Origin: Saccharopolyspora erythraea NRRL 2338
GTDB lineage: Bacteria; Actinomycetota; Actinomycetes; Mycobacteriales; Pseudonocardiaceae
Assembly: GCF_000062885.1 (NCBI RefSeq)
Contig: NC_009142.1
Coordinates: forward strand, 2,283,584 to 2,347,583
Length of the DNA: 64,000 nt
Reading direction: 5' to 3'
Every line of letters starts with the position of its first letter. Position 1 is the stretch's first letter. Under the pieces are notes generated by a model that worked only from the letters and a program-made list of their open reading frames with translations, searched no databases and had not been told where the DNA came from. A program made the position numbers and the translations under genes. Of this stretch, positions 1 through 64,000 are shown one piece after another.

Positions 1-2
1 GC

Positions 3-173
3 AAGCGGGCCCGGGGCGCGGTCGTCACGAACTGCTTCGCCAACGCCAAGGGCTGGTACTTCATGGAGGAGAGCCGGCGCAGCGGCGAACCGTGGACGAC
101 GATCGCCCCGATCGACAAGGCCAAGCTCGCCCCGCGCATCCAGGACCTGCTGAAGACCATCCCGCGCGACTGA
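3..173 (+). CDS. C-terminal end of an unrecognised protein (partial)
   Basis: The reading frame is open from the window edge to a TGA at 171-173 and gives about 56 residues, including NCFANAKGWYFMEES and ending KTIPRD. It is a real gene end on composition: codon third positions are G/C rich and a strong hairpin follows the stop. I do not recognise the family, and too little is present to assign domains. In related actinobacteria pyrimidine genes such as pyrF often precede mihF, but this tail does not look like PyrF. Confidence 0.6.
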   Translation, partial: KRARGAVVTNCFANAKGWYFMEESRRSGEPWTTIAPIDKAKLAPRIQDLLKTIPRD

Positions 174-193
174 GCGGACGCACGATCGACGCC

Positions 194-234
194 CACCGGG
201 CGGCTGACGGGAACAACTCGTCGGCCGCCCGGTG
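194..234. terminator. Hairpin terminator after the partial gene
   Basis: An 11-base arm, CACCGGGCGGC, pairs perfectly with GCCGCCCGGTG across a 19-base loop, starting 20 bases after the upstream stop codon. No clear T-tract follows, which is usual in high-GC actinobacteria. Confidence 0.6.
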
Positions 235-1165
235 TCGCATGCCGGCACATCGGAGACGAACGAGAGCAGCGATGGCCCTGCGACGCCGCTGGCGCGGCTT
301 TGCGCACCAGGCTGGCTTCTGAGGCGCAGGGAGGCCTTTGGGGCACCATCGAAGCCATCAGAACGGCTACAGCGCCGCGGTTTCACACCTGCCCCAGCAG
401 CAGAGAGCCACAAGGGCACCACCACACCCACAACGGCCGACCTGGCACAGCAGGGCCGAATGGTGCGCGTATGGAAAGCCATTCGGCCTATCGGACTCAC
501 CATCCGAAGTAGCAGCGGCCACAGCGAAAGGGACGAACGCCGAACCCGAGGTGAGCCCGCCCGCGCATGGTCGTCCGCCCCGCAAGCTGGCGCGATCCTG
601 CCGTGCGGCACCTCACCCGTGCCCGCTGCAGCGACGCCGTAGCCCCGTTCGGCGAGGCCGTTGCTCCGAGTGGAGTACGTCACCGGAGGTCACCGGCGCT
701 ACGCGCGGTGACGCGCTCCGTCGCAGTCGAGTGCCGCCTCCGCGGGGCACTCGGACACCCGGTTACCGGCCGGTAGAGGAGCGGTTCGAAGGCGCTGAAC
801 CGATGCCCGAGCCACCCGCGAACCGGCGCCTGCGGGAGGCTCGGACGGAGGTCTTCGTCACTCGTCCTCATGCGCGCCGCGGAGCCCGACCTGACCTGCG
901 ATGACACCCCCAGCGTCGCTCAACTGCCCGGAAATCGGACACATCGGAACAGTTTTGGCTGAGATTAGTGCACTTCAGCGGCTTTGTTGGTAGTACTTGC
1001 AGCGGCCCCGTGCTCGTGCGTGCCGTGTACGAGTGGTCCTGGAGGGCCAGGCGGCGGAACCCCCGGTGAACCTCGCTCACAAAAGTCGGACCCGCGTGGA
1101 ACCCGGCCGGGCAGGCTCGGTACCGTCGCCGCACCGATCAAGAGAAACCCCACATCACGGAGGAC
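235..1165. other. About 930 bases with no convincing gene, upstream of mihF
   Basis: Several overlapping open frames exist on both strands, but none has a Shine-Dalgarno site, a recognisable domain or steady codon-position bias. The stretch is visibly less GC-rich than its surroundings, especially 300-560 and 900-1000. It probably contains the mihF promoter (possibly around GGTACCGT near 1119) and may include the remains of a decayed gene, but I cannot identify one. Confidence 0.4.
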
Positions 1166-1486
1166 ATGGTGGCCCTTCCCCAGCTGACCGAGGAGCAGCG
1201 GGCAGCAGCTTTGGAAAAGGCGGCTGCCGCCCGTCGCGCCCGAGCTGAGCTCAAGGAGCGCCTCAAGCGAGGCGGAACCAGCCTGGCCCAGGTCCTGCAG
1301 GACGCCGACGAGAACGAGGTCTTGGGCAAGATGAAGGTCTCCGCCCTTCTCGAGGCCCTGCCCGGCGTCGGCAAGGTGCGCGCTCAGCAGATCATGGAGC
1401 GGCTGGAGATCGCCAACAGCCGTCGGCTGCGTGGCCTTGGTGAGCGGCAGCGCAAGGCGCTGCTCGCCGAGTTCAGCGGCGAGTGA
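1166..1486 (+). CDS. mihF: Actinobacterial integration host factor (mIHF)
   Basis: A 106-residue basic nucleoid-associated protein of the mIHF family, which binds and bends DNA and is found only in actinobacteria. Residues 1-35 form a charged helix rich in Ala, Arg and Lys. Residues 66-73 (PGVGKVRA) are the helix-two-turn-helix DNA-contact motif, and the C-terminal helix [13 protein letters not shown] is typical. Start: ATG at 1166 follows a GGAGGA-type ribosome site by about five bases. It overlaps gmk by four bases (GTGA), so the two are probably translationally coupled. The mihF-gmk-rpoZ-coaBC-metK order is conserved in the phylum. Confidence 0.95.
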
Positions 1487-2085
1487 TCGACGCGAAAACC
1501 GGCGTTGAGCCGGGGCCCACCCATCAGGGTCGGCCTCGGCTCACCGTCGTTTCCGGGCCTTCCGGCGTCGGCAAGTCCAGCGTGCTGAACGAGCTGCGCA
1601 GGCAGGCACCCGAGGTGTTCTTCAGCGTCTCGGCCACCACCAGACCGCCTCGGGCCGGTGAGATCGACGGCGTGCACTACCACTTCGTCGACACCGCGGA
1701 GTTCGAGCGGATGGTGGCCGCGGGCGAGATGCTCGAGCACGCCCGCTACGCGGGCAACCTCTACGGGACCCCGCGCGGGCCGGTCGAGGCCGCGCTGGCC
1801 GCGGGCCGGGCGGCGGTGCTGGAGATCGAGCTGCAGGGCGCCCGCCAGGTGCGCCGGGCGATGCCCGAGGCGCAGTTGGTGATGCTGCTGCCGCCGTCGT
1901 GGGAGGTGCTGGTGGAGCGGCTGACCGGCCGCGGCACCGAGGACCCCGAGGTGGTGCGCAAGCGCCTGGAGACCGCGCGCGAGGAGCTCGCCGCCGAGTC
2001 CGAGTTCGACGCGACCGTGGTCAACGCCGACGTGCGGTCGGCGACCAGCGAATTGATAGGATTGGTGGTCGGCCGCCAACGGTGA
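1483..2085 (+). CDS. gmk: Guanylate kinase
   Basis: Phosphorylates GMP to GDP with ATP in the cytoplasm. The 200-residue protein has the P-loop GPSGVGKSS at about 25-33, the GMP-binding segment [20 protein letters not shown] at about 51-70, and the lid region near [17 protein letters not shown]. Length is normal for the family, with a short N-terminal extension of about 20 residues before the first strand. Start is GTG at 1483, overlapping the mihF stop; no separate strong ribosome site is needed if coupled. Confidence 0.97.
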
Positions 2086-2317
2086 GACCGTTCGACGCGG
2101 ACCGGGGCGACCCGGTTCGCGCCGACGCGCAGCCGGACGGGGGCGGTCGGACGGCTGCCGCCGAGCGGACCACGCCCAGCGAGCCCGGCCCGCCAGGACC
2201 GGCCCCGGCCGGGCCTGGAGCCGGTCGGCACTGCCGGACGCCCGCCGCGCCCGTCGGCGCACAAGCCCGGCACCGGCACCGGTGCCCGTTCATTCACGAG
2301 GAGCAGGAGCCACTCAC

Positions 2318-2611
2318 GTGAGCACCCCCAACGCTCTGGCTGCGTTCAACAGCAGCCCGTCGCTCAACGCCCCGGAGGGCATCACCAACCCGCCGATCGA
2401 CGACCTGCTCGAGCAGGTCAGCTCGAAGTACGCGCTGGTGATCTACTCCGCCAAGCGCGCGCGGCAGATCAACGACTACTACGCGCAGCTCGGCGAGGGC
2501 CTGCTGGAGTACGTCGGCCCGCTGGTCGAGCCGGGCCCGCGGGAGAAGCCGCTGTCGATCGCGCTGCGCGAGATCCACGCCGGCGTGCTCGAGCACACCG
2601 AAGGCGAATGA
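2318..2611 (+). CDS. rpoZ: DNA-directed RNA polymerase omega subunit
   Basis: A 97-residue omega subunit that helps assemble and stabilise RNA polymerase around beta-prime. The conserved core runs [20 protein letters not shown], then [13 protein letters not shown] and [14 protein letters not shown]. An upstream in-frame ATG at 2282 would add 12 residues, but the GTG at 2318 follows GAGGAGCAGGAG at the right distance and gives the family's usual N-terminus (STPNAL), so I chose it. About 230 bases without a gene separate it from gmk. It overlaps coaBC by four bases. Confidence 0.95.
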
Positions 2612-3861
2612 CGACCCCGCGCGCCGAGGACCGCCCGCCGCGGGTGGTCCTCGGCGTCGGTGGCGGCATCGCCGCCTACAAGGCGTGCGAGGTGCTGCGT
2701 CGGCTCACCGAGTCCGGGCACCACGTGCGGGTGGTCCCGACCGAGGCGGCGTTGCGCTTCGTCGGCGCCGCCACCTTCGAGGCGCTGTCCGGGCAGCCCG
2801 TGCAGACCGGTGTCTTCACCGACGTCGAGCAGGTGCCGCACGTCCGGCTCGGCCAGGAGGCCGACCTGGTCGTGGTCGCCCCGGCGACCGCCGACCTGAT
2901 GGCCCGCGCCGCCCACGGCATGGCCGACGACCTGCTGACCTCCACTCTGCTCACCGCACGGTGTCCGGTGCTGATGGTGCCCGCGATGCACACCGAGATG
3001 TGGGAGCACGCCGCGACCCGCGACAACGTCGCCCTGCTGCGCAGCAGGGGCGTCGTGGTGGCCGAGCCCGACAGCGGGCGGCTCACCGGCGCCGACACCG
3101 GCAAGGGCCGGCTGCCCGACCCGGCCGAGATCGTCGACCTCGCCCGGCTCCTGCTGGCCGAGCCCGCCGCGCTGCCCCACGACCTGGCGGGCCGCCGCGT
3201 GGTCGTCTCGGCCGGTGGCAACCGCGAGCCGCTGGACCCGGTGCGCTACCTGGGCAACCGCTCGTCGGGGCGCCAGGGCTACGCGCTGGCCCGGGTCGCC
3301 GCGCACCGCGGTGCCGACGTCACGCTTGTGGCGGCCTACACCGCCGACCTGGCGCCACCCGCCGGGGTGCGGGTGGTCAGGGCGGGTACGGCCCAGGAGA
3401 TGCGCGCGGCGCTGCTGGCCGAGTCCGACGGTGCCGACGCGGTGGTGATGGCGGCCGCGGTCGCCGACTTCCGGCCGGAGTCGCTGGCCGAGCACAAGAT
3501 CAAGAAGTCCGACCAGGACCCGGACCCGGTCAAGCTGACCCGCAATCCCGACATCCTCGCCGAGCTGGTGCAGGCACGCCGGGACGGGCGGCTGCGGGTG
3601 CCGGTGATCGTCGGGTTCGCCGCCGAGACCGGTGACCCCGGCACCACGGTCCTCGACTACGGTCGCGCGAAGCTCGCCCGCAAGGCCTGCGACCTGCTGG
3701 TCGTCAACGCCGTCGGCGAAGGCGGCGCCTTCGAGGGCGAGGACAACGGGGGCTGGCTGCTCGCCGCCGACGGCGCCGAGAGCCCGATCCGCCACGGCTC
3801 CAAGTCGCTGCTAGCGTCCACATTGTGGGATGCGGTGAGCCTGCGGCTGGGGCGACAGTAA
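2608..3861 (+). CDS. coaBC: Bifunctional phosphopantothenoylcysteine decarboxylase / phosphopantothenate-cysteine ligase
   Basis: Carries out two steps of coenzyme A synthesis: joins cysteine to 4'-phosphopantothenate, then decarboxylates the product using FMN. The 417-residue protein has the CoaC half first, with flavin-binding [10 protein letters not shown] near 16-25, the catalytic His in VPHVRLG at about 78, and the substrate motif PAMHTEMW near 125. The CoaB half begins near 190 with [12 protein letters not shown] and contains the KIKK segment. It starts ATG inside the rpoZ stop, in an operon with gmk and rpoZ. Confidence 0.96.
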
Positions 3862-3938
3862 CCTCGAAGCCAAATCTTCAGAGCATTTCCCGCCGCACCG
3901 CACCGGCGGCGTAGTCTTCGAACCATCCAGGGAGAGTT

Positions 3939-5159
<1,221 letters not shown>

Positions 5160-5173
5160 GCCGTTCCCGACGC

Positions 5174-5224
5174 CGACCGCGGGCGGGTGGTACCGGGAGA
5201 CCGGTCGCCACCCGCCCGCGGTCG
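5174..5224. terminator. Bidirectional terminator between metK and the protease gene
   Basis: Perfect 17-base arms (CGACCGCGGGCGGGTGG and its complement) flank a 17-base loop. It lies 15 bases after metK and 15 bases after the convergent protease gene, so it can stop transcription from both sides. Confidence 0.85.
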
Positions 5225-5239
5225 TTGTACGGGCAGTCG

Positions 5240-5998
5240 TCAGGCGGTGCCCATGGTCTGGGCGATCCAGTCGGCGTGCGCGACGACGCTGGTGTAGCCG
5301 GCCCAGCCGCTGCCCGCGGGCTGGTGGCCGATGGCGCAGACACCGCCCTGCACGATCCGGCCGGTGGCCGGGCTCTTGACCAGCACCGGGCCGCCGGAGT
5401 CGCCGCCGGCGACGCTGCCGTCGGTGTCGGTGCACAGCACCGGGGTGGCGAGGTTGTCCAGCTCGCAGGTGGCGTCGCTGACGGTGCCGTCGGCGTACTT
5501 GAGGTTCTCCGGCAGCGGGCCCGACCAGTCCGGCTTCTCCGAGCCCCAGCCCATCACGGTGGCGGCCTGGCCGTCGGCCAGGTCCTCGGCGGTGGCCAGC
5601 GGGGAGTACTCGGTGTGCACCTCCCTGTCGAGTTTGAGCAGTGCGATGTCGCTGGTGGGCCAGTCGTAGTCGGGGTGGATGAAGACCTCCGACACCCCCG
5701 CCTCGGTGCCGCCGCTGCTGCGTTGCAGCGAGCCGACGCGCACCGAGAAGTCGCCGCCGCCCTCGACGCAGTGCGCGGCGGTGATCACCCAGGTGCCGGC
5801 CACGATGGACGAGGTGCAGGTGAACGAGCCGCCGTTGTGCAGCGCCGAGATCCACGGCGTCTCGGTCCGCACCTCACCGCCGCCCACGATGTAGGTGCCG
5901 GGCTCGTCGGCACCGGCCGTCGCGGTGGTGGCCAGCGCCGTGGCGCAGGCCATCGCCGCCACGCCCAGCACCGCCGCGGATTCGCGCCAGGTTCCCAT
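5240..5998 (-). CDS. Secreted chymotrypsin-family (S1) serine protease
   Basis: A 252-residue exported protease. Residues 1-30 are a signal peptide; the mature enzyme probably begins at IVGG (37-40), the usual S1 activation sequence. The triad is present: His76 in TAAHC, Asp117 in SDIALL, Ser201 in GGDSGGP. Cysteines pair as in bacterial trypsin-like enzymes. The residue six before the catalytic Ser is Ser, not the Asp of true trypsins, so arginine/lysine specificity is doubtful and chymotrypsin-like cleavage is more likely. Start: ATG at 5998 lies six bases after GGAGGGG; an ATG six bases upstream is too close to that site. It converges on metK. Confidence 0.9.
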   Translation of the reverse strand: MGTWRESAAVLGVAAMACATALATTATAGADEPGTYIVGGGEVRTETPWISALHNGGSFTCTSSIVAGTWVITAAHCVEGGGDFSVRVGSLQRSSGGTEAGVSEVFIHPDYDWPTSDIALLKLDREVHTEYSPLATAEDLADGQAATVMGWGSEKPDWSGPLPENLKYADGTVSDATCELDNLATPVLCTDTDGSVAGGDSGGPVLVKSPATGRIVQGGVCAIGHQPAGSGWAGYTSVVAHADWIAQTMGTA

Positions 5999-6213
5999 GG
6001 TCATCCCCTCCGGAAGAAACAGCGATCGCCGCACAGGCAAAGCGCGGAATGGGAAGAATGATGTCCTCGGGCGCTGCCGGCCCCACACCGCCGAACGGCC
6101 GCTGCGGAAAATGGCGATTAATTGGGAACGAATCGGGAAATCAATTCCGCGGGCCGCATTTTCCGGCGAACGGAGCAATTCACCGGCAGGTTCGGCGGAG
6201 TCCGGGTTAGGCT

Positions 6214-6942
6214 GTGCTGGTGGAACCGCTCCTGGCGGAACGCACCTTCACCCCGTACGGGCCGTCGCACTGGGTGCTGATGGGCCTGATCGTCGTGGGA
6301 TCGGTGGCGCTGGCGGTGCTGGGCCACCACTGGGGCCGCACCGCCGCGGCCCGGTGGTTCGCCCGCGGGTTCGCGCTGGCGATGCTGGCGTTCCTGGTCC
6401 CGATGCTGGTCTACCGGCATCTGCCTGCGCAGTGGGACGTCGAGGTGTCGCTGCCGCTGCACCTGTGCGACCTGGCGTGGATGACCGCGGTCTACGCGCT
6501 GTGGACGCGCAGCCAGTGGGCCTACGCGCTGACCTACTACTGGGGTCTCACGCTGACCCCGCAGGCCATGATCACCCCGGCGCTGGACGCCCCCGACTTC
6601 CCGCACCTGGATTTCATCGACTTCTGGGCGCAGCACCTGGTGGTGGTGTGGGCGGCGGCATTCCTCACCTGGGGAATGGACATGCGCCCGGAATGGCGCG
6701 ACTACTGGCGGTCGGTGGCGGTCACCTTCGCGTGGGGTGTCGTGGTCCTGGTTTTCAACGAATCGGCGGGCACCAATTACGGTTTCCTCAACAGCAAACC
6801 GGAGAACCCGTCGCTGCTGGACCTGATGGGCGGCTGGCCCTGGTACCTGGGGGTCGAGATCGTGGTGGGGATGGCGGCCTGGGCGCTGGTGACCTGGCCG
6901 TGGACGCGGCAGCGGGTTCAGGGCATGGCGAAGCCCTGCTGA
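6214..6942 (+). CDS. YwaF/TIGR02206-type integral membrane protein
   Basis: A 242-residue membrane protein with about six to seven hydrophobic helices. It has the family hallmark LPLHLCDLAW near 75-85, then YYWGLTLTPQAMITP, FWAQHLVVVWAA and FNESAGTNYGFLNSKP. Proteins of this type (related to TMEM164) have no firmly established bacterial function. Start GTG at 6214 follows no strong ribosome site; GTG at 6220 is an alternative. The 3' end overlaps the 3' end of trmL on the other strand by 25 bases. Confidence 0.8.
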   Translation: MLVEPLLAERTFTPYGPSHWVLMGLIVVGSVALAVLGHHWGRTAAARWFARGFALAMLAFLVPMLVYRHLPAQWDVEVSLPLHLCDLAWMTAVYALWTRSQWAYALTYYWGLTLTPQAMITPALDAPDFPHLDFIDFWAQHLVVVWAAAFLTWGMDMRPEWRDYWRSVAVTFAWGVVVLVFNESAGTNYGFLNSKPENPSLLDLMGGWPWYLGVEIVVGMAAWALVTWPWTRQRVQGMAKPC

Positions 6943-7376
6943 CGCCACGCCTCGTAGACGGCGATGGCCGCGGAGTTGGCGAGGTTGAGCGAGCGGTTGC
7001 CGGGCAGCATGGGGATCCGCAGCGGCGTGACGTAGTCGGCTTCCAGCAGTTCCGGGGGCAGCCCGACCGACTCCGGCCCGAACATCAGCACGTCGCCGGG
7101 GCGGTAGGACACCGTTTCGTAGGAGCGGGTGGCCGACGAGCTGAACGCGAACACCCGGTCCGGGCGCAGTGCCGTCCACGCCGCGTCCAGGTCCGGGTGC
7201 ACGTGCAGGGCGGCGCGGTCGTGGTAGTCCAGCCCCGCCCTGCGCAGCTTCGCGTCGTCCACGGAGAACCCCAGCGGCTCGATCAGGTGCAGGGCGGCGC
7301 CGGAGCCGGCGGCCATGCGGATCGCGTTCCCGGTGTTGCCCGGGATCTCGGGGTGGTAGAAGACGACGTGGAACAC
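6918..7376 (-). CDS. trmL: tRNA (cytidine/uridine-34 2'-O)-methyltransferase
   Basis: A small SPOUT-class methyltransferase that 2'-O-methylates the wobble base of certain leucine tRNAs using S-adenosylmethionine. The 152-residue protein begins VFHVVFYHPEIPGNTGNAIR, the family N-terminus, and has the knot motifs GPESVGLP and MLPGNRSLNLANSAAIAVYE. Start GTG at 7376 follows GAAAGGA. The frame can be read upstream to an ATG at 7463, but that extension is repeat sequence. Single-domain length matches TrmL rather than the longer TrmH/RlmB enzymes. Confidence 0.92.
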   Translation of the reverse strand: MFHVVFYHPEIPGNTGNAIRMAAGSGAALHLIEPLGFSVDDAKLRRAGLDYHDRAALHVHPDLDAAWTALRPDRVFAFSSSATRSYETVSYRPGDVLMFGPESVGLPPELLEADYVTPLRIPMLPGNRSLNLANSAAIAVYEAWRQQGFAMP

Positions 7377-7401
7377 GCGGGTCCTTTCAGAATGCCGGTC
7401 T

Positions 7402-7503
7402 GTGAACGCACGCTGCGCGGCGGTGCGGGTTGCGGGGTGCGCCAAGCGGCTGCGCCGCTTCACCGATCACAGACAGCCTTTCAAGTTCCGGAGCTTGCCG
7501 GAA
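7402..7503 (+). repeat. Family 1 dispersed repeat, copy A (partial), with adjacent palindrome
   Basis: Positions 7416-7460 resemble the second module of the repeat at 52.2 kb: GGCGGTGCGGGTTGCG, then GCCAAGCGGCTGCGCCGCTT, in which AAGCGG pairs with CCGCTT. The first module is missing. Just downstream, TTCCGG-AGCTTG-CCGGAA forms a palindrome at 7486-7503. The element fills the gap between trmL and the lysA relic. Confidence 0.6.
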
Positions 7504-7537
7504 TGGTAATGACCCGCCGTGACCGCCCTGGCGGGGA

Positions 7538-8342
7538 TCACACGAGTCCGCCCGTGGCCTGCACGGCGTGCCCGCCGCCGATGTTGAGCTGCCGAAGGCA
7601 CGTGCCGTGGCGCAGCGCGATCTCGGTCATGAACGCGGCCAGGCGCCGCACGGCGTCCTCGTAGACGCCGACGTCGGTGATCTGCGAGCCGATGTGGCAG
7701 TGCAGGCCGACGAGTTCGAGCCGGGGCTGCCGCCGGACGCGTTCGACCGCCTCGGCGGCGCGGCCCAGCGGGAACCCGAACTTCTGGTCGTCGACGCCGG
7801 TGGTCACCGCGCGGTGCGTGTGGCCGTCGACGCCCGGGGTGACACAGCACGTCTTGGCGGCGGGTGGCCGGCGCGCCCAGCCGGTCGATCTCGTCGAGCG
7901 GGTCGAGCACCACGCGCCCGACGCCCGCGGTGAGCGCCGCGCGCAGCTCGCGGTCCGGTTTGGCGTTGCCGTGCAACAGGATCCGTCGAGCCGGCCCGCC
8001 GGCGGCCAGGGCGGTGGCGAGCTCCCCGGACGAGCACACGTCGAGCGACAGGCCTCGCCCGCCACCAGCGCGGCCATCTCGCGGCACTGGAAAGCCCTGC
8101 CCGCGTAGGCGATCTCGGCGCCGGGCAGCGCCGCCTGGTAGGCGCGGCAGCGCGCCCGGACGGTGGCGGGGTCCACGACGTAGCCGGGCGTGTCGAAGGT
8201 CTCGGCCAGGTGCGCCGGGGAGGCACCACCGATGGTGATGTCGCCGTCGGGCAGCGCCGTCGGTGCGGTCCGACCAGATCCGCTCGTCCAGTCGCGTCGG
8301 CAAACAGATCCGCAGGCTCGGGATCAGCTCGGCGAGGGTCAC
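7538..8342 (-). pseudogene. Diaminopimelate decarboxylase relic (lysA-like), frameshifted and truncated
   Basis: Conserved LysA segments lie in order but in different frames. The N-terminus begins at GTG 8342 after a GAAGGGA site ([20 protein letters not shown]). Then come [37 protein letters not shown] and ILLHGNAK, and finally [30 protein letters not shown] and [10 protein letters not shown]. At least three frame changes are needed, and the gene stops at 7538 just after the GGGHA phosphate-binding motif, so the C-terminal third with its active-site cysteine is gone. No single product with lysine-biosynthetic activity can be made; a complete lysA is presumably elsewhere. Confidence 0.85.
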
Positions 8343-8507
8343 GGGATCTTTCCCTTCGGCTGGCGGGAAGTCCGTCCCACCCAGACCTACTCGCGGCGCC
8401 GCCGCCGCGGCGCCGTCCGGGTGGGTTCCTGACGGCGCCCGCGCCGGTTCTGACGTGCCCTTGACGTCGCGCCCGGCCGCGTCGGCGCGGTCTGGTAGAG
8501 AAGAGGC

Positions 8508-10529
8508 ATGGCAGGCGGGGACACGCGGAAGGGGGCGAAGGCGGAGCGGACCGCGGCCCCGCACCTGCCCGTGGCGCGCGTGCTGGTCGAGGTCCCGCTG
8601 CCCGCCCACCTGGACCGCCCGTTCGACTACCTGCTGCCCGACCGGCTGGACGGGGCCGCGGTGCCCGGTTGCAGGGTCCGGGTGCGCTTCAGCGGCAAGC
8701 TCGTGGATGGTTTCCTGCTGGAGCGGCGGGAGAGCTCGGACTTCAAGGGCAGCCTGCTGTGGGTCGAGCGTGTGCACTCGCCGGAGCCGGTGCTCTCGCC
8801 CGAGCTGCTGGAGCTGGCCCGCGCGGTCGCCGCCCGTTACGGCGGCATGCTCAGCGACGTGGTGCGGCTGGCGATCCCGCCCCGGCAGGCCAAGGTCGAG
8901 AAGGAGGCGCCCAGCGAACCGGTGCCGCCGCCCGCCCGCCCCTCCGGAGAGGCGTGGGCCGTCTACCAGCACGGCGGGTCGTTCCTGGACGCCGTGCACG
9001 CGGGGCGGACCGCCAGGGCGGTTTGGCAGGCGCTGCCGGGGGAGGACTGGCCGACCCGACTCGCCGAAGCCGCGGCGACCGCCGCCTCGGCGGGACGCGG
9101 CGCGGTGATCGTCGTACCCGACCACCGCGACGTCCAGCGCCTGCACGCGGCCTGCGCCGAGCTGGTCGGCGACGACGGTGTGGTCGCGCTGGTGTCGGAC
9201 CTCGGCCCGGCGGAGCGCTACCGGCGGTGGCTGTCGGTGCTGCGGGGCAGGACGCGGGTGGTCGTGGGTACCCGGGCGGCGATGTTCGCGCCGGTGCGGG
9301 ACCTGGGCCTGGCGGTGGTCTGGGACGACGGCGACGACCTGCACAGCTACCCGCAGGTCCCGTACCCGCACGCCCGCGACGTGCTCACCCACCGCGCGCA
9401 CGCGAGCGGTGCGGCGCTGGTCGTCGGCGGGTTCGCGCGCACGGCCGAGGCCGCGCTGCTCGTGCAGTCGGGATGGGCGCGCGAGATCGTCGCGCACCGC
9501 GACCAGGTGCGCGCCGCGGCCCCTCGGGTGACCGCGATCGGCGAGGACGACACCCAGCTCGCGCGCGATCCCGCGGCCCGCGCTGCGCGGCTGCCGTCGG
9601 TGGCCTTCGAGGCCGCGCGCGCCGCGTTGCGCGCCGGTGCGCCGGTGCTGGTGCAGGTCCCGCGGCGCGGTTACGTGCCCGCGCTCGCGTGCGGTGACTG
9701 CCGGGAGAGCGCGCGGTGCCGCCGCTGCGCCGGGCCGCTGGCGCTGCCCGGCGGCACCGAGGACGGCGCGCCGAAACCGGCCGCCTGCCGCTGGTGCGGT
9801 GCCGCCGAAGCGGCGTTCCGCTGCCCTTCCTGCGGATCGCGGCGCCTGCGCGCGGTCGCGGTGGGCGCGGGCCGGACCGCCGAGGAGCTCGGCCGGGCGT
9901 TCAGCGGCGTCGCGGTGCGCACCTCCGGCGGAGGAGAGGTGCTGGAGTCGGTGCCCGCCGGGCCCGCGCTGGTCGTCTGCACGCCCGGCGCGGAACCGGT
10001 CGCGGAGGGCGGCTACGGCGCCGCGCTGCTCCTGGACGGCCGGACGCTGCTGTCGCGTCCGGAGCTGCGCGCCTCCGAGCAGGCGTTGCGGTTGTGGTTC
10101 GCGGCGGCGGGGATGGTGCGTCCGGCAAAGGACGGCGGACGGGTCGTGGTCATGGCCGACTCGTCGTTGCAGCAGGTCCAGGCGCTGGTGCGCTGGGACC
10201 CCGCCTGGTTCGCCGCGCTGGAGCTGGCGGGCCGGGAGGAGCTGGGCTTCCCGCCGGCCAAGCGGGTGGCGGCGGTCGACGGCACCCCGGAGGCGATCGA
10301 GTCGTTGCTGGAGGTCGTCGAGATGCCCGCCACCGGCGAGGTGCTGGGACCGGTGCCGATCGGCGAGGTCGACGAGGAAGGCAACTCCGAGCGCGAGCGC
10401 GTGCTCGTCCGCGTGGAACGCACCGAGGGCAGGGCGCTGGCGACCGCCCTGCACGAGGCGCAGGCCGTGCGCGCCGCGCGCAAGGCGGCCGAGCTGCAGG
10501 TGCGGCTGGACCCGCTCGAACTGCTGTGA
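8508..10529 (+). CDS. priA: Primosomal protein N' (PriA), actinobacterial type
   Basis: Replication-restart protein of 673 residues. The N-terminal 3'-DNA-binding domain is clear ([20 protein letters not shown] to [10 protein letters not shown]), as is the zinc-binding region with paired cysteines ([13 protein letters not shown], then [20 protein letters not shown]), and RREELGFPP-like [14 protein letters not shown] near the C-terminus. The expected helicase Walker A (GxTGSGKT) and DEEH motifs are absent; the segments there read [10 protein letters not shown] and WDDGDDLH. This loss is known for actinobacterial PriA and implies no ATP-driven unwinding. Start ATG at 8508 follows GAGAAGAG. Confidence 0.93.
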
Positions 10530-10540
10530 GCAGGCGGGCC

Positions 10541-10566
10541 GCTCGGCACATGTGCGTGTGCCGAGC
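10541..10566. terminator. Hairpin after priA
   Basis: GCTCGGCACA pairs with TGTGCCGAGC over a six-base loop, 11 bases after the priA stop. It also lies about 80 bases beyond the convergent deacetylase stop. Confidence 0.75.
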
Positions 10567-10643
10567 CACCTCTGCGCATGCCCCGCGAGCCACGCGCTGC
10601 GTCCCGGTCCGTGCTGGCAGGTGTGCCACGGGCCGGTGCCGGG

Positions 10644-11696
10644 TCAGTAGCGGTACACCTGGGCCTGCGCGGCTGCGCTGGGCTGCTCGGACACCGAGGC
10701 AGGCGCGGACACCCGGTTCGGGTCGCCGTCGGAGGTGTAGCGGCGTTCCGGATCGGCAGCGAGCTTGTCGAGCCACGCGGTCGAGCCGTACCCGGCCTCC
10801 TGGCCACCCGGTCCCTGCGAGCGGACGCGCGGGATGTTGGCCGGGTCGAAGTCGGCCGACCAGGGCGACGGCGCCGGGTTCGAGCCGACCAGCATCACGC
10901 TGTCGTGGTGGTAGGTGACGCCGTCCGCGGAACCGTCCGCGGCGAGCTTCTCGTCGTCGGGATGCACCCCGAGCGGCAGTGCCAGCGAGCGAACCACCAG
11001 GCCCGGCACCGCGTCGGTGATCACCCGCTGCATGCCGGCGATCTGCTGCTGGGCCTGCGCCCCGGAGACCTGGCCCAGGTTCGGGTGGTCGAGGGTGTGG
11101 TTGCCGATCTCGAAACCGTTGTCGTGCAACCACTTCAGGCCGCGCGCACCGGTCGGCTCCTCGAACGGCGGGTTGAAGACGTAGAAGGTCGCCACCGGGC
11201 GGAACCCGGGGTGGGCCGCGGCGACCTCGAGCAGGATGCTCACCGCGGTGCCCGGTGCGGGACGCCCCGAACCGTCCGAAGTGAACTGCGTAACCGAACC
11301 GTCGTCGAAGGTGAGCACGACGGGATGGGTGCCCGCCGGGATGTCGAACCGGCCGCTCGCGTACTCGGTGGCGGTGACCGGAACGTAGCCCTCCGCGGCC
11401 AGCCTTTCCAGCTCGGCCCGGAAATCGGCCGGCGTCCGGTCGTAGACGCTTTCCGGCACGTCGGTGATGCGGTGGTACATCAGCACCGGCACGTCACCGA
11501 GTTCGTTGGCCCGCACCGATTCCGGCGCCGGGGGCGGCGGTGGCGGAGCGGGTGCCGGGGGTTTCGGCGGCGGTGGGGGGACGACCGCGGCATCGGTCGC
11601 CGAACCCGTCGTGCAGGAAGCCGCGCACAGCGCGGCGATCAGGAGGGTCGCCGTCGCGGCGACGCCGGAGCGCGGTCTTGGCCACATCGCGTGCAT
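10644..11696 (-). CDS. Secreted or lipid-anchored polysaccharide deacetylase (NodB domain)
   Basis: A 350-residue exported protein. The N-terminus has a signal peptide ending near LIAALCAASCTT, which may be an imperfect lipobox. A proline-rich linker (about 40-57, PPPPPKPPAPAPPPPPP) comes before the NodB homology domain. Metal and catalytic motifs are VLTFDDGS (about 127-134) and NHTLDHPN (about 198-205). Enzymes of this family remove N- or O-acetyl groups from peptidoglycan, chitin or other polysaccharide. The proline linker suggests it spans the wall. It is divergent from the DUF4015 gene, with about 200 bases between. Confidence 0.88.
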   Translation of the reverse strand: MHAMWPRPRSGVAATATLLIAALCAASCTTGSATDAAVVPPPPPKPPAPAPPPPPPAPESVRANELGDVPVLMYHRITDVPESVYDRTPADFRAELERLAAEGYVPVTATEYASGRFDIPAGTHPVVLTFDDGSVTQFTSDGSGRPAPGTAVSILLEVAAAHPGFRPVATFYVFNPPFEEPTGARGLKWLHDNGFEIGNHTLDHPNLGQVSGAQAQQQIAGMQRVITDAVPGLVVRSLALPLGVHPDDEKLAADGSADGVTYHHDSVMLVGSNPAPSPWSADFDPANIPRVRSQGPGGQEAGYGSTAWLDKLAADPERRYTSDGDPNRVSAPASVSEQPSAAAQAQVYRY

Positions 11697-11893
11697 CCCG
11701 TCGGTCAGCCTGATGGATCAAAGCGGCTTCGCCCCCGTCACCGTAGAGAGCCGGAGTCGTCATGTGGATACTCCATGTGGTTAATTGATCTTTAAGTTGT
11801 CACCTGAGAGAGTGGTACCGCAGGTCATCTTCGACCGAGCGTGAAAACTCTTGCCAGCCGTACGAATTCGCCCAAGTCGGGGAGGCGAAAGCG

Positions 11894-13498
11894 GTGACGG
11901 ATGCTGCGCCCGAAGAGGCGTCAACGTTGCGAACCGGAGTCAGGGCCTTTCTGGCCGACATGCCGAGATGGGTAGCGGTCGCGGTCGGCACCGTGGTGGT
12001 GCTGGTGGCCGGTTACCTGCTGCTGTGGCTGACGTCCACTGAGGACGTCGAGGTGCGCGGACTTCCCCAGCACCCGCTGCGGTCCGACGAGGCCGCCCGG
12101 TCGATCCGGATCCAGGCGGGGTCCACCGACGGGGTCAGGGTGCTGATCGACGACCGCGAGGTCCCCACCGATGAACAGCGCGGAACGATCGGGTTGCGGA
12201 CCGCCGCGCTGCCCGACGGCCCGCACCAGCTGCAAGTCGTCACCCCCTCGGTGATCGGGTCGAGCACGACGACCCGCGAGTTCACAGTGGACAGCACACC
12301 GCCGGTGCTGCGGGTCGACGACTCGCTGCGCCCGGAGTCGCCTGGCAAACCGGTCACGGTGACCGGTACCGCCGAGGGCGCCGACACGGTCACGGTCGCG
12401 GGCAAGCCCACCCAGGTCGTCAACGGCGCGTTCTCCGCGGTCGTCGAGCGGCCCGACCGCGAGGTGCAGGTCGTGGCCTCGGACCTGGCGGGCAACCGGA
12501 CCGAGAAGACGATGACCGTGCACATCCGCCACCCCGGCATGCGCGCCGTGCACATGACGGGCCTGGCTTGGACCAGCGCCACGCTGCGCGAGCCGGTGCT
12601 GGAGATGGCGCGGCAGGGCCGCATCGACACCGTCGAGCTCGACATCAAGGACGAGAGCGGCGAGGTCCCCTACGACTCCGCGGTGCCCATGGCCAACCAG
12701 ATCGGCGCGGTCAAGGGCTACTACAACGCCCGCCAGGCCGTCGACCAGCTGCACGGCATGGGTGTGCGGGTGGTCGGCAGGCTCGTGGCGTTCAAGGACC
12801 CGATCCTCGGCGAGGCGTCGTGGCGCGGCGGCCACCCGGAGCGGGTCGTGCAGACCGCGGGCGGGCAGCCCTGGACCGGCGGCTACGGCGGCTTCGCGTT
12901 CACCAACTTCGCCGACCCGGTGGTGCGCCAGTACAACATCGACATCGCCACCGAGGCCGCCTCGCTCGGCTTCGACGACGTCCTCTACGACTATGTCCGG
13001 CGGCCGGACGGGGCGATCGAGCAGATGCGCTTCCCCGGCCTGACGACCACGCCGGAGGCGGGCATCGCCGACTTCCTGCGCCAGACCCAGCCGGCCGTGC
13101 GCTCCCGCGGCGCGCTGCTGGGCGCGTCGGTGTTCGGGATCTCGGTGAACCGGCCGACCCAGATCGCCCAGGACATCAGGCAGATGGCCCAGTACACCGA
13201 CTACATCGCGCCGATGGTGTACCCGTCGCACTGGGGACCGGGCGAGTTCGGCGTGGCCGACCCCGACACCCAGCCCTACGAGATCGTGCGCAACTCGCTG
13301 GCCGAGTTCGCCAAGGCGGTCGAGGGCACCGACGTGCAGATCATCCCGTGGCTGCAGGACTTCAGCCTCGGCGCCTCCTACGGCCCGGCCGAGGTGGCCG
13401 CCCAGATCAGGGCGGCAGGCGACGGCGGCATGCCGTCGTTCCTGCTGTGGGCGGCGAACTGCCGCTACCACGACCAGGCGCTCGCGCCGGCGGGTTAG
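11894..13498 (+). CDS. Membrane-anchored putative glycoside hydrolase (DUF4015/PF13200)
   Basis: A 534-residue protein. One transmembrane helix lies near 26-47 (VAVAVGTVVVLVAGYLLLWL). Residues 60-215 look like Ig-like or beta-sandwich modules (DSTPPVLRVDD, VVASDLAGNRTEKTM). The TIM-barrel catalytic domain spans about 220-530, with VELDIKDESG, RLVAFKDP, DDVLYDYVRRPDG, APMVYPSHWG and IPWLQDF typical of the family. The active site would be extracytoplasmic; the substrate is unknown. Start GTG at 11894 follows GGGGAGGCGAAA. The GHL10 gene at 52.9 kb is a distant barrel relative. Confidence 0.85.
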   Translation: MTDAAPEEASTLRTGVRAFLADMPRWVAVAVGTVVVLVAGYLLLWLTSTEDVEVRGLPQHPLRSDEAARSIRIQAGSTDGVRVLIDDREVPTDEQRGTIGLRTAALPDGPHQLQVVTPSVIGSSTTTREFTVDSTPPVLRVDDSLRPESPGKPVTVTGTAEGADTVTVAGKPTQVVNGAFSAVVERPDREVQVVASDLAGNRTEKTMTVHIRHPGMRAVHMTGLAWTSATLREPVLEMARQGRIDTVELDIKDESGEVPYDSAVPMANQIGAVKGYYNARQAVDQLHGMGVRVVGRLVAFKDPILGEASWRGGHPERVVQTAGGQPWTGGYGGFAFTNFADPVVRQYNIDIATEAASLGFDDVLYDYVRRPDGAIEQMRFPGLTTTPEAGIADFLRQTQPAVRSRGALLGASVFGISVNRPTQIAQDIRQMAQYTDYIAPMVYPSHWGPGEFGVADPDTQPYEIVRNSLAEFAKAVEGTDVQIIPWLQDFSLGASYGPAEVAAQIRAAGDGGMPSFLLWAANCRYHDQALAPAG

Positions 13499-13505
13499 CC
13501 GTCGA

Positions 13506-13549
13506 CCTGAGCACTTCCCCCGTGGCAGGCCGCGGGGGAAGTGCTCAGG
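13506..13549. terminator. Strong hairpin after the DUF4015 gene
   Basis: CCTGAGCACTTCCCCC pairs with GGGGGAAGTGCTCAGG around a 12-base loop, starting seven bases after the stop codon. Confidence 0.85.
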
Positions 13550-13658
13550 TGTGCGATCAGCTCCGGTACTTGTCCCCGCCGAAACGCTCAAGCGCCGACC
13601 GCATTGCCGACAGCGATCCGGCACGCTTCGCGATGTCGGTCCAGCCGGAGTGCGGCTA

Positions 13659-14000
13659 TCACGTGGCCTCCGCGGCCAAGGTGTACGCACTCCCGTCGGG
13701 AGCGGCCGCCACGCGGACGCTCTCCAACTCCTCCCAGCTCAGGCGAGAAGGACCGGTCCTTCCAGCGGAGCCATCGCCGGTCCACGACCGTCAGCCCGCC
13801 GGTGTCGACGATCAACGTGTCGTCGGCGCTCTTCTGGCTCTCCGCCGCGCCCACTGCTGCGCAGGTATCTCTTCGCCGAAGAGCCGTACCGCGAGCAGTA
13901 TCGCGACGAACTGCGACCGCTCCGCCCAGCCACCCGCGCGCCCGCCGCACACGTGCATTCTGCCCGAGCTGAACGATTTCCCGGCTCGCTTCGGCATCAT
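13659..14000 (-). pseudogene. Probable decayed gene in the 13.55-14.12 kb gap
   Basis: The 570 bases between the terminator and ggt hold no intact gene. On the minus strand, protein-like pieces fall in different frames: WAERSQFVAILLAVRLFGEE, then DDTLIVDTGGLTVVDRRWLR, then SWEELESVRVAAAPDG and AYTLAAEAT before a TGA at 13659. A one-base shift near 13738 joins the last two. I do not recognise the family. The alternative is chance coding potential in GC-rich DNA. Confidence 0.35.
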
Positions 14001-14122
14001 GGCTTGCAGGGGGCATCACCCCGTGCTCGCCGGACGTCTGCTCCGCCCGCACGGGCGCACCTGTTGTCTTCACCGTCGGTACTCGGCAGAGTATCCAGCG
14101 TCGTCGCTCGTTGGAGGTAACG

Positions 14123-15931
14123 ATGGTGCTCGGGAGACAGGTCCGGCTCACGGTGGGTGTGCTGGCGACGTGCGCGCTGGTCGCGCCGGTGGCGCAGGCG
14201 GCGCCGGGCGGACCGCAGGCACCGCCCAAGCAGGCCGAGGCGGTCGGCTACGGCGGCGCGGTGTCCAGTGTCGACCCGGAAGCCACGCGGGCGGGCATCG
14301 AGGTGCTGCGCCGGGGCGGCACCGCGGCCGACGCCGCGGTGGCGGTCGCGGCGGCGCTCGGGGTGACCGAGCCCTACTCCGCCGGGGTCGGCGGTGGCGG
14401 GTACTTCGTGCACTACGACGCCCAGAGCGGCGCGGTGTCCACGATCGACGGCCGGGAGACCGCGCCTGCGTCGGCGCGCGAGGACATGTTCGTCGAGGGA
14501 GACAAGCCCATCCCGTTCGACGAAGCGGTCACCAGCGGCCTCGGCGTCGGCGTGCCGGGCACCCCGCTGACCTGGCAGGAGGCCCTCGACCGCTGGGGCC
14601 GCAAGGACCTCGGCGAGGTCCTGCGCCCCGCCGAGCGGCTGGCCCGCCGCGGCTTCGCGGTCGACGAGACCTTCCGGGCGCAGACCGAGAGCAACCAGGC
14701 GCGGTTCAGCGCCTTCCCCGCCACCCGCGACCTGTTCCTCCCCGGCGGAAAGCTGCCCGAGGTCGGCAGCACCATGCGGAACCCGGACCTCGCCGACACC
14801 TACAGCGCGCTCGCGAAGGATGGTGTCGACGCCCTCTACGGCGGTGAGATCGGCGCCGACGTGGTGCGGACCGTGCGCGCTCCGCAGGTCGACCCGGCCG
14901 CGGGCCGGGTGGTGCGGCCCGGCGGCATGACCGACGAGGACCTGCGCCGCTACCGGACCGTCGAGCAGGCGCCCTCCCACGTCGAGTACCGCGGCCTGGA
15001 CGTCTACGGCATGGCGCCGTCCAGCTCGGGCGGCACGACGGTCGGCGAGGCGCTGAACATGCTGGAGCGCACCGACCTCTCCGGCGTCGACAAGACCGAG
15101 TACCTGCACCGGTTCCTGGAGTCGAGCAAGATCGGCTTCGCCGACCGCAACCGCTGGGTCGGCGACCCGGCCTTCAACGACGTCCCGACCAAGGAGTTGC
15201 TCTCCCAGGAGTTCGCCGACTCCCGCGAGTGCCTGATCACCCCCGACGCGGTGCTGCCGACGCCGGTCGCGCCCGGCGACCCGCGGGCACCGGAGCAGGG
15301 CTGCCAGGCTCGGCCCGCCGGCGGCGCCGAGCCCTACGAGGGCCCCAACACCACGCACCTGACGGTGGCTGACGCCAGCGGCGACGTCGTCTCCTACACC
15401 CTGACCATCGAGCAGACCGGCGGCAGCGGGATCGTCGTGCCGGGCCGCGGTTTCCTGCTCAACAACGAGCTGACCGACTTCTCCTTCACCCCGAGCCGGC
15501 CAGGGCAGCCGGACCCGAACCTGCCGGGCCCCGGCAAGCGGCCCCGCAGCTCGATGAGCCCGACCATCGTGCTGCAGGACGGCAAGCCGCTGCTGGCCGT
15601 CGGCAGCCCTGGCGGCGCCACGATCATCACCACTGTGCTGCAGGTGCTCACCGGGCGCGTCGACCGCGGCATGTCCCTTGTGGACGCCATCGCCGAGCCC
15701 CGGGCCTCGCAGCGCAACTCCGCCCAGACCGACGCGGAGGCGGCGTTCACCGCGCAGCCGGAGGCCGAGAAGCTGCGCGCCATCGGCCACCAGTTCAAGG
15801 ACGGCGGCGAGCGCGGCGAGATCGGCGCCGCGACCGGCGTCGAGCGGCTGCCCGACGGCCGCTGGGTGGCCGCGGCCGAGCCCGAGCGCCGCGGCGGCGG
15901 GGCCGCCGCCGTCGTCGTCCCCGGGAGGTGA
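14123..15931 (+). CDS. ggt: Gamma-glutamyltranspeptidase, secreted
   Basis: Transfers or hydrolyses the gamma-glutamyl group of glutathione and related peptides outside the membrane. The 602-residue precursor starts at ATG 14123 after GGAGG, with a signal peptide ending near VAPVAQAAPG. The large subunit has PYSAGVGGGGYFVHYDA. The autoprocessing site and new N-terminal threonine are in GPNTTHLTVADASGD, about residue 411. The small subunit has the oxyanion and substrate motifs NNELTDFSF, PRSSMSPTIVL and VGSPGGATIITTV. Single-gene, with a terminator after it. Confidence 0.94.
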   Translation: MVLGRQVRLTVGVLATCALVAPVAQAAPGGPQAPPKQAEAVGYGGAVSSVDPEATRAGIEVLRRGGTAADAAVAVAAALGVTEPYSAGVGGGGYFVHYDAQSGAVSTIDGRETAPASAREDMFVEGDKPIPFDEAVTSGLGVGVPGTPLTWQEALDRWGRKDLGEVLRPAERLARRGFAVDETFRAQTESNQARFSAFPATRDLFLPGGKLPEVGSTMRNPDLADTYSALAKDGVDALYGGEIGADVVRTVRAPQVDPAAGRVVRPGGMTDEDLRRYRTVEQAPSHVEYRGLDVYGMAPSSSGGTTVGEALNMLERTDLSGVDKTEYLHRFLESSKIGFADRNRWVGDPAFNDVPTKELLSQEFADSRECLITPDAVLPTPVAPGDPRAPEQGCQARPAGGAEPYEGPNTTHLTVADASGDVVSYTLTIEQTGGSGIVVPGRGFLLNNELTDFSFTPSRPGQPDPNLPGPGKRPRSSMSPTIVLQDGKPLLAVGSPGGATIITTVLQVLTGRVDRGMSLVDAIAEPRASQRNSAQTDAEAAFTAQPEAEKLRAIGHQFKDGGERGEIGAATGVERLPDGRWVAAAEPERRGGGAAAVVVPGR

Positions 15932-15963
15932 TCGTCACGCCGCGGGCGTGAGCACTGCGTGGA

Positions 15964-16005
15964 GGACCCGCGGGTCCCCGGTCTCGGCGCCGGGCCCGCG
16001 GGTCC
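15964..16005. terminator. Hairpin between ggt and def
   Basis: GGACCCGCGGG followed by CCCGG pairs with CCGGG followed by CCCGCGGGTCC, with a short loop. It starts 33 bases after the ggt stop. No T-tract. Confidence 0.6.
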
Positions 16006-16126
16006 TTCGCGCAGGTGGCGGGCCCGCGGGGGCGACCGGGGAGCGCGCGGACCGGTCCGCCGTGGGCGGGTGGGCGACGCACTAGACTTCCGGGGTCCTG
16101 CCGTTGCCACAGCCAGGGGGCCCGCG

Positions 16127-16675
16127 TTGACCGTCCAGCCGATCCGACTATTCGGCGACCCGGTGCTTCGGACTCGCGCCGAGGAGGTCGTCGACTTCGA
16201 CAAGGAGCTGCGCAACCTCGTCCAGGACCTCTGGGACACCATGGAGGACCAGGGCGGCGCCGGTATCGCCGCTCCCCAGCTCGGCGTCGGCCTGCGGGTG
16301 TTCACCTACCACTGCGACGGCTTCGCCGGGCACCTGGTGAACCCGACCTTCACCGCCGTGGACGAGGAGCTGCAGTTCGGCCCGGAGGGCTGCCTGTCGA
16401 TCCCGGGCATGAGCTGGGACTGCGAGCGCTACCGCAACGTCGTCGCCCGCGGCTGGAACATGCACGGCGAGCCGGTGGAGATCGAGGGCACCGACCTGCT
16501 CGCGCGGTGCATCCAGCACGAGACCGACCACCTCGACGGGGTGCTGTTCGTCGACCGCCTCGACGAGCAGACCCGCAAGGCGGCGATGCGCGAGATCCGC
16601 GGTGCCGAGTGGTTCGACGGCAACGCGCCGGTGATCAAGGAGAGCCCGCACCCGCTGTTCGGGAGGGCACGCTGA
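16127..16675 (+). CDS. def: Peptide deformylase
   Basis: Removes the formyl group from the N-terminal methionine of new proteins, using a bound divalent metal. The 182-residue enzyme has all three motifs: [11 protein letters not shown] (43-53), EGCLSIPG (87-94; metal ligand Cys89) and QHETDHLDG (130-138; ligands His131 and His135, catalytic Glu132). The start is TTG at 16127, which gives the standard N-terminus [13 protein letters not shown]; an ATG at 15959 would add 56 residues of low-complexity sequence. It sits one base ahead of fmt, its pathway partner. Confidence 0.94.
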
Positions 16676-16676
16676 C

Positions 16677-17606
16677 ATGCGCCTGGTCTTCGCCGGTACC
16701 CCCGAGCCCGCCGTCCCCTCGCTGCGGGCGCTGATCGAGTCCGCGAACCACGAGGTCGCGGCCGTGGTCACCCGGCCGGATGCCCCGGCCGGGCGCGGCC
16801 GCAAGCTGATGCGCTCACCGGTCGGCGCGCTCGCCGACGAGCACGGCATCGAGGTGCTCACCCCGGCCAAGGCCTCCGACCCCGAGTTCCTGGCGCGGCT
16901 GCGGGAGCTGGAGCCGGAGTGCTGCCCGGTGGTGGCCTACGGTGCGCTGCTGCGGCAGACTGCGCTGGACATCCCCGAGCACGGCTGGGTCAACCTGCAC
17001 TTCTCGCTGCTGCCCGCGTGGCGGGGCGCGGCACCGGTGCAGGCCGCGATCAAGCACGGCGACCAGATCACCGGTGCAAGCACGTTCCGGCTGGTGCCCG
17101 AGCTCGACGCGGGCCCGGTCTACGGCGTGGTCACCGAGGAGGTCCGCGACACCGACACCTCCGGTGTGCTGCTGGAGCGGCTGTCGGTCTCCGGCGCCAA
17201 GCTGCTGGTGGCCACGCTCGACGGGATCGCCGACGGCACGCTGCGGGCCGAGGAGCAGCCTGCCGACGGCGTCAGCTACGCCCCCAAGGTCGAGGTCGAG
17301 GACGCCAGGGTCGACTTCACCGCCCCGGCGCGGGCCGTGGACCGGCTGGTCCGGTCGGTGACGCCGGACCCGGGCGCGTGGGCGTCGTTCCGCGACGAGC
17401 GGCTCAAGCTCGGTCCGGTGTCCATTGTGGATGAGGACCTCGGGCTGGCCCCCGGTGAGATCCGGGTCGAGCGCAGGCGGGTGCTGGCCGGGACCGGCAG
17501 CGCACCGGTGGCGCTGGGCGAGGTGCAGGCGCAGGGTAAGAAGCGGATGGCCGCCACGGACTGGGCACGTGGGAGCCGGATCGAGCAAGGAGAACGGCTG
17601 AAGTGA
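16677..17606 (+). CDS. fmt: Methionyl-tRNA formyltransferase
   Basis: Formylates initiator Met-tRNA with 10-formyltetrahydrofolate. The 309-residue protein begins [19 protein letters not shown] and has the folate-binding core [20 protein letters not shown] near 104-123 and [17 protein letters not shown]. The C-terminal OB-like tRNA-binding domain follows about residue 205. It is one base downstream of def and overlaps rsmB by four bases, forming a translation-linked operon. Confidence 0.96.
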
Positions 17607-19024
17607 CCGACCATCGTCCCCGCAGGCCCTCCCGGCCGCGAGGAACCCGCCCGCCGCGGCACCGGGGCGGCCCGGCCAGGCCGCCGGTCGAGGACCCGGC
17701 CCGCAGCGCGGCGCTGGAGACCCTACGCGCGGTGCGCGACCGGGACGCCTACGCCAACCTCGCGCTGCCCGCGCTGCTCAAGCAGCGCCGGATCAGCGGG
17801 CGGGACGCCGCGCTGGCCACCGAGCTGACCTACGGCGCGTGCCGGGCGCAGGGCCTGCTGGACGCGGTGATCGGCGAGTGCAGCGCCCGGCCGCTGGACG
17901 GGATCGACCCCGAGCTGCTGGACGCGCTGCGGCTGGGCGCCTACCAGCTCCTGCGCACCCGCATCCCGGCGCACGCCGCCGTGGCATCCACAGTGGACAT
18001 CGTGCGCGCCGAGTCCGGCTCGCGGCAGGCGGGTTTCGCCAACGCGGTGCTGCGCAGGATCAGCGAGCGCGACGAGCAGGAGTGGATCGACCGGCTCGCT
18101 CCCGCGCGCGACGACGACCCGGTGGGCCATCTGGCGTTGCGCTACGCCCACCCGAGGTGGATCGCGCAGTCCTTCGCCGACGCGCTCGGCTCGGTCGGCG
18201 CGGAGCTGGAGGCGGCGCTGGCCGCCGACGACGCCCGGCCCGCGGTGCACCTGACCGCCCGGCCCGGCGAGATCAGCGCCGAGGAGCTGGCCGCCATCAC
18301 CGGTGGCGACGAGGCCCCGTACTCGCCCTACGGCGTGCACCTCGACTCCGGCGCGGGCGATCCCGGCGACCTCGAACCGGTCCGGGAGGGCTTCGCCTCG
18401 GTGCAGGACGAGGGCAGCCAGCTCGTCGCGGTCGCGCTGAGCAGGGTCGAGGTGCAGGGCCCGGACCTGCGGTGGCTGGACCTGTGCGCCGGGCCCGGCG
18501 GCAAGGCGAACCTGCTCGGCTCCCTGGTCACGATGGACGGCGGCACGCTCGACGCCGTCGAGCAGGCGCCGCACCGCGCGGACCTGGTGCGCCGCAGCAC
18601 CGACGGGCTGTCGGTCGAGGTCCACGTGGCCGACGGCCGCGACCCCGGACTGGAACCCGGCTACGACCGCGTGCTGGTCGACGCCCCGTGCACCGGACTC
18701 GGCGCGCTGCGCCGCCGCCCCGAGGCCCGCTGGCGCAGGCGTCCGGACGACGTGGCCGAGCTGGCCAAGCTGCAACGCGAGCTGCTGCTCTCGGCGGTGC
18801 GGCTGACCCGCGAGGGCGGGGTCGTGGCCTACGTCGTCTGCTCGCCGCACCTGTCGGAGACCGAGGGTGTCGTCTCCGACGTCGTCCGGCGCGCCGGGGT
18901 GGAGCAGCTCGACGCCCGGCCGTACTTCCCGGGCGTCCCGGACCTCGGCGACGGGCCCGCGGTGCAGCTCTGGCCGCACCGGCACGGCACCGACGCGATG
19001 TTCTGCGCGCTGCTGAGGGTGTGA
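17603..19024 (+). CDS. rsmB: 16S rRNA (cytosine-967 C5)-methyltransferase
   Basis: Methylates C967 of 16S rRNA using S-adenosylmethionine. The 473-residue protein has a basic N-terminal tail (about 1-30, rich in Arg and Pro), a NusB-like RNA-binding domain (about 35-170), and the catalytic domain. That domain has the SAM loop [16 protein letters not shown] and two family cysteines: Cys363 in [19 protein letters not shown] and Cys413 in YVVCSPH. It starts GTG within the fmt stop. Confidence 0.95.
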
Positions 19025-19101
19025 GCGCGCCCCGGCGGCGGACGCCCTCGGCAGAACTGACCAGCAGGCCGGCCCGCGTGGCCGCACCCGGGAGGAACGA
19101 G

Positions 19102-19572
19102 ATGCCGGAGCGACCGTCCGAAGCCGACTTCCGCGAGTGGCTCTCCGTCGCGGTGGCCGAGGCCCGCGCGGGCGCGGCCGAAGGCGGGATCCCGATCGGC
19201 GCGGCGCTGGTCGGCCGGGACGGCGAGGTGCTGGGGCGGGGGCACAACAGGCGGGTGCAGGACGGCGATCCGTCGGTGCACGGGGAGACCTCGGCGTTCC
19301 GCGCCGCGGGCAGGCAGCGCTCCTACGCCGGGACGACGATGGTCACCACGCTCTCGCCGTGCTGGTACTGCAGCGGTCTGGTCCGCCAGTTCGGCATCAG
19401 CCGGGTGGTGATCGGCGAGGCCCGCAACTTCCACGGCGGCCACGACTGGCTGGCCGAGCACGGCGTGGAGGTCGTCCTGCTCGACGACCCGGGCTGCGTC
19501 GAGATGATGGCCGACTTCATCGCGGCCAACCCGCGGCTGTGGCACGAGGACATCGGCGAGGACGAGGACTGA
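19102..19572 (+). CDS. Cytosine deaminase resembling the yeast (Fcy1) type
   Basis: A 156-residue zinc-dependent deaminase with HGETSAF (zinc ligand His and proton-shuttle Glu, about 57-63) and TLSPCWYCSG (two Cys ligands, about 91-100). The C-terminal half (IGEARNFHGGHDWLAEHGVE, then DDPGCVEMMADFIAANPRLW and HEDIGE) resembles the small yeast cytosine deaminase as I remember it. It does not resemble TadA or the large bacterial CodA. Expected reaction: cytosine to uracil for pyrimidine salvage. Start ATG at 19102 follows GGGAGGAA. It follows rsmB by 77 bases; no cytosine permease is adjacent. Confidence 0.8.
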   Translation: MPERPSEADFREWLSVAVAEARAGAAEGGIPIGAALVGRDGEVLGRGHNRRVQDGDPSVHGETSAFRAAGRQRSYAGTTMVTTLSPCWYCSGLVRQFGISRVVIGEARNFHGGHDWLAEHGVEVVLLDDPGCVEMMADFIAANPRLWHEDIGEDED

Positions 19573-19650
19573 GGGTTTTCCGGAGGCGGTTCGCCTGGCG
19601 GTTCCGGTGGCGGAACCTCAGGCGTCCTCCGGCTCCGGGATCGCCGACAT
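19572..19650 (+). repeat. Family 1 dispersed repeat, copy B (first module)
   Basis: Immediately after the deaminase stop lies TGGCGGTTCCGGTGGCGGAA followed by CCTCA; within it GGTTCCG pairs with CGGAACC. Then CTCCGGGATCGCCGACATCA matches copy C at 31.8 kb (CTCCGGGAGCGCCGACATCA) at 19 of 20 positions. The zinc-finger gene's stop codon on the minus strand falls at the far edge of this block. Confidence 0.65.
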
Positions 19651-20363
19651 CATGCCGCCCGGCGGTCCTGCGCCGTGGGCCGCAGCGGCGGGCGACCGGA
19701 CGCCGCCGTCCTGCCCGGGACATCGGTGCGGGGACCGGAGAGCCCGGTGTGCTCGTCGGAGTCGTCGGCGGTAGCGCCGCCGGGGTGTCCACCGCTGCTG
19801 GTGCGGTGCACGGTGTAGAGCAGACCGAGCCCCAGCAGCATCAGGCCGTGCGAGGCCACCCGCTCCACCGACACGACACCGGCCATCAGGTCGTGCAGCG
19901 AGAAGCCGGTCAGCACCACCAGGAACACGCTCAGCAGGGGCAGCATCCCGGACACCGCGCGGGTGCGGGCCGCGGCCCAGAGCAGCCCGGCACCGACGGC
20001 GAGGTTCCACGCGGTGCTCTCGTTGAACAGGTGGGCGCTCATGCCGTGGTGGGCGTGCGGACCGAGCCCGAGCATCTGCAGGGCGCCGAGCAGGAGCTGG
20101 GCCACCGCGACCACGGCCAGCGCGACGCGCGGCACCGCCCGGTGGCGCCGGCGCGGGGCGTGCGCGAGCACCGCGTCGACCAGGTCGGGGGTCGGGCTCG
20201 CGGGGCGGACCCGCAGCCCCCGGGTGAGCATCGCGGCCTTGGCCTGCCACGCCCGGCACGCGGCGCAGCTCTCCAGATGGGCGTCGACCTGCTCGTCGGG
20301 CGCGGTCCCGTCCTCGCCGTCCAGCCGCGCCGAGATCGAGATCCGGCAGCTTTCACAGTTCAC
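19650..20363 (-). CDS. Zinc-finger membrane protein (zf-HC2 type)
   Basis: A 237-residue protein beginning MNCESCRISISARLDGEDG. The pattern CxxC near 3-6, then HLESCAAC near 29-36, is the zinc-binding fold of anti-sigma factors. Four or so hydrophobic segments follow (around 77-100, 112-130, 137-157 and 165-185), and the tail is polar and proline-rich. Family knowledge suggests a redox- or signal-responsive anti-sigma factor, but no ECF sigma gene is beside it, so the role is inference. The gene ends in the family 1 repeat. Confidence 0.75.
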   Translation of the reverse strand: MNCESCRISISARLDGEDGTAPDEQVDAHLESCAACRAWQAKAAMLTRGLRVRPASPTPDLVDAVLAHAPRRRHRAVPRVALAVVAVAQLLLGALQMLGLGPHAHHGMSAHLFNESTAWNLAVGAGLLWAAARTRAVSGMLPLLSVFLVVLTGFSLHDLMAGVVSVERVASHGLMLLGLGLLYTVHRTSSGGHPGGATADDSDEHTGLSGPRTDVPGRTAASGRPPLRPTAQDRRAA

Positions 20364-20411
20364 ACCCAGATTGTCGGACCCACCGCCCCCGGAGTTCCGG
20401 GGGGTGCGCTC

Positions 20412-20540
20412 TCACCCGGCTGGTCCGGAGCGGATCGGCAGCAGGTGCACCACGGCGCCGAACACCAGCCACGCCCCGGCGACGGTCAGCGCGAGCGGGC
20501 CGGCCGAGACCAGCACCGCCACGGCGATCAGCGCGCCCAC
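20412..20540 (-). CDS. Possible 42-residue single-helix membrane peptide
   Basis: A short frame starts GTG at 20540 and ends TGA at 20412. It reads LIAVAVLVSAGPLALTVAGA followed by WLVFGAVVHLLPI, which is strongly hydrophobic with a charged end. The open frame extends further upstream (TTTTTSEGPARRPSPG) without an ATG, GTG or TTG, so a longer product would need another start. It lies 48 bases upstream of, and in line with, the zinc-finger gene. No function can be given. Confidence 0.35.
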   Translation of the reverse strand: MGALIAVAVLVSAGPLALTVAGAWLVFGAVVHLLPIRSGPAG

Positions 20541-20644
20541 GCCGGGCGACGGCCTGCGCGCCGGCCCTTCGGACGTCGTCGTGGTCGTGGCCCCACCTCG
20601 GTGCGGAACATCGGCGCGGCGGCTGATGTTGGACGTTCACGGTT

Positions 20645-20672
20645 CCGCACGGCACCTGCCGGCGCCGTGCGG
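20645..20672. promoter_or_regulatory. Hairpin upstream of the OsmC gene
   Basis: CCGCACGGC pairs with GCCGTGCGG around a ten-base loop, about 90 bases upstream of the OsmC start. It could be an attenuator or a protein-binding palindrome; nothing decides between these. Confidence 0.35.
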
Positions 20673-20758
20673 TGCTCGTGTGACGATCACCCGCGCAGGC
20701 GGTGCGGACAACCGCATCCGGCACGCGGAACCACCGCAACCCGACAAGAGGGGGCCGA

Positions 20759-21178
20759 ATGTCATCCACACCGGTCGAAGTGCGCCGCACCGGCAAGCAC
20801 ACCTTCACCGCGACCAACGACCGCGGCGCGGAGGTGACGATCGGGCGCGACGGCGCGCCCGGTGCCTTCACCCCGGGAGAGCTGCTGCTGGCGGCCATCG
20901 CGGGCTGCTCGGCGGTGACCAGCGAGAGCATGCTGATCCGCAGGCTCGGCGAGTCGGCCACGCTGGACGTGCACGCCGACCGCACCAAGACCGAGGAGGA
21001 CCCGCACAAGTTCGCCGAGGTCCAGGTGCGCTTCGACGTCGACCTCAGCCCGATCGAGGACGCCGGGCAGCGCGCGAAGCTCGTCGACGCGGTGCAGCGG
21101 GCGATCGAGCGGCTGTGCACGGTGAGCCGGGCGGTCGAGGAGGGCACCCCGATCTCGCTCGAGCTGCCGCGCGACTGA
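20759..21178 (+). CDS. OsmC/Ohr family protein
   Basis: A 139-residue thiol peroxidase-like protein that would reduce organic hydroperoxides. The two family cysteines are present: one in LLLAAIAGCSAVTSESML (about residue 52) and one in ERLCTVSRAVEEGTP (about residue 120). Start ATG at 20759 follows a GAGGGGG site; an upstream in-frame ATG at 20702 lacks one. The sequence is closer to the general OsmC/YhfA group than to strict Ohr. It stands alone, 134 bases before the permease gene. Confidence 0.88.
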   Translation: MSSTPVEVRRTGKHTFTATNDRGAEVTIGRDGAPGAFTPGELLLAAIAGCSAVTSESMLIRRLGESATLDVHADRTKTEEDPHKFAEVQVRFDVDLSPIEDAGQRAKLVDAVQRAIERLCTVSRAVEEGTPISLELPRD

Positions 21179-21312
21179 CCCCGGCCCCGCGGCCGCGAGA
21201 GGTGTGCGCGGACCGGCGTCCGGGCGAGACCGATCCGTCACAACCCGCCGGTACAGTCCTCGGCGCACCGCAGGCGCTCGGCGCCTCACCGCGAACGAGG
21301 AAGGCGGCACCC

Positions 21313-22707
21313 GTGAGCAAGGCCGTGACCGAATCGGACGAGCAGTCCGGTCTGCGCAGAGATCTCTCCGGCCGCCAGGTCGGGATGATCGCCGTCGGCG
21401 GTGCGATCGGTACCGGGCTGTTCCTCGGTTCGGGGCTGGCGATCTCGATCGCCGGTCCTGCGGTGATCATCGCCTACGCCGTGGCCGCGTTCGCCGCGCT
21501 CGCGCTGGCCTACGCGCTGGCCGAGATGATCGTGGTGCACCCGGAGGCGGGCGGCTTCGGCCCGATCGCGCAGCGCTACCTCGGCGGCCTGGCCGGTTTC
21601 GTGCAGCGGTGGATGTACTTCGCCGCGCAGGTGGTCAACATCGGCAGCGAGGTAGTCGCAGCCGGGCTCTACGTGCAGTTCTGGTACCCGCAGATGCCGC
21701 TGTGGCTGCCGGTGGTGGTGTTCTCGGCGGTCATGCTGGCGGTCAACGCCTCGGCGGTGCGCTACTTCGGCGAGTTCGAGTACTGGTTCGCCATGATCAA
21801 GGTAGTCACGATCGTGGTGTTCATCCTGCTCGGGCTGACCTACATCGTCTTCGGCCTGCCCGGACACGCCCCGGTCGGCGTGAGCGCGCTGACCGAGCAC
21901 GACGGCTTCCTGCCCAACGGCATCGGCGCGGTGTGGCTGGCGCTGACCGTGGTCACCTTCTCCTACCTCGGCACCGAGGCCGTCGCGCTGACCGCGTCGG
22001 AGTCCCGCGATCCCGGCCGCGACGTCCCCCGCGCGGCGCGCGGCACCGTGCTGCGGCTGGCGCTGTTCTACGTCGTCGGCATGCTCGTGGTGGTCTCGAT
22101 CCTGCCCTGGAACCAGGTGTCCACCGAGGACGACGTCACGCAGAGCCCGTTCGTCCGGCTCTTCGCGACGGCGGGCATCCCGGCCGCGGCGGGGATCATG
22201 AACTTCGTGGTGCTCACCGCGGCGCTTTCGGCGATGAACACCAACCTCTACGTCACCGCGCGGATGACCTACTCGCTGGCCAGGGACGGCTACGCGCCGA
22301 AGTGGTTCACCGGGCTCAGCGCCAACGGCGCGCCGCGCCGGGCGCTGCTGCTCTCGGCGGTGGGGCTGGCCCTTGCGGCGGCGATCTCGGTGTTCTCGCC
22401 GGAGACCGCGTTCCCGATGATGCTCGGGCTGGCGCTGTTCGGCGCGCTGATCGTGTGGCTGCTCATCCTGGCCACGCAGCTGGCGTTCCGCAGGCGGCGG
22501 GCGGCGGAGGGACTGCCGCCGTCGCCGGTGCGGCTGCCGGGAACGCCGGTGACGACCGTGCTGGTGATGGTGTTCGTGGCGGCCGTGCTGCTGACCACCC
22601 CGTTCACCGAGCAGTTCAACACCGCGTGGAAGGCGGGCGTGCCGTTCCTGCTGGTGCTGGTCGGGGCCTACTACGTGGTCCGGAAGCGGGCGGCGGCGAG
22701 GGGCTGA
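21313..22707 (+). CDS. Amino-acid permease (APC superfamily)
   Basis: A 464-residue transporter with about twelve hydrophobic helices. The N-terminal signature [18 protein letters not shown] (helix I, substrate backbone site), then [20 protein letters not shown] and [20 protein letters not shown], place it with the AroP/GabP/ProY amino-acid:proton symporters. Substrate cannot be read from sequence. Start GTG at 21313 follows GGAAGGCGG; longer in-frame starts are not supported. It is followed by a GC-rich gap of 124 bases and then rpe. Confidence 0.9.
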
Positions 22708-22818
22708 CCCGCCGCGAAGGCCGGTGCCCGGGCGCCGGCGGCTGTGGCGGAAGAGGCGGGCGGGACCAGGTCCCGGCGCCGCCGGCAGGCACCGGAGGAG
22801 TGCCCGGGAAGCGGCATT

Positions 22819-22832
22819 TACACTCCCGCATG
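22819..22832 (+). promoter_or_regulatory. Possible -10 box giving a leaderless rpe mRNA
   Basis: TACACT at 22819-22824 is followed by seven bases and then the GTG start at 22832. No Shine-Dalgarno sequence lies before that GTG. The spacing fits transcription starting at or next to the start codon, which is common in actinobacteria. Confidence 0.4.
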
Positions 22833-23533
22833 TGTCGAACCAGCCGATGATCGCGCCCTCCATCCTTTCCGCCGACTTCGCCCGCCTCGCCGACGAGATG
22901 GCCGCCGTCAACGGCGAGCCCGGCCACCGCGCCGACTGGCTGCACGTCGACGTGATGGACGCGCACTTCGTGCCGAACCTGACCCTCGGCCTGCCCGTGG
23001 TGAAGTCGCTGCTGAAGGCCACCGACATCCCGATCGACTGCCACCTGATGATCGAGGACCCCGACCGCTGGGCCCCCGGTTACGCCGAGGCGGGCGCCTA
23101 CAACGTCACCGTGCACGTCGAGGCCGCCGAGGACCCGGTCATGCTGGCCAAGAACCTGCGCGCGGCGGGGGCCAAGGCGGGTCTGTCGATCAAGCCGAAC
23201 ACTCCGCTGGAGCCCTACGTCGAGGTGCTCAAGCACTACGACACCCTCCTGGTGATGTCGGTCGAGCCGGGCTTCGGCGGCCAGAGCTTCATCGCCGACG
23301 TGCTCACCAAGGTGCGCAAGGCCCGCGAGCTGGTCGACACCGGTCACCTCAACCTCGTCGTTGAGATCGACGGCGGCATCAACGCCGACACCATCGAGCA
23401 GGCCGCCGAGGCCGGTGTGGACTGCTTCGTGGCGGGCTCGGCCGTCTACGGCGCCGGGGACCCCGCCCAGGCGGTCGAGGCGCTGCGGGGCCAGGCGGCC
23501 CCGGCTTTCGCGAACGCGCACGCCGGGCTGTGA
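22832..23533 (+). CDS. rpe: Ribulose-phosphate 3-epimerase
   Basis: Interconverts ribulose 5-phosphate and xylulose 5-phosphate. The 233-residue TIM barrel has [17 protein letters not shown], the metal and catalytic motif [38 protein letters not shown] and [18 protein letters not shown], all intact. I chose GTG at 22832 (see the leaderless promoter entry); the ATG at 22847 would remove five residues. It overlaps ribD by four bases, linking sugar-phosphate supply to riboflavin synthesis, since ribulose 5-phosphate is the RibBA substrate. Confidence 0.95.
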
Positions 23534-24576
23534 GCCCGGTGGGCGGGACGGGCTCGGAGGCGGCGCTGTCGTCGGCGATGCGCACCGCGATCGGCGCGGC
23601 CGAGGGCGTGCGCGGCACGACGAGCCCCAACCCGCCCGTCGGGTGCGTCGTGCTCGACGCCGCCGGTGCGGTCGCCGGGATCGGCGCGACCCGGCCGCCC
23701 GGCGGCCCGCACGCCGAGGTCGTCGCCCTGCGTGAAGCGGGCGAGCGGGCCAGGGGCGGCACGGCGGTGGTGACGCTGGAGCCCTGCTCGCACACCGGCC
23801 GCACCCCGCCCTGCACCGACGCGTTGCTCGCGGCCGGGGTCGCCCGCGTCGTGCACGCGGTCAGCGACCCGATGCCGGTCGCCGCGGGCGGCGCCGACAT
23901 CCTGCGCGCGGCGGGCGTGGAGGTCCACAGCGGACTGCTCGCCGAGGAGGCCGAGTCCGGCCCGCTGCGCGCCTGGCTGCACTTCGCCCGGACCGGACGG
24001 CCGCACGTGACGTGGAAGTACGCGGCCACTTTGGACGGTCGCTCGGCGGCGGCCGACGGCACCAGCAAGTGGATCAGCTCCCCCGAGGCGCGCGCCGAGG
24101 TCCACGAGCTGCGGCGGCGGATGGACGCCGTCGTCGCGGGCACCGGCACCGTGCTGGCCGACGACCCGCAGCTGACCGCCCGGACGCCGGAGGGCGGCCT
24201 GCACGAGCACCAGCCGTTGCGCGTCGTGGTGGGGAACCGGCCCGTTCCGGCGGGAGCGCGCGTGCTCGACGACACCGCCGAGACGCTCCTGCTGCCGGCG
24301 TCCGATCCGGACACCGTGCTGGCCGAGCTCGCCGGCCGCGGTGCGGTGGACGTGCTGCTGGAGGGCGGGCCCGTGCTCGCCGGGGCCTTCGCCGCGGCCG
24401 GGCGGATCGACCGCGTGCTCGGCTACATCGCTCCCGCGCTGCTCGGTTCGGGCCGCGCGGCCCTCGGCGACGCCGGAGTGGGAAGTATCTCGCAGGCGTT
24501 CCGGTTGCACGTGGAGCAGGTCACGATGGTTGGCCCGGACGTGCGCGTCAGCGCCGTGCCGGTCGCGCAGGAGTAG
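23530..24576 (+). CDS. ribD: Riboflavin biosynthesis deaminase/reductase
   Basis: A bifunctional 348-residue enzyme that deaminates and then reduces the pyrimidine intermediate of riboflavin synthesis. The deaminase domain (about 1-145) has the zinc motifs [11 protein letters not shown] and [13 protein letters not shown]. The reductase domain begins near 155 with [19 protein letters not shown], then [10 protein letters not shown] and [15 protein letters not shown]. It overlaps rpe and lies nine bases before ribE. First committed gene of the rib operon here. Confidence 0.95.
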
Positions 24577-24585
24577 GAGGAGCCC

Positions 24586-27492
<2,907 letters not shown>

Positions 27493-27629
27493 GAGCGCAG
27501 GGCGGAGGCCGAAGCCGCCCGGCAGCGCCCCGATGCGTTCTGCGAGGTGCGAAATTCGCGTGCGTATCGGTTGCCCGGTTGGGACGCTGTGATCATGAAC
27601 CTCTCGCTCGACGGCGTCCAGGAGGCTAG

Positions 27630-28787
27630 GTGACGGACTGGATCACCACCCCGATCGGGCCGGATGTGCTGCGCGGCGCCGTCGAGCTGGAACGCACCGC
27701 GCACGGCGTGCTGCCGCACCGGCTGCCCTCCTGGGCTCGCGAGCAGTTCCCCGACGAGTACCTGGCCGCGGTGGCCGCCCAGCCCTCGGGCGTGCGGCTG
27801 GCGCTGCGCACCCGCGCCACCGCCATCGAGCTGGACGTGCTGCCCACGAAGACGGCCTACCAGGGCGGCCCGACCCTCGCCGACGGGCTGTACGACCTGG
27901 TCGTCGACGGCCGTCCGGCCGGGCGGACCAGCGTGCCCGGCGGCAACGTCCGCGTCGTCGACATGGCCACCTTGTCCGCGACCACCCGGCCCGGCCCGCC
28001 CGGCACCGCACGGTTCACCGGGCTGCCCGCCGGTGACAAGGACGTCGAGATCTGGCTGCCGCAGACCGAGATCACCGAGCTGGTGGCGCTGCGCACCGAC
28101 GCCCCGGCTGAGCCGGCACCGGACCGTGGCCGCCGGGTGTGGCTGCACCACGGCAGTTCGATCAGCCACGGTTCCACCGCGGGTGGCCCCACCGAGACCT
28201 GGCCTGCGCTGGCCGCCTCCCGCGGCGGGGTGGAGCTGGTCAACCTGGGGTTCGGCGGCAACGCCCTGCTCGACCCGTTCACCGCGCGGACCATGCGGGA
28301 CACCGCCGCGGACCTGATCAGCGTCAAGATCGGCATCAACGTGGTCAACTCGGACCTGATGCGCCTGCGGGCCTTCGTCCCGGCGGTTCACGGCTTCCTC
28401 GACACCATCCGCGAGGGGCATCCCACCACTCCGCTGCTGGTCGTGTCCCCGATCCTGTGCCCGATCCACGAGGACACCCCTGGCCCCGGGGCGCTGGACC
28501 CGGGCGCTCCCGCCCTGCGGTTCCGGGCAACGGGCGACCCCGCCGACGTAGCCGGCGGTCGGCTGACGCTCAACGTCATCCGCGACGAACTCGCCCGCAT
28601 CGTCGAGCGCCGAGCCGCCGACGACCCGAACCTGCACTACCTCGACGGCCGCTCGCTCTACGGCGAACGGGACTTCGCCGAGCTGCCCCTGCCCGACGAA
28701 CTGCACCCGAATCCGGCCGGTCACCGGCGCGTGGGGGAGCGCTTCGCCGAGCTGGTTTTCGGCGACGACGGTCCGTTCGCAGGCTGA
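27630..28787 (+). CDS. SGNH/GDSL-type hydrolase
   Basis: A 385-residue esterase or lipase-like enzyme. The N-terminal 170 residues form a beta-rich domain like that of SsfX3-type acyltransferase/hydrolases. The catalytic domain starts with WLHHGSSISHG (nucleophile Ser about 176), then NLGFGGNA (block II Gly), IGINVVN (block III Asn) and LPDELHPNPAGH (block V Asp-x-x-His). No signal peptide. Start GTG at 27630 follows CAGGAGG. The substrate is unknown. It marks the first gene of an accessory region after the rib operon. Confidence 0.85.
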   Translation: MTDWITTPIGPDVLRGAVELERTAHGVLPHRLPSWAREQFPDEYLAAVAAQPSGVRLALRTRATAIELDVLPTKTAYQGGPTLADGLYDLVVDGRPAGRTSVPGGNVRVVDMATLSATTRPGPPGTARFTGLPAGDKDVEIWLPQTEITELVALRTDAPAEPAPDRGRRVWLHHGSSISHGSTAGGPTETWPALAASRGGVELVNLGFGGNALLDPFTARTMRDTAADLISVKIGINVVNSDLMRLRAFVPAVHGFLDTIREGHPTTPLLVVSPILCPIHEDTPGPGALDPGAPALRFRATGDPADVAGGRLTLNVIRDELARIVERRAADDPNLHYLDGRSLYGERDFAELPLPDELHPNPAGHRRVGERFAELVFGDDGPFAG

Positions 28788-28947
28788 GTGCCTGGGTTCG
28801 AACTCACGTGACGCTCGGTCATCTCGGCGCGTTCCAGTGAGCCTGCTGGACCGGTAGCCGGATTCCTGTGCTCCGCTCCCGCGCTGCCCGAAGATGTGCT
28901 GCTCCGGATGGTGCCTGCGCGTCGCGGCCGTCGGTGCACCGGCGTCG

Positions 28948-28986
28948 CGCGCGTGGGGTGTGGCCCTGGGGTACGCCCCACGCGCG
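28948..28986. terminator. Long hairpin downstream of the MocR fragment
   Basis: CGCGCGTGGGG pairs perfectly with CCCCACGCGCG over a 17-base loop. It ends nine bases beyond the stop codon of the minus-strand MocR remnant, and looks like that gene's surviving terminator. It also serves the SGNH gene from the other side. Confidence 0.6.
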
Positions 28987-28994
28987 TCGAGGTG

Positions 28995-29137
28995 TCACCG
29001 CCGCGCCCACGCTTTGGCCAGTCCGCTCACGGCCCGGTCCTGCAGCTCGGGCGGCAGCGCGAAGCTGAGGCGCAGGTGGTCGCGGTAGCGCTGGTCGCAG
29101 GAGAACAGGCTGCCGGGCGCCACCGCCACGCCGTGGT
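28995..29137 (-). pseudogene. C-terminal fragment of a MocR-type (PLP-dependent) regulator
   Basis: The last 45 or so codons read HGVAVAPGSLFS, then YRDHLRLSFALPPELQDRAV and AKAWARR before the stop. This is the end of the aminotransferase-like domain of GntR/MocR regulators (typically GVxVxPGxxFS, then RLSFxxxxxxxLxxAVxRLA). Everything upstream, about 400 residues, is missing; the sequence runs directly into the ilvE fragment on the opposite strand. Confidence 0.7.
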
Positions 29138-29474
29138 CCGCGACGGCGTGGTGTGCACGCCGCCGTCGTCGGCCGGGGCGCTGGCCGGCATCACCCAGGA
29201 CACCGTCCTCCGGCTGGCAGGCGACCTGGGCCTCACCGTCCGCCGGGAGAGCCTGCTGCGCGCCGACCTCTACGCGGCCGACGAGGTCTTCATGTCCGGC
29301 ACCGCCGCCGGGGTCGTGCCGGTCCGCTCGGTCGACGACCGGGAACTGCCCGCCACGGGCCGCGTCAGCGGCAAGATCTCGGCGGCGTTCACGGCTGTGG
29401 TCAACGGCGAGGACGAGCGCTACCGCCACTGGCTCACCCCGGTGCGCGTCGAGGAGCCCGCGCGGCTCTCCTGA
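29133..29474 (+). pseudogene. C-terminal fragment of branched-chain aminotransferase (ilvE-like)
   Basis: A frame of 113 codons carries the conserved C-terminal third of the enzyme: PSSAGALAGITQDTVLRLAG, RADLYAADEVFMSGTAAGVV, PVRSVDD, GRVSGKISAAF and RYRHWL. The PLP-binding lysine and the first 250 or so residues are absent. A GTG at 29133 is in frame but has no ribosome site, so a stable product is unlikely. It abuts the MocR fragment on the other strand. Confidence 0.8.
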
Positions 29475-29495
29475 GAAGGGCGACCCGGGGCGGTC

Positions 29496-30203
29496 TCAGG
29501 CGGTGATCTGGGACTGCGCCGGGCTGAGGTGATGCACGGCGATCTGTTCGGAATGCGGGGCGAGCAGGTTCTGAAGCTCGTTCGCGGCTTCTTCGAGGAG
29601 GTGGCCGTCGCGGTCGGCGTGGAGGGTTTCGAGGACGAAGGCGACGCGCGCGGAGTCCTCGGTGACGCGGGTGCGGTGGGCGTCGCGGTGGTTCCAGTGG
29701 CGCGTCAGGACTGCTGTGGCGTCGGTGTAGACGACCTCGCCCGACCTGGGGTTCTCGACGGTGCCGGGTTCGCCGAGCGGGGTGAAGGACTCGGTGCCGT
29801 CGGCGTGTCGGATGACGACGTCGCCGGTGACGTGGTCCAGGTCGAAGGCGCCGGCGGGCAGGCCGTGGCGAACGGAAACGGCGTTGTAGGAGTCGACGGC
29901 CGGGTTGATGCGAGGCAGGGTGCCTCTCTTGGCCAGGCGGCGGCCGAGCGCGTCGACGCTGGGGCGGGTGCGGCGGGGGTTGGTGCCGAACGAGCGGTAG
30001 GCGGTGTGCCATGCCTCGATGCGGGGGTCGGTCTCGTCGGCGGGCTGCCAGGTGCCGTCGGCGAGCTGTTGCTCCAGTTCCTCCAGCAGGGCGGCGGTTT
30101 GCGGCCAGGGTTCGCCGCCGCGCAGGCCCGTGGCGGTGACCACGGCGATCAGGGTGTCGGGAAATGCTTCTGCGACGGCGGACGCGAGGCGGAAAGCGGG
30201 CAT
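29496..30203 (-). CDS. B3/B4 tRNA-editing-like domain protein
   Basis: A 235-residue protein of the B3/B4 superfamily, related to the editing domain of phenylalanyl-tRNA synthetase beta. It has the typical blocks EAWHTAYRSFGTNPRRTRPS, LPRINPAVDSYNAVSVRHGL, DLDHVTGDVVIRHADG and GEVVYTD. Free-standing members are thought to act on tRNA or related substrates, but their role is not settled. Start ATG at 30203 follows AAGGA. It is the last gene of a three-gene minus-strand operon behind paiB, with a 24-base gap. Confidence 0.85.
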   Translation of the reverse strand: MPAFRLASAVAEAFPDTLIAVVTATGLRGGEPWPQTAALLEELEQQLADGTWQPADETDPRIEAWHTAYRSFGTNPRRTRPSVDALGRRLAKRGTLPRINPAVDSYNAVSVRHGLPAGAFDLDHVTGDVVIRHADGTESFTPLGEPGTVENPRSGEVVYTDATAVLTRHWNHRDAHRTRVTEDSARVAFVLETLHADRDGHLLEEAANELQNLLAPHSEQIAVHHLSPAQSQITA

Positions 30204-30227
30204 GCGGGGTCCTTGTCGAGGGGTTGG

Positions 30228-30875
30228 TCAGGGTTTCCAGGGACCGATGCGGTCCAGTCGGCGGCGCTGCTGGCGCGCGGTGGGGACGTCGAGGCCCTGG
30301 CCGCGTGTGGTGAGCCGGTCGGCGACGGCGGTGCGGTGCTCGACGGGTTTCTGGTCGTCGTACTTGAACTTGGCCAGCACTTCGGTGACCTCCAGGCGCA
30401 GGCCGCGGATACCGGACAGCATCCGGCCGTAGGGCGGCTGGCCGACGGCGACGGGGGCGTGGTCGCCTTCGGGCTGGAAGTGGGCGAGCTGGCGGCGCAG
30501 CAGCTCGGCCTTGGCCTCGGGGTCGTCGACGATGTCGGCGCGGCAGGTGAACTGGACCGCCGTGTAGTAGCTCGTGGGAACACCGTCGCGGGGCGCGGTG
30601 CCGGCCTTCGCGCGCCAAGGACCAGGTATGAAGGCGTAGTCGCCGACAACGGTGAACACGACGTTCGGGTCTTGCTCGATCGCTTTCCAGACCGGGTTCG
30701 GCCGGGCGAGGTGGATCAGCAGGTGCTGTCCGTCGCAGGTGAAGTGGGTGGGGACGGTGACGGGCGGGTGGCCGGGCAGGCCGTTGACGCTCAGCTGTCC
30801 GAAGTCGTGGCCTTGCGCGATCCAGATCTGCCACTCGGCTTCGTCCAGGCCGGCGTCCCAGGGCTGAACCAGCAT
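30228..30875 (-). CDS. PaiB-like FMN-binding protein
   Basis: A 215-residue member of the PaiB (FMN-binding split-barrel) family. It has GLPGHPPVTVPTHF, LLIHLARPNPVWKAI, VFTVVGDYAFIPGPW, VPTSYYTAVQF and GIRGLRLEVTEVLAKFKYD. The founding Bacillus protein was described as a negative regulator of sporulation and protease genes; biochemical function is unclear. Start ATG at 30875 follows AAGGAG. It sits between eamA and the B3/B4 gene on the same strand. Confidence 0.88.
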   Translation of the reverse strand: MLVQPWDAGLDEAEWQIWIAQGHDFGQLSVNGLPGHPPVTVPTHFTCDGQHLLIHLARPNPVWKAIEQDPNVVFTVVGDYAFIPGPWRAKAGTAPRDGVPTSYYTAVQFTCRADIVDDPEAKAELLRRQLAHFQPEGDHAPVAVGQPPYGRMLSGIRGLRLEVTEVLAKFKYDDQKPVEHRTAVADRLTTRGQGLDVPTARQQRRRLDRIGPWKP

Positions 30876-30906
30876 GCTGTTCTCCTTGGTCGGGGTAGGG
30901 GCTTGC

Positions 30907-31743
30907 TCAGGTCACGGCGAGGAGGCTGACGGCGACGGCGGCGGTGCCCAGGCCGACGAGCTGGCCGCGGTGGATGCGTTCGGCGAGCACGCCGCGGGCG
31001 AGCAGGACCGTGCCGGCCGGGTACAGGGCGACGATCACGGCGACGACGGTGAGGTCCCCGCCGCGGGCGGCGAGCAGGAACAGCAGGTTCGCCACGGAGT
31101 CCAGGGCGCCGGCCGCCGCCGACATCGCGTACGCGGGCCGCTCCGAGCCCAGCCTGCGCCGCATCAGCCCCGCCGCGGCGAGGCTGATCGCCGAGGAGAC
31201 AGCCCGGCCCACGATCAGCGGAGCCACTCCGCTGTCGGCCGGGGCCTGGTGCAGGCAGATCAACTGCAGGGCGATGGCGGTGCCCGCACCGAAGGCCAGC
31301 AGCAGCGCGGAGGATGACGGGCGCGTCGAGCCCGCGCCGTGTCCGGCGCTGACCAGCACCACCGCCACCAGCGCGAGCGGCAGCCCCACAAGTCCGGCGG
31401 CCGCGAGGTGCTCGCCCTGCAGCAGACCCGCGGCCACGGGCAGCGCGGCGGACACCAGCGCGGTCACGGGCGACAGCACGTTCATCGGGCCGATCGCCAG
31501 GGTCCGGTAGAGCAGGGCGAACGCGGCCGCCGAGGCGACACCCGACGCGGCACCCCAGCCGAGGACCGCGGCGTTGAACGAGGCGCCGAGCAACGGCCAC
31601 AGCAGCAGCTCGACCGCGAGGCTCGCCGGGGCCGCGATCATCACGGTGCGCAGCACGTGAGCCCTGCGGGCTCCGAGGCCGCCGAGGAAGTCGGCGCACC
31701 CGTAGGCGAGCGAGCTGCCCAGGGCCAGCAGCAGAGCGATCAC
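30907..31743 (-). CDS. EamA/DMT-family exporter
   Basis: A 278-residue membrane protein with ten predicted helices in two EamA repeats. It begins IALLLALGSSLAYGCADFLG, a typical first helix of drug/metabolite transporters, and has RTLAIGPMNVLSPVTALVSA and ALYPAGTVLLARGVLAERI, the conserved helix-end motifs. It probably exports a small metabolite or amino acid. First gene of the operon eamA-paiB-B3/B4, and divergent from the XRE-cupin regulator, so it is a likely regulatory target. Confidence 0.85.
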   Translation of the reverse strand: MIALLLALGSSLAYGCADFLGGLGARRAHVLRTVMIAAPASLAVELLLWPLLGASFNAAVLGWGAASGVASAAAFALLYRTLAIGPMNVLSPVTALVSAALPVAAGLLQGEHLAAAGLVGLPLALVAVVLVSAGHGAGSTRPSSSALLLAFGAGTAIALQLICLHQAPADSGVAPLIVGRAVSSAISLAAAGLMRRRLGSERPAYAMSAAAGALDSVANLLFLLAARGGDLTVVAVIVALYPAGTVLLARGVLAERIHRGQLVGLGTAAVAVSLLAVT

Positions 31744-31759
31744 GGCACATCCCTAAAGG

Positions 31760-31945
31760 AATTGTTCAGAGGTGGTTTGCGTAGCGGTGTGGGTGGCGGA
31801 ACCTCAGAAACCTTCTCGCTCCGGGAGCGCCGACATCATGAATGCCCGATTCACACGTCGGCGCTGTCCTCGCGAGAAGGGCTTCTGAGAACCCGCGGCG
31901 GCGCCGGCTGAGTCCCGCACCGCAAGCGGCTCACGCCGCTTGTAG
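31760..31945 (+). repeat. Family 1 dispersed repeat, copy C (full length)
   Basis: Both modules are present in the gap upstream of eamA. Module one ends GGGTGGCGGAACCTCAG. A central hairpin pairs AGCGCCGAC (31826-31834) with GTCGGCGCT (31857-31865), nested inside CTTCTCGC and GCGAGAAG. Module two runs CTGAGAACCCGCGGCGG to CAAGCGG-CTCACG-CCGCTTG (31923-31942). Orientation is the same as copies A, B and D. Confidence 0.7.
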
Positions 31946-32058
31946 AACATCCCTTAACATTCATTCGAACGACCAGACCGTACAACATAACGACCGAGCC
32001 GAGTTAACCAACCGACCGAGCGGTTCATCGCAATGGTCCACTGTGAGGATGTGATCAG

Positions 32059-32643
32059 GTGGCCGAGACAGCCGCAGCCCTGCGGACCGTCGCGCACAAC
32101 GTCCGGGCGGCCCGCGTCCGCGCCGGTCTGTCGCTGGAGGAGCTCGGCAGGCGCGCCCAGGTCAGCAAGGGTGCCCTGGTGGCGCTGGAGAACGCTCAGG
32201 GCAACCCCAACCTGGCCACCCTGGTCCGGCTGGCCGACACCCTCGGCGTCTCGGTGTCCGCGCTGATGCAGGGGCCGCCCGAAGGTCGCGTCCGCGTGGT
32301 GGCCGCCGACGCCGTGGCGCCGCTGTGGACCGGAGAGCGGGGCGGCGAGGCCCGGCTCGTGCTGACGACCTCGGGCTCGGCCCCGGTCGAGGTCTGGCGC
32401 TGGCGGCTCGAGCCGGACGAGGAGTACCCCAGCCACCCGCACCAGGCCGGAGTCGTGGAAACCGTCAGCGTCACCTCCGGCCGGATGGTCCTGGTCGTCG
32501 ACGGCGTCGAGCGCGTCGTCGAAGCGGGGCAGACCGCCACCTTCGACGGCGACGCCCCGCACGCCTACCGCGGCTCGGGTACCGAGACCTGCCACCTGAT
32601 CATGACCGTCCACCTGCCGCCCGGCCCTGCCTCCACCGCCTGA
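32059..32643 (+). CDS. XRE-family regulator with C-terminal cupin
   Basis: A 194-residue transcription regulator. Residues about 8-65 are a helix-turn-helix (VRAARVRAGLSLEELGRRAQ, then VSKGALVALENAQGNPNLAT), and residues about 100-185 are a cupin (HPHQAGVVETVSVTSGRM, GQTATFDGDAPHAYRG) that would bind a small ligand. Start GTG at 32059. The AT-richer 110 bases before it (about 31945-32058) should contain its promoter and operators shared with eamA. It most likely controls eamA-paiB-B3/B4; that link is inferred from divergence. Confidence 0.88.
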   Translation: MAETAAALRTVAHNVRAARVRAGLSLEELGRRAQVSKGALVALENAQGNPNLATLVRLADTLGVSVSALMQGPPEGRVRVVAADAVAPLWTGERGGEARLVLTTSGSAPVEVWRWRLEPDEEYPSHPHQAGVVETVSVTSGRMVLVVDGVERVVEAGQTATFDGDAPHAYRGSGTETCHLIMTVHLPPGPASTA

Positions 32644-32663
32644 TCGCGGAGGCGGGCCGGCCG

Positions 32664-33026
32664 TCAGGACTGGTCCTTGCGTGCGGGCGCGTCGTGGCGG
32701 GGCCGCACGGCTTCGGCGGGTATCCACGCCGTGTGCCGGACGCCCTCGGAGTCGTCGCCGCGGCGGATGCGGTACTGCACTTCGGCGATCCACGTCCCGG
32801 TGGTGGTGCGCCGCCAGGCCAGCAGGTCGCCCGGGACGACCGCCTGCACGTCCCACCCCTCGGGGAACGGGCGGGCGCGCTCCGGCCGCGGGTACAGGCG
32901 GGCGAGGTCGACCCACACCGGCCGCGGTGGCCGGAGCCGGCGGTCGTCGCCGGACCGGGAGAGCGGGCCCGGCTGGACGAAGTCGAACACGAGTTCTAGT
33001 ATGAGGTGTGCGTGCTCCGGATGCAC
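32664..33026 (-). CDS. Hypothetical protein, about 110-120 residues
   Basis: A soluble protein with no recognised family. It contains PVWVDLARLYPRPERARPFP and VPGDLLAWRRTTTGTWIAEV, ending in a charged tail, so it may be a small beta-rich binding protein. The longest start is GTG at 33026. A shorter GTG at 32990 is preceded by CATACT seven bases upstream, which would fit a leaderless transcript of 108 codons. It is convergent with the XRE gene, 20 bases away. Confidence 0.6.
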   Translation of the reverse strand: MHPEHAHLILELVFDFVQPGPLSRSGDDRRLRPPRPVWVDLARLYPRPERARPFPEGWDVQAVVPGDLLAWRRTTTGTWIAEVQYRIRRGDDSEGVRHTAWIPAEAVRPRHDAPARKDQS

Positions 33027-33224
33027 GCACCGGTTGATCCGGGTAGGGGAAGTGCCCGGGCCGACCAGACGCCCCGGTCACCCCGGCTCGGAGGCGTCTT
33101 CGCAGCCGGGCCCACACCTCTTCTGAGGTGCTATGACTCGAGGGCTGGCGTCGCAGAGGCGAGCGGCCCGGCAGCCGGGATCCAGGCTGCGGGGTGCACG
33201 ATGGCCGCCTCGGCCCGAGCCGCC

Positions 33225-34400
33225 TCAGCCCGCCCGGCGCGGCCGGACCGCGGGTGCGGACAGCGCCACCAGCAGCGCCAGCACGGCGGGGATGGCCAGT
33301 CCGACCGCCAGGCCGAAACCCTGCGCCACCAGTCCGATGAACACCGGACCCGCCATCAGGCCGCCGTAGCTGAGGGTGCTCACCTGGGCGAGGTCGCGGG
33401 CGCGGCGCTGCGGGTCGCGGTTGCCCGCCGCGCTGAACACCTGCGGCACGATGCAGGACAGCCCGACGCCGAACAGGCCGAAGCCGATGATCGCGGCGAC
33501 CGGGTGGTGCAGCAGCAGCGCCGTCCCGAGTCCGATCCCGGCGACCAGACCGCAGCAGCGCACCAGCACGACCGGCCCGAACAGCGTGGACATCCGGTCG
33601 CCGAGGAACCGGAACACCGCCATCGTCACCGAGAAGACCGCGTAGCCGATGGGCGCGACCGCCGCGCTGGTGTGCAGCGTGTCGTGCAGGTACAGCGGTG
33701 ACCAGTCGGCCACCGACCCCTCGCCGACCGAGCAGAAGAAGCCCAGCGCGCCCAGGAAGAGGATCGCCGCGGGCACACCCCGGCTCGTGCTCGGCTTCTC
33801 CTGCGGCGGGTGCTCCTCCGCGGGGAGCAGGGCCCGGCCGGTCACCGCCGCCAGCACGGTGACCGCGATGCCGACGACCAGGAAGTTTGTCGCGGCGGTG
33901 AGCTGGAAGTGCGCGGCGAGGGCGCCGAGCCCGGCACCGAGCAGACCTCCGACGCTGAACATGCCGTGGAACGACCCCATGATCGGCCGCCCGTAGTGGC
34001 GCTGGACCTCGACGGCGTGCGCGTTCATGGTCACGTCAACGGTGCCGTGCCACACGCCGAGCAGCAGCAGCCCGGCCAGGAGCGTTGGAGCGTTCCACGC
34101 GAGGCCGAGCACGGCCGTGGTCAGTCCGAGCAGCACCCCGGCGGGCACCATGACCCGCGCGCTGCCGAAGCGGTCGGCGAGCCTGCCCACGAACTGCATC
34201 GCCAGCACGGTCCCGGCCGCGAGTGCGAACAGCGCGATCGTGATCTGGGCGTCGTCCAGCCGCAGGTCGCCCTTGACCGCGGGGATTCGCGCGGTCCAGG
34301 TGGCCAGGGTCAGGCCCGTGAGCACGAAGTAGGTCGTGCACGCCCACCGGGCGCGCTGCTCGGCGCGGACGGGACGGGCGGCGGCGAGCGTCTCAGACAA
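33225..34400 (-). CDS. Major facilitator superfamily transporter
   Basis: A 391-residue transporter with twelve hydrophobic helices. It begins with a short cytoplasmic tail then WACTTYFVLTGLTLATWTAR and IPAVKGDLRLDDAQI, and has the loop motif GRLADRFGSARVMVPAG between helices 2 and 3. The FHGMFSVGGLLGAGLGALAA segment is typical of the fucose/sugar-like MFS groups. The start is TTG at 34400, inside the last codons of the deoR gene (eight-base overlap), so the two are coupled and the substrate may be the regulator's inducer. Confidence 0.87.
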   Translation of the reverse strand: MSETLAAARPVRAEQRARWACTTYFVLTGLTLATWTARIPAVKGDLRLDDAQITIALFALAAGTVLAMQFVGRLADRFGSARVMVPAGVLLGLTTAVLGLAWNAPTLLAGLLLLGVWHGTVDVTMNAHAVEVQRHYGRPIMGSFHGMFSVGGLLGAGLGALAAHFQLTAATNFLVVGIAVTVLAAVTGRALLPAEEHPPQEKPSTSRGVPAAILFLGALGFFCSVGEGSVADWSPLYLHDTLHTSAAVAPIGYAVFSVTMAVFRFLGDRMSTLFGPVVLVRCCGLVAGIGLGTALLLHHPVAAIIGFGLFGVGLSCIVPQVFSAAGNRDPQRRARDLAQVSTLSYGGLMAGPVFIGLVAQGFGLAVGLAIPAVLALLVALSAPAVRPRRAG

Positions 34401-35169
34401 CCCGCACCACCACTCCCGACGCCTCCAGTTCGGCGATCGAGTCGGCGGGTGCGGAGCGGTCGGTGATCACCACGTCCAGCGCGGTGACGTCGCAGACGTG
34501 CCCCAGACCGGTGCGGCCGAACTTCGTGCCGTCGCACACGGCGATGGTGCGCCGCGCCGAGGCGATCGCCGCCTGCTTGACCGGCACCTCGGCGAGGTCG
34601 TGCGCGGTGAGGCCGTGCCGCACCGACAGACCGCAGACACCGATCACCGCGGTGTCGGTGCGCAGCGCACGCAGCGACGTCTCGGTCAGGTGCCCGACGA
34701 ACGACAGCTCGCCGGGCTGGGTCTGCCCGCCCGGCATCAGCAGCCGGACCCCCGGTCCGGTGCTGAGCGCGTTGGTCGAGTGCAGGTCGAGCGGGATCAC
34801 GGTGAGGCGCCGGTGCGCCAGGACCCTGGCCAGCTCCAGCGTCGTGGTGCCGCTGTCGAGCACCACCGACTCGCCGTCGGTGAGCAGGTCGCCCGCCTCG
34901 GCGGCGATGCGGCGCTTGGCCTCGGCCGACTCCCGCTCGCGCACGGCGAAGGGCGTCGCCTCGCCGCGCAGCAGCAGGCTGACCGCGCCGCCGCGCACGC
35001 GGCGCAGCACGCCCTGCTCGGCGAGCAGGTCGAGGTCGCGCCGGATGGTCATCTCCGAGCTGGCGGTCTCCTCGGCGAGCTCGGCCACGGTGACCCGTTC
35101 CGCCGCCCGCAGGCGTTCGATGATCGCGCGTGAGCGCTCCGCTGCTTCCACGAGTGCATTCGAACGCAC
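34393..35169 (-). CDS. DeoR-family transcriptional regulator
   Basis: A roughly 258-residue regulator. The N-terminal winged helix reads ERLRAAERVTVAELAEETAS and SEMTIRRDLDLLAEQGVLRR; the C-terminal sugar-phosphate sensor domain has VVLDSGTTTLELARVL, DLHSTNALS and GVCGLSVRHGLTAHDLAEVP. I give GTG at 35169 as start; GTG at 35151 is equally possible and would place the 35159-35181 palindrome just upstream. Neither has a clear ribosome site. It is followed by the overlapping MFS gene and is divergent from the DHODH-like gene. Confidence 0.85.
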   Translation of the reverse strand: MRSNALVEAAERSRAIIERLRAAERVTVAELAEETASSEMTIRRDLDLLAEQGVLRRVRGGAVSLLLRGEATPFAVRERESAEAKRRIAAEAGDLLTDGESVVLDSGTTTLELARVLAHRRLTVIPLDLHSTNALSTGPGVRLLMPGGQTQPGELSFVGHLTETSLRALRTDTAVIGVCGLSVRHGLTAHDLAEVPVKQAAIASARRTIAVCDGTKFGRTGLGHVCDVTALDVVITDRSAPADSIAELEASGVVVRVV

Positions 35170-35181
35170 TTCGTGTTCGAA
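35159..35181. promoter_or_regulatory. Inverted repeat at the deoR start, probable autoregulatory operator
   Basis: TTCGAAC and GTTCGAA form perfect seven-base arms around nine bases (GCACTTCGT). The site overlaps or just precedes the start of the DeoR gene and lies 120-140 bases from the divergent DHODH-like gene. DeoR proteins usually bind inverted or direct repeats near their own promoters. Confidence 0.45.
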
Positions 35182-35300
35182 AGTCAATCCATCGAACAGG
35201 ACATGTGTGCGGATGGCGCCTGTGAGGCACCGCGCGGCGTGGGGGACAATGGGACGCGACGACGCACGGTGCCGGTCGTCGGCGCAGGCAGGAGGAGATC

Positions 35301-36323
35301 GTGAGCGTGGCCCCAGAGCGCAACCTACGGCTGGTCCGGGACGAACCCCTCGCACCCGCCGTCCGGCTCGGCGACATCCACCTGCGCAACCGCCTGGTGA
35401 CCTCGTCCAGCCTGCTCGGCTACGGGGTCGCCAACGCCAAGCTCATCCCCTACGGCATGAGCCCGATCTCGCAGTTCGTGCCCCTGGAGCGCTTCGGCGC
35501 GGTCACCACCCGGACGCTGACCGTCGAGCCGCGCGAGGGCCACTTCACCACCCGCGACCAGTGGCCGCTGCACGAGCTGCCCGCGCTGCTCAAGCGCTAC
35601 GGGCAGGCGCTGCGGCAGGTGGACGGCGGCTGGCTCAACGCCTTCGGCTGGTGCAACGTCGGGCTCGACGCCTACCTGCGCGACTACTACCCGCGCACCC
35701 GCGGGCAGAACACGATCATCTCCGTCGGCGGTTTCTCGGCCGAGGAGTTCGTGACGCTGATCGACAAGATCAACGACGCGGTGCCCGCAGGCGACATCGC
35801 GGCCGTGGAGTTCAACGTCTCCTGCCACAACGTCAACTTCGACTTCAACGCCATCATCGAGTCGGTGCTGGCCGAGGCCGTGCCGCGCAGCGCGCACCCG
35901 GTCATCCTCAAGCTGTCGCCGGACTACGACTACCTGGCCCACGCCCGGCTCGCCGCCAAGCACGGCGTCTCCGCGCTGACCGCCATCAACACGGTGAAGG
36001 GCCTGCGGCTGGACCCCGAGACAGGTCAGCCCCTGCTGAAGAACCGCTTCGGCGGGCTCTCCGGGCGCGCGATCAAGCCGATCGGCCTGCGGGTGGTGGC
36101 CGAGCTGCGCGACGCGGGGGTGAAGCTGCCGATCATCGCCACCGGCGGCATCCGCACCTTCGACGACTGCCGCGAGTACTTCTGGGCCGGCGCCGACGCG
36201 GTCAGCCTCGGCAGCGCGACCTGGTTCGCCAGCTACCCCGGCTACGCGCTCTCGCCGCTCTACGCCGCGCGCGTGCGAAACCTGCTGCGCCGCATCGAGA
36301 GCTACCAACCGCCGACCCGCTGA
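35301..36323 (+). CDS. Dihydroorotate dehydrogenase-like flavoenzyme (class 1-like)
   Basis: A 340-residue FMN-dependent TIM barrel. FMN and substrate motifs are LRNRLVTSSSLLGYG near 28-42, VEFNVSCHNVNFDF near 170-183 (Cys in the place of the class 1 catalytic base), VILKLSPDYDYLAHARLA, INTVKGLRLD, LSGRAIKPIGLRVVAEL and IATGGIRTFDDCREYFWAGA. It resembles class 1 PyrD but the NxSCxN block is altered, and it is away from other pyrimidine genes. It could be a second dehydrogenase with another substrate. Start GTG at 35301 follows AGGAGGA. Confidence 0.8.
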   Translation: MSVAPERNLRLVRDEPLAPAVRLGDIHLRNRLVTSSSLLGYGVANAKLIPYGMSPISQFVPLERFGAVTTRTLTVEPREGHFTTRDQWPLHELPALLKRYGQALRQVDGGWLNAFGWCNVGLDAYLRDYYPRTRGQNTIISVGGFSAEEFVTLIDKINDAVPAGDIAAVEFNVSCHNVNFDFNAIIESVLAEAVPRSAHPVILKLSPDYDYLAHARLAAKHGVSALTAINTVKGLRLDPETGQPLLKNRFGGLSGRAIKPIGLRVVAELRDAGVKLPIIATGGIRTFDDCREYFWAGADAVSLGSATWFASYPGYALSPLYAARVRNLLRRIESYQPPTR

Positions 36324-36383
36324 CGGGCGGCTCCAGTCGCCCTGCGTGATCAGCCGCGGCGCGCGCGTGCTGCTTCCTGCCTT

Positions 36384-36417
36384 CATTCGAGGGATTCGCG
36401 CATTCGAGGGATTCGCG
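36384..36417 (+). repeat. Perfect 17-base tandem repeat upstream of the GH172 gene
   Basis: CATTCGAGGGATTCGCG occurs twice back to back. It lies about 140 bases before the GH172 start and just before a palindrome at 36428-36447. Such paired sites can be operators. The whole gap 36324-36555 holds no gene. Confidence 0.6.
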
Positions 36418-36427
36418 GATCTCGGAC

Positions 36428-36447
36428 CCGGATTCGGGAGAATCCGG
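36428..36447. promoter_or_regulatory. Palindrome upstream of the GH172 gene
   Basis: CCGGATTC pairs with GAATCCGG over a four-base centre. It shares the GGATTC core with the adjacent 17-base repeats, which suggests one binding protein. It could equally be a small hairpin. Confidence 0.4.
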
Positions 36448-36555
36448 GCGTCGCGAGTCGTTCTCCGATTACCTTGTGATCATCGGCACATGCCGCTCGC
36501 GCAAGCGATTGCCGACGGCACGACGATCGGGCACAACGACTGGGGAGGGACGGCG

Positions 36556-37635
36556 ATGTCCGGGTACGGATCGTTCGGGAGCAGCCTGCGGGACCTGCCG
36601 AGGTTGCGGCGCAGCAGGCGGGGCAGGGTGTCGAGCTGGGACACCAGCGGCGGCAACGACGACCGGATCCGGCTCCAGCCGGGGCAGACCCGCGAGCTGG
36701 CCGACATCCGCGGGCCGGGCGTGATCACCCACATCTGGTGCACCGTGGCCGTCGAGCACGCCGGTCAGCCCGAGGAGGTGGAGGCCGACTACCTGCGCAG
36801 GCTGGTGCTGCGGATCACCTGGGACGACTCGGCGCACCCCAGCGTGCTGGTGCCGCTGGGCGACTTCTTCGGCATGGGCCACGGCCGCACCGGCAACTTC
36901 GTCTCCGCGCCGCTGCAGATGAGCCCGCAGGACGGCAAGGGCTTCAACTGCTGGTTCGCCATGCCCTTCGCGTCCGGGGCGCGCTTCGAGCTGGTCAGCG
37001 AGATGAGCGTCAAACCGGTCGTCTTCTACTACTACATCGACTTCGAGCAGCACGACGAGGCCGATCCCGAGGTGGGCTACTTCCACGCGCAGTGGCGCAG
37101 GGAGAACCCCACCGACGGCATCGAGCAGGGCGACCAGACCAACGACGAGTACCTCTTCGGCGGCACCAACCGCGACGGCGCGGGCAACTACGTGCTGCTG
37201 GAAGCCGAGGGCCGGGGCCACTACGTGGGCTGCGTGCTCAACGTCCACAACCTCCGCGAGACCAGCGACTGGAACTGGTACGGGGAGGGCGACGACATGA
37301 TCTTCATCGACGGCGAGCCGTGGCCGCCGCGCCTGCACGGGACCGGGACCGAGGACTACTTGAACACCGCCTGGTGCCCGTCGCAGGCCTACCACGCGCC
37401 CTACCACGGGCTGACCATGCCGGGAGGCCCGAACTGGAGCGGCCAGGTGTCCTACTACCGCTTCCACGTCGAGGACCCCGTGGTGTTCGAGCGCTCGATC
37501 CGGGTCACCATCGAGCACGGGCACGCCAACAAGCTCAACAACGACGTCTCGTCGACCGCGTACTGGTACCAGACGCTGCCGTCGCTGCCGTTCGGGCTGG
37601 CCCCGGTGGACCAGCGGCTGCCGCGTCCGCTGTGA
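36556..37635 (+). CDS. DUF2961 protein, glycoside hydrolase family 172
   Basis: A 359-residue jelly-roll protein. Family blocks include SSWDTSGGNDDRIRLQPGQT, GPGVITHIWCTV, VPLGDFFGMGHGR, GKGFNCWFAMPF, YYYIDFEQHDE, LHGTGTEDYLNTAWCPSQAY and MPGGPNWSGQVSYYRFHVED. Characterised members act on fructofuranosides or arabinofuranosides, and some on mycobacterial arabinan, so actinobacterial wall arabinan or plant sugars are possible substrates. There is no signal peptide. ATG at 36556 after GGGGAGGGA is preferred to the in-frame ATG at 36346. Confidence 0.85.
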   Translation: MSGYGSFGSSLRDLPRLRRSRRGRVSSWDTSGGNDDRIRLQPGQTRELADIRGPGVITHIWCTVAVEHAGQPEEVEADYLRRLVLRITWDDSAHPSVLVPLGDFFGMGHGRTGNFVSAPLQMSPQDGKGFNCWFAMPFASGARFELVSEMSVKPVVFYYYIDFEQHDEADPEVGYFHAQWRRENPTDGIEQGDQTNDEYLFGGTNRDGAGNYVLLEAEGRGHYVGCVLNVHNLRETSDWNWYGEGDDMIFIDGEPWPPRLHGTGTEDYLNTAWCPSQAYHAPYHGLTMPGGPNWSGQVSYYRFHVEDPVVFERSIRVTIEHGHANKLNNDVSSTAYWYQTLPSLPFGLAPVDQRLPRPL

Positions 37636-37719
37636 TCCGGCCCGTCTGATCACCCCCGTCCGCCCCATCTGATCAGTGGTGCCAAGGCGGGGTGGACGGG
37701 TGTCCGCGCCTTTCTTCGG

Positions 37720-37766
37720 GGCACCGGGCGGGTCCGGCGGGGTCGTGGCCGGACCCGCCCGGTGCC
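37720..37766. terminator. Strong hairpin between the GH172 gene and uvrC
   Basis: GGCACCGGGCGGGTCCGGC pairs with GCCGGACCCGCCCGGTGCC over a nine-base loop. A weaker inverted repeat (CCCGTCCGCCCC with GGGGTGGACGGG) lies just before it. Confidence 0.75.
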
Positions 37767-37813
37767 GCCCGGCTCATGACCGGGCGTGTCGGTCGCGCAC
37801 GTAGGGTGGAGGC

Positions 37814-39967
37814 GTGGCCGATCCGTCCACCTACAGACCAGCTCCCGGGACGATCCCGGACGCCCCCGGCGTGTACCGCTTCCACGACGCCGAGGGGCGG
37901 GTGATCTACGTCGGCAAGGCGAAGAGCCTGCGCAGCAGGCTGTCGTCGTACTTCGCCGACCTCTCCGGACTGCACCCCCGCACCCGGCAGATGGTGACCA
38001 CCGCCACCGGTGTGCGCTGGACCGTCGTCGGCACCGAGGTCGAGGCGCTGCAGCTCGAGTACTCGTGGATCAAGGAGTACGACCCCCGGTTCAACGTCCG
38101 CTACCGCGACGACAAGTCCTACCCGGTGCTCGCGGTCACCCTGCACGAGGACTTCCCGCGGCTCTACGTCACCCGCGGCCCCCGGCGAAAGGGCGTCCGC
38201 TACTTCGGCCCCTACGCCCACGCGTGGGCGATCCGCGAGACGCTCGACATGCTGCTGCGGGTGTTCCCGGCGCGGACCTGCTCGGCCGGGGTGTTCAAGC
38301 GGCACTCCCAGATCGGCAGGCCGTGCCTGCTCGGCTACATCGGCAAGTGCTCCGCGCCGTGCGTCGGGCGGGTCGACGCCGACGAGCACCGCCGCATCGT
38401 CGAGGACTTCTGCGACTTCTTCGCCGGCCGCACCGACACCCTGATCCGCAAGCTGGACCGGGAGATGCGCCAGGCGTCCGAGGAGCTGGAGTTCGAGCGC
38501 GCCGCCCGGTTGCGCGACGACCTGGAGGCGCTGCGCCGGGCGATGGAGAAGCAGGCCGTCGTGCTCGGCGACGGCACCGACGCCGACGTGATCGCCTTCG
38601 CCGACGACGAGCTCGCCGCCGCGGTGCAGGTCTTCCACATCCGCGGCGGCCGGGTGCGGGGCCAGCGCGGCTGGGTCATCGACAAGGTCGAGGAGACCGG
38701 CACCGCCGCCCTCGCCGAGCGCTTCCTCACCCAGTTCTACGGCGAGCAGGCGGCGCTGGCCGAGCAGGCCGACGCGGGCGGCACCCCGGTGCCCCGCGAG
38801 GTGCTGGTGCCGGAGCTGCCGCCGGAGTGCGAGGCGATCACCGAGTGGCTGAGCGGGTTGCGCGGGGGCCGCGTCGCCGTCCGGGTCCCGCAGCGCGGGG
38901 ACAAGCGCGCGCTGATGGAGACCGTGGAGCGCAACGCCAAGGAGGCGTTCACCCAGTACAAGCTGCGCAGGGCGGGTGACCTGACCGCGCGCTCGGCCGC
39001 GCTGCAGGAGCTGCAGGACGCGCTCGGGCTCGACACGGCACCGCTGCGCATCGAGTGCATCGACGTCAGCCACGTGCAGGGCACCGACGTGGTGGCCTCG
39101 CTGGTGGTGTTCGAGGACGGCGTCCCGCGCAAGTCCGAGTACCGCCGGTTCGCGGTCCGCGAAGGCGCCGAGGGCGGCGACGTCGGGTCCATCGCCGAGG
39201 TCGTGCGCCGCCGCTTCGCCCGCTACCTCAAGGAGACCGCCCCGCCGCAGGAGGGCGGCAACGGCTCCGCGGGCGCCACCGCCGCCGTCGAGAACGGCTC
39301 GACGGATACCGTCGCCGCCAACGGCTCGGTGGGTACCGCCGCCGGGAACGGCTCGGCGCATACCGCCGCCGGGAACGGCCTGGCGGACACCGCCGCCGGG
39401 GAGCCCGAGGCCGACGTCGCCGTCACCCCGCAGGAAGCCGAGCGCACCGGCATCGACCCCGAGACCGGCCGGCCCCGCAAGTTCGCCTACCCGCCCAACC
39501 TGCTGGTGATCGACGGTGGCGCCCCGCAGGCCAACGCCGCGGCCGACGCGCTCACCGAGCTCGGCATCACCGACGTGGCCGTGATCGGCATCGCCAAGCG
39601 GCTGGAGGAGGTGTGGCTGCCCGACGAGGCGGAGCCGGTGATCCTGCCGCGCACCAGCGAGGCGCTCTACCTGCTGCAACGGGTGCGCGACGCCGCCCAC
39701 GACTTCGCGATCCGCTACCACCGGCAGAAGCGGTCCAAGCGCATGAAATCCTCCACATTGGACTCGATACCGGGTCTGGGAGAGGCCCGCCGCACCGCGC
39801 TGCTCAAGCACTTCGGCTCGCTGCGAAGGCTTCGGCAGGCGACCGTGGAGGAGATCAGCGCGGTGCCCGGGTTCGGGCAGCGCACCGCCGAGACCGTCCA
39901 TGCGGCTCTGGCGGCAGGAGGGGGAACCGGCGAGAGCCGGGACAACGCTGAAGGGGAGAGTCAGTGA
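37814..39967 (+). CDS. uvrC: UvrABC excinuclease subunit C
   Basis: Makes the two incisions in nucleotide excision repair. The 717-residue protein has the GIY-YIG nuclease ([20 protein letters not shown], 16-35), the UvrB-binding UVR helix pair near 215-245 ([20 protein letters not shown]), the RNase H-like nuclease starting at [20 protein letters not shown] (about 413), and a C-terminal tandem HhH ([20 protein letters not shown]). An unusual Asn-Gly-Ser/Thr-Ala-Ala repeat insert splits the second nuclease at about 483-529. Start GTG at 37814. It overlaps rapZ by four bases. Confidence 0.96.
39260..39400 (+). repeat. In-frame 27-base minisatellite inside uvrC
   Basis: Five units begin AACGGCTC or AACGGCCT: one of 33 bases, then four of 27 bases. 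They encode [38 protein letters not shown] and NGLADTAAG. The last three units are the most alike. The insert is Ala/Gly-rich, has no hydrophobic core and is followed by an acidic linker before the conserved [13 protein letters not shown]. Confidence 0.85.
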
Positions 39968-40842
39968 GCGAGGAGCAGACCGGCATCGAGGTCGCGGTCG
40001 TCAGCGGCCTGTCCGGTGCCGGCCGCAGCACCGCGGCCAAGTGCCTGGAGGACCTGGGCTGGTTCGTGGTGGACAACCTGCCACCGGAACTGATCGCGAC
40101 CATGGTGGAGCTGGGGGCCCGCTCCAGCGGGGCGATCACCAGGGTCGCCGTGGTGATGGACGTGCGCAGCCGCGCGTTCACCGAGGACCTCGGCTCGGTG
40201 ATCAAGGACCTCGACGCCCGCGGCTACAAGCCGAAGGTGCTGTTCCTGGAGGCCACCGACGAGGTGCTGATCCGCCGCTTCGAGCAGGTGCGGCGCGGGC
40301 ACCCGCTGCAGGGCGAGGGCAGGCTCGCCGACGGCATCGCCGCCGAGCGCTCCCTGCTGTCGCGGCTGCGCTCGGAGGCAGACCTGGTGCTCGACACCAC
40401 CGCGCTGTCGGTGCACCAGCTGCGCGCCAAGATCGAGGACGCCTTCGGCACCGAGGCCAGCACCCGCACCCGGGTGACGGTGCTGTCGTTCGGCTACAAG
40501 TACGGCCTGCCGATGGACGCCGACCTGGTGATGGACTGCCGGTTCCTGCCCAACCCGTTCTGGATCCCCGAGCTGCGCGAGTTCAACGGCCTCGACGAGG
40601 AGGTCCGCAACTACGTGCTCGGCCAGGAGGGCGCCGAGGAGTTCCTGGTCAACTACCAGCAGCTGCTGCGGCTGGTCGGCGCCGGCTACCACCGCGAGGG
40701 CAAGCGCTACCTGACGCTGGCGCTGGGCTGCACCGGCGGCAAGCACCGCAGCGTCGCGCTGGTCGAGGAGCTGGCCAGACGGCTCGCCGACGACGAAGGG
40801 ATGATGGTCAAGACCGTCCACCGGGACCTGGGACGCGAGTGA
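39964..40842 (+). CDS. rapZ: RapZ/YvcJ-family nucleotide-binding protein
   Basis: A 292-residue P-loop protein that in enterobacteria guides RNase E to a small RNA; in actinobacteria it is an ATP/GTP-binding protein of uncertain role. It has the P-loop [12 protein letters not shown] near 17, [23 protein letters not shown]-like [13 protein letters not shown] and the C-terminal block [20 protein letters not shown]. Start GTG overlaps uvrC. The uvrC-rapZ-yvcK-whiA order is conserved in actinobacteria. Confidence 0.93.
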
Positions 40843-41819
40843 GCACCGGAGACGACGGCACCGTGCGAGCGGTGGCGCTGGGCGGCGGTCACGGCCTGCA
40901 GGCGACGCTTTCGGCGCTGCGGCGGATCACCTCGGAGGTGACCGCCGTGGTCACCGTCGCCGACGACGGCGGCTCCTCCGGCAGGCTTCGGCGCGAGCTG
41001 GGCCTGCTGCCACCCGGCGACCTGCGCAAGGCCCTGGCCGCGCTGTCCGACACCGACCGCCGGGTGTGGTCGGAGGTCTTCGAGCACCGCTTCGGCGGCA
41101 ACGGCGCGCTGGCCGGCCACTCGGTCGGCAACCTGGTGCTCGCGGGCCTGCTGGAGGTCCTCGGCGACCCCGTCGCGGTGCTCGACCAGGCGTGCGAGCT
41201 GCTGGGCGTGCGCGGCCGGGTGCTGCCGATGTCGAGCACCCCGCTGGACATGGAGGGCGACGTCGTCGGGCTCGACTCGGACCCCGCCGCCATTCGCACG
41301 ATCCGGGGACAAGTCGCATTGGCAAGTACGCCCGGTCGGGTGAAGCAGGTGCGGCTCTACTCCAGCAACGGGGAACGGGGTGAACCCAAGGCCTGCCCGC
41401 AGGCCGTCCAGGCGGTGCTGGAAGCCGATGTTGTGCTGCTAGGACCCGGTTCCTGGTTCACCAGCGTGCTGCCGCACCTGCTCGTCCCGGAGCTGCACGA
41501 GGCGCTGGTGAACACCTCCGCGCGGCGGGTCGTGGTGCTCAACCTTGTCCCGCAACCGGGCGAGACGGCGGGATTCTCACCCGAACAGCACCTCGACGTA
41601 CTCTCGCAGCACGCACCCGCGCTGCGGGTGGACGCGGTGCTGGCCGACGCCGACTCGGTGCCGACCCCGGACCGGCTCCGCGCCGCCGCGGCAGGTCTGG
41701 GTGCGCAGACATTGCTTGATCGGGTCGCCCTGCCCGGCATGCCGGGACGGCACGATCCCGAGGCGCTGGCGGCGAGCCTGACGGCCGCGCTGGAGAGGAG
41801 GACGGACCGGTGGCGATGA
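40839..41819 (+). CDS. yvcK: YvcK/CofD-like protein (UDP-sugar-binding, gluconeogenesis factor)
   Basis: A 326-residue protein of the YvcK branch of the CofD fold. It begins [20 protein letters not shown] and has [20 protein letters not shown] and [13 protein letters not shown], then [17 protein letters not shown] and [16 protein letters not shown]. Homologues bind UDP-N-acetylglucosamine and adjust the balance between central carbon flow and wall synthesis. It starts GTG in the rapZ stop and overlaps the whiA start by ten bases. Confidence 0.93.
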
Positions 41820-42790
41820 CCTCGGCGGTCAAGGACGAGCTGAGCAGGCTGTCGGTGACCAAGACCTGTTGCCGGCGATCTGAGGTGTCGTCGCTGCTGC
41901 GCTTCGCGGGCGGCCTGCACATCGTCGCGGGCCGGGTGGTGGTGGAGGCCGAGCTGGACAGCGGGTCCTCGGCGCGCCGGCTGCGCAAGGAGATCCACGA
42001 GCTGTTCGGCCACCAGTCCGACGTGCACGTGATCACCTCCGGTGGTCTGCGCAAGGGCACCCGCTACGTGGTGCGCGTGGTCAAGGACGGCGAAGGGCTG
42101 GCCCGCCAGACCGGGCTGCTCGACCCGCGCGGCCGTCCGGTGCGGGGCCTGCCCGCGCACGTGGTCTCCGGCGGCGCCTGCGACTCCGAGTCGGCGTGGC
42201 GCGGCGCCTTCCTGGCGCACGGCTCGCTGACCGAACCAGGCCGGTCCTCCTCGCTGGAGGTCACCTGCCCCGGGCCGGAGGCCGCGCTGGCCCTGGTCGG
42301 GGCCGCTCGCAGGCTGGGCATCCAGGCGAAGTCCCGCGAGGTGCGCGGGGCGGACCGGGTCGTGGTCCGCGACGGCGACGCCATCGGCGCCCTGCTCACC
42401 CGCCTCGGCGCGCACTCCAGCGTGCTGGCGTGGGAGGAGCGGCGGATGCGCCGCGAGGTCCGCGCCACGGCCAACCGGCTGGCCAACTTCGACGACGCGA
42501 ACCTGCGGCGCTCGGCGCGCGCGGCGGTCGCCGCGGCGGCCAGGGTGGAGCGGGCGCTGGAGCTGCTCGGACCCACGGCGCCGGACCACCTGCTGGTCGC
42601 GGGCAAGCTGCGCCTCTCGCACCGCCAGGCGTCGCTGGAGGAGCTCGGCCAGCTCGCCGAGCCCCCGATGACCAAGGACGCCGTGGCAGGCCGCATCCGC
42701 CGCCTCCTTGCCATGGCCGACAAGCGCGCCCGCGAACTCGGCCTCCCCGACACCGAATCCGCCGTAACGGCGGAGATGTTGGAGGCGTGA
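41810..42790 (+). CDS. whiA: Sporulation regulator WhiA
   Basis: A 326-residue DNA-binding protein. The N-terminal two thirds is a degenerate LAGLIDADG homing-endonuclease fold ([40 protein letters not shown]), and the C-terminus is a helix-turn-helix ([33 protein letters not shown]). In Streptomyces it works with WhiB to switch on sporulation genes. Start GTG at 41810 gives the usual [16 protein letters not shown] 41816 is an alternative. The stop codon lies inside a family 2 hairpin. Confidence 0.95.
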
Positions 42791-42846
42791 CGCTCCGCGT
42801 CACGAGGCCGCCCTAACGGCATCCGTGCGAAGCACGGATGAGTCAG
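42785..42846 (-). repeat. Family 2 three-hairpin repeat, copy 3
   Basis: Read on the minus strand: CTGACTCATCCGTGC-TTC-GCACGGATG, then GCCG-TTAGGG-CGGC, then CGTGACGC-GGA-GCGTCACG. All three stems are perfect. The whiA stop codon (42788-42790) is inside the last stem. Same plan as 43130-43193 and 44185-44281, but inverted on the map. Confidence 0.8.
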
Positions 42847-43129
42847 GGTCCGAAGCGCCTTGCGTTCAAGTGCCGGAGGTTCCCACCCAAGCCGGGGACG
42901 TCATCCTCCGGCCGAAAGCCCGGCCCCGCCCCGCTGTCGGGCATCAGGGCCTTTCCGTCGGCCATCCACCGCTTCCCGCCCGCAAGACGAAACCGCAGTA
43001 GCCCGGAGCCGCACCGCTCCGGGCTACTGCGCATTCGACGGCTTGCCAATCCGCCCTGCAGGCCGCGAGACCCGGCACGACTCGCCTCGCCGGCCGCGCC
43101 GCGGCACCGGCGGTAGAGCCTGTCGGATC
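42847..43129. other. Gap between whiA repeat and GH16 repeat
   Basis: No gene is supported. A minus-strand frame of 68 codons (42843-43049) has no ribosome site or known family. The main content is the terminator at 42995-43030 and the flanking family 2 copies. Confidence 0.4.
42995..43030. terminator. Bidirectional terminator between whiA and the GH16 gene
   Basis: GCAGTAGCCCGGAGC and GCTCCGGGCTACTGC are perfect 15-base arms around a six-base loop. It lies about midway between the convergent whiA and GH16 genes. Confidence 0.8.
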
Positions 43130-43193
43130 GTGACTCATCCCCGCTTCGCGCGGATGGCGCTCACGCGCCCTTCTACGCGCCTCGCGCGTAGAC
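43130..43193 (+). repeat. Family 2 three-hairpin repeat, copy 1
   Basis: GTGACTCATCCCCGC-TTC-GCGCGGATG (one mismatch), then GGCGC-TCAC-GCGCC, then TCTACGCG-CCT-CGCGTAGA. The stop codon of the GH16 gene on the minus strand is inside the third stem. Confidence 0.8.
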
Positions 43194-44135
43194 AGCCACG
43201 TAGTCCACGACCATCGGATGTCCGGGTTCGGTCGCCGCGGTCGGGGTGGCGTGTCCGGCCACGCCGTCGGGGAAGGCGCCGCCCATCGCGACGTTGAGGA
43301 GCAGGAAGTAGCCCTCGTGCGAGGTCATGTTCTGCCACGCCGTCGGGCTCACCTGCGACTCCGACACCGAGTGGTACTGCTGGCCGTCGACGTACCAGCG
43401 CAGCTGCTCCTGCGCGCCGGAGCGGTCCCATTCGAAGCGGAACGTGTGGAAGTCCTGCTGGCACGGCTGTCCCGGGCACTCCCGGCTCCCGCCGAGCCCG
43501 TTGTTCTCGTTGCACGAGCCGCCGGGTGCGACGTCGCAGTGCAGGACGCCGTGGACGTTGTTCTGCCCGTTGACGTTCTCCATGACGTCGAACTCGCCGA
43601 TTCCCGGCCAGTTCCAGTAGTTCCCGCGGTAGGGCGCCCCGAGCGCCCAGAACGCGGGCCAGTAGCCCAGCGCGGCCTCACCGGTGACGTCGGGCATCCT
43701 GATCCGCGCTTCGAGCCGCATGACGCCGCCCTCGGCCGCCTTGAAGTCCGCGCGCCGGGTCTCGATGCGGGCCGAGGTCCAGCCGCCCGACCCGTCGCGC
43801 AGCGGCGTGATCCGCAGGTTGCCCTGGCCGTCGTGGCTGAGGTTGGCGGGATCGCCGGTGTAGTTCTGGATCTCCCCGGTGCCCCAGTTCGCCGGACCGC
43901 CGGGGTAGGAGTGCCCGGTGTCGACGATCCACTCGCCGGAAGGCCCGGAACCCGCCGGGCCGGTGAAGTCGTCGCCGAAGGCCAGCGTCCAGCCCGGCTC
44001 CGGCGGCGGGACGTCGGCCTGCGCCGGGACGGTGGCCAGCCCGGTGAGGGTGAGGCCGAGGGCGAGCGACAGGCCGGCGACGCGTCGGCGGCGGTGCGGG
44101 GTTCGCGCGGTGCGGGGCAGTGGGGGTCGGGGCAT
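43173..44135 (-). CDS. Secreted family 16 glycoside hydrolase (endo-beta-1,3-glucanase-like)
   Basis: A 320-residue exported enzyme with a signal peptide ending about PAQA-DVPPP (residue 40). The GH16 catalytic motif is GIGEFDVMENV: nucleophile Glu181, Asp183 and acid/base Glu186. Upstream are WGTGEIQNYTGDPANLS and IETRRADF, and downstream DFHTFRFEWD, matching laminarinase-type beta-glucanases. It would degrade beta-1,3 or mixed-linked glucans outside the cell. A LacI-type operator lies about 180 bases upstream. Family 2 repeats stand at both ends in the same orientation. Confidence 0.92.
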   Translation of the reverse strand: MPRPPLPRTARTPHRRRRVAGLSLALGLTLTGLATVPAQADVPPPEPGWTLAFGDDFTGPAGSGPSGEWIVDTGHSYPGGPANWGTGEIQNYTGDPANLSHDGQGNLRITPLRDGSGGWTSARIETRRADFKAAEGGVMRLEARIRMPDVTGEAALGYWPAFWALGAPYRGNYWNWPGIGEFDVMENVNGQNNVHGVLHCDVAPGGSCNENNGLGGSRECPGQPCQQDFHTFRFEWDRSGAQEQLRWYVDGQQYHSVSESQVSPTAWQNMTSHEGYFLLLNVAMGGAFPDGVAGHATPTAATEPGHPMVVDYVAVYARGA

Positions 44136-44184
44136 CAGGGTTCGCCTTCCTTCCGGACACCGGTCGTTGGGCCCCAGTGGGGCC

Positions 44185-44281
44185 GTGACTCATCCGCGCT
44201 CCGCGCGGATGGCGCCAGGGCGCCCTCATGACGCTGCGCGTCATGTGCCGCCAGGGCGCCCTCGTGGCGCGGAGCGCCGTG
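44185..44281 (+). repeat. Family 2 three-hairpin repeat, copy 2, with duplicated last module
   Basis: GTGACTCATCCGCGC-TCC-GCGCGGATG, then GGCGCC-AG-GGCGCC, then CATGACGC-TGC-GCGTCATG. A second GCCAGGGCGCCCTCxTG module follows, ending in GGCGC-GGA-GCGCC (to about 44281). It lies between the LacI-type operator and the GH16 start, so it would be in the GH16 5' leader. Confidence 0.8.
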
Positions 44282-44315
44282 CGGGACCGGTGCAGAGACG
44301 TCGGTCACGGGTATA

Positions 44316-45581
<1,266 letters not shown>

Positions 45582-45609
45582 ACCCGAAGTCCCACTGCAG
45601 GAGCAGACC

Positions 45610-46812
45610 GTGAAGAACCTTGACGATCTGCTGTCCGAAGGCGTCCGGGGTCGGCGCGTGCTCGTGCGCGCCGACCTCAACGTGCCGCTGGACGGCGACA
45701 GGATCACCGACGACGGCCGGGTGCGGGCGTCGTTGCCGACGATCGAGAAGCTGACCGGCGCGGGCGCGCGGGTCGTGGTCACCGCCCACCTCGGGCGTCC
45801 CAAGGGCGAGCCGGACCCGAAGTTCTCGCTGGCCCCGGTCGCCGCCAGGCTCGGCGAGCTGCTCGGCGCCGACGTCGCCCTCGCCGGTGACGTGGTCGGC
45901 GAGTCGGCGAAGTCGGCGGTGGCGGCCCAGGCCGACGGTTCGGTGGTGCTGCTGGAGAACGTCCGCTTCGACGCCCGCGAGACCAGCAAGGACGACGCCG
46001 AGCGCGGTGCGCTGGCCGACGAGCTGGCCGCGCTGGTCGGTGACGGCGCCGCCTTCGTCTCCGACGGTTTCGGCGTGGTGCACCGCAAGCAGGCATCGGT
46101 CTACGACATCGCCAAGCGGGTGCCGGGCTACGCCGGCGGACTGGTGCTGTCGGAGGTCGAGGTGCTCCGCACGCTCACCGGCGACCCGCGGCGCCCGTAC
46201 GCGGTGGTGCTGGGCGGCTCGAAGGTCTCCGACAAGCTGGGCGTGATCCAGGCGCTGCTGCCCAAGGTCGACAAGCTGCTGATCGGCGGCGGCATGGCCT
46301 ACACGTTCCTGGCCGCCCAGGGCCACAGCGTGGGCAAGTCGCTGCTGCAGCAGGACCAGGTCGAGTCCACCTGCAAGCTGCTGGAGGAGCACGGCGACAA
46401 GCTCGTGCTGCCGGTGGACGTCGTGGTCGCCGACCGCTTCGCCGCCGACGCCGAGTCCCGCGTGGTCGACGCCGACGCGATCCCGGCCGACTGGATGGGC
46501 CTGGACATCGGCCCGCGCAGCGTGGAGCTGTTCGCGGGCATCCTGGCCGGCTCCAGGACGGTGTTCTGGAACGGCCCGGCCGGTGTCTTCGAGTTCCCCG
46601 CGTTCGCCGAGGGGACCCGCGGCATCGCGCAGGCCATCGTGGACTCCGGGTCGTTCAGCGTCGTCGGCGGCGGCGACTCGGCCGCCGCGGTGCGCAGCCT
46701 CGGCCTGCCCGAGGACGGCTTCTCCCACATCTCCACCGGTGGCGGTGCCTCCCTGGAGTACCTGGAGGGCAAGGAGCTCCCCGGTGTCTCGGTGCTCGAG
46801 GAGGGACGCTGA
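45610..46812 (+). CDS. pgk: Phosphoglycerate kinase
   Basis: Transfers phosphate from 1,3-bisphosphoglycerate to ADP. The 400-residue two-domain kinase has [20 protein letters not shown] near 19-38, [20 protein letters not shown], the hinge region [14 protein letters not shown] near 199, and nucleotide motif [13 protein letters not shown] with [14 protein letters not shown]. Start GTG at 45610 after GCAGGAG. It lies 28 bases after gap and two bases before tpiA. Confidence 0.97.
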
Positions 46813-46814
46813 GC

Positions 46815-47600
46815 ATGGCCAGGCAACCGCTGATCGCGGGCAACTGGAAGATGAACCTCAACCACCTCGAGGCCATCGCCCTGGTGCAGAAGATCGCCTT
46901 CTCCCTGCCGGAGAAGTACTTCGCCAAGGTCGAGGTGGCGGTGATCCCGCCGTTCACCGACATCCGCAGCGTGCAGACGCTGATCGACGGCGACAAGCTC
47001 CTGCTCAAGCACGGCGCGCAGGACGTCTCCGAGCACGAGTCCGGTGCCTACACCGGTGAGGTGTCCGGCCCGATGCTGGCCAAGCTCGGCTGCAGCTACG
47101 TCGTCGTCGGCCACTCCGAACGCCGCGAGCACCACGCCGAGACCGACGAGGTCGTCAACCGCAAGGTGCGCGCGGTGCTCAAGCACGGGATGTCGCCGAT
47201 CCTCTGCGTCGGCGAGCCGCTGGAGGTGCGCGAGGCCGGCGGGCACGTCGAGCACAGCACCACCCAGCTCATCAACGCGCTCAAGGGGCTGAAAACCGAG
47301 CAGATTCGCCAGGTCGTGGTGGCTTACGAGCCGGTGTGGGCGATCGGGACCGGTAAGGTCGCGACCGCGGCGGACGCGCAGGAGGTGTGCGCGGCGCTGC
47401 GGACCGCCCTGGCGGACAAGTACGGCAAGGAGATCGCCGACGAGGTCCGGGTCCTCTACGGGGGCTCGGTGAAGTCCAGCAACATCGGCGAGCTCATCGG
47501 CCAGAACGACGTCGACGGCGCTCTGGTCGGCGGGGCCAGCCTCAACGGCGACGAGTTCACCAAGCTCAGCGCCATGGCCGCGGGCGGACCCCTGCCGTGA
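46815..47600 (+). CDS. tpiA: Triosephosphate isomerase
   Basis: Interconverts dihydroxyacetone phosphate and glyceraldehyde 3-phosphate. The 261-residue barrel has [19 protein letters not shown] (substrate Lys), [11 protein letters not shown] (electrophilic His), [14 protein letters not shown] (catalytic Glu) and the phosphate loop [17 protein letters not shown]. It is immediately downstream of pgk. An inverted repeat (CCGGGCCGCT with AGCGGCCCGG, 47612-47660) lies in the following gap. Confidence 0.97.
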
Positions 47601-47697
47601 CTCGGTGAGTGCCGGGCCGCTTGAGGCGGACGGCGGTCCACTGGCTGAGAGCGGCCCGGTACTCTAGGTTGCGAACCGCTGTGCGAACGAGGACGTG

Positions 47698-47931
47698 ATG
47701 GACCTTTTCCTGAAGATCATGCTGATCGTGACGAGTGTGCTGCTGGTGCTGCTGGTGCTGCTGCACCGGGCCAAGGGCGGCGGGCTCTCCTCGCTTTTCG
47801 GCGGCGGTATGCAGTCCAGCCTGGCCGGTTCCAGCGTCGCGGAGAAGAACCTCGACCGGATGACGCTCTTCGTCATCGCGTTGTGGATCATCGCCATCGT
47901 CGGCGTCGGCCTGCTGATCAAGATCGGTTGA
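47698..47931 (+). CDS. secG: Preprotein translocase subunit SecG
   Basis: A 77-residue membrane subunit of the Sec translocon. It has two hydrophobic helices (about 7-25 and 54-74) separated by the family loop LLHRAKGGGLSSLFGGGMQS. Start is ATG at 47698 following GAGGACG; GTG at 47695 directly before is an alternative. It follows tpiA by 97 bases and may have its own promoter near TACTCT/TAGGTT at 47660-47670. Confidence 0.93.
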   Translation: MDLFLKIMLIVTSVLLVLLVLLHRAKGGGLSSLFGGGMQSSLAGSSVAEKNLDRMTLFVIALWIIAIVGVGLLIKIG

Positions 47932-47987
47932 CCGGCTGCACCCCGGGTGCAGCGGGCGACCCCGGGCCGCTTGGTGGGTGAGGATGG

Positions 47988-48329
47988 ATGACTGGTGGTA
48001 ACGCCATTCGCGGCACGCGCGTGGGGGCGGGTCCGATGGGCGAGTCGGAGCGGGGTGAGTCGGCGCCGCGCAAGCGGGTGGACTACTGGTGCGCCAACGG
48101 CCACCACACCCGGCCGTCGTTCGCCCTGGACGCCGACGTGCCGGAGCAGTGGGATTGCCCGCGTTGCGGTCTCCCGGCGGGACAGGACGAGCAGAACCCG
48201 CCGGAAGCGCGGCGCAACGAGCCTTACAAGAGTCATCTGGCCTACGTGAAGGAACGCCGCAGTGACTCCGACGGCATGGCCATCCTCGAGGAGGCGCTGT
48301 CCAAGCTGAAGGAGCGCAAGGGCCGCTGA
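47988..48329 (+). CDS. rbpA: RNA polymerase-binding protein RbpA
   Basis: A 113-residue actinobacterial transcription factor that binds RNA polymerase and housekeeping sigma and stabilises promoter opening. Visible features are the N-terminal NAIRGTRVGAGPMGESERGE, the zinc-type core (YWCANGHHTRPSF, then WDCPRCGLPAG), and the basic-linker/sigma-binding C-terminus TEPYKTH-like NEPYKSHLAYVKERRSDSDG. The start is ATG at 47988 after GTGAGGA. It has a strong terminator after it. Confidence 0.93.
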   Translation: MTGGNAIRGTRVGAGPMGESERGESAPRKRVDYWCANGHHTRPSFALDADVPEQWDCPRCGLPAGQDEQNPPEARRNEPYKSHLAYVKERRSDSDGMAILEEALSKLKERKGR

Positions 48330-48339
48330 GTGACGCCGG

Positions 48340-48375
48340 AACCGGGCGGGTGGGGATCTCCCCACCCGCCCGGTT
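48340..48375. terminator. Terminator after rbpA
   Basis: AACCGGGCGGGTGGGGA and its complement form an almost uninterrupted palindrome with a tiny loop, followed by a short T-containing run. It starts 11 bases after the rbpA stop. Confidence 0.85.
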
Positions 48376-48462
48376 CTGCTTTTGCGGGCGGCCGCGCCCG
48401 GGTGGCGGGTCGGCCCAGCGGCAGTGCTTCCCGCGACTGTCACGGTTCCGCGCGGTCGGCTG

Positions 48463-49374
48463 TCACGGTGCGCCGTACCAGCGCTGCGCGGTGCCGTGAC
48501 CGAGCATCTGGCGCTCGGCGTCGGAATGGTGGGTGAAGATCTCGCCGTAGGCGTCGAACAGCGGGCGGAAGCCCGAGCGCAGCCGTTCGATCGGCAGGTC
48601 GGAGCCGAGCATGCACCGGCCCGCACCGAAGATCTCCACGGCCGCGAGCAGCCAGCGGCGCACGCCGTCGGTGGTCCAGTCGCCGAAGACGGTGCCGAGC
48701 GCGTCGATCCGCGTCGCGACGTTGGGCTCCGCCGCCAGGGCGTCGAGCCGCTCGGTGTGCTGCTGGAAGCCTGCGTCGGTCAGGTCGGTCGGCCAGCCGA
48801 AGTGGTCGATGACGACGCGCAGGTCCGGCAACTCGCGGGCGATCCGGGCGGCCAGGTGCAGTTGCCTGCTCTCGGCCTCGATCGTGGCGACCAGGCCGTG
48901 CCGGGCGAGCAGGGCGAGGTTGTCCATGGTCCGCGGGTCGTCCAGCGGAGACCCGGTCGCCGAGCCGCCGGGAGTCAGGGCTTCGACGAACCGGACGCGC
49001 ACGCTGCGTACCAGCGGTATGCGTCGCACGCGTTCCACCAGACCCGCGAAGTCCGACGAGGCCGGGTCGCCGAGGGTCACCAGCCCGGTCACCTCGCCGC
49101 TGCCGTCGTCCTGCCGCTGCACCCATTCGGCCGCGGCGACCGGATCGGCCGCACCCGGATCGGACCACACGATGCCGCGCACGCCGCAGCCCTCGGTCTC
49201 GGTGCGGTAGTCCGCGAGCAGGTAGGTGTCGGGCAGCGACTCGTAGTCGCCCAGCAGGGCCTTGGCCGCGGTGCGGTCGGTCAGCCAGAACACCGGGTTC
49301 ACGTGCTGGTCCCACAGGTGCACGTTGGAGTCGACGAGGGGTTCGAGCGTCGACACCTTGCCGGTGGCTCCCAT
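48463..49374 (-). CDS. Amidohydrolase family 2 (COG3618-like) protein
   Basis: A 303-residue TIM-barrel hydrolase of the group that contains sugar lactonases and dicarboxylate hydrolases. It has LVDSNVHLWDQHVNP at 11-25, the strand-six region VIDHFGWPTDL and the final metal-ligand block GSDLPIERL. The usual first motif is HxH (DTHVHLWD); here the first His is Asn, so a metal ligand is missing and activity may be altered. Start is ATG at 49374; the longer frame is unsupported. Divergent from the RraA-like gene. Confidence 0.8.
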   Translation of the reverse strand: MGATGKVSTLEPLVDSNVHLWDQHVNPVFWLTDRTAAKALLGDYESLPDTYLLADYRTETEGCGVRGIVWSDPGAADPVAAAEWVQRQDDGSGEVTGLVTLGDPASSDFAGLVERVRRIPLVRSVRVRFVEALTPGGSATGSPLDDPRTMDNLALLARHGLVATIEAESRQLHLAARIARELPDLRVVIDHFGWPTDLTDAGFQQHTERLDALAAEPNVATRIDALGTVFGDWTTDGVRRWLLAAVEIFGAGRCMLGSDLPIERLRSGFRPLFDAYGEIFTHHSDAERQMLGHGTAQRWYGAP

Positions 49375-49528
49375 CGCCCGACGATAGAGCGGGGCGCCCC
49401 CTCGCGCCGCGCGTGCGCACTGTTCGCGGGGGCTGGAACCCGGTGTGGCGTTGCTCGCGACCGCGATTCCGGTACCGGGCGGAGCCGATACGCTCACGCC
49501 ACTTCTGGAGACGTCGCGTGGAGGAACC

Positions 49529-50005
49529 ATGGATCTGTCGACCGCTGACCTCGCCGACCGGGAAGGCCCGTCGGTTCGCAGCTGCGACGTGCAGCTCCGC
49601 AACTACGGGGGCCGCGCGGTGTTCTCCGGCCGGATCCGCACGGTGCGCTGCTTCCAGGACAACGCGCTGCTCAAGCAGGTGCTCTCCGGGCCCGGCGAGG
49701 GCGACGTGCTGGTCGTCGACGGTGGCGGCTCGGTGCACACGGCGCTGATCGGGGACCTGATCGCCGAGCTCGGCCGTTCCAACGGCTGGAGCGGCGTCGT
49801 GGTGCACGGCGCGGTGCGCGACTCGGCCGTGCTGGCCGGGATGGAGTTCGGTGTGAAGGCGCTGGGCACCAACCCGCGCAAGAGCACCAAGACCGGCGAG
49901 GGCGTGCTCGACGAGGTGGTGTCCTTCGGCGGCGTCGACTTCGTGCCGGGCGAACACCTGGTCAGCGACACCGACGGCATCGTCGTCGTGGCCTCCGCGG
50001 ACTGA
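49529..50005 (+). CDS. RraA-like protein (HMG/CHA aldolase family)
   Basis: A 158-residue trimer-forming protein of the RraA/4-hydroxy-4-methyl-2-oxoglutarate aldolase family. It begins [10 protein letters not shown]-like [13 protein letters not shown] and has [20 protein letters not shown], the signature [20 protein letters not shown] and [16 protein letters not shown]. The conserved Gly/Arg/Asp needed for metal-dependent aldolase or oxaloacetate decarboxylase activity are present. Start ATG at 49529 follows GTGGAGGAACC. The divergent amidohydrolase may act in the same catabolic route. Confidence 0.85.
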
Positions 50006-50069
50006 GCACGCCGCGGGCTGGTCTGCGAGGCTGTCGGGAAGAACCGATCGACAGCGGGGCGCGCAGGTT

Positions 50070-51437
50070 GTGAACGACAGGGCCCGGTCCGGGCGGTCTG
50101 CGAAGCTCACCGCCGTGCGCAGGCGCCCGGCGGTGCTGATCGTCGGCGGCTTCGGCGCGTTGACCGGTACGGGCACGGCGCTGCTGATGTTGCCCGGCGC
50201 CGCCGCGGGCGATGAGTCGGCCGATTTCATGACGGCTCTGTTCACCTCGGTCTCGGCGGTGTGCGTCACGGGGCTCTACGTCGTCGACACCCCGATGTAC
50301 TGGTCGGTGTTCGGCCAGGTGGTCGTCCTGTGCCTGATGCAGCTCGGCGGGCTGGGCATCATGACGATGGCCTCGGTGCTGAGCCTGCTGGTGCTGCGCC
50401 GCTTCGGGCTGCGTATGCAGTTGACCGCGCAGGCCGAGACCAAGACGCTCGGGCTGGGCGAGGTGCGCCGGGTGCTGGGCCTGATCGTGCTGGTCACCGC
50501 GCTGTTCGAGTCCGTCGTCATGCTCGCGCTGACCGCACGGCTGTTCGCGGGCTATGACCGGCCGCTGGGCCGCGCGGCCTACGAAGGCGCGTTCTACGCG
50601 GTCTCGGCGTTCAACAACGGCGGTTTCGTGCTCCACTCCGACAACATGATGGGGTTCGTCGCCGACCCGTGGTTCTGCCTGCCGATCATCTTCGCCGTCA
50701 TCGCCGGCGGCCTGGGGTTCCCCGTCCTGCTCGAGCTCGGCCGCCGCCTGCGCGTGCCGAGGCGGTGGAGCCTGCACACCAAGATCACCGTCGCGGGCAC
50801 CGCGGTGCTGCTGGTCTGCGGCTGCGGGGCGATCACGGTCGCCGAGTGGACCAATCCCGCCACGCTCGGTCCGCTGAGCCCGCAGACCAAGCTGCTGGCG
50901 GGGTTCTTCGCCGCCGTGATGCCGCGCAGCGCGGGTTTCAACACCGTCGACATCGGCAGCATGTACCCGGCGACCCTGCTCGTGCAGGACGTGCTGATGT
51001 TCATCGGCGGCGGCAGCGCGGGCACCGCGGGCGGCATCAAGATCACCACCTTCGCGCTGCTGGCGTTCGTCATCCACGCCGAGATCCGCGGGGAGCCCAC
51101 CGTGCACGTGATGGGCCGCAGGCTGCCCGAAGGAGTGCAGCGGCAGGCGCTGACGATCGCCCTGCTGGGCGTCGCACTGGTCATGACGTGCACGCTGGTC
51201 CTGCTGGTCATCACGCCCTTCGGGCTCGACCAGGTGCTGTTCGAGGTGGTCTCGGCGTTCGCCACGGTCGGCCTCTCCACCGGCATCACCCCGGATATCG
51301 GGGTGGCCGGGCAGGCGCTGCTGGTGGCGCTGATGTTCATCGGGCGGCTCGGTCCCATCACGCTGGCCTCCGCGCTGGCGTTGCGGGAACGCCCCCGCCG
51401 CTACGAGCTACCAGAGGAGCGACCGATCGTTGGCTAG
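50070..51437 (+). CDS. Ktr/Trk-type potassium uptake membrane subunit
   Basis: A 455-residue membrane protein with four M1-P-M2 units. The pore loops are visible as SVSAVCVTGLYVVDTPMYWS, SAFNNGGFVLHSDN, MPRSAGFNTVDIG and FATVGLSTGITPDIG, each with the selectivity-filter Gly. It takes up K+ driven by Na+ or H+ and needs the RCK partner encoded next. Start GTG at 50070. The first 20 residues are basic. It overlaps the RCK gene by eight bases. Confidence 0.92.
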   Translation: MNDRARSGRSAKLTAVRRRPAVLIVGGFGALTGTGTALLMLPGAAAGDESADFMTALFTSVSAVCVTGLYVVDTPMYWSVFGQVVVLCLMQLGGLGIMTMASVLSLLVLRRFGLRMQLTAQAETKTLGLGEVRRVLGLIVLVTALFESVVMLALTARLFAGYDRPLGRAAYEGAFYAVSAFNNGGFVLHSDNMMGFVADPWFCLPIIFAVIAGGLGFPVLLELGRRLRVPRRWSLHTKITVAGTAVLLVCGCGAITVAEWTNPATLGPLSPQTKLLAGFFAAVMPRSAGFNTVDIGSMYPATLLVQDVLMFIGGGSAGTAGGIKITTFALLAFVIHAEIRGEPTVHVMGRRLPEGVQRQALTIALLGVALVMTCTLVLLVITPFGLDQVLFEVVSAFATVGLSTGITPDIGVAGQALLVALMFIGRLGPITLASALALRERPRRYELPEERPIVG

Positions 51438-52092
51438 GAACGAAACGAGTCAGATCGTGGTGATCGGGCTGGGCCGGTTCGGCAGCTCGCTGGCCGGAGA
51501 ACTGGTGAGCCGCGGGTCGGAGGTGCTGGCCATCGACTCCAGGCCGGACGTGGTGCAGCGGCACGCCGACGAGCTCACCCACACCGCGGTCGCCGACACC
51601 ACCGACCCCGAGAGCCTGCGCCAGCTGGGCGTGCCGCAGTTCCGGCGCGCCGTGGTGGCGATCGGCACCGACCTGGAGGCCAGCATCCTGACCACCTCGC
51701 TGCTGGCCGACTTCGGCATCCCGCACATCTGGGCCAAGGCCACCAGCAGGCAGCACGGCCGCATCCTCGAACGGGTCGGCGCGCACCACGTCGTGCTGCC
51801 CGAGCACGACATGGGCGAGCGCGTGGCGCACCTGGTGACCGGCAGGATGCTCGACTACATCGAGATCGAGGAGGACTTCGCGCTGGTCAAGACGCTCACG
51901 CCGGACGAGGCGGTGGACCGGGCCTTGGGTGAGAGCAGGCTGCGCTCCAAGTACGGCGTCACCGTGGTCGGCGTGAAGCGACCGGGGGAGGAGTTCACCT
52001 ACGCCACGGCCGACACCGTCGTGCGCAAGGGCGACATCCTCATCGTGGCCGGGCAGAAGGACCAGGTGGAGGAGTTCGCAGACATCACCTGA
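51430..52092 (+). CDS. Ktr/Trk potassium uptake regulatory (RCK) subunit
   Basis: A 220-residue cytoplasmic gating subunit. RCK-N has the nucleotide fold VVIGLGRFGSSLAGELVSRG with acidic LAIDSRPDVV, then TTSLLADFGIPHIWAKATSR. RCK-C (about 140-220) ends GDILIVAGQKDQVEEFADIT. It would bind ATP/ADP or NAD and open the membrane subunit. The start is TTG at 51430 after AGAGGAG, overlapping the upstream gene. Family 1 repeat D begins at its stop codon. Confidence 0.93.
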   Translation: MARNETSQIVVIGLGRFGSSLAGELVSRGSEVLAIDSRPDVVQRHADELTHTAVADTTDPESLRQLGVPQFRRAVVAIGTDLEASILTTSLLADFGIPHIWAKATSRQHGRILERVGAHHVVLPEHDMGERVAHLVTGRMLDYIEIEEDFALVKTLTPDEAVDRALGESRLRSKYGVTVVGVKRPGEEFTYATADTVVRKGDILIVAGQKDQVEEFADIT

Positions 52093-52264
52093 GAGTTTGT
52101 TGAACTCGTCTTGCGTGGCGGTTCCGGTGGCGGCCCCTTTGGCTCCAAGATCTTTTTTCACGCATCAGCCATGCGCCGCGAAAAAGCTGTCCTCGCCAGA
52201 GGACGCCTGAGAACCCGCGGCGGTGCCGGTTGCGAGGGTGGGCCAAGCGGCTGACACCGCTTGC
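52091..52264 (+). repeat. Family 1 dispersed repeat, copy D (full length)
   Basis: Module one is TGGCGGTTCCGGTGGCGG near 52116. A central part includes GTCCTCGCCAGAGGAC (52189-52204). Module two runs CTGAGAACCCGCGGCGGTGC, then GGTTGCGAGGGTGGGCC and CAAGCGG-CTGACA-CCGCTTG. It begins exactly at the RCK gene stop. The rest of the gap to 52372 is otherwise featureless. Confidence 0.7.
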
Positions 52265-52372
52265 AAAGATGAAAGTCAGGCTCTGACACCCCGTGGCCGT
52301 GCCTGCCGGCCGGGTGACGGGCGGCGGTGTGCTTTGATCGGCCCGACGGCTCGTGGATGGGAGGAACCGGGC

Positions 52373-52834
52373 GTGGTGGAGCAGAAGCGCGGTCGGCGGA
52401 TCGCCATGTCCCCTGGCGAACTGGACGCTTTCCTGGCCTCGGAGCGGACCTGCCGGGTCGGGACCAGCGGGCACTCGGGACCGCACGTCACACCGCTGTG
52501 GTTCGTCTGGAACACCGGGTCGCTGTGGCTCTACTCGCTGACCCGCAGCCAGCGGTGGGCCGACATCGCCCGCGACCCGCGGGTGGCGGTGCTGGTCGAC
52601 GCCGGCGTGGACTACCACGAGCTGCGGGGCGCGGAGCTGGTCGGCGACGCCGAGGTGGTCGGCGAGGTGCCCAGGACCGGGGAAGCGGAACCGGCACTGG
52701 AGGTGCCCGAGCGACTGTTCGCGCGCAAGTACTTCGACTCCGAGGAGTTCGTCCACGACCAGCGGCACGCGTGGCTGCGGATCACCCCGGAAACCGTGCG
52801 GAGCTGGGACTTCCGCAAGCTCGCCGCGCACTGA
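52373..52834 (+). CDS. Pyridoxamine 5'-phosphate oxidase-like flavin/F420-binding protein
   Basis: A 153-residue split-barrel protein of the PNPOx-like superfamily. It has the helix MSPGELDAFLASERTCRVGT, the strand pair SGPHVTPLWFVWNTGSLWLY and TRSQRWADIARDPRVAVLVD (phosphate/cofactor contacts), and DYHELRGAELVGDAEVV. Actinobacterial members bind FMN, F420, biliverdin or heme; the sequence alone does not settle which. Start GTG at 52373 follows GGGAGGAAC. Confidence 0.82.
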   Translation: MVEQKRGRRIAMSPGELDAFLASERTCRVGTSGHSGPHVTPLWFVWNTGSLWLYSLTRSQRWADIARDPRVAVLVDAGVDYHELRGAELVGDAEVVGEVPRTGEAEPALEVPERLFARKYFDSEEFVHDQRHAWLRITPETVRSWDFRKLAAH

Positions 52835-52857
52835 CGACGTGACCGCAGGTTGGACTC

Positions 52858-52931
52858 GACTTTCGCGTGCGGGGCCTGGACGTGACTTCCGCGAGCGGGG
52901 CCGGCGACCGCGCACCGCGGCCACCGGCCCC
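52858..52931. terminator. Direct repeats and hairpin between two convergent genes
   Basis: Two 19-base near-identical segments, GACTTTCGCGTGCGGGGCC (52858-52876) and GACTTCCGCGAGCGGGGCC (52884-52902), differ at two positions. The second leads into GGGGCCGG paired with CCGGCCCC (52897-52931), a likely terminator for the genes converging here. Confidence 0.6.
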
Positions 52932-52936
52932 GGGCG

Positions 52937-54151
52937 TCACGGCGCCTTGACGTCGCCGTAGTGGTCGGCGACCACCTTGGCGTAGGCGTCCTTGGCGTTG
53001 CCGGTCAGGGACTTGGCGCTGAAGTACACGTCGCCCTTGACCTCGGGGTGGTCGCGGTTGAGCGTCAGGTGCGCCGACAGCTCGCCCGGGTCGGTCCAGC
53101 CCTCGCTGCCGACCTTGTAGGCACCCTGTCCGATGTAGAGCCCGACGTCGGTGCCCGCAACCGTCTTCGCCCACCACGGCACCAGCACCGCGTAGTCGGC
53201 GGCGGAGTGCCCGATCTGCCAGTAGATCTGCGGGGTGATGTAGTCGACCCATCCCTCCTTGACCCACTTGCGGCTGTCGGCGTAGATGGCCGAATAGGAC
53301 TCCAGCCCCTTGGTGTCGGAGCCGTCGGGGTCGCTGGAGGCGTTGCGCCAGATGCCGAACGGGCTGATCCCGAACAGTGCGTCCGGCTTGGCCGCGTGGA
53401 TGCGCTGGTCCAGTTCGGACACCAGCAGGTCGACGTTGTTGCGCCGCCAGTCCTCGATGTCGTCGAAGCTGCCGCCGTGCTGCCGGAACGTCTCCTCGTC
53501 GGGGATCTTCTGGCCGGAGGCGGGGTAGGGGTAGAAGTAGTCGTCGAGGTGCACGCCGTCCACGTCGTAGTTCTCGACGGCGTGCATGATGGCGTCCTCG
53601 ACGAACGCGCGCGCCTCGGGAACTCCGGGGTTGTAGTACAGCTTGCCGTTGTAGGCGAAGACCCAGTCCGGGTGCTTGCGCGCGGGGTGCTCGGGTACGA
53701 GGGCGTTCGGGTCGGCCTGCATGCTCACCCGGTACGGGTTGAACCAGGCGTGGAACTGCAACCCCCGCTTGTGGGCCTCGGCGACCATGAACGCCAGCGG
53801 GTCGTAGCCGGGGTCCTCGCCCTGCTCGCCGGTCAGCCAGTGCGACCACGGCTCGTGCGGCGACGGCCAGAAGGCGTCGGCGGTCGGGCGCACCTGCACG
53901 AACACCGCGTTGAGCTTGTCGGCCACGGCCTGGTCGAGCAGCCTGGTGTACTCGGCGCGCTGGGCCTCGGCGCTCAGGCCGGGTTTGCTCGGCCAGTCGA
54001 TGTTGGACACCGAGGAGATCCACTCCCCGCGCATCTCGGTGGTCGGACCGGCCGGTGCCGTCGCGCCCGCGACGGCGACCAGACCGGGCAGCAACGCGGC
54101 GGAGGCGATCGCCGCGCCCAGGAACGTCCTGCGGGACGGGTGGGAGGTCAT
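52937..54151 (-). CDS. Secreted GHL10/DUF187 putative glycoside hydrolase
   Basis: A 404-residue exported protein. Residues 1-34 form a twin-arginine-like signal (SRRTFLGAAIASAALLPG). The barrel has EMRGEWISSVSNIDWPSK at 39-56, FVQVRPTADAFWPS, FHAWFNPYRVS, VDGVHLDDYFYPYP (acidic pair expected at the active site), GISPFGIWRN and VDYITPQIYWQ. Family members are linked to bacterial wall or exopolysaccharide hydrolysis. Start ATG at 54151 follows TTGGAG. The IS605-type element begins just upstream and may have displaced its original promoter. Confidence 0.88.
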   Translation of the reverse strand: MTSHPSRRTFLGAAIASAALLPGLVAVAGATAPAGPTTEMRGEWISSVSNIDWPSKPGLSAEAQRAEYTRLLDQAVADKLNAVFVQVRPTADAFWPSPHEPWSHWLTGEQGEDPGYDPLAFMVAEAHKRGLQFHAWFNPYRVSMQADPNALVPEHPARKHPDWVFAYNGKLYYNPGVPEARAFVEDAIMHAVENYDVDGVHLDDYFYPYPASGQKIPDEETFRQHGGSFDDIEDWRRNNVDLLVSELDQRIHAAKPDALFGISPFGIWRNASSDPDGSDTKGLESYSAIYADSRKWVKEGWVDYITPQIYWQIGHSAADYAVLVPWWAKTVAGTDVGLYIGQGAYKVGSEGWTDPGELSAHLTLNRDHPEVKGDVYFSAKSLTGNAKDAYAKVVADHYGDVKAP

Positions 54152-54262
54152 CGAACTCCAATCGGCGGAGACCCCGGCTTCAGCCGTGGGGAGGAAGCCG
54201 ATCCCAGTGCCCTTCGGTTACCCACTGATCAGCTTCGCATACTGCAGGTTAGCGTGCGAGAC

Positions 54263-55395
54263 ATGGCCAGGACACGGGTGAAACGGGCATACAAGTACCG
54301 TTTCTACCCCACCGAACAGCAGCAACAGGAGTTGTTGCGCACGTTCGGCTGCATCCGGCTCGTCTACAACAATGCCCTCCAAGCACGCACCGAGGCGTGG
54401 CACCGCGAGCAGCGACGGGTGAGCTACGCCGAAACCTCCGCGCTACTGACTGCCTGGAAGAAGACCGGCGATCTGTCGTTCCTCAGCGAGGTGCCGTCGG
54501 TTCCTCTCCAGCAGACGTTGCGGCACCTTCAGGGCGCGTTCGCGGCGTTTTCGACAAACGCGCGAAGTATCCAAGGTTCAAGTCCCGCAAGAAGTCTCGC
54601 CAGTCGGCCGAGTACACCAAGTCGGCGTTCAAGTGGCGGGATGGCCTGCTGACGTTGGCGAAGGTGCCTGAGCCGTTGAACATCGTGTGGTCCCGGCCGC
54701 TGCCGGAGGGCGCGGAGCCGTCCACGGTCACGGTTTCCCGCGACGCGGCTGGGCGCTGGTTCGTGTCGATCCTCGTCGAAACCCACGTTGAACACCTGCC
54801 CACGACCGGCAATGCGGTTGGTGTTGATGCGGGGATCGAGTCGCTGGTGACGCTGTCGACCGGAGAGAAGGTCAACAATCCCCGTCACGAACGCCGAGAT
54901 CGGGCCCGGCTCGCTCGTGCCCAGCGGGAACTGGCCCGTAAGGAAAAAGGATCGAACCACCGGGCCAAGGCCCGTAGGAAGGTGGCCCGCGTGCATGCGC
55001 GGATCACCGACCGACGGCGGGACTACCTGCACAAGCTGACGACTCGACTCGTCCGTGAGAACCAAACGGTCGTGATCGAAGACCTGCAAGTCCGGAACAT
55101 GCTGCGCAACGGCAGCCTGGCACGTGCGATCTCTGATGCGTCGTGGTCGGAGTTTCGCACCATGTTGGAGTACAAGGCCGACTGGTACGGACGTGAGGTG
55201 ATCGCGGTCGACCAGTGGTTCCCCTCCAGCAAAACCTGCTCGGTGCGGTCGCCTCGCTGGATCGATGCCGCTTCAGGTGCGGTCATGGACCTGCACCGGA
55301 TGCGGCTCGACCCATGACCGGGACGTCAACGCAGCGAAGAACATCGAGGCCGCCGGGCTGGCGGTGTCTGCCTGTGGAGACGGTGTAAGACCCGC
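54263..55395 (+). pseudogene. tnpB: TnpB (RNA-guided nuclease ancestor of Cas12), frameshifted twice
   Basis: It begins ATG at 54263 with [20 protein letters not shown]. One missing T in the TTTT run near 54550 breaks the frame before [15 protein letters not shown] two-base loss near 55245 breaks it again in the zinc finger; restoring TG gives TCSVCGRLAG, then [19 protein letters not shown]. All three RuvC acidic residues survive across frames: Asp in GVDAGIES, Glu in VIEDLQV, Asp in HDRDVNAA. The protein is inactive as written, but decay looks recent. Confidence 0.85.
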
Positions 55396-55490
55396 CCAGC
55401 GATAGCCGGAACGGCAACCGTCTACGAAGCAGGAAACCCGACCCGCGAGGGTTGGAATTCCCCGCCTTCAGGCGTGGGAAGGAAGTCAAC
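55396..55490 (+). ncRNA. Possible omega-RNA scaffold remnant at the tnpB right end
   Basis: TnpB elements make a right-end RNA overlapping the 3' part of tnpB and ending at the element border. Here the right end contains a small stem (GTTGGAATTC, then CCCGCCTTCAGGCGTGGG) ending GGAAGTCAAC near 55490. The next bases (GAGACTCGCCTTCGAATCAA) would be the guide. Position is by analogy with known elements; the RNA itself is not shown by the sequence. Confidence 0.35.
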
Positions 55491-55515
55491 GAGACTCGCC
55501 TTCGAATCAAATCAA

Positions 55516-55561
55516 CCAGCCTCCCTGGGGAGCGAAATCCAGCCTCCCCGGAGAGCGAAAA
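55516..55561 (+). repeat. Imperfect 23-base tandem repeat
   Basis: Two adjacent 23-base units begin CCAGCCTCCC and end AGCGAAAT or AGCGAAAA; they differ at a few positions in the middle. They lie between the mobile element and the pgl terminator. Confidence 0.6.
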
Positions 55562-55593
55562 GCGGGCCCGCCGCCGGTGGCGACAGGCCCGCT
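55561..55593 (-). terminator. Terminator of the pentose-phosphate operon
   Basis: AGCGGGCC pairs with GGCCCGCT over a 17-base loop, 18 bases downstream of the pgl stop. On the minus strand the hairpin is followed by a short T run (TTTTCGC). Confidence 0.7.
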
Positions 55594-55610
55594 TCGCAGC
55601 TACCGCCCGC

Positions 55611-56390
55611 TCAGTGCTCCTCGACTACCTCGAGGGGAGCGACGGCCGCGGCCGCTTCGCGGTCGAGCAGCCACAGGGTGCGGTTGCGCCCGTGCGCGCC
55701 CGCGGCCGGGATGTCGACCGGGTCCGCGCCGCCCAGGGCGGCCGCCACCGGCTCGGCCTTGGCCGCACCGGTGGTCATCAGCCACACCTGGGAGGCCGCG
55801 CGGATCGCGGGCAGGGTGAGCGAGATCCGCGTCGGCGGCGGCTTCGGGCAGTCGTGCACGCCGACGACCATGTGCACGGACTCCCGAACGTACGGGGTGT
55901 CCGGGAACAGCGAGGCGGTGTGCCCCTCCTCGCCGACGCCCAGCATCAGCACGTCGAACGCCGGCACCGGCGTGTCGGTCGCCGCGTCCGCCTGGGTGGC
56001 CAGCACCTCGGCGTAGTGGGCCGCCGCCGCGTCGGCATCCGGGCCGAACCTGCCGTCCGACGGCGCCATCGGGTGCACCCTGGCCGGGTCGACGGCCACG
56101 TGGTCGAGCAGGGCCTTGCGGGCCTGCGTCTCGTTGCGCTCGGGATCGCCGTCGGGCAGGAACCGCTCGTCGCCCCAGTACAGGTCGACCCGGCCCCAGT
56201 CCACCGCGCCGCAGGCGGGGGAGAGCCGGACCTGCTCCAGCACGCCGATCCCGGTGCGCCCGCCGGTGAGCACCACCGACGCCGCACCGCGCGCGGTCTG
56301 CGCGTCGACGACGGCGGTGATCAGCCTGGCCGCGGCGGCCGCGGCCAGCAAGTCGCTGCCCTCGTGGACGACGACGTCAGGAGCGGTCAC
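55611..56390 (-). CDS. pgl: 6-phosphogluconolactonase
   Basis: Hydrolyses 6-phosphogluconolactone, the second step of the oxidative pentose-phosphate pathway. The 259-residue protein has SVVLTGGRTGIGVLEQ near 40-55, WGRVDLYWGDERFLPDGDPE near 66-85, DVLMLGVGEEGHTASLFPDT near 143-162 and MTTGAAKAEPVAAAL. Start GTG at 56390 overlaps the opcA stop. It is the last gene of the operon. Confidence 0.95.
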   Translation of the reverse strand: MTAPDVVVHEGSDLLAAAAAARLITAVVDAQTARGAASVVLTGGRTGIGVLEQVRLSPACGAVDWGRVDLYWGDERFLPDGDPERNETQARKALLDHVAVDPARVHPMAPSDGRFGPDADAAAAHYAEVLATQADAATDTPVPAFDVLMLGVGEEGHTASLFPDTPYVRESVHMVVGVHDCPKPPPTRISLTLPAIRAASQVWLMTTGAAKAEPVAAALGGADPVDIPAAGAHGRNRTLWLLDREAAAAVAPLEVVEEH

Positions 56391-57349
56391 GACTCCTCGC
56401 CCTCCTCGTCGGTCTCCTGCTCCGCCTCGTCACCCTTGGTGATCTTGGAGAGCCCGTGCAGGGTCGCCTCGTAGATCTCGTCGGGGTCCAGCCTGCGCAG
56501 GTCCTCGGTCAGGCAGTCCCGCACCTCGCGGCGCTGCAACGCCACCCGCCGGTCCGGCTGACCCGGCTGGGTCAGCGAACCGACCTTGCCGTCCGGCCGG
56601 ACGATCTCGACGTTGCCCGACGGGCGCTCCAGCACCGCCGAGACGATGCCCGGCCCGCGCGGGTGCTCCAGCCGCCGCACCGGGATGTCCAGGTAGCTCG
56701 CCAGCCACGCCGCCAGCAGGTCGGTCGACGGCGAGTCCGCCGCGCCGCTGACGGTGGCCGCGGTGACCGGCTCGTGCGGCGGCAGGTCCAGGGCCGCCGC
56801 CAGCACCGCGCGCCACGACGTCAGCCTCGTCCAGGCCAGGTCGGTGTCGCCGTCGGTGTAGGAGCGGACGCGGTCCTGCAGCGCTCCGATCGGGTCTGCC
56901 TCGGCGGCGGCGTCGGTGATCCGCCGGTGCGACAGCGCGCCGATCGGGTCCTTGGCCGGGCTCTCCGGAGCGTCGCTGGGCCACCACGCCACGACCGGCG
57001 CGTCCGGCAGCAGCAGCGGCACGACCGACCCGGCGCCCTCGTCGGCCAGCGCGCCGTACAGGCGCAGCACGATGACCTCGGACGCGCCGGCGTCACCGCC
57101 GACCCGGATCTGGGCGTCCAGCCGCGGCGCCGCCTGCTTGAGGCCGCGCGCCACGACGATCACCCGCGCCGGGTGCTCCCGGCTGGCGTCGTTGGCCGCC
57201 TGGATGGCCTTCTCGACCTCGGTCCCGTCACCGGTGACGATCACCAGGGTCAGCACCCGGCCCAGCGCCACGGCGCCACCGCTCTCGCGCAGCTCGACCA
57301 GCTTCTTGTTGACCTGCGACGTGGTGGTGGACGGCAGATCGATGATCAC
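56387..57349 (-). CDS. opcA: Glucose-6-phosphate dehydrogenase assembly protein OpcA
   Basis: A 320-residue protein found in actinobacteria and cyanobacteria that activates or helps assemble glucose-6-phosphate dehydrogenase. It has the family blocks STTTSQVNKKLVELRESGGA, LTLVIVTGDGTEVEKAIQAA, VVPLLLPDAPVVAWWPSDAP and DTDLAWTRLTSWRAVLAAAL, and an acidic C-terminal tail. It overlaps zwf and pgl by four bases each, which fits a need for matched expression with Zwf. Confidence 0.95.
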   Translation of the reverse strand: MIIDLPSTTTSQVNKKLVELRESGGAVALGRVLTLVIVTGDGTEVEKAIQAANDASREHPARVIVVARGLKQAAPRLDAQIRVGGDAGASEVIVLRLYGALADEGAGSVVPLLLPDAPVVAWWPSDAPESPAKDPIGALSHRRITDAAAEADPIGALQDRVRSYTDGDTDLAWTRLTSWRAVLAAALDLPPHEPVTAATVSGAADSPSTDLLAAWLASYLDIPVRRLEHPRGPGIVSAVLERPSGNVEIVRPDGKVGSLTQPGQPDRRVALQRREVRDCLTEDLRRLDPDEIYEATLHGLSKITKGDEAEQETDEEGEES

Positions 57350-58875
57350 GGTCGCCTCCAGGTGCGTCCGGTGCGGGCCATCATGGCTTCCGCCGACGGC
57401 GGACCCCAGGTCCCGGCCTTGTAGGACTCGGGCTTGCCGTGCGCGGCCCAGTAGTCCAGCACCGGGTCGAGGATCTTCCAGGACTGTTCGACTTCTTCGT
57501 TGACCGGGAACAGCGAGGGCTCGCCGAGCAGCACGTCGAGGATCAGCCGCTCGTAGGCCTCCGGCGAGGACTCGGTGAAGGCGTGGCCGTAGCCGAAGTC
57601 CATCGTCACGTCCCGCACCTCCATCGAGGTGCCGGGGACCTTCGAGCCGAAGCGCATCGTCACGCCCTCGTCCGGCTGCACCCGGATCACCAGGGCGTTC
57701 TGCCCCAGCTCCTCGGTCATGGTGTCGTCGAAGGGCAGGTGCGGGGCGCGCTTGAACACCACCGCGATCTCGGTGACCCGCCTACCCAGCCGCTTGCCGG
57801 TGCGCAGGTAGAACGGCACCCCGGCCCAGCGCCTGCTCTCGACCTCCAGGGTGATCGCGGCGTAGGTCTCGGTGGTGGAGTCGGGGGAGAAACCGCCCTC
57901 CTCGTGCAGCCCGGGCACCAGCGAACCGCCCTGCCAGCCGCCGGTGTACTGGCCGCGCGCGGTGGTCTGGTCGAACGGACCGACCGGCTTGGTCGCAGAG
58001 AGCACCTTCAGCTTCTCCGCCCGCAGGTCCTGCGGCGAGAAGGAGACCGGCTCCTCCATCGCGGTCAGCGCCATCAGCTGCAGCAGGTGGTTCTGGATGA
58101 CGTCGCGCGCGGCGCCGATGCCGTCGTAGTAGCCGGCCCGGCCGCCGAGGCCGATGTCCTCGGCCATCGTGATCTGCACGTGGTCGACGTAGTGGGCGTT
58201 CCAGATCGGCTCGAACAGCTGGTTGGCGAAGCGCAGCGCCAGGATGTTCTGGACGGTCTCCTTGCCGAGGTAGTGGTCGATGCGGAACACCGAGTCCTCG
58301 GGGAAGACCTCGTTGACGATCCGGTTCAGCTCCTGCGCGCTGGACAGGTCGTGGCCGAACGGCTTCTCGATGACCACCCGCCGCCAGGTGTCGGGCGACT
58401 GCTCGGTCAGCCCGGAGCGGGAGAGCTGCTTGAGCACCGTCGGGAACGCCGACGGCGGAACCGACAGGTAGAAGGCGTGGTTGCCGCCGGTGCCGCGCTC
58501 GGCGTCGAGCTGCTTGACCGTCTCGGCGAGCCGGTCGAACGCCGCCGGGTCGTCGAAGGAGCCGGGCACGAACCGGAAGCCCTCGGCCAGCCGGTCCCAC
58601 ACCGTCTGGTGGAACGGGGTGCGGGCGTGCTCCTTGACCGCCTCGTAGACGACCTGCCCGAAGTCCTGGTCGGCCCAGTCCCGGCGGGCGAAGCCGGTGA
58701 GCGCGAAGCCCGGCGGCAGCAGCCCGCGGTTGGCCAGGTCGTAGATCGCCGGCATCAGCTTCTTGCGGGACAGGTCGCCGGTGACGCCGAAGATCGTCAG
58801 CCCGGACGGCCCCGCGATGCGCGGGAGCCGCTTGTCCCGCGGGTCACGTAATGGGTTCTGCCACTGCGAACTCAC
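57346..58875 (-). CDS. zwf: Glucose-6-phosphate 1-dehydrogenase
   Basis: Oxidises glucose 6-phosphate with NAD(P), entry to the oxidative pentose-phosphate pathway. The 509-residue enzyme has GLTIFGVTGDLSRKKLMPAI (coenzyme fold) near 27-46, the active site FRIDHYLGKETVQNILALRF and the EKPFGHD motif. Start is GTG at 58875 after CAGGAGGGCGAGG, overlapping the pgi stop; the frame is open far upstream but that region is pgi coding sequence on the same strand. Confidence 0.96.
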   Translation of the reverse strand: MSSQWQNPLRDPRDKRLPRIAGPSGLTIFGVTGDLSRKKLMPAIYDLANRGLLPPGFALTGFARRDWADQDFGQVVYEAVKEHARTPFHQTVWDRLAEGFRFVPGSFDDPAAFDRLAETVKQLDAERGTGGNHAFYLSVPPSAFPTVLKQLSRSGLTEQSPDTWRRVVIEKPFGHDLSSAQELNRIVNEVFPEDSVFRIDHYLGKETVQNILALRFANQLFEPIWNAHYVDHVQITMAEDIGLGGRAGYYDGIGAARDVIQNHLLQLMALTAMEEPVSFSPQDLRAEKLKVLSATKPVGPFDQTTARGQYTGGWQGGSLVPGLHEEGGFSPDSTTETYAAITLEVESRRWAGVPFYLRTGKRLGRRVTEIAVVFKRAPHLPFDDTMTEELGQNALVIRVQPDEGVTMRFGSKVPGTSMEVRDVTMDFGYGHAFTESSPEAYERLILDVLLGEPSLFPVNEEVEQSWKILDPVLDYWAAHGKPESYKAGTWGPPSAEAMMARTGRTWRRP

Positions 58876-60515
58876 GCCTCGCCCTCCTGTGCCTGGTCCT
58901 GGTGCAGGCCCTGCACCGCCTTCACCAGCTCGACCAGGCCGGCCGCCCGGTCGTTGAGGTGCAGCCGGAGCACCGGCCGGTTGTGCTCGGCCAGCACCTG
59001 GCCGTCGCCCAGCGCCTGGGCGCGCTGGAGCTCGCCCAGCGTGTAGGGCCGGCCGGGGACCTCCAGGTCCTCCTCGGCGGTGCCGGTGATCTGCAGGAAG
59101 ACCCCGTTCTGGTGGCCGCCCTTGTGGTACTGCCCGGTGGAGTGCAGGAACCGCGGACCCCACCCGAAGGTCGTCTGCAGGCCGGTGCGGCGCGCCAGCT
59201 CCGGGCGCAGCACGGCCGCCGAGGCGTCGTCGAGCCGGTCGAGGTAGGCCTGCACCGACAGGTAGCCGCTGCCCGGCGCGGTCGCCAGGAACGCCCGCAG
59301 CGCCTCGGCGACGGTGCCGACCCCGGCCGAGAGCCAGTCGCCGGAGGGGTGCACCTCGATCGAGCCGTCGACGGTCGCCGGGGTCGCGGCCGGGCCACCG
59401 CCCGCGCCGTCCAGCAGCGCACGCGCGGCCTTCTTGGCGGCCTCGACGTCGGGCTGGTCGAACGGGTCGATGCCCAGCAGGCGGCCGGCCAGCGCGGTGG
59501 CGAACTCCCACAGCAGGAACTGGCCGCCGAGCGGGCCGTCGACGCTGATCCGGGCCGCTTCGTCGGCGGGACCGATCGCCACCGTCGTGGCGTCGTCACC
59601 GGCGTCGGCGAAGCCGGCCGCGCGGGCGCCCTCGGTGACCACCGGCAGCAGGCCGGTGCCGTTCTTGCCGGTCGACTCGGCGATGAGCTGCTCGGCCCAG
59701 TCCGGCAGGCCCTTGACGCCCGAGCCGGTGTCGGCGAAGACGACCTTCTCGGCGCTCCTGGCGTGCGCCGCGCCGAGTGCCGCGGCCAGCCGCACGGCCG
59801 GGTTGTTCTCGGAGTCCTCGCGCAGCGAACCGAACGCCGCCGCGGCGTCGTCGAGCAGCGTGGCGATGTCGGCGCCGGCCAGCCCGGCGGGCACCAGGCC
59901 GAAGGCCGTCAGCGCGGAGTAGCGGCCGCCGACGTTGGGGTCGGCGGTGAAGACCTTGCGGTAGCCGGCCTCCTCGGCGGCTTTCTGCATCGGCGATCCC
60001 GGGTCGGTGACCACGATGATGCGGGTCACAGGATCGATTCCGTTCTCGGAGAACGCCCGCTCGAACACGCGGCGGTGGCTGTCGGTCTCGACGGTGGTGC
60101 CCGACTTCGACGAGACGACCAGCACGGTGCGGTCGAGGTCGCCTGCCAGCGCGTCGGCGACCTGACCGGGGTCGGTGGTGTCCAGCACGACCAGCGGTAC
60201 ACCGGCGGTCGCGGTGATCACCTCCGGCGCCAGCGACGAGCCGCCCATGCCTGCCAGCACGATCCGGTCCAGACCCTCGGAGTGCAGCTCCGCGCGCAGG
60301 GCGTCGATCTCGGCCAGCAGCGGCCGGGAGCTCTCGTGCAGGGTGGTCCAGGACAGCCGGATGGACGCCTCGCTCTCGGCGTCCGGGCCCCACAGCGTGG
60401 GGTCCTGCGCGGCGAGCCTGCTCGCCGCCTTGTCACCGGCCAGCCGCTCGGCCAGCGGCCGGGCCTCGTCAGCCAGCGCCGAGTCGGAGATTTCGACTGA
60501 GGTTTCGGTCGCCAT
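58872..60515 (-). CDS. pgi: Glucose-6-phosphate isomerase
   Basis: Interconverts glucose 6-phosphate and fructose 6-phosphate, connecting glycolysis and the pentose pathway. The 547-residue protein has VLAGMGGSSLAPEVI near 68, the sugar-phosphate SIS motif VVSSKSGTTVET, VVTDPGSPMQKAAEE and DPNVGGRYSALTAFGLVPA. The sequence matches the actinobacterial long form found between tal and zwf rather than the E. coli type. Start ATG at 60515 follows GAAGGACTTAC. Confidence 0.92.
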   Translation of the reverse strand: MATETSVEISDSALADEARPLAERLAGDKAASRLAAQDPTLWGPDAESEASIRLSWTTLHESSRPLLAEIDALRAELHSEGLDRIVLAGMGGSSLAPEVITATAGVPLVVLDTTDPGQVADALAGDLDRTVLVVSSKSGTTVETDSHRRVFERAFSENGIDPVTRIIVVTDPGSPMQKAAEEAGYRKVFTADPNVGGRYSALTAFGLVPAGLAGADIATLLDDAAAAFGSLREDSENNPAVRLAAALGAAHARSAEKVVFADTGSGVKGLPDWAEQLIAESTGKNGTGLLPVVTEGARAAGFADAGDDATTVAIGPADEAARISVDGPLGGQFLLWEFATALAGRLLGIDPFDQPDVEAAKKAARALLDGAGGGPAATPATVDGSIEVHPSGDWLSAGVGTVAEALRAFLATAPGSGYLSVQAYLDRLDDASAAVLRPELARRTGLQTTFGWGPRFLHSTGQYHKGGHQNGVFLQITGTAEEDLEVPGRPYTLGELQRAQALGDGQVLAEHNRPVLRLHLNDRAAGLVELVKAVQGLHQDQAQEGEA

Positions 60516-60770
60516 GTAAGTCCTTCAGCGCTCGAGTTCCAAAAGCGTGGATTGGACACCAAGGTGCGCACCGGCCGGTGGTCTTGGACGGCCAGCCGGC
60601 CGTCGTGGCCCCGCAGCGGGCCGGGATGGGCATCCTCGGCGTTGCCGAACCGCGGGCACGACACCGGCGGCGTGCCCACAGTCTGCTTGATCCGGCCAAG
60701 CGCGGCATGCCGCGCACCGGAAGGGCGCGGAGCACCGGCGGTCTCGCCGCCGGCGCCCCGCGCCCACCGC
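60516..60770. other. 255-base gap between tal and pgi
   Basis: No gene is supported. It holds a small hairpin just after the tal stop (CCGGCGG with CCGCCGG at 60735-60753), a candidate terminator or processing site. A promoter for pgi-zwf-opcA-pgl could lie here, but no clear boxes stand out. Confidence 0.4.
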
Positions 60771-61871
60771 TCACTTGGCCTGGTCGAGCTGCTCGCGAAC
60801 CGTCTGCAGCAGTTCTTCCCAGGACTTCTCGAACTTGTCGACGCCCTCGCGCTCCAGCACGGCGAACACGTCGTCGAGGTCGATGCCCGCGGCCGACAGC
60901 GAGTCGAAGACCTGCTGCGACTCGGCCGCCTTGCCCGACACCTGGTCGCCCCGCACGTCGGCGTGGTCGGCCGAGGCGAACAGCGTCGCCTCCGGCATGG
61001 TGTTCACCGTGTTCGGCGCGACCAGCTCGTCGACGTAGCGGGTGTCGGAGTAGGACGGGTCCTTGACGCCGGTCGAGGCCCACAGCGGGCGCTGCGGCTT
61101 GCCGCCCTCGGCGGCCAGGGCCTTGAACCGGTCGGAGGCGAAGACCTCCTCGTAGGCGGCGTAGGCCAGCCGGGCGTTGGCGATGGCCGCCTTGCCCCGC
61201 AGCTCCTGCCCGCCCTCGACCGACTCCAGGCGCTTGTCGATCTCGGTGTCGACCCGGGAGACGAAGAACGAGGCCACCGAGGCGATCCGGGCGAGGTCGT
61301 GGCCGTTGGCCTTGGCCTGCTCCAGACCGGCGAGGTAGGCGTCCATGACGTCCCGGTAGCGCTCCACCGAGAAGATCAGCGTCACGTTGACGCTGACGCC
61401 CTCGGCCAGCACGCGGGTGATGGCGGGCAGGCCCTCGACGGTGGCCGGGATCTTGACCATCAGGTTGGGCCGGTCGACGGCCTTCCACAGGTCCAGGGCC
61501 TCGGCGACGGTGCGCTCGGTGTCGTGCGCCAGCCGCGGGTCGACCTCCAGCGAGACGCGGCCGTCGTGGCCCGCCTCGTAGATGTTGCGGAAGATGTCGG
61601 CCGCCTCGCGGATGTCGCGGGTGGTCAGCTCGCGGACGGCGTCGTCGACGCTCGCGCCGCGCGCGGCCAGCTCACGCACCTGCTCGTCGTAGTCCGCGGC
61701 GTTGGACAGCGCCTTGGCGAAGATCGTCGGGTTGCTGGTGACGCCCACGACCGCGTAGTCGGAGATCAGCTCGGCGAGGTTGCCGGAGTTGATCCGCTTG
61801 CGGGAGAGGTCGTCCAGCCAGATGGAGACACCCGCGTCGCTCAGCGCCTCGAGGTTGCTGTTGGTGGTCAC
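60771..61871 (-). CDS. tal: Transaldolase
   Basis: Transfers a three-carbon unit between sugar phosphates in the non-oxidative pentose pathway. The 366-residue barrel has [17 protein letters not shown] near 16-32, [15 protein letters not shown], the Schiff-base lysine in [16 protein letters not shown], and [18 protein letters not shown]. Start GTG at 61871 follows GGAGGAAC. It lies 14 bases after tkt. Confidence 0.96.
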
Positions 61872-61885
61872 TGATGTTCCTCCAC

Positions 61886-63985
61886 TCACGCGTTGGCGCG
61901 TGCGTTGTCCAGGCTCCGGCGCGCCGCGGCGACCACGGCGTCGGCGGTGAACCCGAACTCCTTGAACAGGGTCTTGTAGTCCGCCGAGGCGCCGAAGTGC
62001 TCGATCGAGACGATCTCGCCGCTGTCCTTGGCGAAGCGGTACCACGGCTGCGCGATACCGGCCTCGACGACCACCCGGGCGCGCACGCCCCGCGGCAGCA
62101 CCTGCTCGCGGTAGGCCTCGTCCTGCGCGTCGAACCACTCCACGCACGGCATCGACACCACACGGGTTGCAACGCCGTCGGCCTCCAGGGTCTTCCTGGC
62201 CGCCACGGCCAGCTCGACCTCGGAACCGGTGGCGATGATCACCAGGTCGGGCTCGCCCGAGCCGGCCTCGGCCAGCACGTAGCCGCCGCGGGCCACGCCC
62301 TCGGCGTCGGTGCCCTCCAGGGTCGGCACGCCCTGGCGGGTCAGCGCCAGGCCGGCGGGGCCGCTGGTGTCCTCCAGGATCGCCTTCCAGGCCGCGGCGG
62401 TCTCGTTGGCGTCGGCCGGGCGGACCACCGACAGGCCGGGGATGGCGCGCAGCGAGGCGAGCTGCTCGATCGGCTGGTGGGTCGGGCCGTCCTCGCCCAG
62501 GCCGATCGAGTCGTGGGTCCACACGTAGACGACCGGGGTCTTCATCAGCGCCGCGAGCCGCACCGCGGGCCGCATGTAGTCGCTGAAGATGAGGAAGGTG
62601 CCGCCGTAGGGACGGGTGCCGCCGTGCAGCGCGATGCCGTTGAGGATCGAGCCCATCGCGTGCTCGCGGATGCCGAAGTGCAGCGTCCGGCCGTAGGGCT
62701 GGGCGGTCCAGGTGCCGGTGGAGATCTCGGCGGGGCCGAAGGACTCCACGCCCTTCATGGTGGTGTTGTTGCTCTCGGCGAGGTCGGCCGAACCGCCCCA
62801 CAGCTCGGGCAGCACGTCGGCCAGCGCCGCCAGGACCTCACCGGAGGCCTTGCGGGTGGCGACGGCCTTGCCGCCGACCTCGTAGGTGGGCAGCTTCTCC
62901 TGCCAGCCCGCGGGCAGTTCGCGCTTGCTCAGGCGGTCCAGCAGCGCCTTGCGCTCCGGGTTGGCCTGCGCCCACGCCTCGAACTCGACCTGCCACTTCT
63001 CGTGGGCGGCCTTGCCGCGCTCGGCGACCTTGCGGGCGTGCTCGAGCACCTCGGGGGCGACCTCGAAGGACTGCTCCGGGTCGAAGCCCAGCGCCTGCTT
63101 GACCCCGGCGACCTCCTCGGCACCGAGCGCGGCGCCGTGGGCCTTGCCGGTGTTCATCTTGGTCGGCGCCGGGTAGCCGATCACCGTGCGCAGCACGATC
63201 AGCGTCGGGCGGCTGGTCTCGGCCTTGGCGGTCTCGATCGCCTCGAGCAGACCGGTCACGTCCTCGCCGCCGTGCACGGTCAGGACCTGCCAGCCGTAGG
63301 CCTCGTAGCGCTTGGCGGTGTCCTCCGACAGCGCGATGCGGGTGTCGTCCTCGATGGAGATCTCGTTGGCGTCGTAGATCACCGTGAGGTTGCCGAGCTG
63401 CTGGGTGCCCGCCAGCGACGACGCCTCGGAGGTCACGCCCTCCTCGATGTCGCCGTCGGAGGCGATGACGTAGATGTGGTGGTCGAAGACGCTCTCACCC
63501 GCAGCGGCTTCGGGGTCGAAGAGCCCGCGCTCGCGGCGGGAGGCCATCGCCATGCCGACCGCGGTCGCCAGGCCCTGGCCGAGCGGGCCGGTGGTGGTCT
63601 CCACGCCCGTGGTGTGGCCGTACTCGGGGTGGCCCGGGGTCTTCGAGTCCCACTTGCGCAGCGCCTTGAGGTCGTCCAGCTCCAGGCCGTAGCCGGAGAG
63701 GAAGAGCTGCACGTACAGGGTGAGGCTCGAGTGCCCGGCGGAGAGCACGAACCGGTCGCGGCCGATCCACTCGGCGTCGCTGGGGTCGTGCCTCATGACG
63801 CGCTGGAACAGCGCGTAGGCGGCGGGGGCCAGGCTCATCGCGGTGCCTGGGTGCCCGCTCCCGCAGTTCTCGACCGCGTCGGCGGCCAGCACCCGGGCCG
63901 TGTCCACGGCGCGCTGGTCCAACTCGGTCCAGTCTTCGGGGAGTCGCTTGGTGGTCAAGCGGGCAAGATCGTCGGTGACGGACAC
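61886..63985 (-). CDS. tkt: Transketolase
   Basis: Transfers two-carbon units using thiamine diphosphate. The 699-residue enzyme has [20 protein letters not shown] near 44, the TPP/Mg motif [18 protein letters not shown] with DANEISIED, the second-domain [19 protein letters not shown] and [20 protein letters not shown]. Start GTG at 63985, so the whole gene is in the window with 15 bases of upstream sequence. First gene of tkt-tal-pgi-zwf-opcA-pgl. Confidence 0.97.
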
Positions 63986-64000
63986 GGACGCAGCTCCAGT

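Follow-up and report, generated by a model that had tools for sequence, protein, structure and literature searches.

Among short actinobacterial repeats, the mycobacterial interspersed repetitive units (MIRUs) are tied to stop codons; they lie between co-transcribed ORFs and are not known as strings of hairpins. Like the element described here, REP and BIME sequences of the GTAG and CGTC super-families are short dispersed palindromes, mostly intergenic and near ORF 3' ends, that are sometimes paired, and the roles proposed for them are termination and mRNA stability (parts of PMC3733652 and PMC2817692). Of the REPs located between convergent ORFs in P. entomophila and S. wittichii, the majority are less than 20 bp away from both 3' ends (PMC3733652, in part). 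GC-rich actinomycete intrinsic terminators, as described for Streptomyces in part of PMC12207403, are also similar in being stable hairpins that follow soon after the stop codon and have weak U tracts. Finally, template switching has been reported to generate multibase compensatory changes (sections of PMC8794818).

Here, we analyzed a window of 64,000 nucleotides from Saccharopolyspora erythraea NRRL 2338 (NC_009142.1, positions 2,283,584 to 2,347,583), for which an original prediction had described a three-hairpin intergenic element in three copies, with paired changes taken as a sign of selection on the folded form.

Results

Three window copies share one three-hairpin plan

All three predicted copies of one plan were found, at 42786-42845, 43131-43192 and 44186-44281, with the gene sense of the element being the reverse of the strand used in the prediction. 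The plan is present in the third copy, but the extent given for it includes an extra half unit (44246-44281). The features of the locus are as follows:

41810..42790, + strand: whiA (PF10298, PF14527, PF02650), whose TGA stop codon (42788-42790) lies inside stem 1 of copy 1
42786..42845, + strand: copy 1, a seed of covariance model R2 (80.6 bits with R2); stem 1 42786-42804, stem 2 42807-42820, stem 3 42821-42839, tail to 42845
42994..43031, - strand: terminator-like hairpin of 16 bp with a T-rich tail, separate from the element, between copies 1 and 2
43131..43192, - strand: copy 2, not an R2 seed (51.6 bits with R2); stem 1 43192-43172 (9 bp), stem 2 43169-43156, stem 3 43155-43137, tail to 43131
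43173..44135, - strand: GH16-like glycosidase gene (glycosyl hydrolase family 16; PF00722, E=4.6e-6), convergent with whiA, whose stop codon lies in the 3' arm of copy 2 stem 1
44186..44245, - strand: copy 3, situated upstream of the GH16 gene and an R2 seed (83.9 bits); stem 1 44245-44227, stem 2 44224-44211, stem 3 44210-44192, tail to 44186
44246..44281, - strand: extra half unit adjoining copy 3, in which sequence resembling stems 1 and 2 occurs a second time (direct repeat D2, 81% identity)

In gene sense, the main form of the element consists of an 11-bp stem 1 (CTTGAAGCNCC-NGAT-GGNGCTTCAAG), a 5-bp stem and an 8-bp stem, three adjacent hairpins that mostly span 55-68 bp. Stem 1 of the family corresponds to the third stem of the original prediction, and most other copies are longer there (11 bp, NGAT loop) than the window copies. 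The stem changes that had been quoted, with pairing kept, are correct. The pairing given for the predicted first stem, which is stem 3 of the family, stands as quoted, but its list lacks one C.C mismatch in copy 2 (CATCCCCGC/GCGCGGATG), and the TGACT that had been counted as part of a stem lies outside it and is missing from further copies.

Compared with shuffled sequence, the folds of the window copies gave z = -2.9 to -4.4; the minimum-energy fold of 44186-44281 consists of cross-unit pairing without the three hairpins. TGACTCATCC has three mismatch-free occurrences, one in each window copy, which is no evidence in itself because 2.94 matches are expected in shuffles when one mismatch is allowed (three or more in 56/100 shuffles). 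The spacer motif GCCAGGGCGCCCTC alone was not diagnostic (28 matches vs 36 for the reversed control), and a covariance model, R1, was dropped because RNAalifold on the three copies chose a long-range fold.

The element is dispersed in the genome and near-restricted to one genus

The search of the genome and a relative with covariance models, as the original prediction had proposed, yielded further copies. In the 8.2-Mb S. erythraea genome, where covariance models were applied to 150 of the 21135 first-look candidates, at least 32 matches were found at E<0.01, 15 of them model seeds, with the best E-values down to 5e-13. Within a 400-kb genome sample that was searched in full, 3 matches reached E<0.01, and each of them was among the 32. 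The one sister species examined had 25 matches at E<=0.01, and the rest of the taxonomic family had a single weak match among 198 genomes. Among the genomes searched, the element is thus near-restricted to one genus.

GC-rich DNA yields many weak model matches, as would be expected if the copies were chance hairpins that merely look alike. However, this explanation is refuted by the E-values, by the strict stem-1 pattern, which matches 14 times (at 11 places) in one of the two genomes and 7 times in the other compared with 0 for the reversed pattern, and by covariation in excess of slid controls (see below).

Consistent with the prediction that no named family has this layout, no Rfam family reached its threshold: the whole window had 0 matches at the gathering threshold, and seven loci searched at E up to 1 had 3 matches, all below gathering. 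One of these, CC1840 (34.9 of 50 bits), coincides in position with an element but lies on the opposite strand. As a test for carriage on plasmids or phages, one copy was used as query and had no match in plasmid and phage collections. An exact scan of genome contigs for the junction between stems 2 and 3 was too loose, with at least 119 stretches found; stems 1 and 3 were seen by eye in none of the contexts shown, and model R3 gave a best E of 0.049 on 21 of these loci.

The first arm is fused with stop codons

The counts below are based on 62 aligned matches, from which 6 duplicates at overlapping loci were removed together with two weak matches on the opposite strand (L072:1534, L081:1775), leaving 54 aligned copies, 29 from S. 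erythraea and 25 from the sister species. Three S. erythraea matches (291368, 7436677 and 1624314) and one of the sister species (7930647) are missing from the alignment, while one aligned sister-species copy (locus L099) is absent from that genome's 25-match list.

The element is fused with stop codons in that genes usually end with the TGA of the first arm or with a stop codon immediately preceding that arm. In 35 of the 54 copies (19/29 in S. erythraea), the gene before the element has a stop codon at or within the first arm, no more than 16 nt from the element 5' end; this count excludes copy 2, whose stop is in the 3' arm. The corresponding figures were 200/4000 for random positions and 4/54 for the element 3' end on the opposite strand. 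Contrary to the original prediction, the element is not purely intergenic, since copy 1 holds the whiA stop and copy 2 the GH16 stop. Among 201 genes from 20 stretches of the S. erythraea genome, a perfect hairpin of at least 9 bp was present at the stop in 3, one of them this element; of six other offsets, two had such a hairpin in 1 of 201 genes each and four had none. The genome does not generally carry hairpins at its stop codons.

A T tract follows stem 3 (at least 6 T in 14 nt) in 1/54 copies, with a mean T of 2.11, and none of the three window copies appears in a terminator listing of the window. Streptomyces transcript ends lie at a median of 66-76 nt from the CDS and have weak U tracts (PMC12207403, in part); since the element length is near this distance, it was counted in favor of a 3'-end role. 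The scarcity of T tracts past stem 3 and the separate terminator-like hairpin downstream of copy 1 point away from such a role.

In the sister species, the terminator-like hairpin is absent, copies 1 and 2 share one stem 3, and a different sequence occupies the place of copy 3's extra half unit. Outside the genus, whiA of relatives had a perfect stem of at least 7 bp starting within 30 nt past the stop in 4/28 cases, in a test that also misses S. erythraea and the sister species, while minimum-energy folds gave short stems at or adjoining the stop in some relatives (L265, L266, L291); we base no conclusion on this test. Because whiA of some relatives ends at a similar residue, we make no claim that whiA was shortened by the element.

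The arms stay complementary while changing

Within 15 copies, double changes occurred at 16 of 24 pairs, and the covariation score was 0.405 compared with 0.136 for shuffled alignments, a score reached in 0/500 shuffles; further copies thus covary as predicted. Pairing cells comprised 646 Watson-Crick, 8 G-T and 15 other in S. erythraea copies, and 534, 17 and 22, respectively, in sister-species copies.

Orthologues were compared for 23 of the 29 S. erythraea rows, or 24 with L038:1668-L092:2279 added; five rows had no comparable sister row (L043, L038:1501, L067, L070 and L035:1501). Base pairs entered the counts when neither side had a gap. The slid control, transition shares and 16-pair subset were computed on 23 orthologue pairs, loop flips on 22 (L034:1501 left out), and fourfold-site rates on 13 of the locus pairs.

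Of the 545 base pairs compared across the 24 orthologous copies, 33 switched from one Watson-Crick pair to another through changes on both arms, compared with 5.0 expected at the fourfold-site rate; 5 other double changes and 43 single changes were also observed. When partners were slid, 0-1 double changes were obtained in 23 copies compared with 33 for the true partners. Of the 33 double changes, 19 fall in 7 of the 23 orthologue pairs, which were set aside because of tandem copies, a half-hairpin insertion or a stem-length misfit; the other 16 pairs, two with half-hairpin insertions, hold 14 doubles in 360 base pairs where 3.3 are expected.

This strong covariation could reflect a conserved cis-acting RNA, i.e. 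a 3' UTR or terminator element with hairpins selected as RNA and classical compensatory changes, an explanation that we consider unlikely. It would fit with the fusion of the first arm to stop codons in gene sense and with stem-3 triloops retained in one orientation, these being of GNA form in 20/29 S. erythraea and 16/25 sister-species copies and of TNC form in 3 and 2, respectively, as if one strand were under constraint. Streptomyces terminators likewise lack strong U tracts and have covarying hairpins (PMC12207403, in part). Single changes number 43 where the fourfold rate predicts 94 (24 copies), as under selection too, and in 23 copies they are not below the overall flanking coding rate (38 vs 37.5 expected). 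Transitions prevail among both the single and the double changes in the element, while transversions prevail at fourfold sites (386, with 148 transitions), a difference that a G-U route could also explain. Single changes lean to G-T over A-C, by 14:8 in 23 orthologue pairs and 18:9 in 24, where the ratio rises with the added pair, and by 25:12 in pooled copies (p=0.047, with copies not independent).

However, the lean among orthologues is not significant (p=0.12), 12 of the 33 doubles are transversions without a G-U path, and doubles are nearly as many as singles at about 10% fourfold divergence. Some orthologous copies are decayed or missing (L067, L070), one is inverted, and whiA is followed by another terminator-like hairpin. 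Covariation alone is therefore no proof of RNA selection, and selection on the fold, for which the original prediction had argued, does not follow from paired changes on their own; the folded form may be RNA or cruciform DNA.

DNA-level events mark the element

The element is inverted between S. erythraea and the sister species at one locus (L054/L094), and half-hairpin duplications are present at three (L040/L075, L063/L079, L045/L077). Extra tandem copies occur at 7436677 in S. erythraea and at 2088363 and 7930647 in the sister species, where two copies also share one stem 3. Together with the many doubles relative to singles, the non-significant G-U lean and the transversion doubles, these events suggest that concerted change at the DNA level is probably part of the cause of the paired changes.

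Transition:transversion ratios were 21:12 in doubles and 22:15 in singles (p=0.81, 23 copies). Loop flipping (GAA/TTC, AGAT/ATCT), which appeared suggestive by eye, was not in excess, with 1 of 39 differing loops flipped and a null of 1.07; loop inversion is the clearest mark of template switching, and its lack of excess speaks against that process.

Transposase-driven insertion of a MITE or REP at stop-codon sites would account for the approximately 30 dispersed copies in each of two sister species, for a 3'-end position as described for REPs (PMC3733652, in part), and for tandem gain and loss and presence/absence differences. We nevertheless regard such a mobile element as improbable. The sole Y1 transposase match in the genome (Y1_Tnp, E<=0.001) lies beside an OrfB_IS605 gene, and its 3-kb locus holds no R3 match at E<=0.1, so a RAYT-driven REP was rejected. 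An unpaired GTAG tag was found at either end in 0/54 copies, while GTGG and CGTC were sporadic (2-7/54 per end and strand where present). In addition to the query copy without a plasmid or phage match, no clean empty site with a target duplication was seen, absences coming with rearranged flanks or decayed remnants.

Discussion

The element differs from REPs in having three distinct hairpins per unit, mostly 55-68 bp, rather than a single 20-40 bp palindrome, in having about 30 copies (32 at E<0.01) where REPs usually exceed 100, and in carrying the stop codon inside or directly before its first arm. It is not formally a REP, since tag, RAYT (the GTAG class having a dedicated one), palindrome size and copy number differ and only the position near ORF 3' ends agrees (35/54); CGTC REPs also occur without a RAYT, and none dedicated to the element was found. 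Set beside MIRUs as generally described, it shares the tie to stop codons and differs in its string of hairpins. Compared with intrinsic terminators, it comprises three hairpins of common descent that recur at some two dozen loci, and a U tract after the hairpin is present in 1/54 copies; to our knowledge, ordinary terminators are not a sequence family. By the standards of Rfam-type families, covariation supports the structure, and no described family matched the window or the seven loci at its threshold. Hairpins maintained by template switching resemble the element in that their arms change together, with 61.0% of instantaneous compensatory changes in rRNA being of transition type (sections of PMC8794818) compared with 21/33 here, but they were inferred from rRNA genealogies, and the element shows no loop-inversion excess.

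We lean towards the element being a genus-specific, REP-like dispersed palindromic repeat of three hairpins located where genes end, which may serve as a 3'-end string of hairpins. The three-hairpin unit, read in upstream-gene sense, lies right at the 3' end of genes. We judge it an even question whether many of the paired changes are concerted DNA-level events, produced by template switching within the palindrome or by exchange with another, often tandem, copy; such change would allow pairing to renew itself. Somewhat more doubtfully, the transcribed hairpins could constitute the 3'-end structure, in termination or in protection from 3'-exonucleases, of the gene whose stop they carry. A bolder and only tentative extension is a self-renewing 3'-end module of three transposase-free palindromes that supply or abut the stop codon, with arms kept matched chiefly by template switching and neighbor-copy exchange.

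The accepted way to prove that an RNA fold is functional is base-pair covariation. If the self-renewing module is true, strong covariation would arise with little RNA selection, which would be a warning for covariation-based discovery of structured RNAs. With about 30 dispersed copies, many of them with close orthologues in the sister species, the signal is separable into selection, through G-U intermediates and strand asymmetry, and DNA-level change. Moreover, a repeat whose own stop codon terminates genes makes the acquisition and replacement of actinomycete 3' ends a testable question.

Three copies in the window and a wider family

The three-hairpin element occurs in three copies in the window:

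Window 42786-42845 (+): copy 1, at the end of whiA, convergent with a GH16 gene; contains the TGA of whiA
Window 43131-43192 (-): copy 2, at the end of the GH16 gene, convergent with whiA; contains the TAG of the GH16 gene
Window 44186-44245 (-): copy 3, upstream of the GH16 gene

The element observed in the original prediction was confirmed and extends to further copies. Its stems had been drawn correctly, apart from a C.C mismatch in copy 2 that was left unlisted, and we reversed its strand, since on the opposite one a stop codon precedes the element or lies inside it. A pattern search of the S. erythraea genome found a fourth copy, which is adjoined by a fifth, inverted, where the facing gene ends. 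The covariance model built from four copies (R2) gave 16 matches at E<0.001 in this genome, four seeds among them, and more at weaker E.

Main form of the family
Stem 1: CTTGAAGCNCC-NGAT-GGNGCTTCAAG
Stem 2: GGYGC-loop-GCRCC
Stem 3: ATCCGNCC-GAA-GGNCGGAT

A second model, R3, made from 15 of the copies found with R2, gave 32 matches at E<0.01, its 15 seeds included, when 150 of 21135 first-look candidates were scored. The full search of 400 kb of the genome returned three copies at E<0.01, all in the earlier list, so few copies are likely to have been missed at the same sensitivity.

R3 had 25 matches at E<=0.01 in the sister species, two of them overlapping another match on the opposite strand. 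R3 matched 3 of the 200 genomes searched in the host's taxonomic family at E<=0.001: both genus members, which served as positive control with 25 and 21 matches under the stricter filters of this search, and one genome of another genus, whose single weak match was the only one outside the genus. Of 249 genomes, 4 carried the stem-1 pattern with at most 2 mismatches, and two of these (another genus) had one exact stem 1 each; the reversed control pattern gave single matches in 6/249. The exact hairpin of this other genus, TTGAAGCCCCCGATGGGGCTTCAA, is found at one place in G021 and at L090 in G058, where it lies shortly 3' of a gene end with a degenerate stem 3 match and no clear stem 2. It may be a relict, or a single hairpin of ancestral type.

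Fusion to stop codons

Of the 54 aligned copies, 35 have a stop codon no more than ~16 nt from their 5' end, counting only stops that terminate an open frame of 50 or more GC3-rich codons. Random positions drawn from these loci gave 200 of 4000, and the 3' end of the element, read on the opposite strand, gave 4/54. The last base of the stop was most often 5 nt inside the element (11/35), with TGA or TAA in the first arm (e.g. CT-TGA-AGC); in 7/35 the stop was directly ahead of it. Hairpins fused to stops are no widespread feature of this genome: of 201 genes sampled, 3 had one, including one three-hairpin element, and the counts at six other offsets in these genes were 1, 1 and, for the remaining four, 0. 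At L293, the sister-species place of copy 5892415, the element is absent and the same gene end carries another short hairpin, GGAGACTTTGAAGTCTCC, with TGA inside.

The element spans from the stop codon to ~65 nt downstream; in Streptomyces, transcripts end a median 66-76 nt away from the CDS, with weak U tracts (PMC12207403). Three stable hairpins in a chain could end or protect the transcript. Against this putative 3'-end role, no T tract followed the element in the aligned copies checked, and a separate terminator-like hairpin lies past copy 1:

Window 42994-43031 (-): GC-rich 16-bp hairpin lying between copies 1 and 2, downstream of copy 1; T-rich tail

This hairpin, absent from the sister species (L091), is probably an ordinary terminator.

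Paired changes and their cause

In the 15 R3 seed copies, which lean towards structure because they were found with a structure model, 96.9% of cells pair, and two-sided changes occur in 16 of 24 pairs, a level not reached by any shuffle. The comparison of 23 orthologous copies between S. erythraea and the sister species (one more pair was added later) is less affected by this bias, since the sister copies occupy corresponding positions; its alignment, A7, was likewise fitted to R3. Divergence between the two genomes is 3.60% at aligned flanking coding sites and 9.57% at fourfold sites. With the added pair (24 copies), 33 of 545 base pairs had gone from one Watson-Crick pair to another on both arms, 5 showed other double changes and 43 a single change, where changes arising independently at the fourfold rate predict 5.0 double and 94 single. 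At the overall coding rate, 0.7 and 37.5 are expected for the 23 copies, compared with 33 and 38 observed. When partners were displaced by 1 to 3 columns, only 0 or 1 Watson-Crick double changes remained. Once 7 orthologous pairs were taken out of the 23 for tandem copies, a half-hairpin insertion or a stem-length misfit, 14 double changes were left in 360 base pairs, with 3.3 expected.

These paired changes had been taken as a sign of selection on a fold, which our data support only in part. Selection on an RNA fold would prefer G-U to A-C intermediates; the counts were 18 and 9 (p=0.12; 14 and 8 in the first 23 copies). Moreover, 12 of 33 double changes were not of transition type, and the transition share was alike in double and single changes (p=0.81). 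These observations fit a DNA-level process in which a change would be copied from one arm onto its partner, or the whole hairpin replaced. Rearrangement of elements is directly visible between the species: the element is inverted relative to its flanks at L054/L094, half hairpins are duplicated at L040/L075, L063/L079 and L045/L077, and either species has extra tandem copies. At the whiA/GH16 locus, two elements in the sister species have one stem 3 in common, with an additional stem-1-like hairpin on the whiA side, while S. erythraea has two copies 285 bp apart. By eye, short inverted repeats (TGTGAC/GTCACA) bound the inverted segment at L054/L094.

Several observations speak against template switching as the sole cause. 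Loop inversions were not in excess. Single changes were fewer than at fourfold sites, a deficit that selection would produce as well. Element changes were transition-rich, whereas fourfold sites were transversion-rich (148:386), a difference for which codon usage or a G-U route may account. In addition, G-T was ahead of A-C (25:12) in pooled copies, and GNA triloops were retained on one strand.

Relation to known repeats

No Rfam family reached its gathering score, and no description of the three-hairpin family was apparent in the literature searched by title and opening of abstract. The accessible part of the S. erythraea transcriptome study (PMC3610266) reports inverted repeats and 190 putative ncRNAs, with no such family. 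A longer sequence around GGCGCGAAGCGCCATCCG, common to several contigs of two Planctomycetes assemblies (JAISJR01 and BNUQ01), is apparently a separate, unrelated repeat family.

One Y1 search found no RAYT for the element. An IS605-type pair lies at G000:C1:3009483-3009842 (L222), where a Y1 transposase gene and an OrfB/TnpB-like gene, the latter with a Cas12f1-like TNB domain, are divergently oriented; two more transposase-like ORFs, read from translations, are next in line.

REP repeats are the closest kind by position, size class and dispersal, although the element lacks the REP tag, the REP copy number and the single-palindrome form. Taken together, we conclude that the element is a new REP-like repeat, made of three hairpins, nearly confined to one genus and fused to stop codons.
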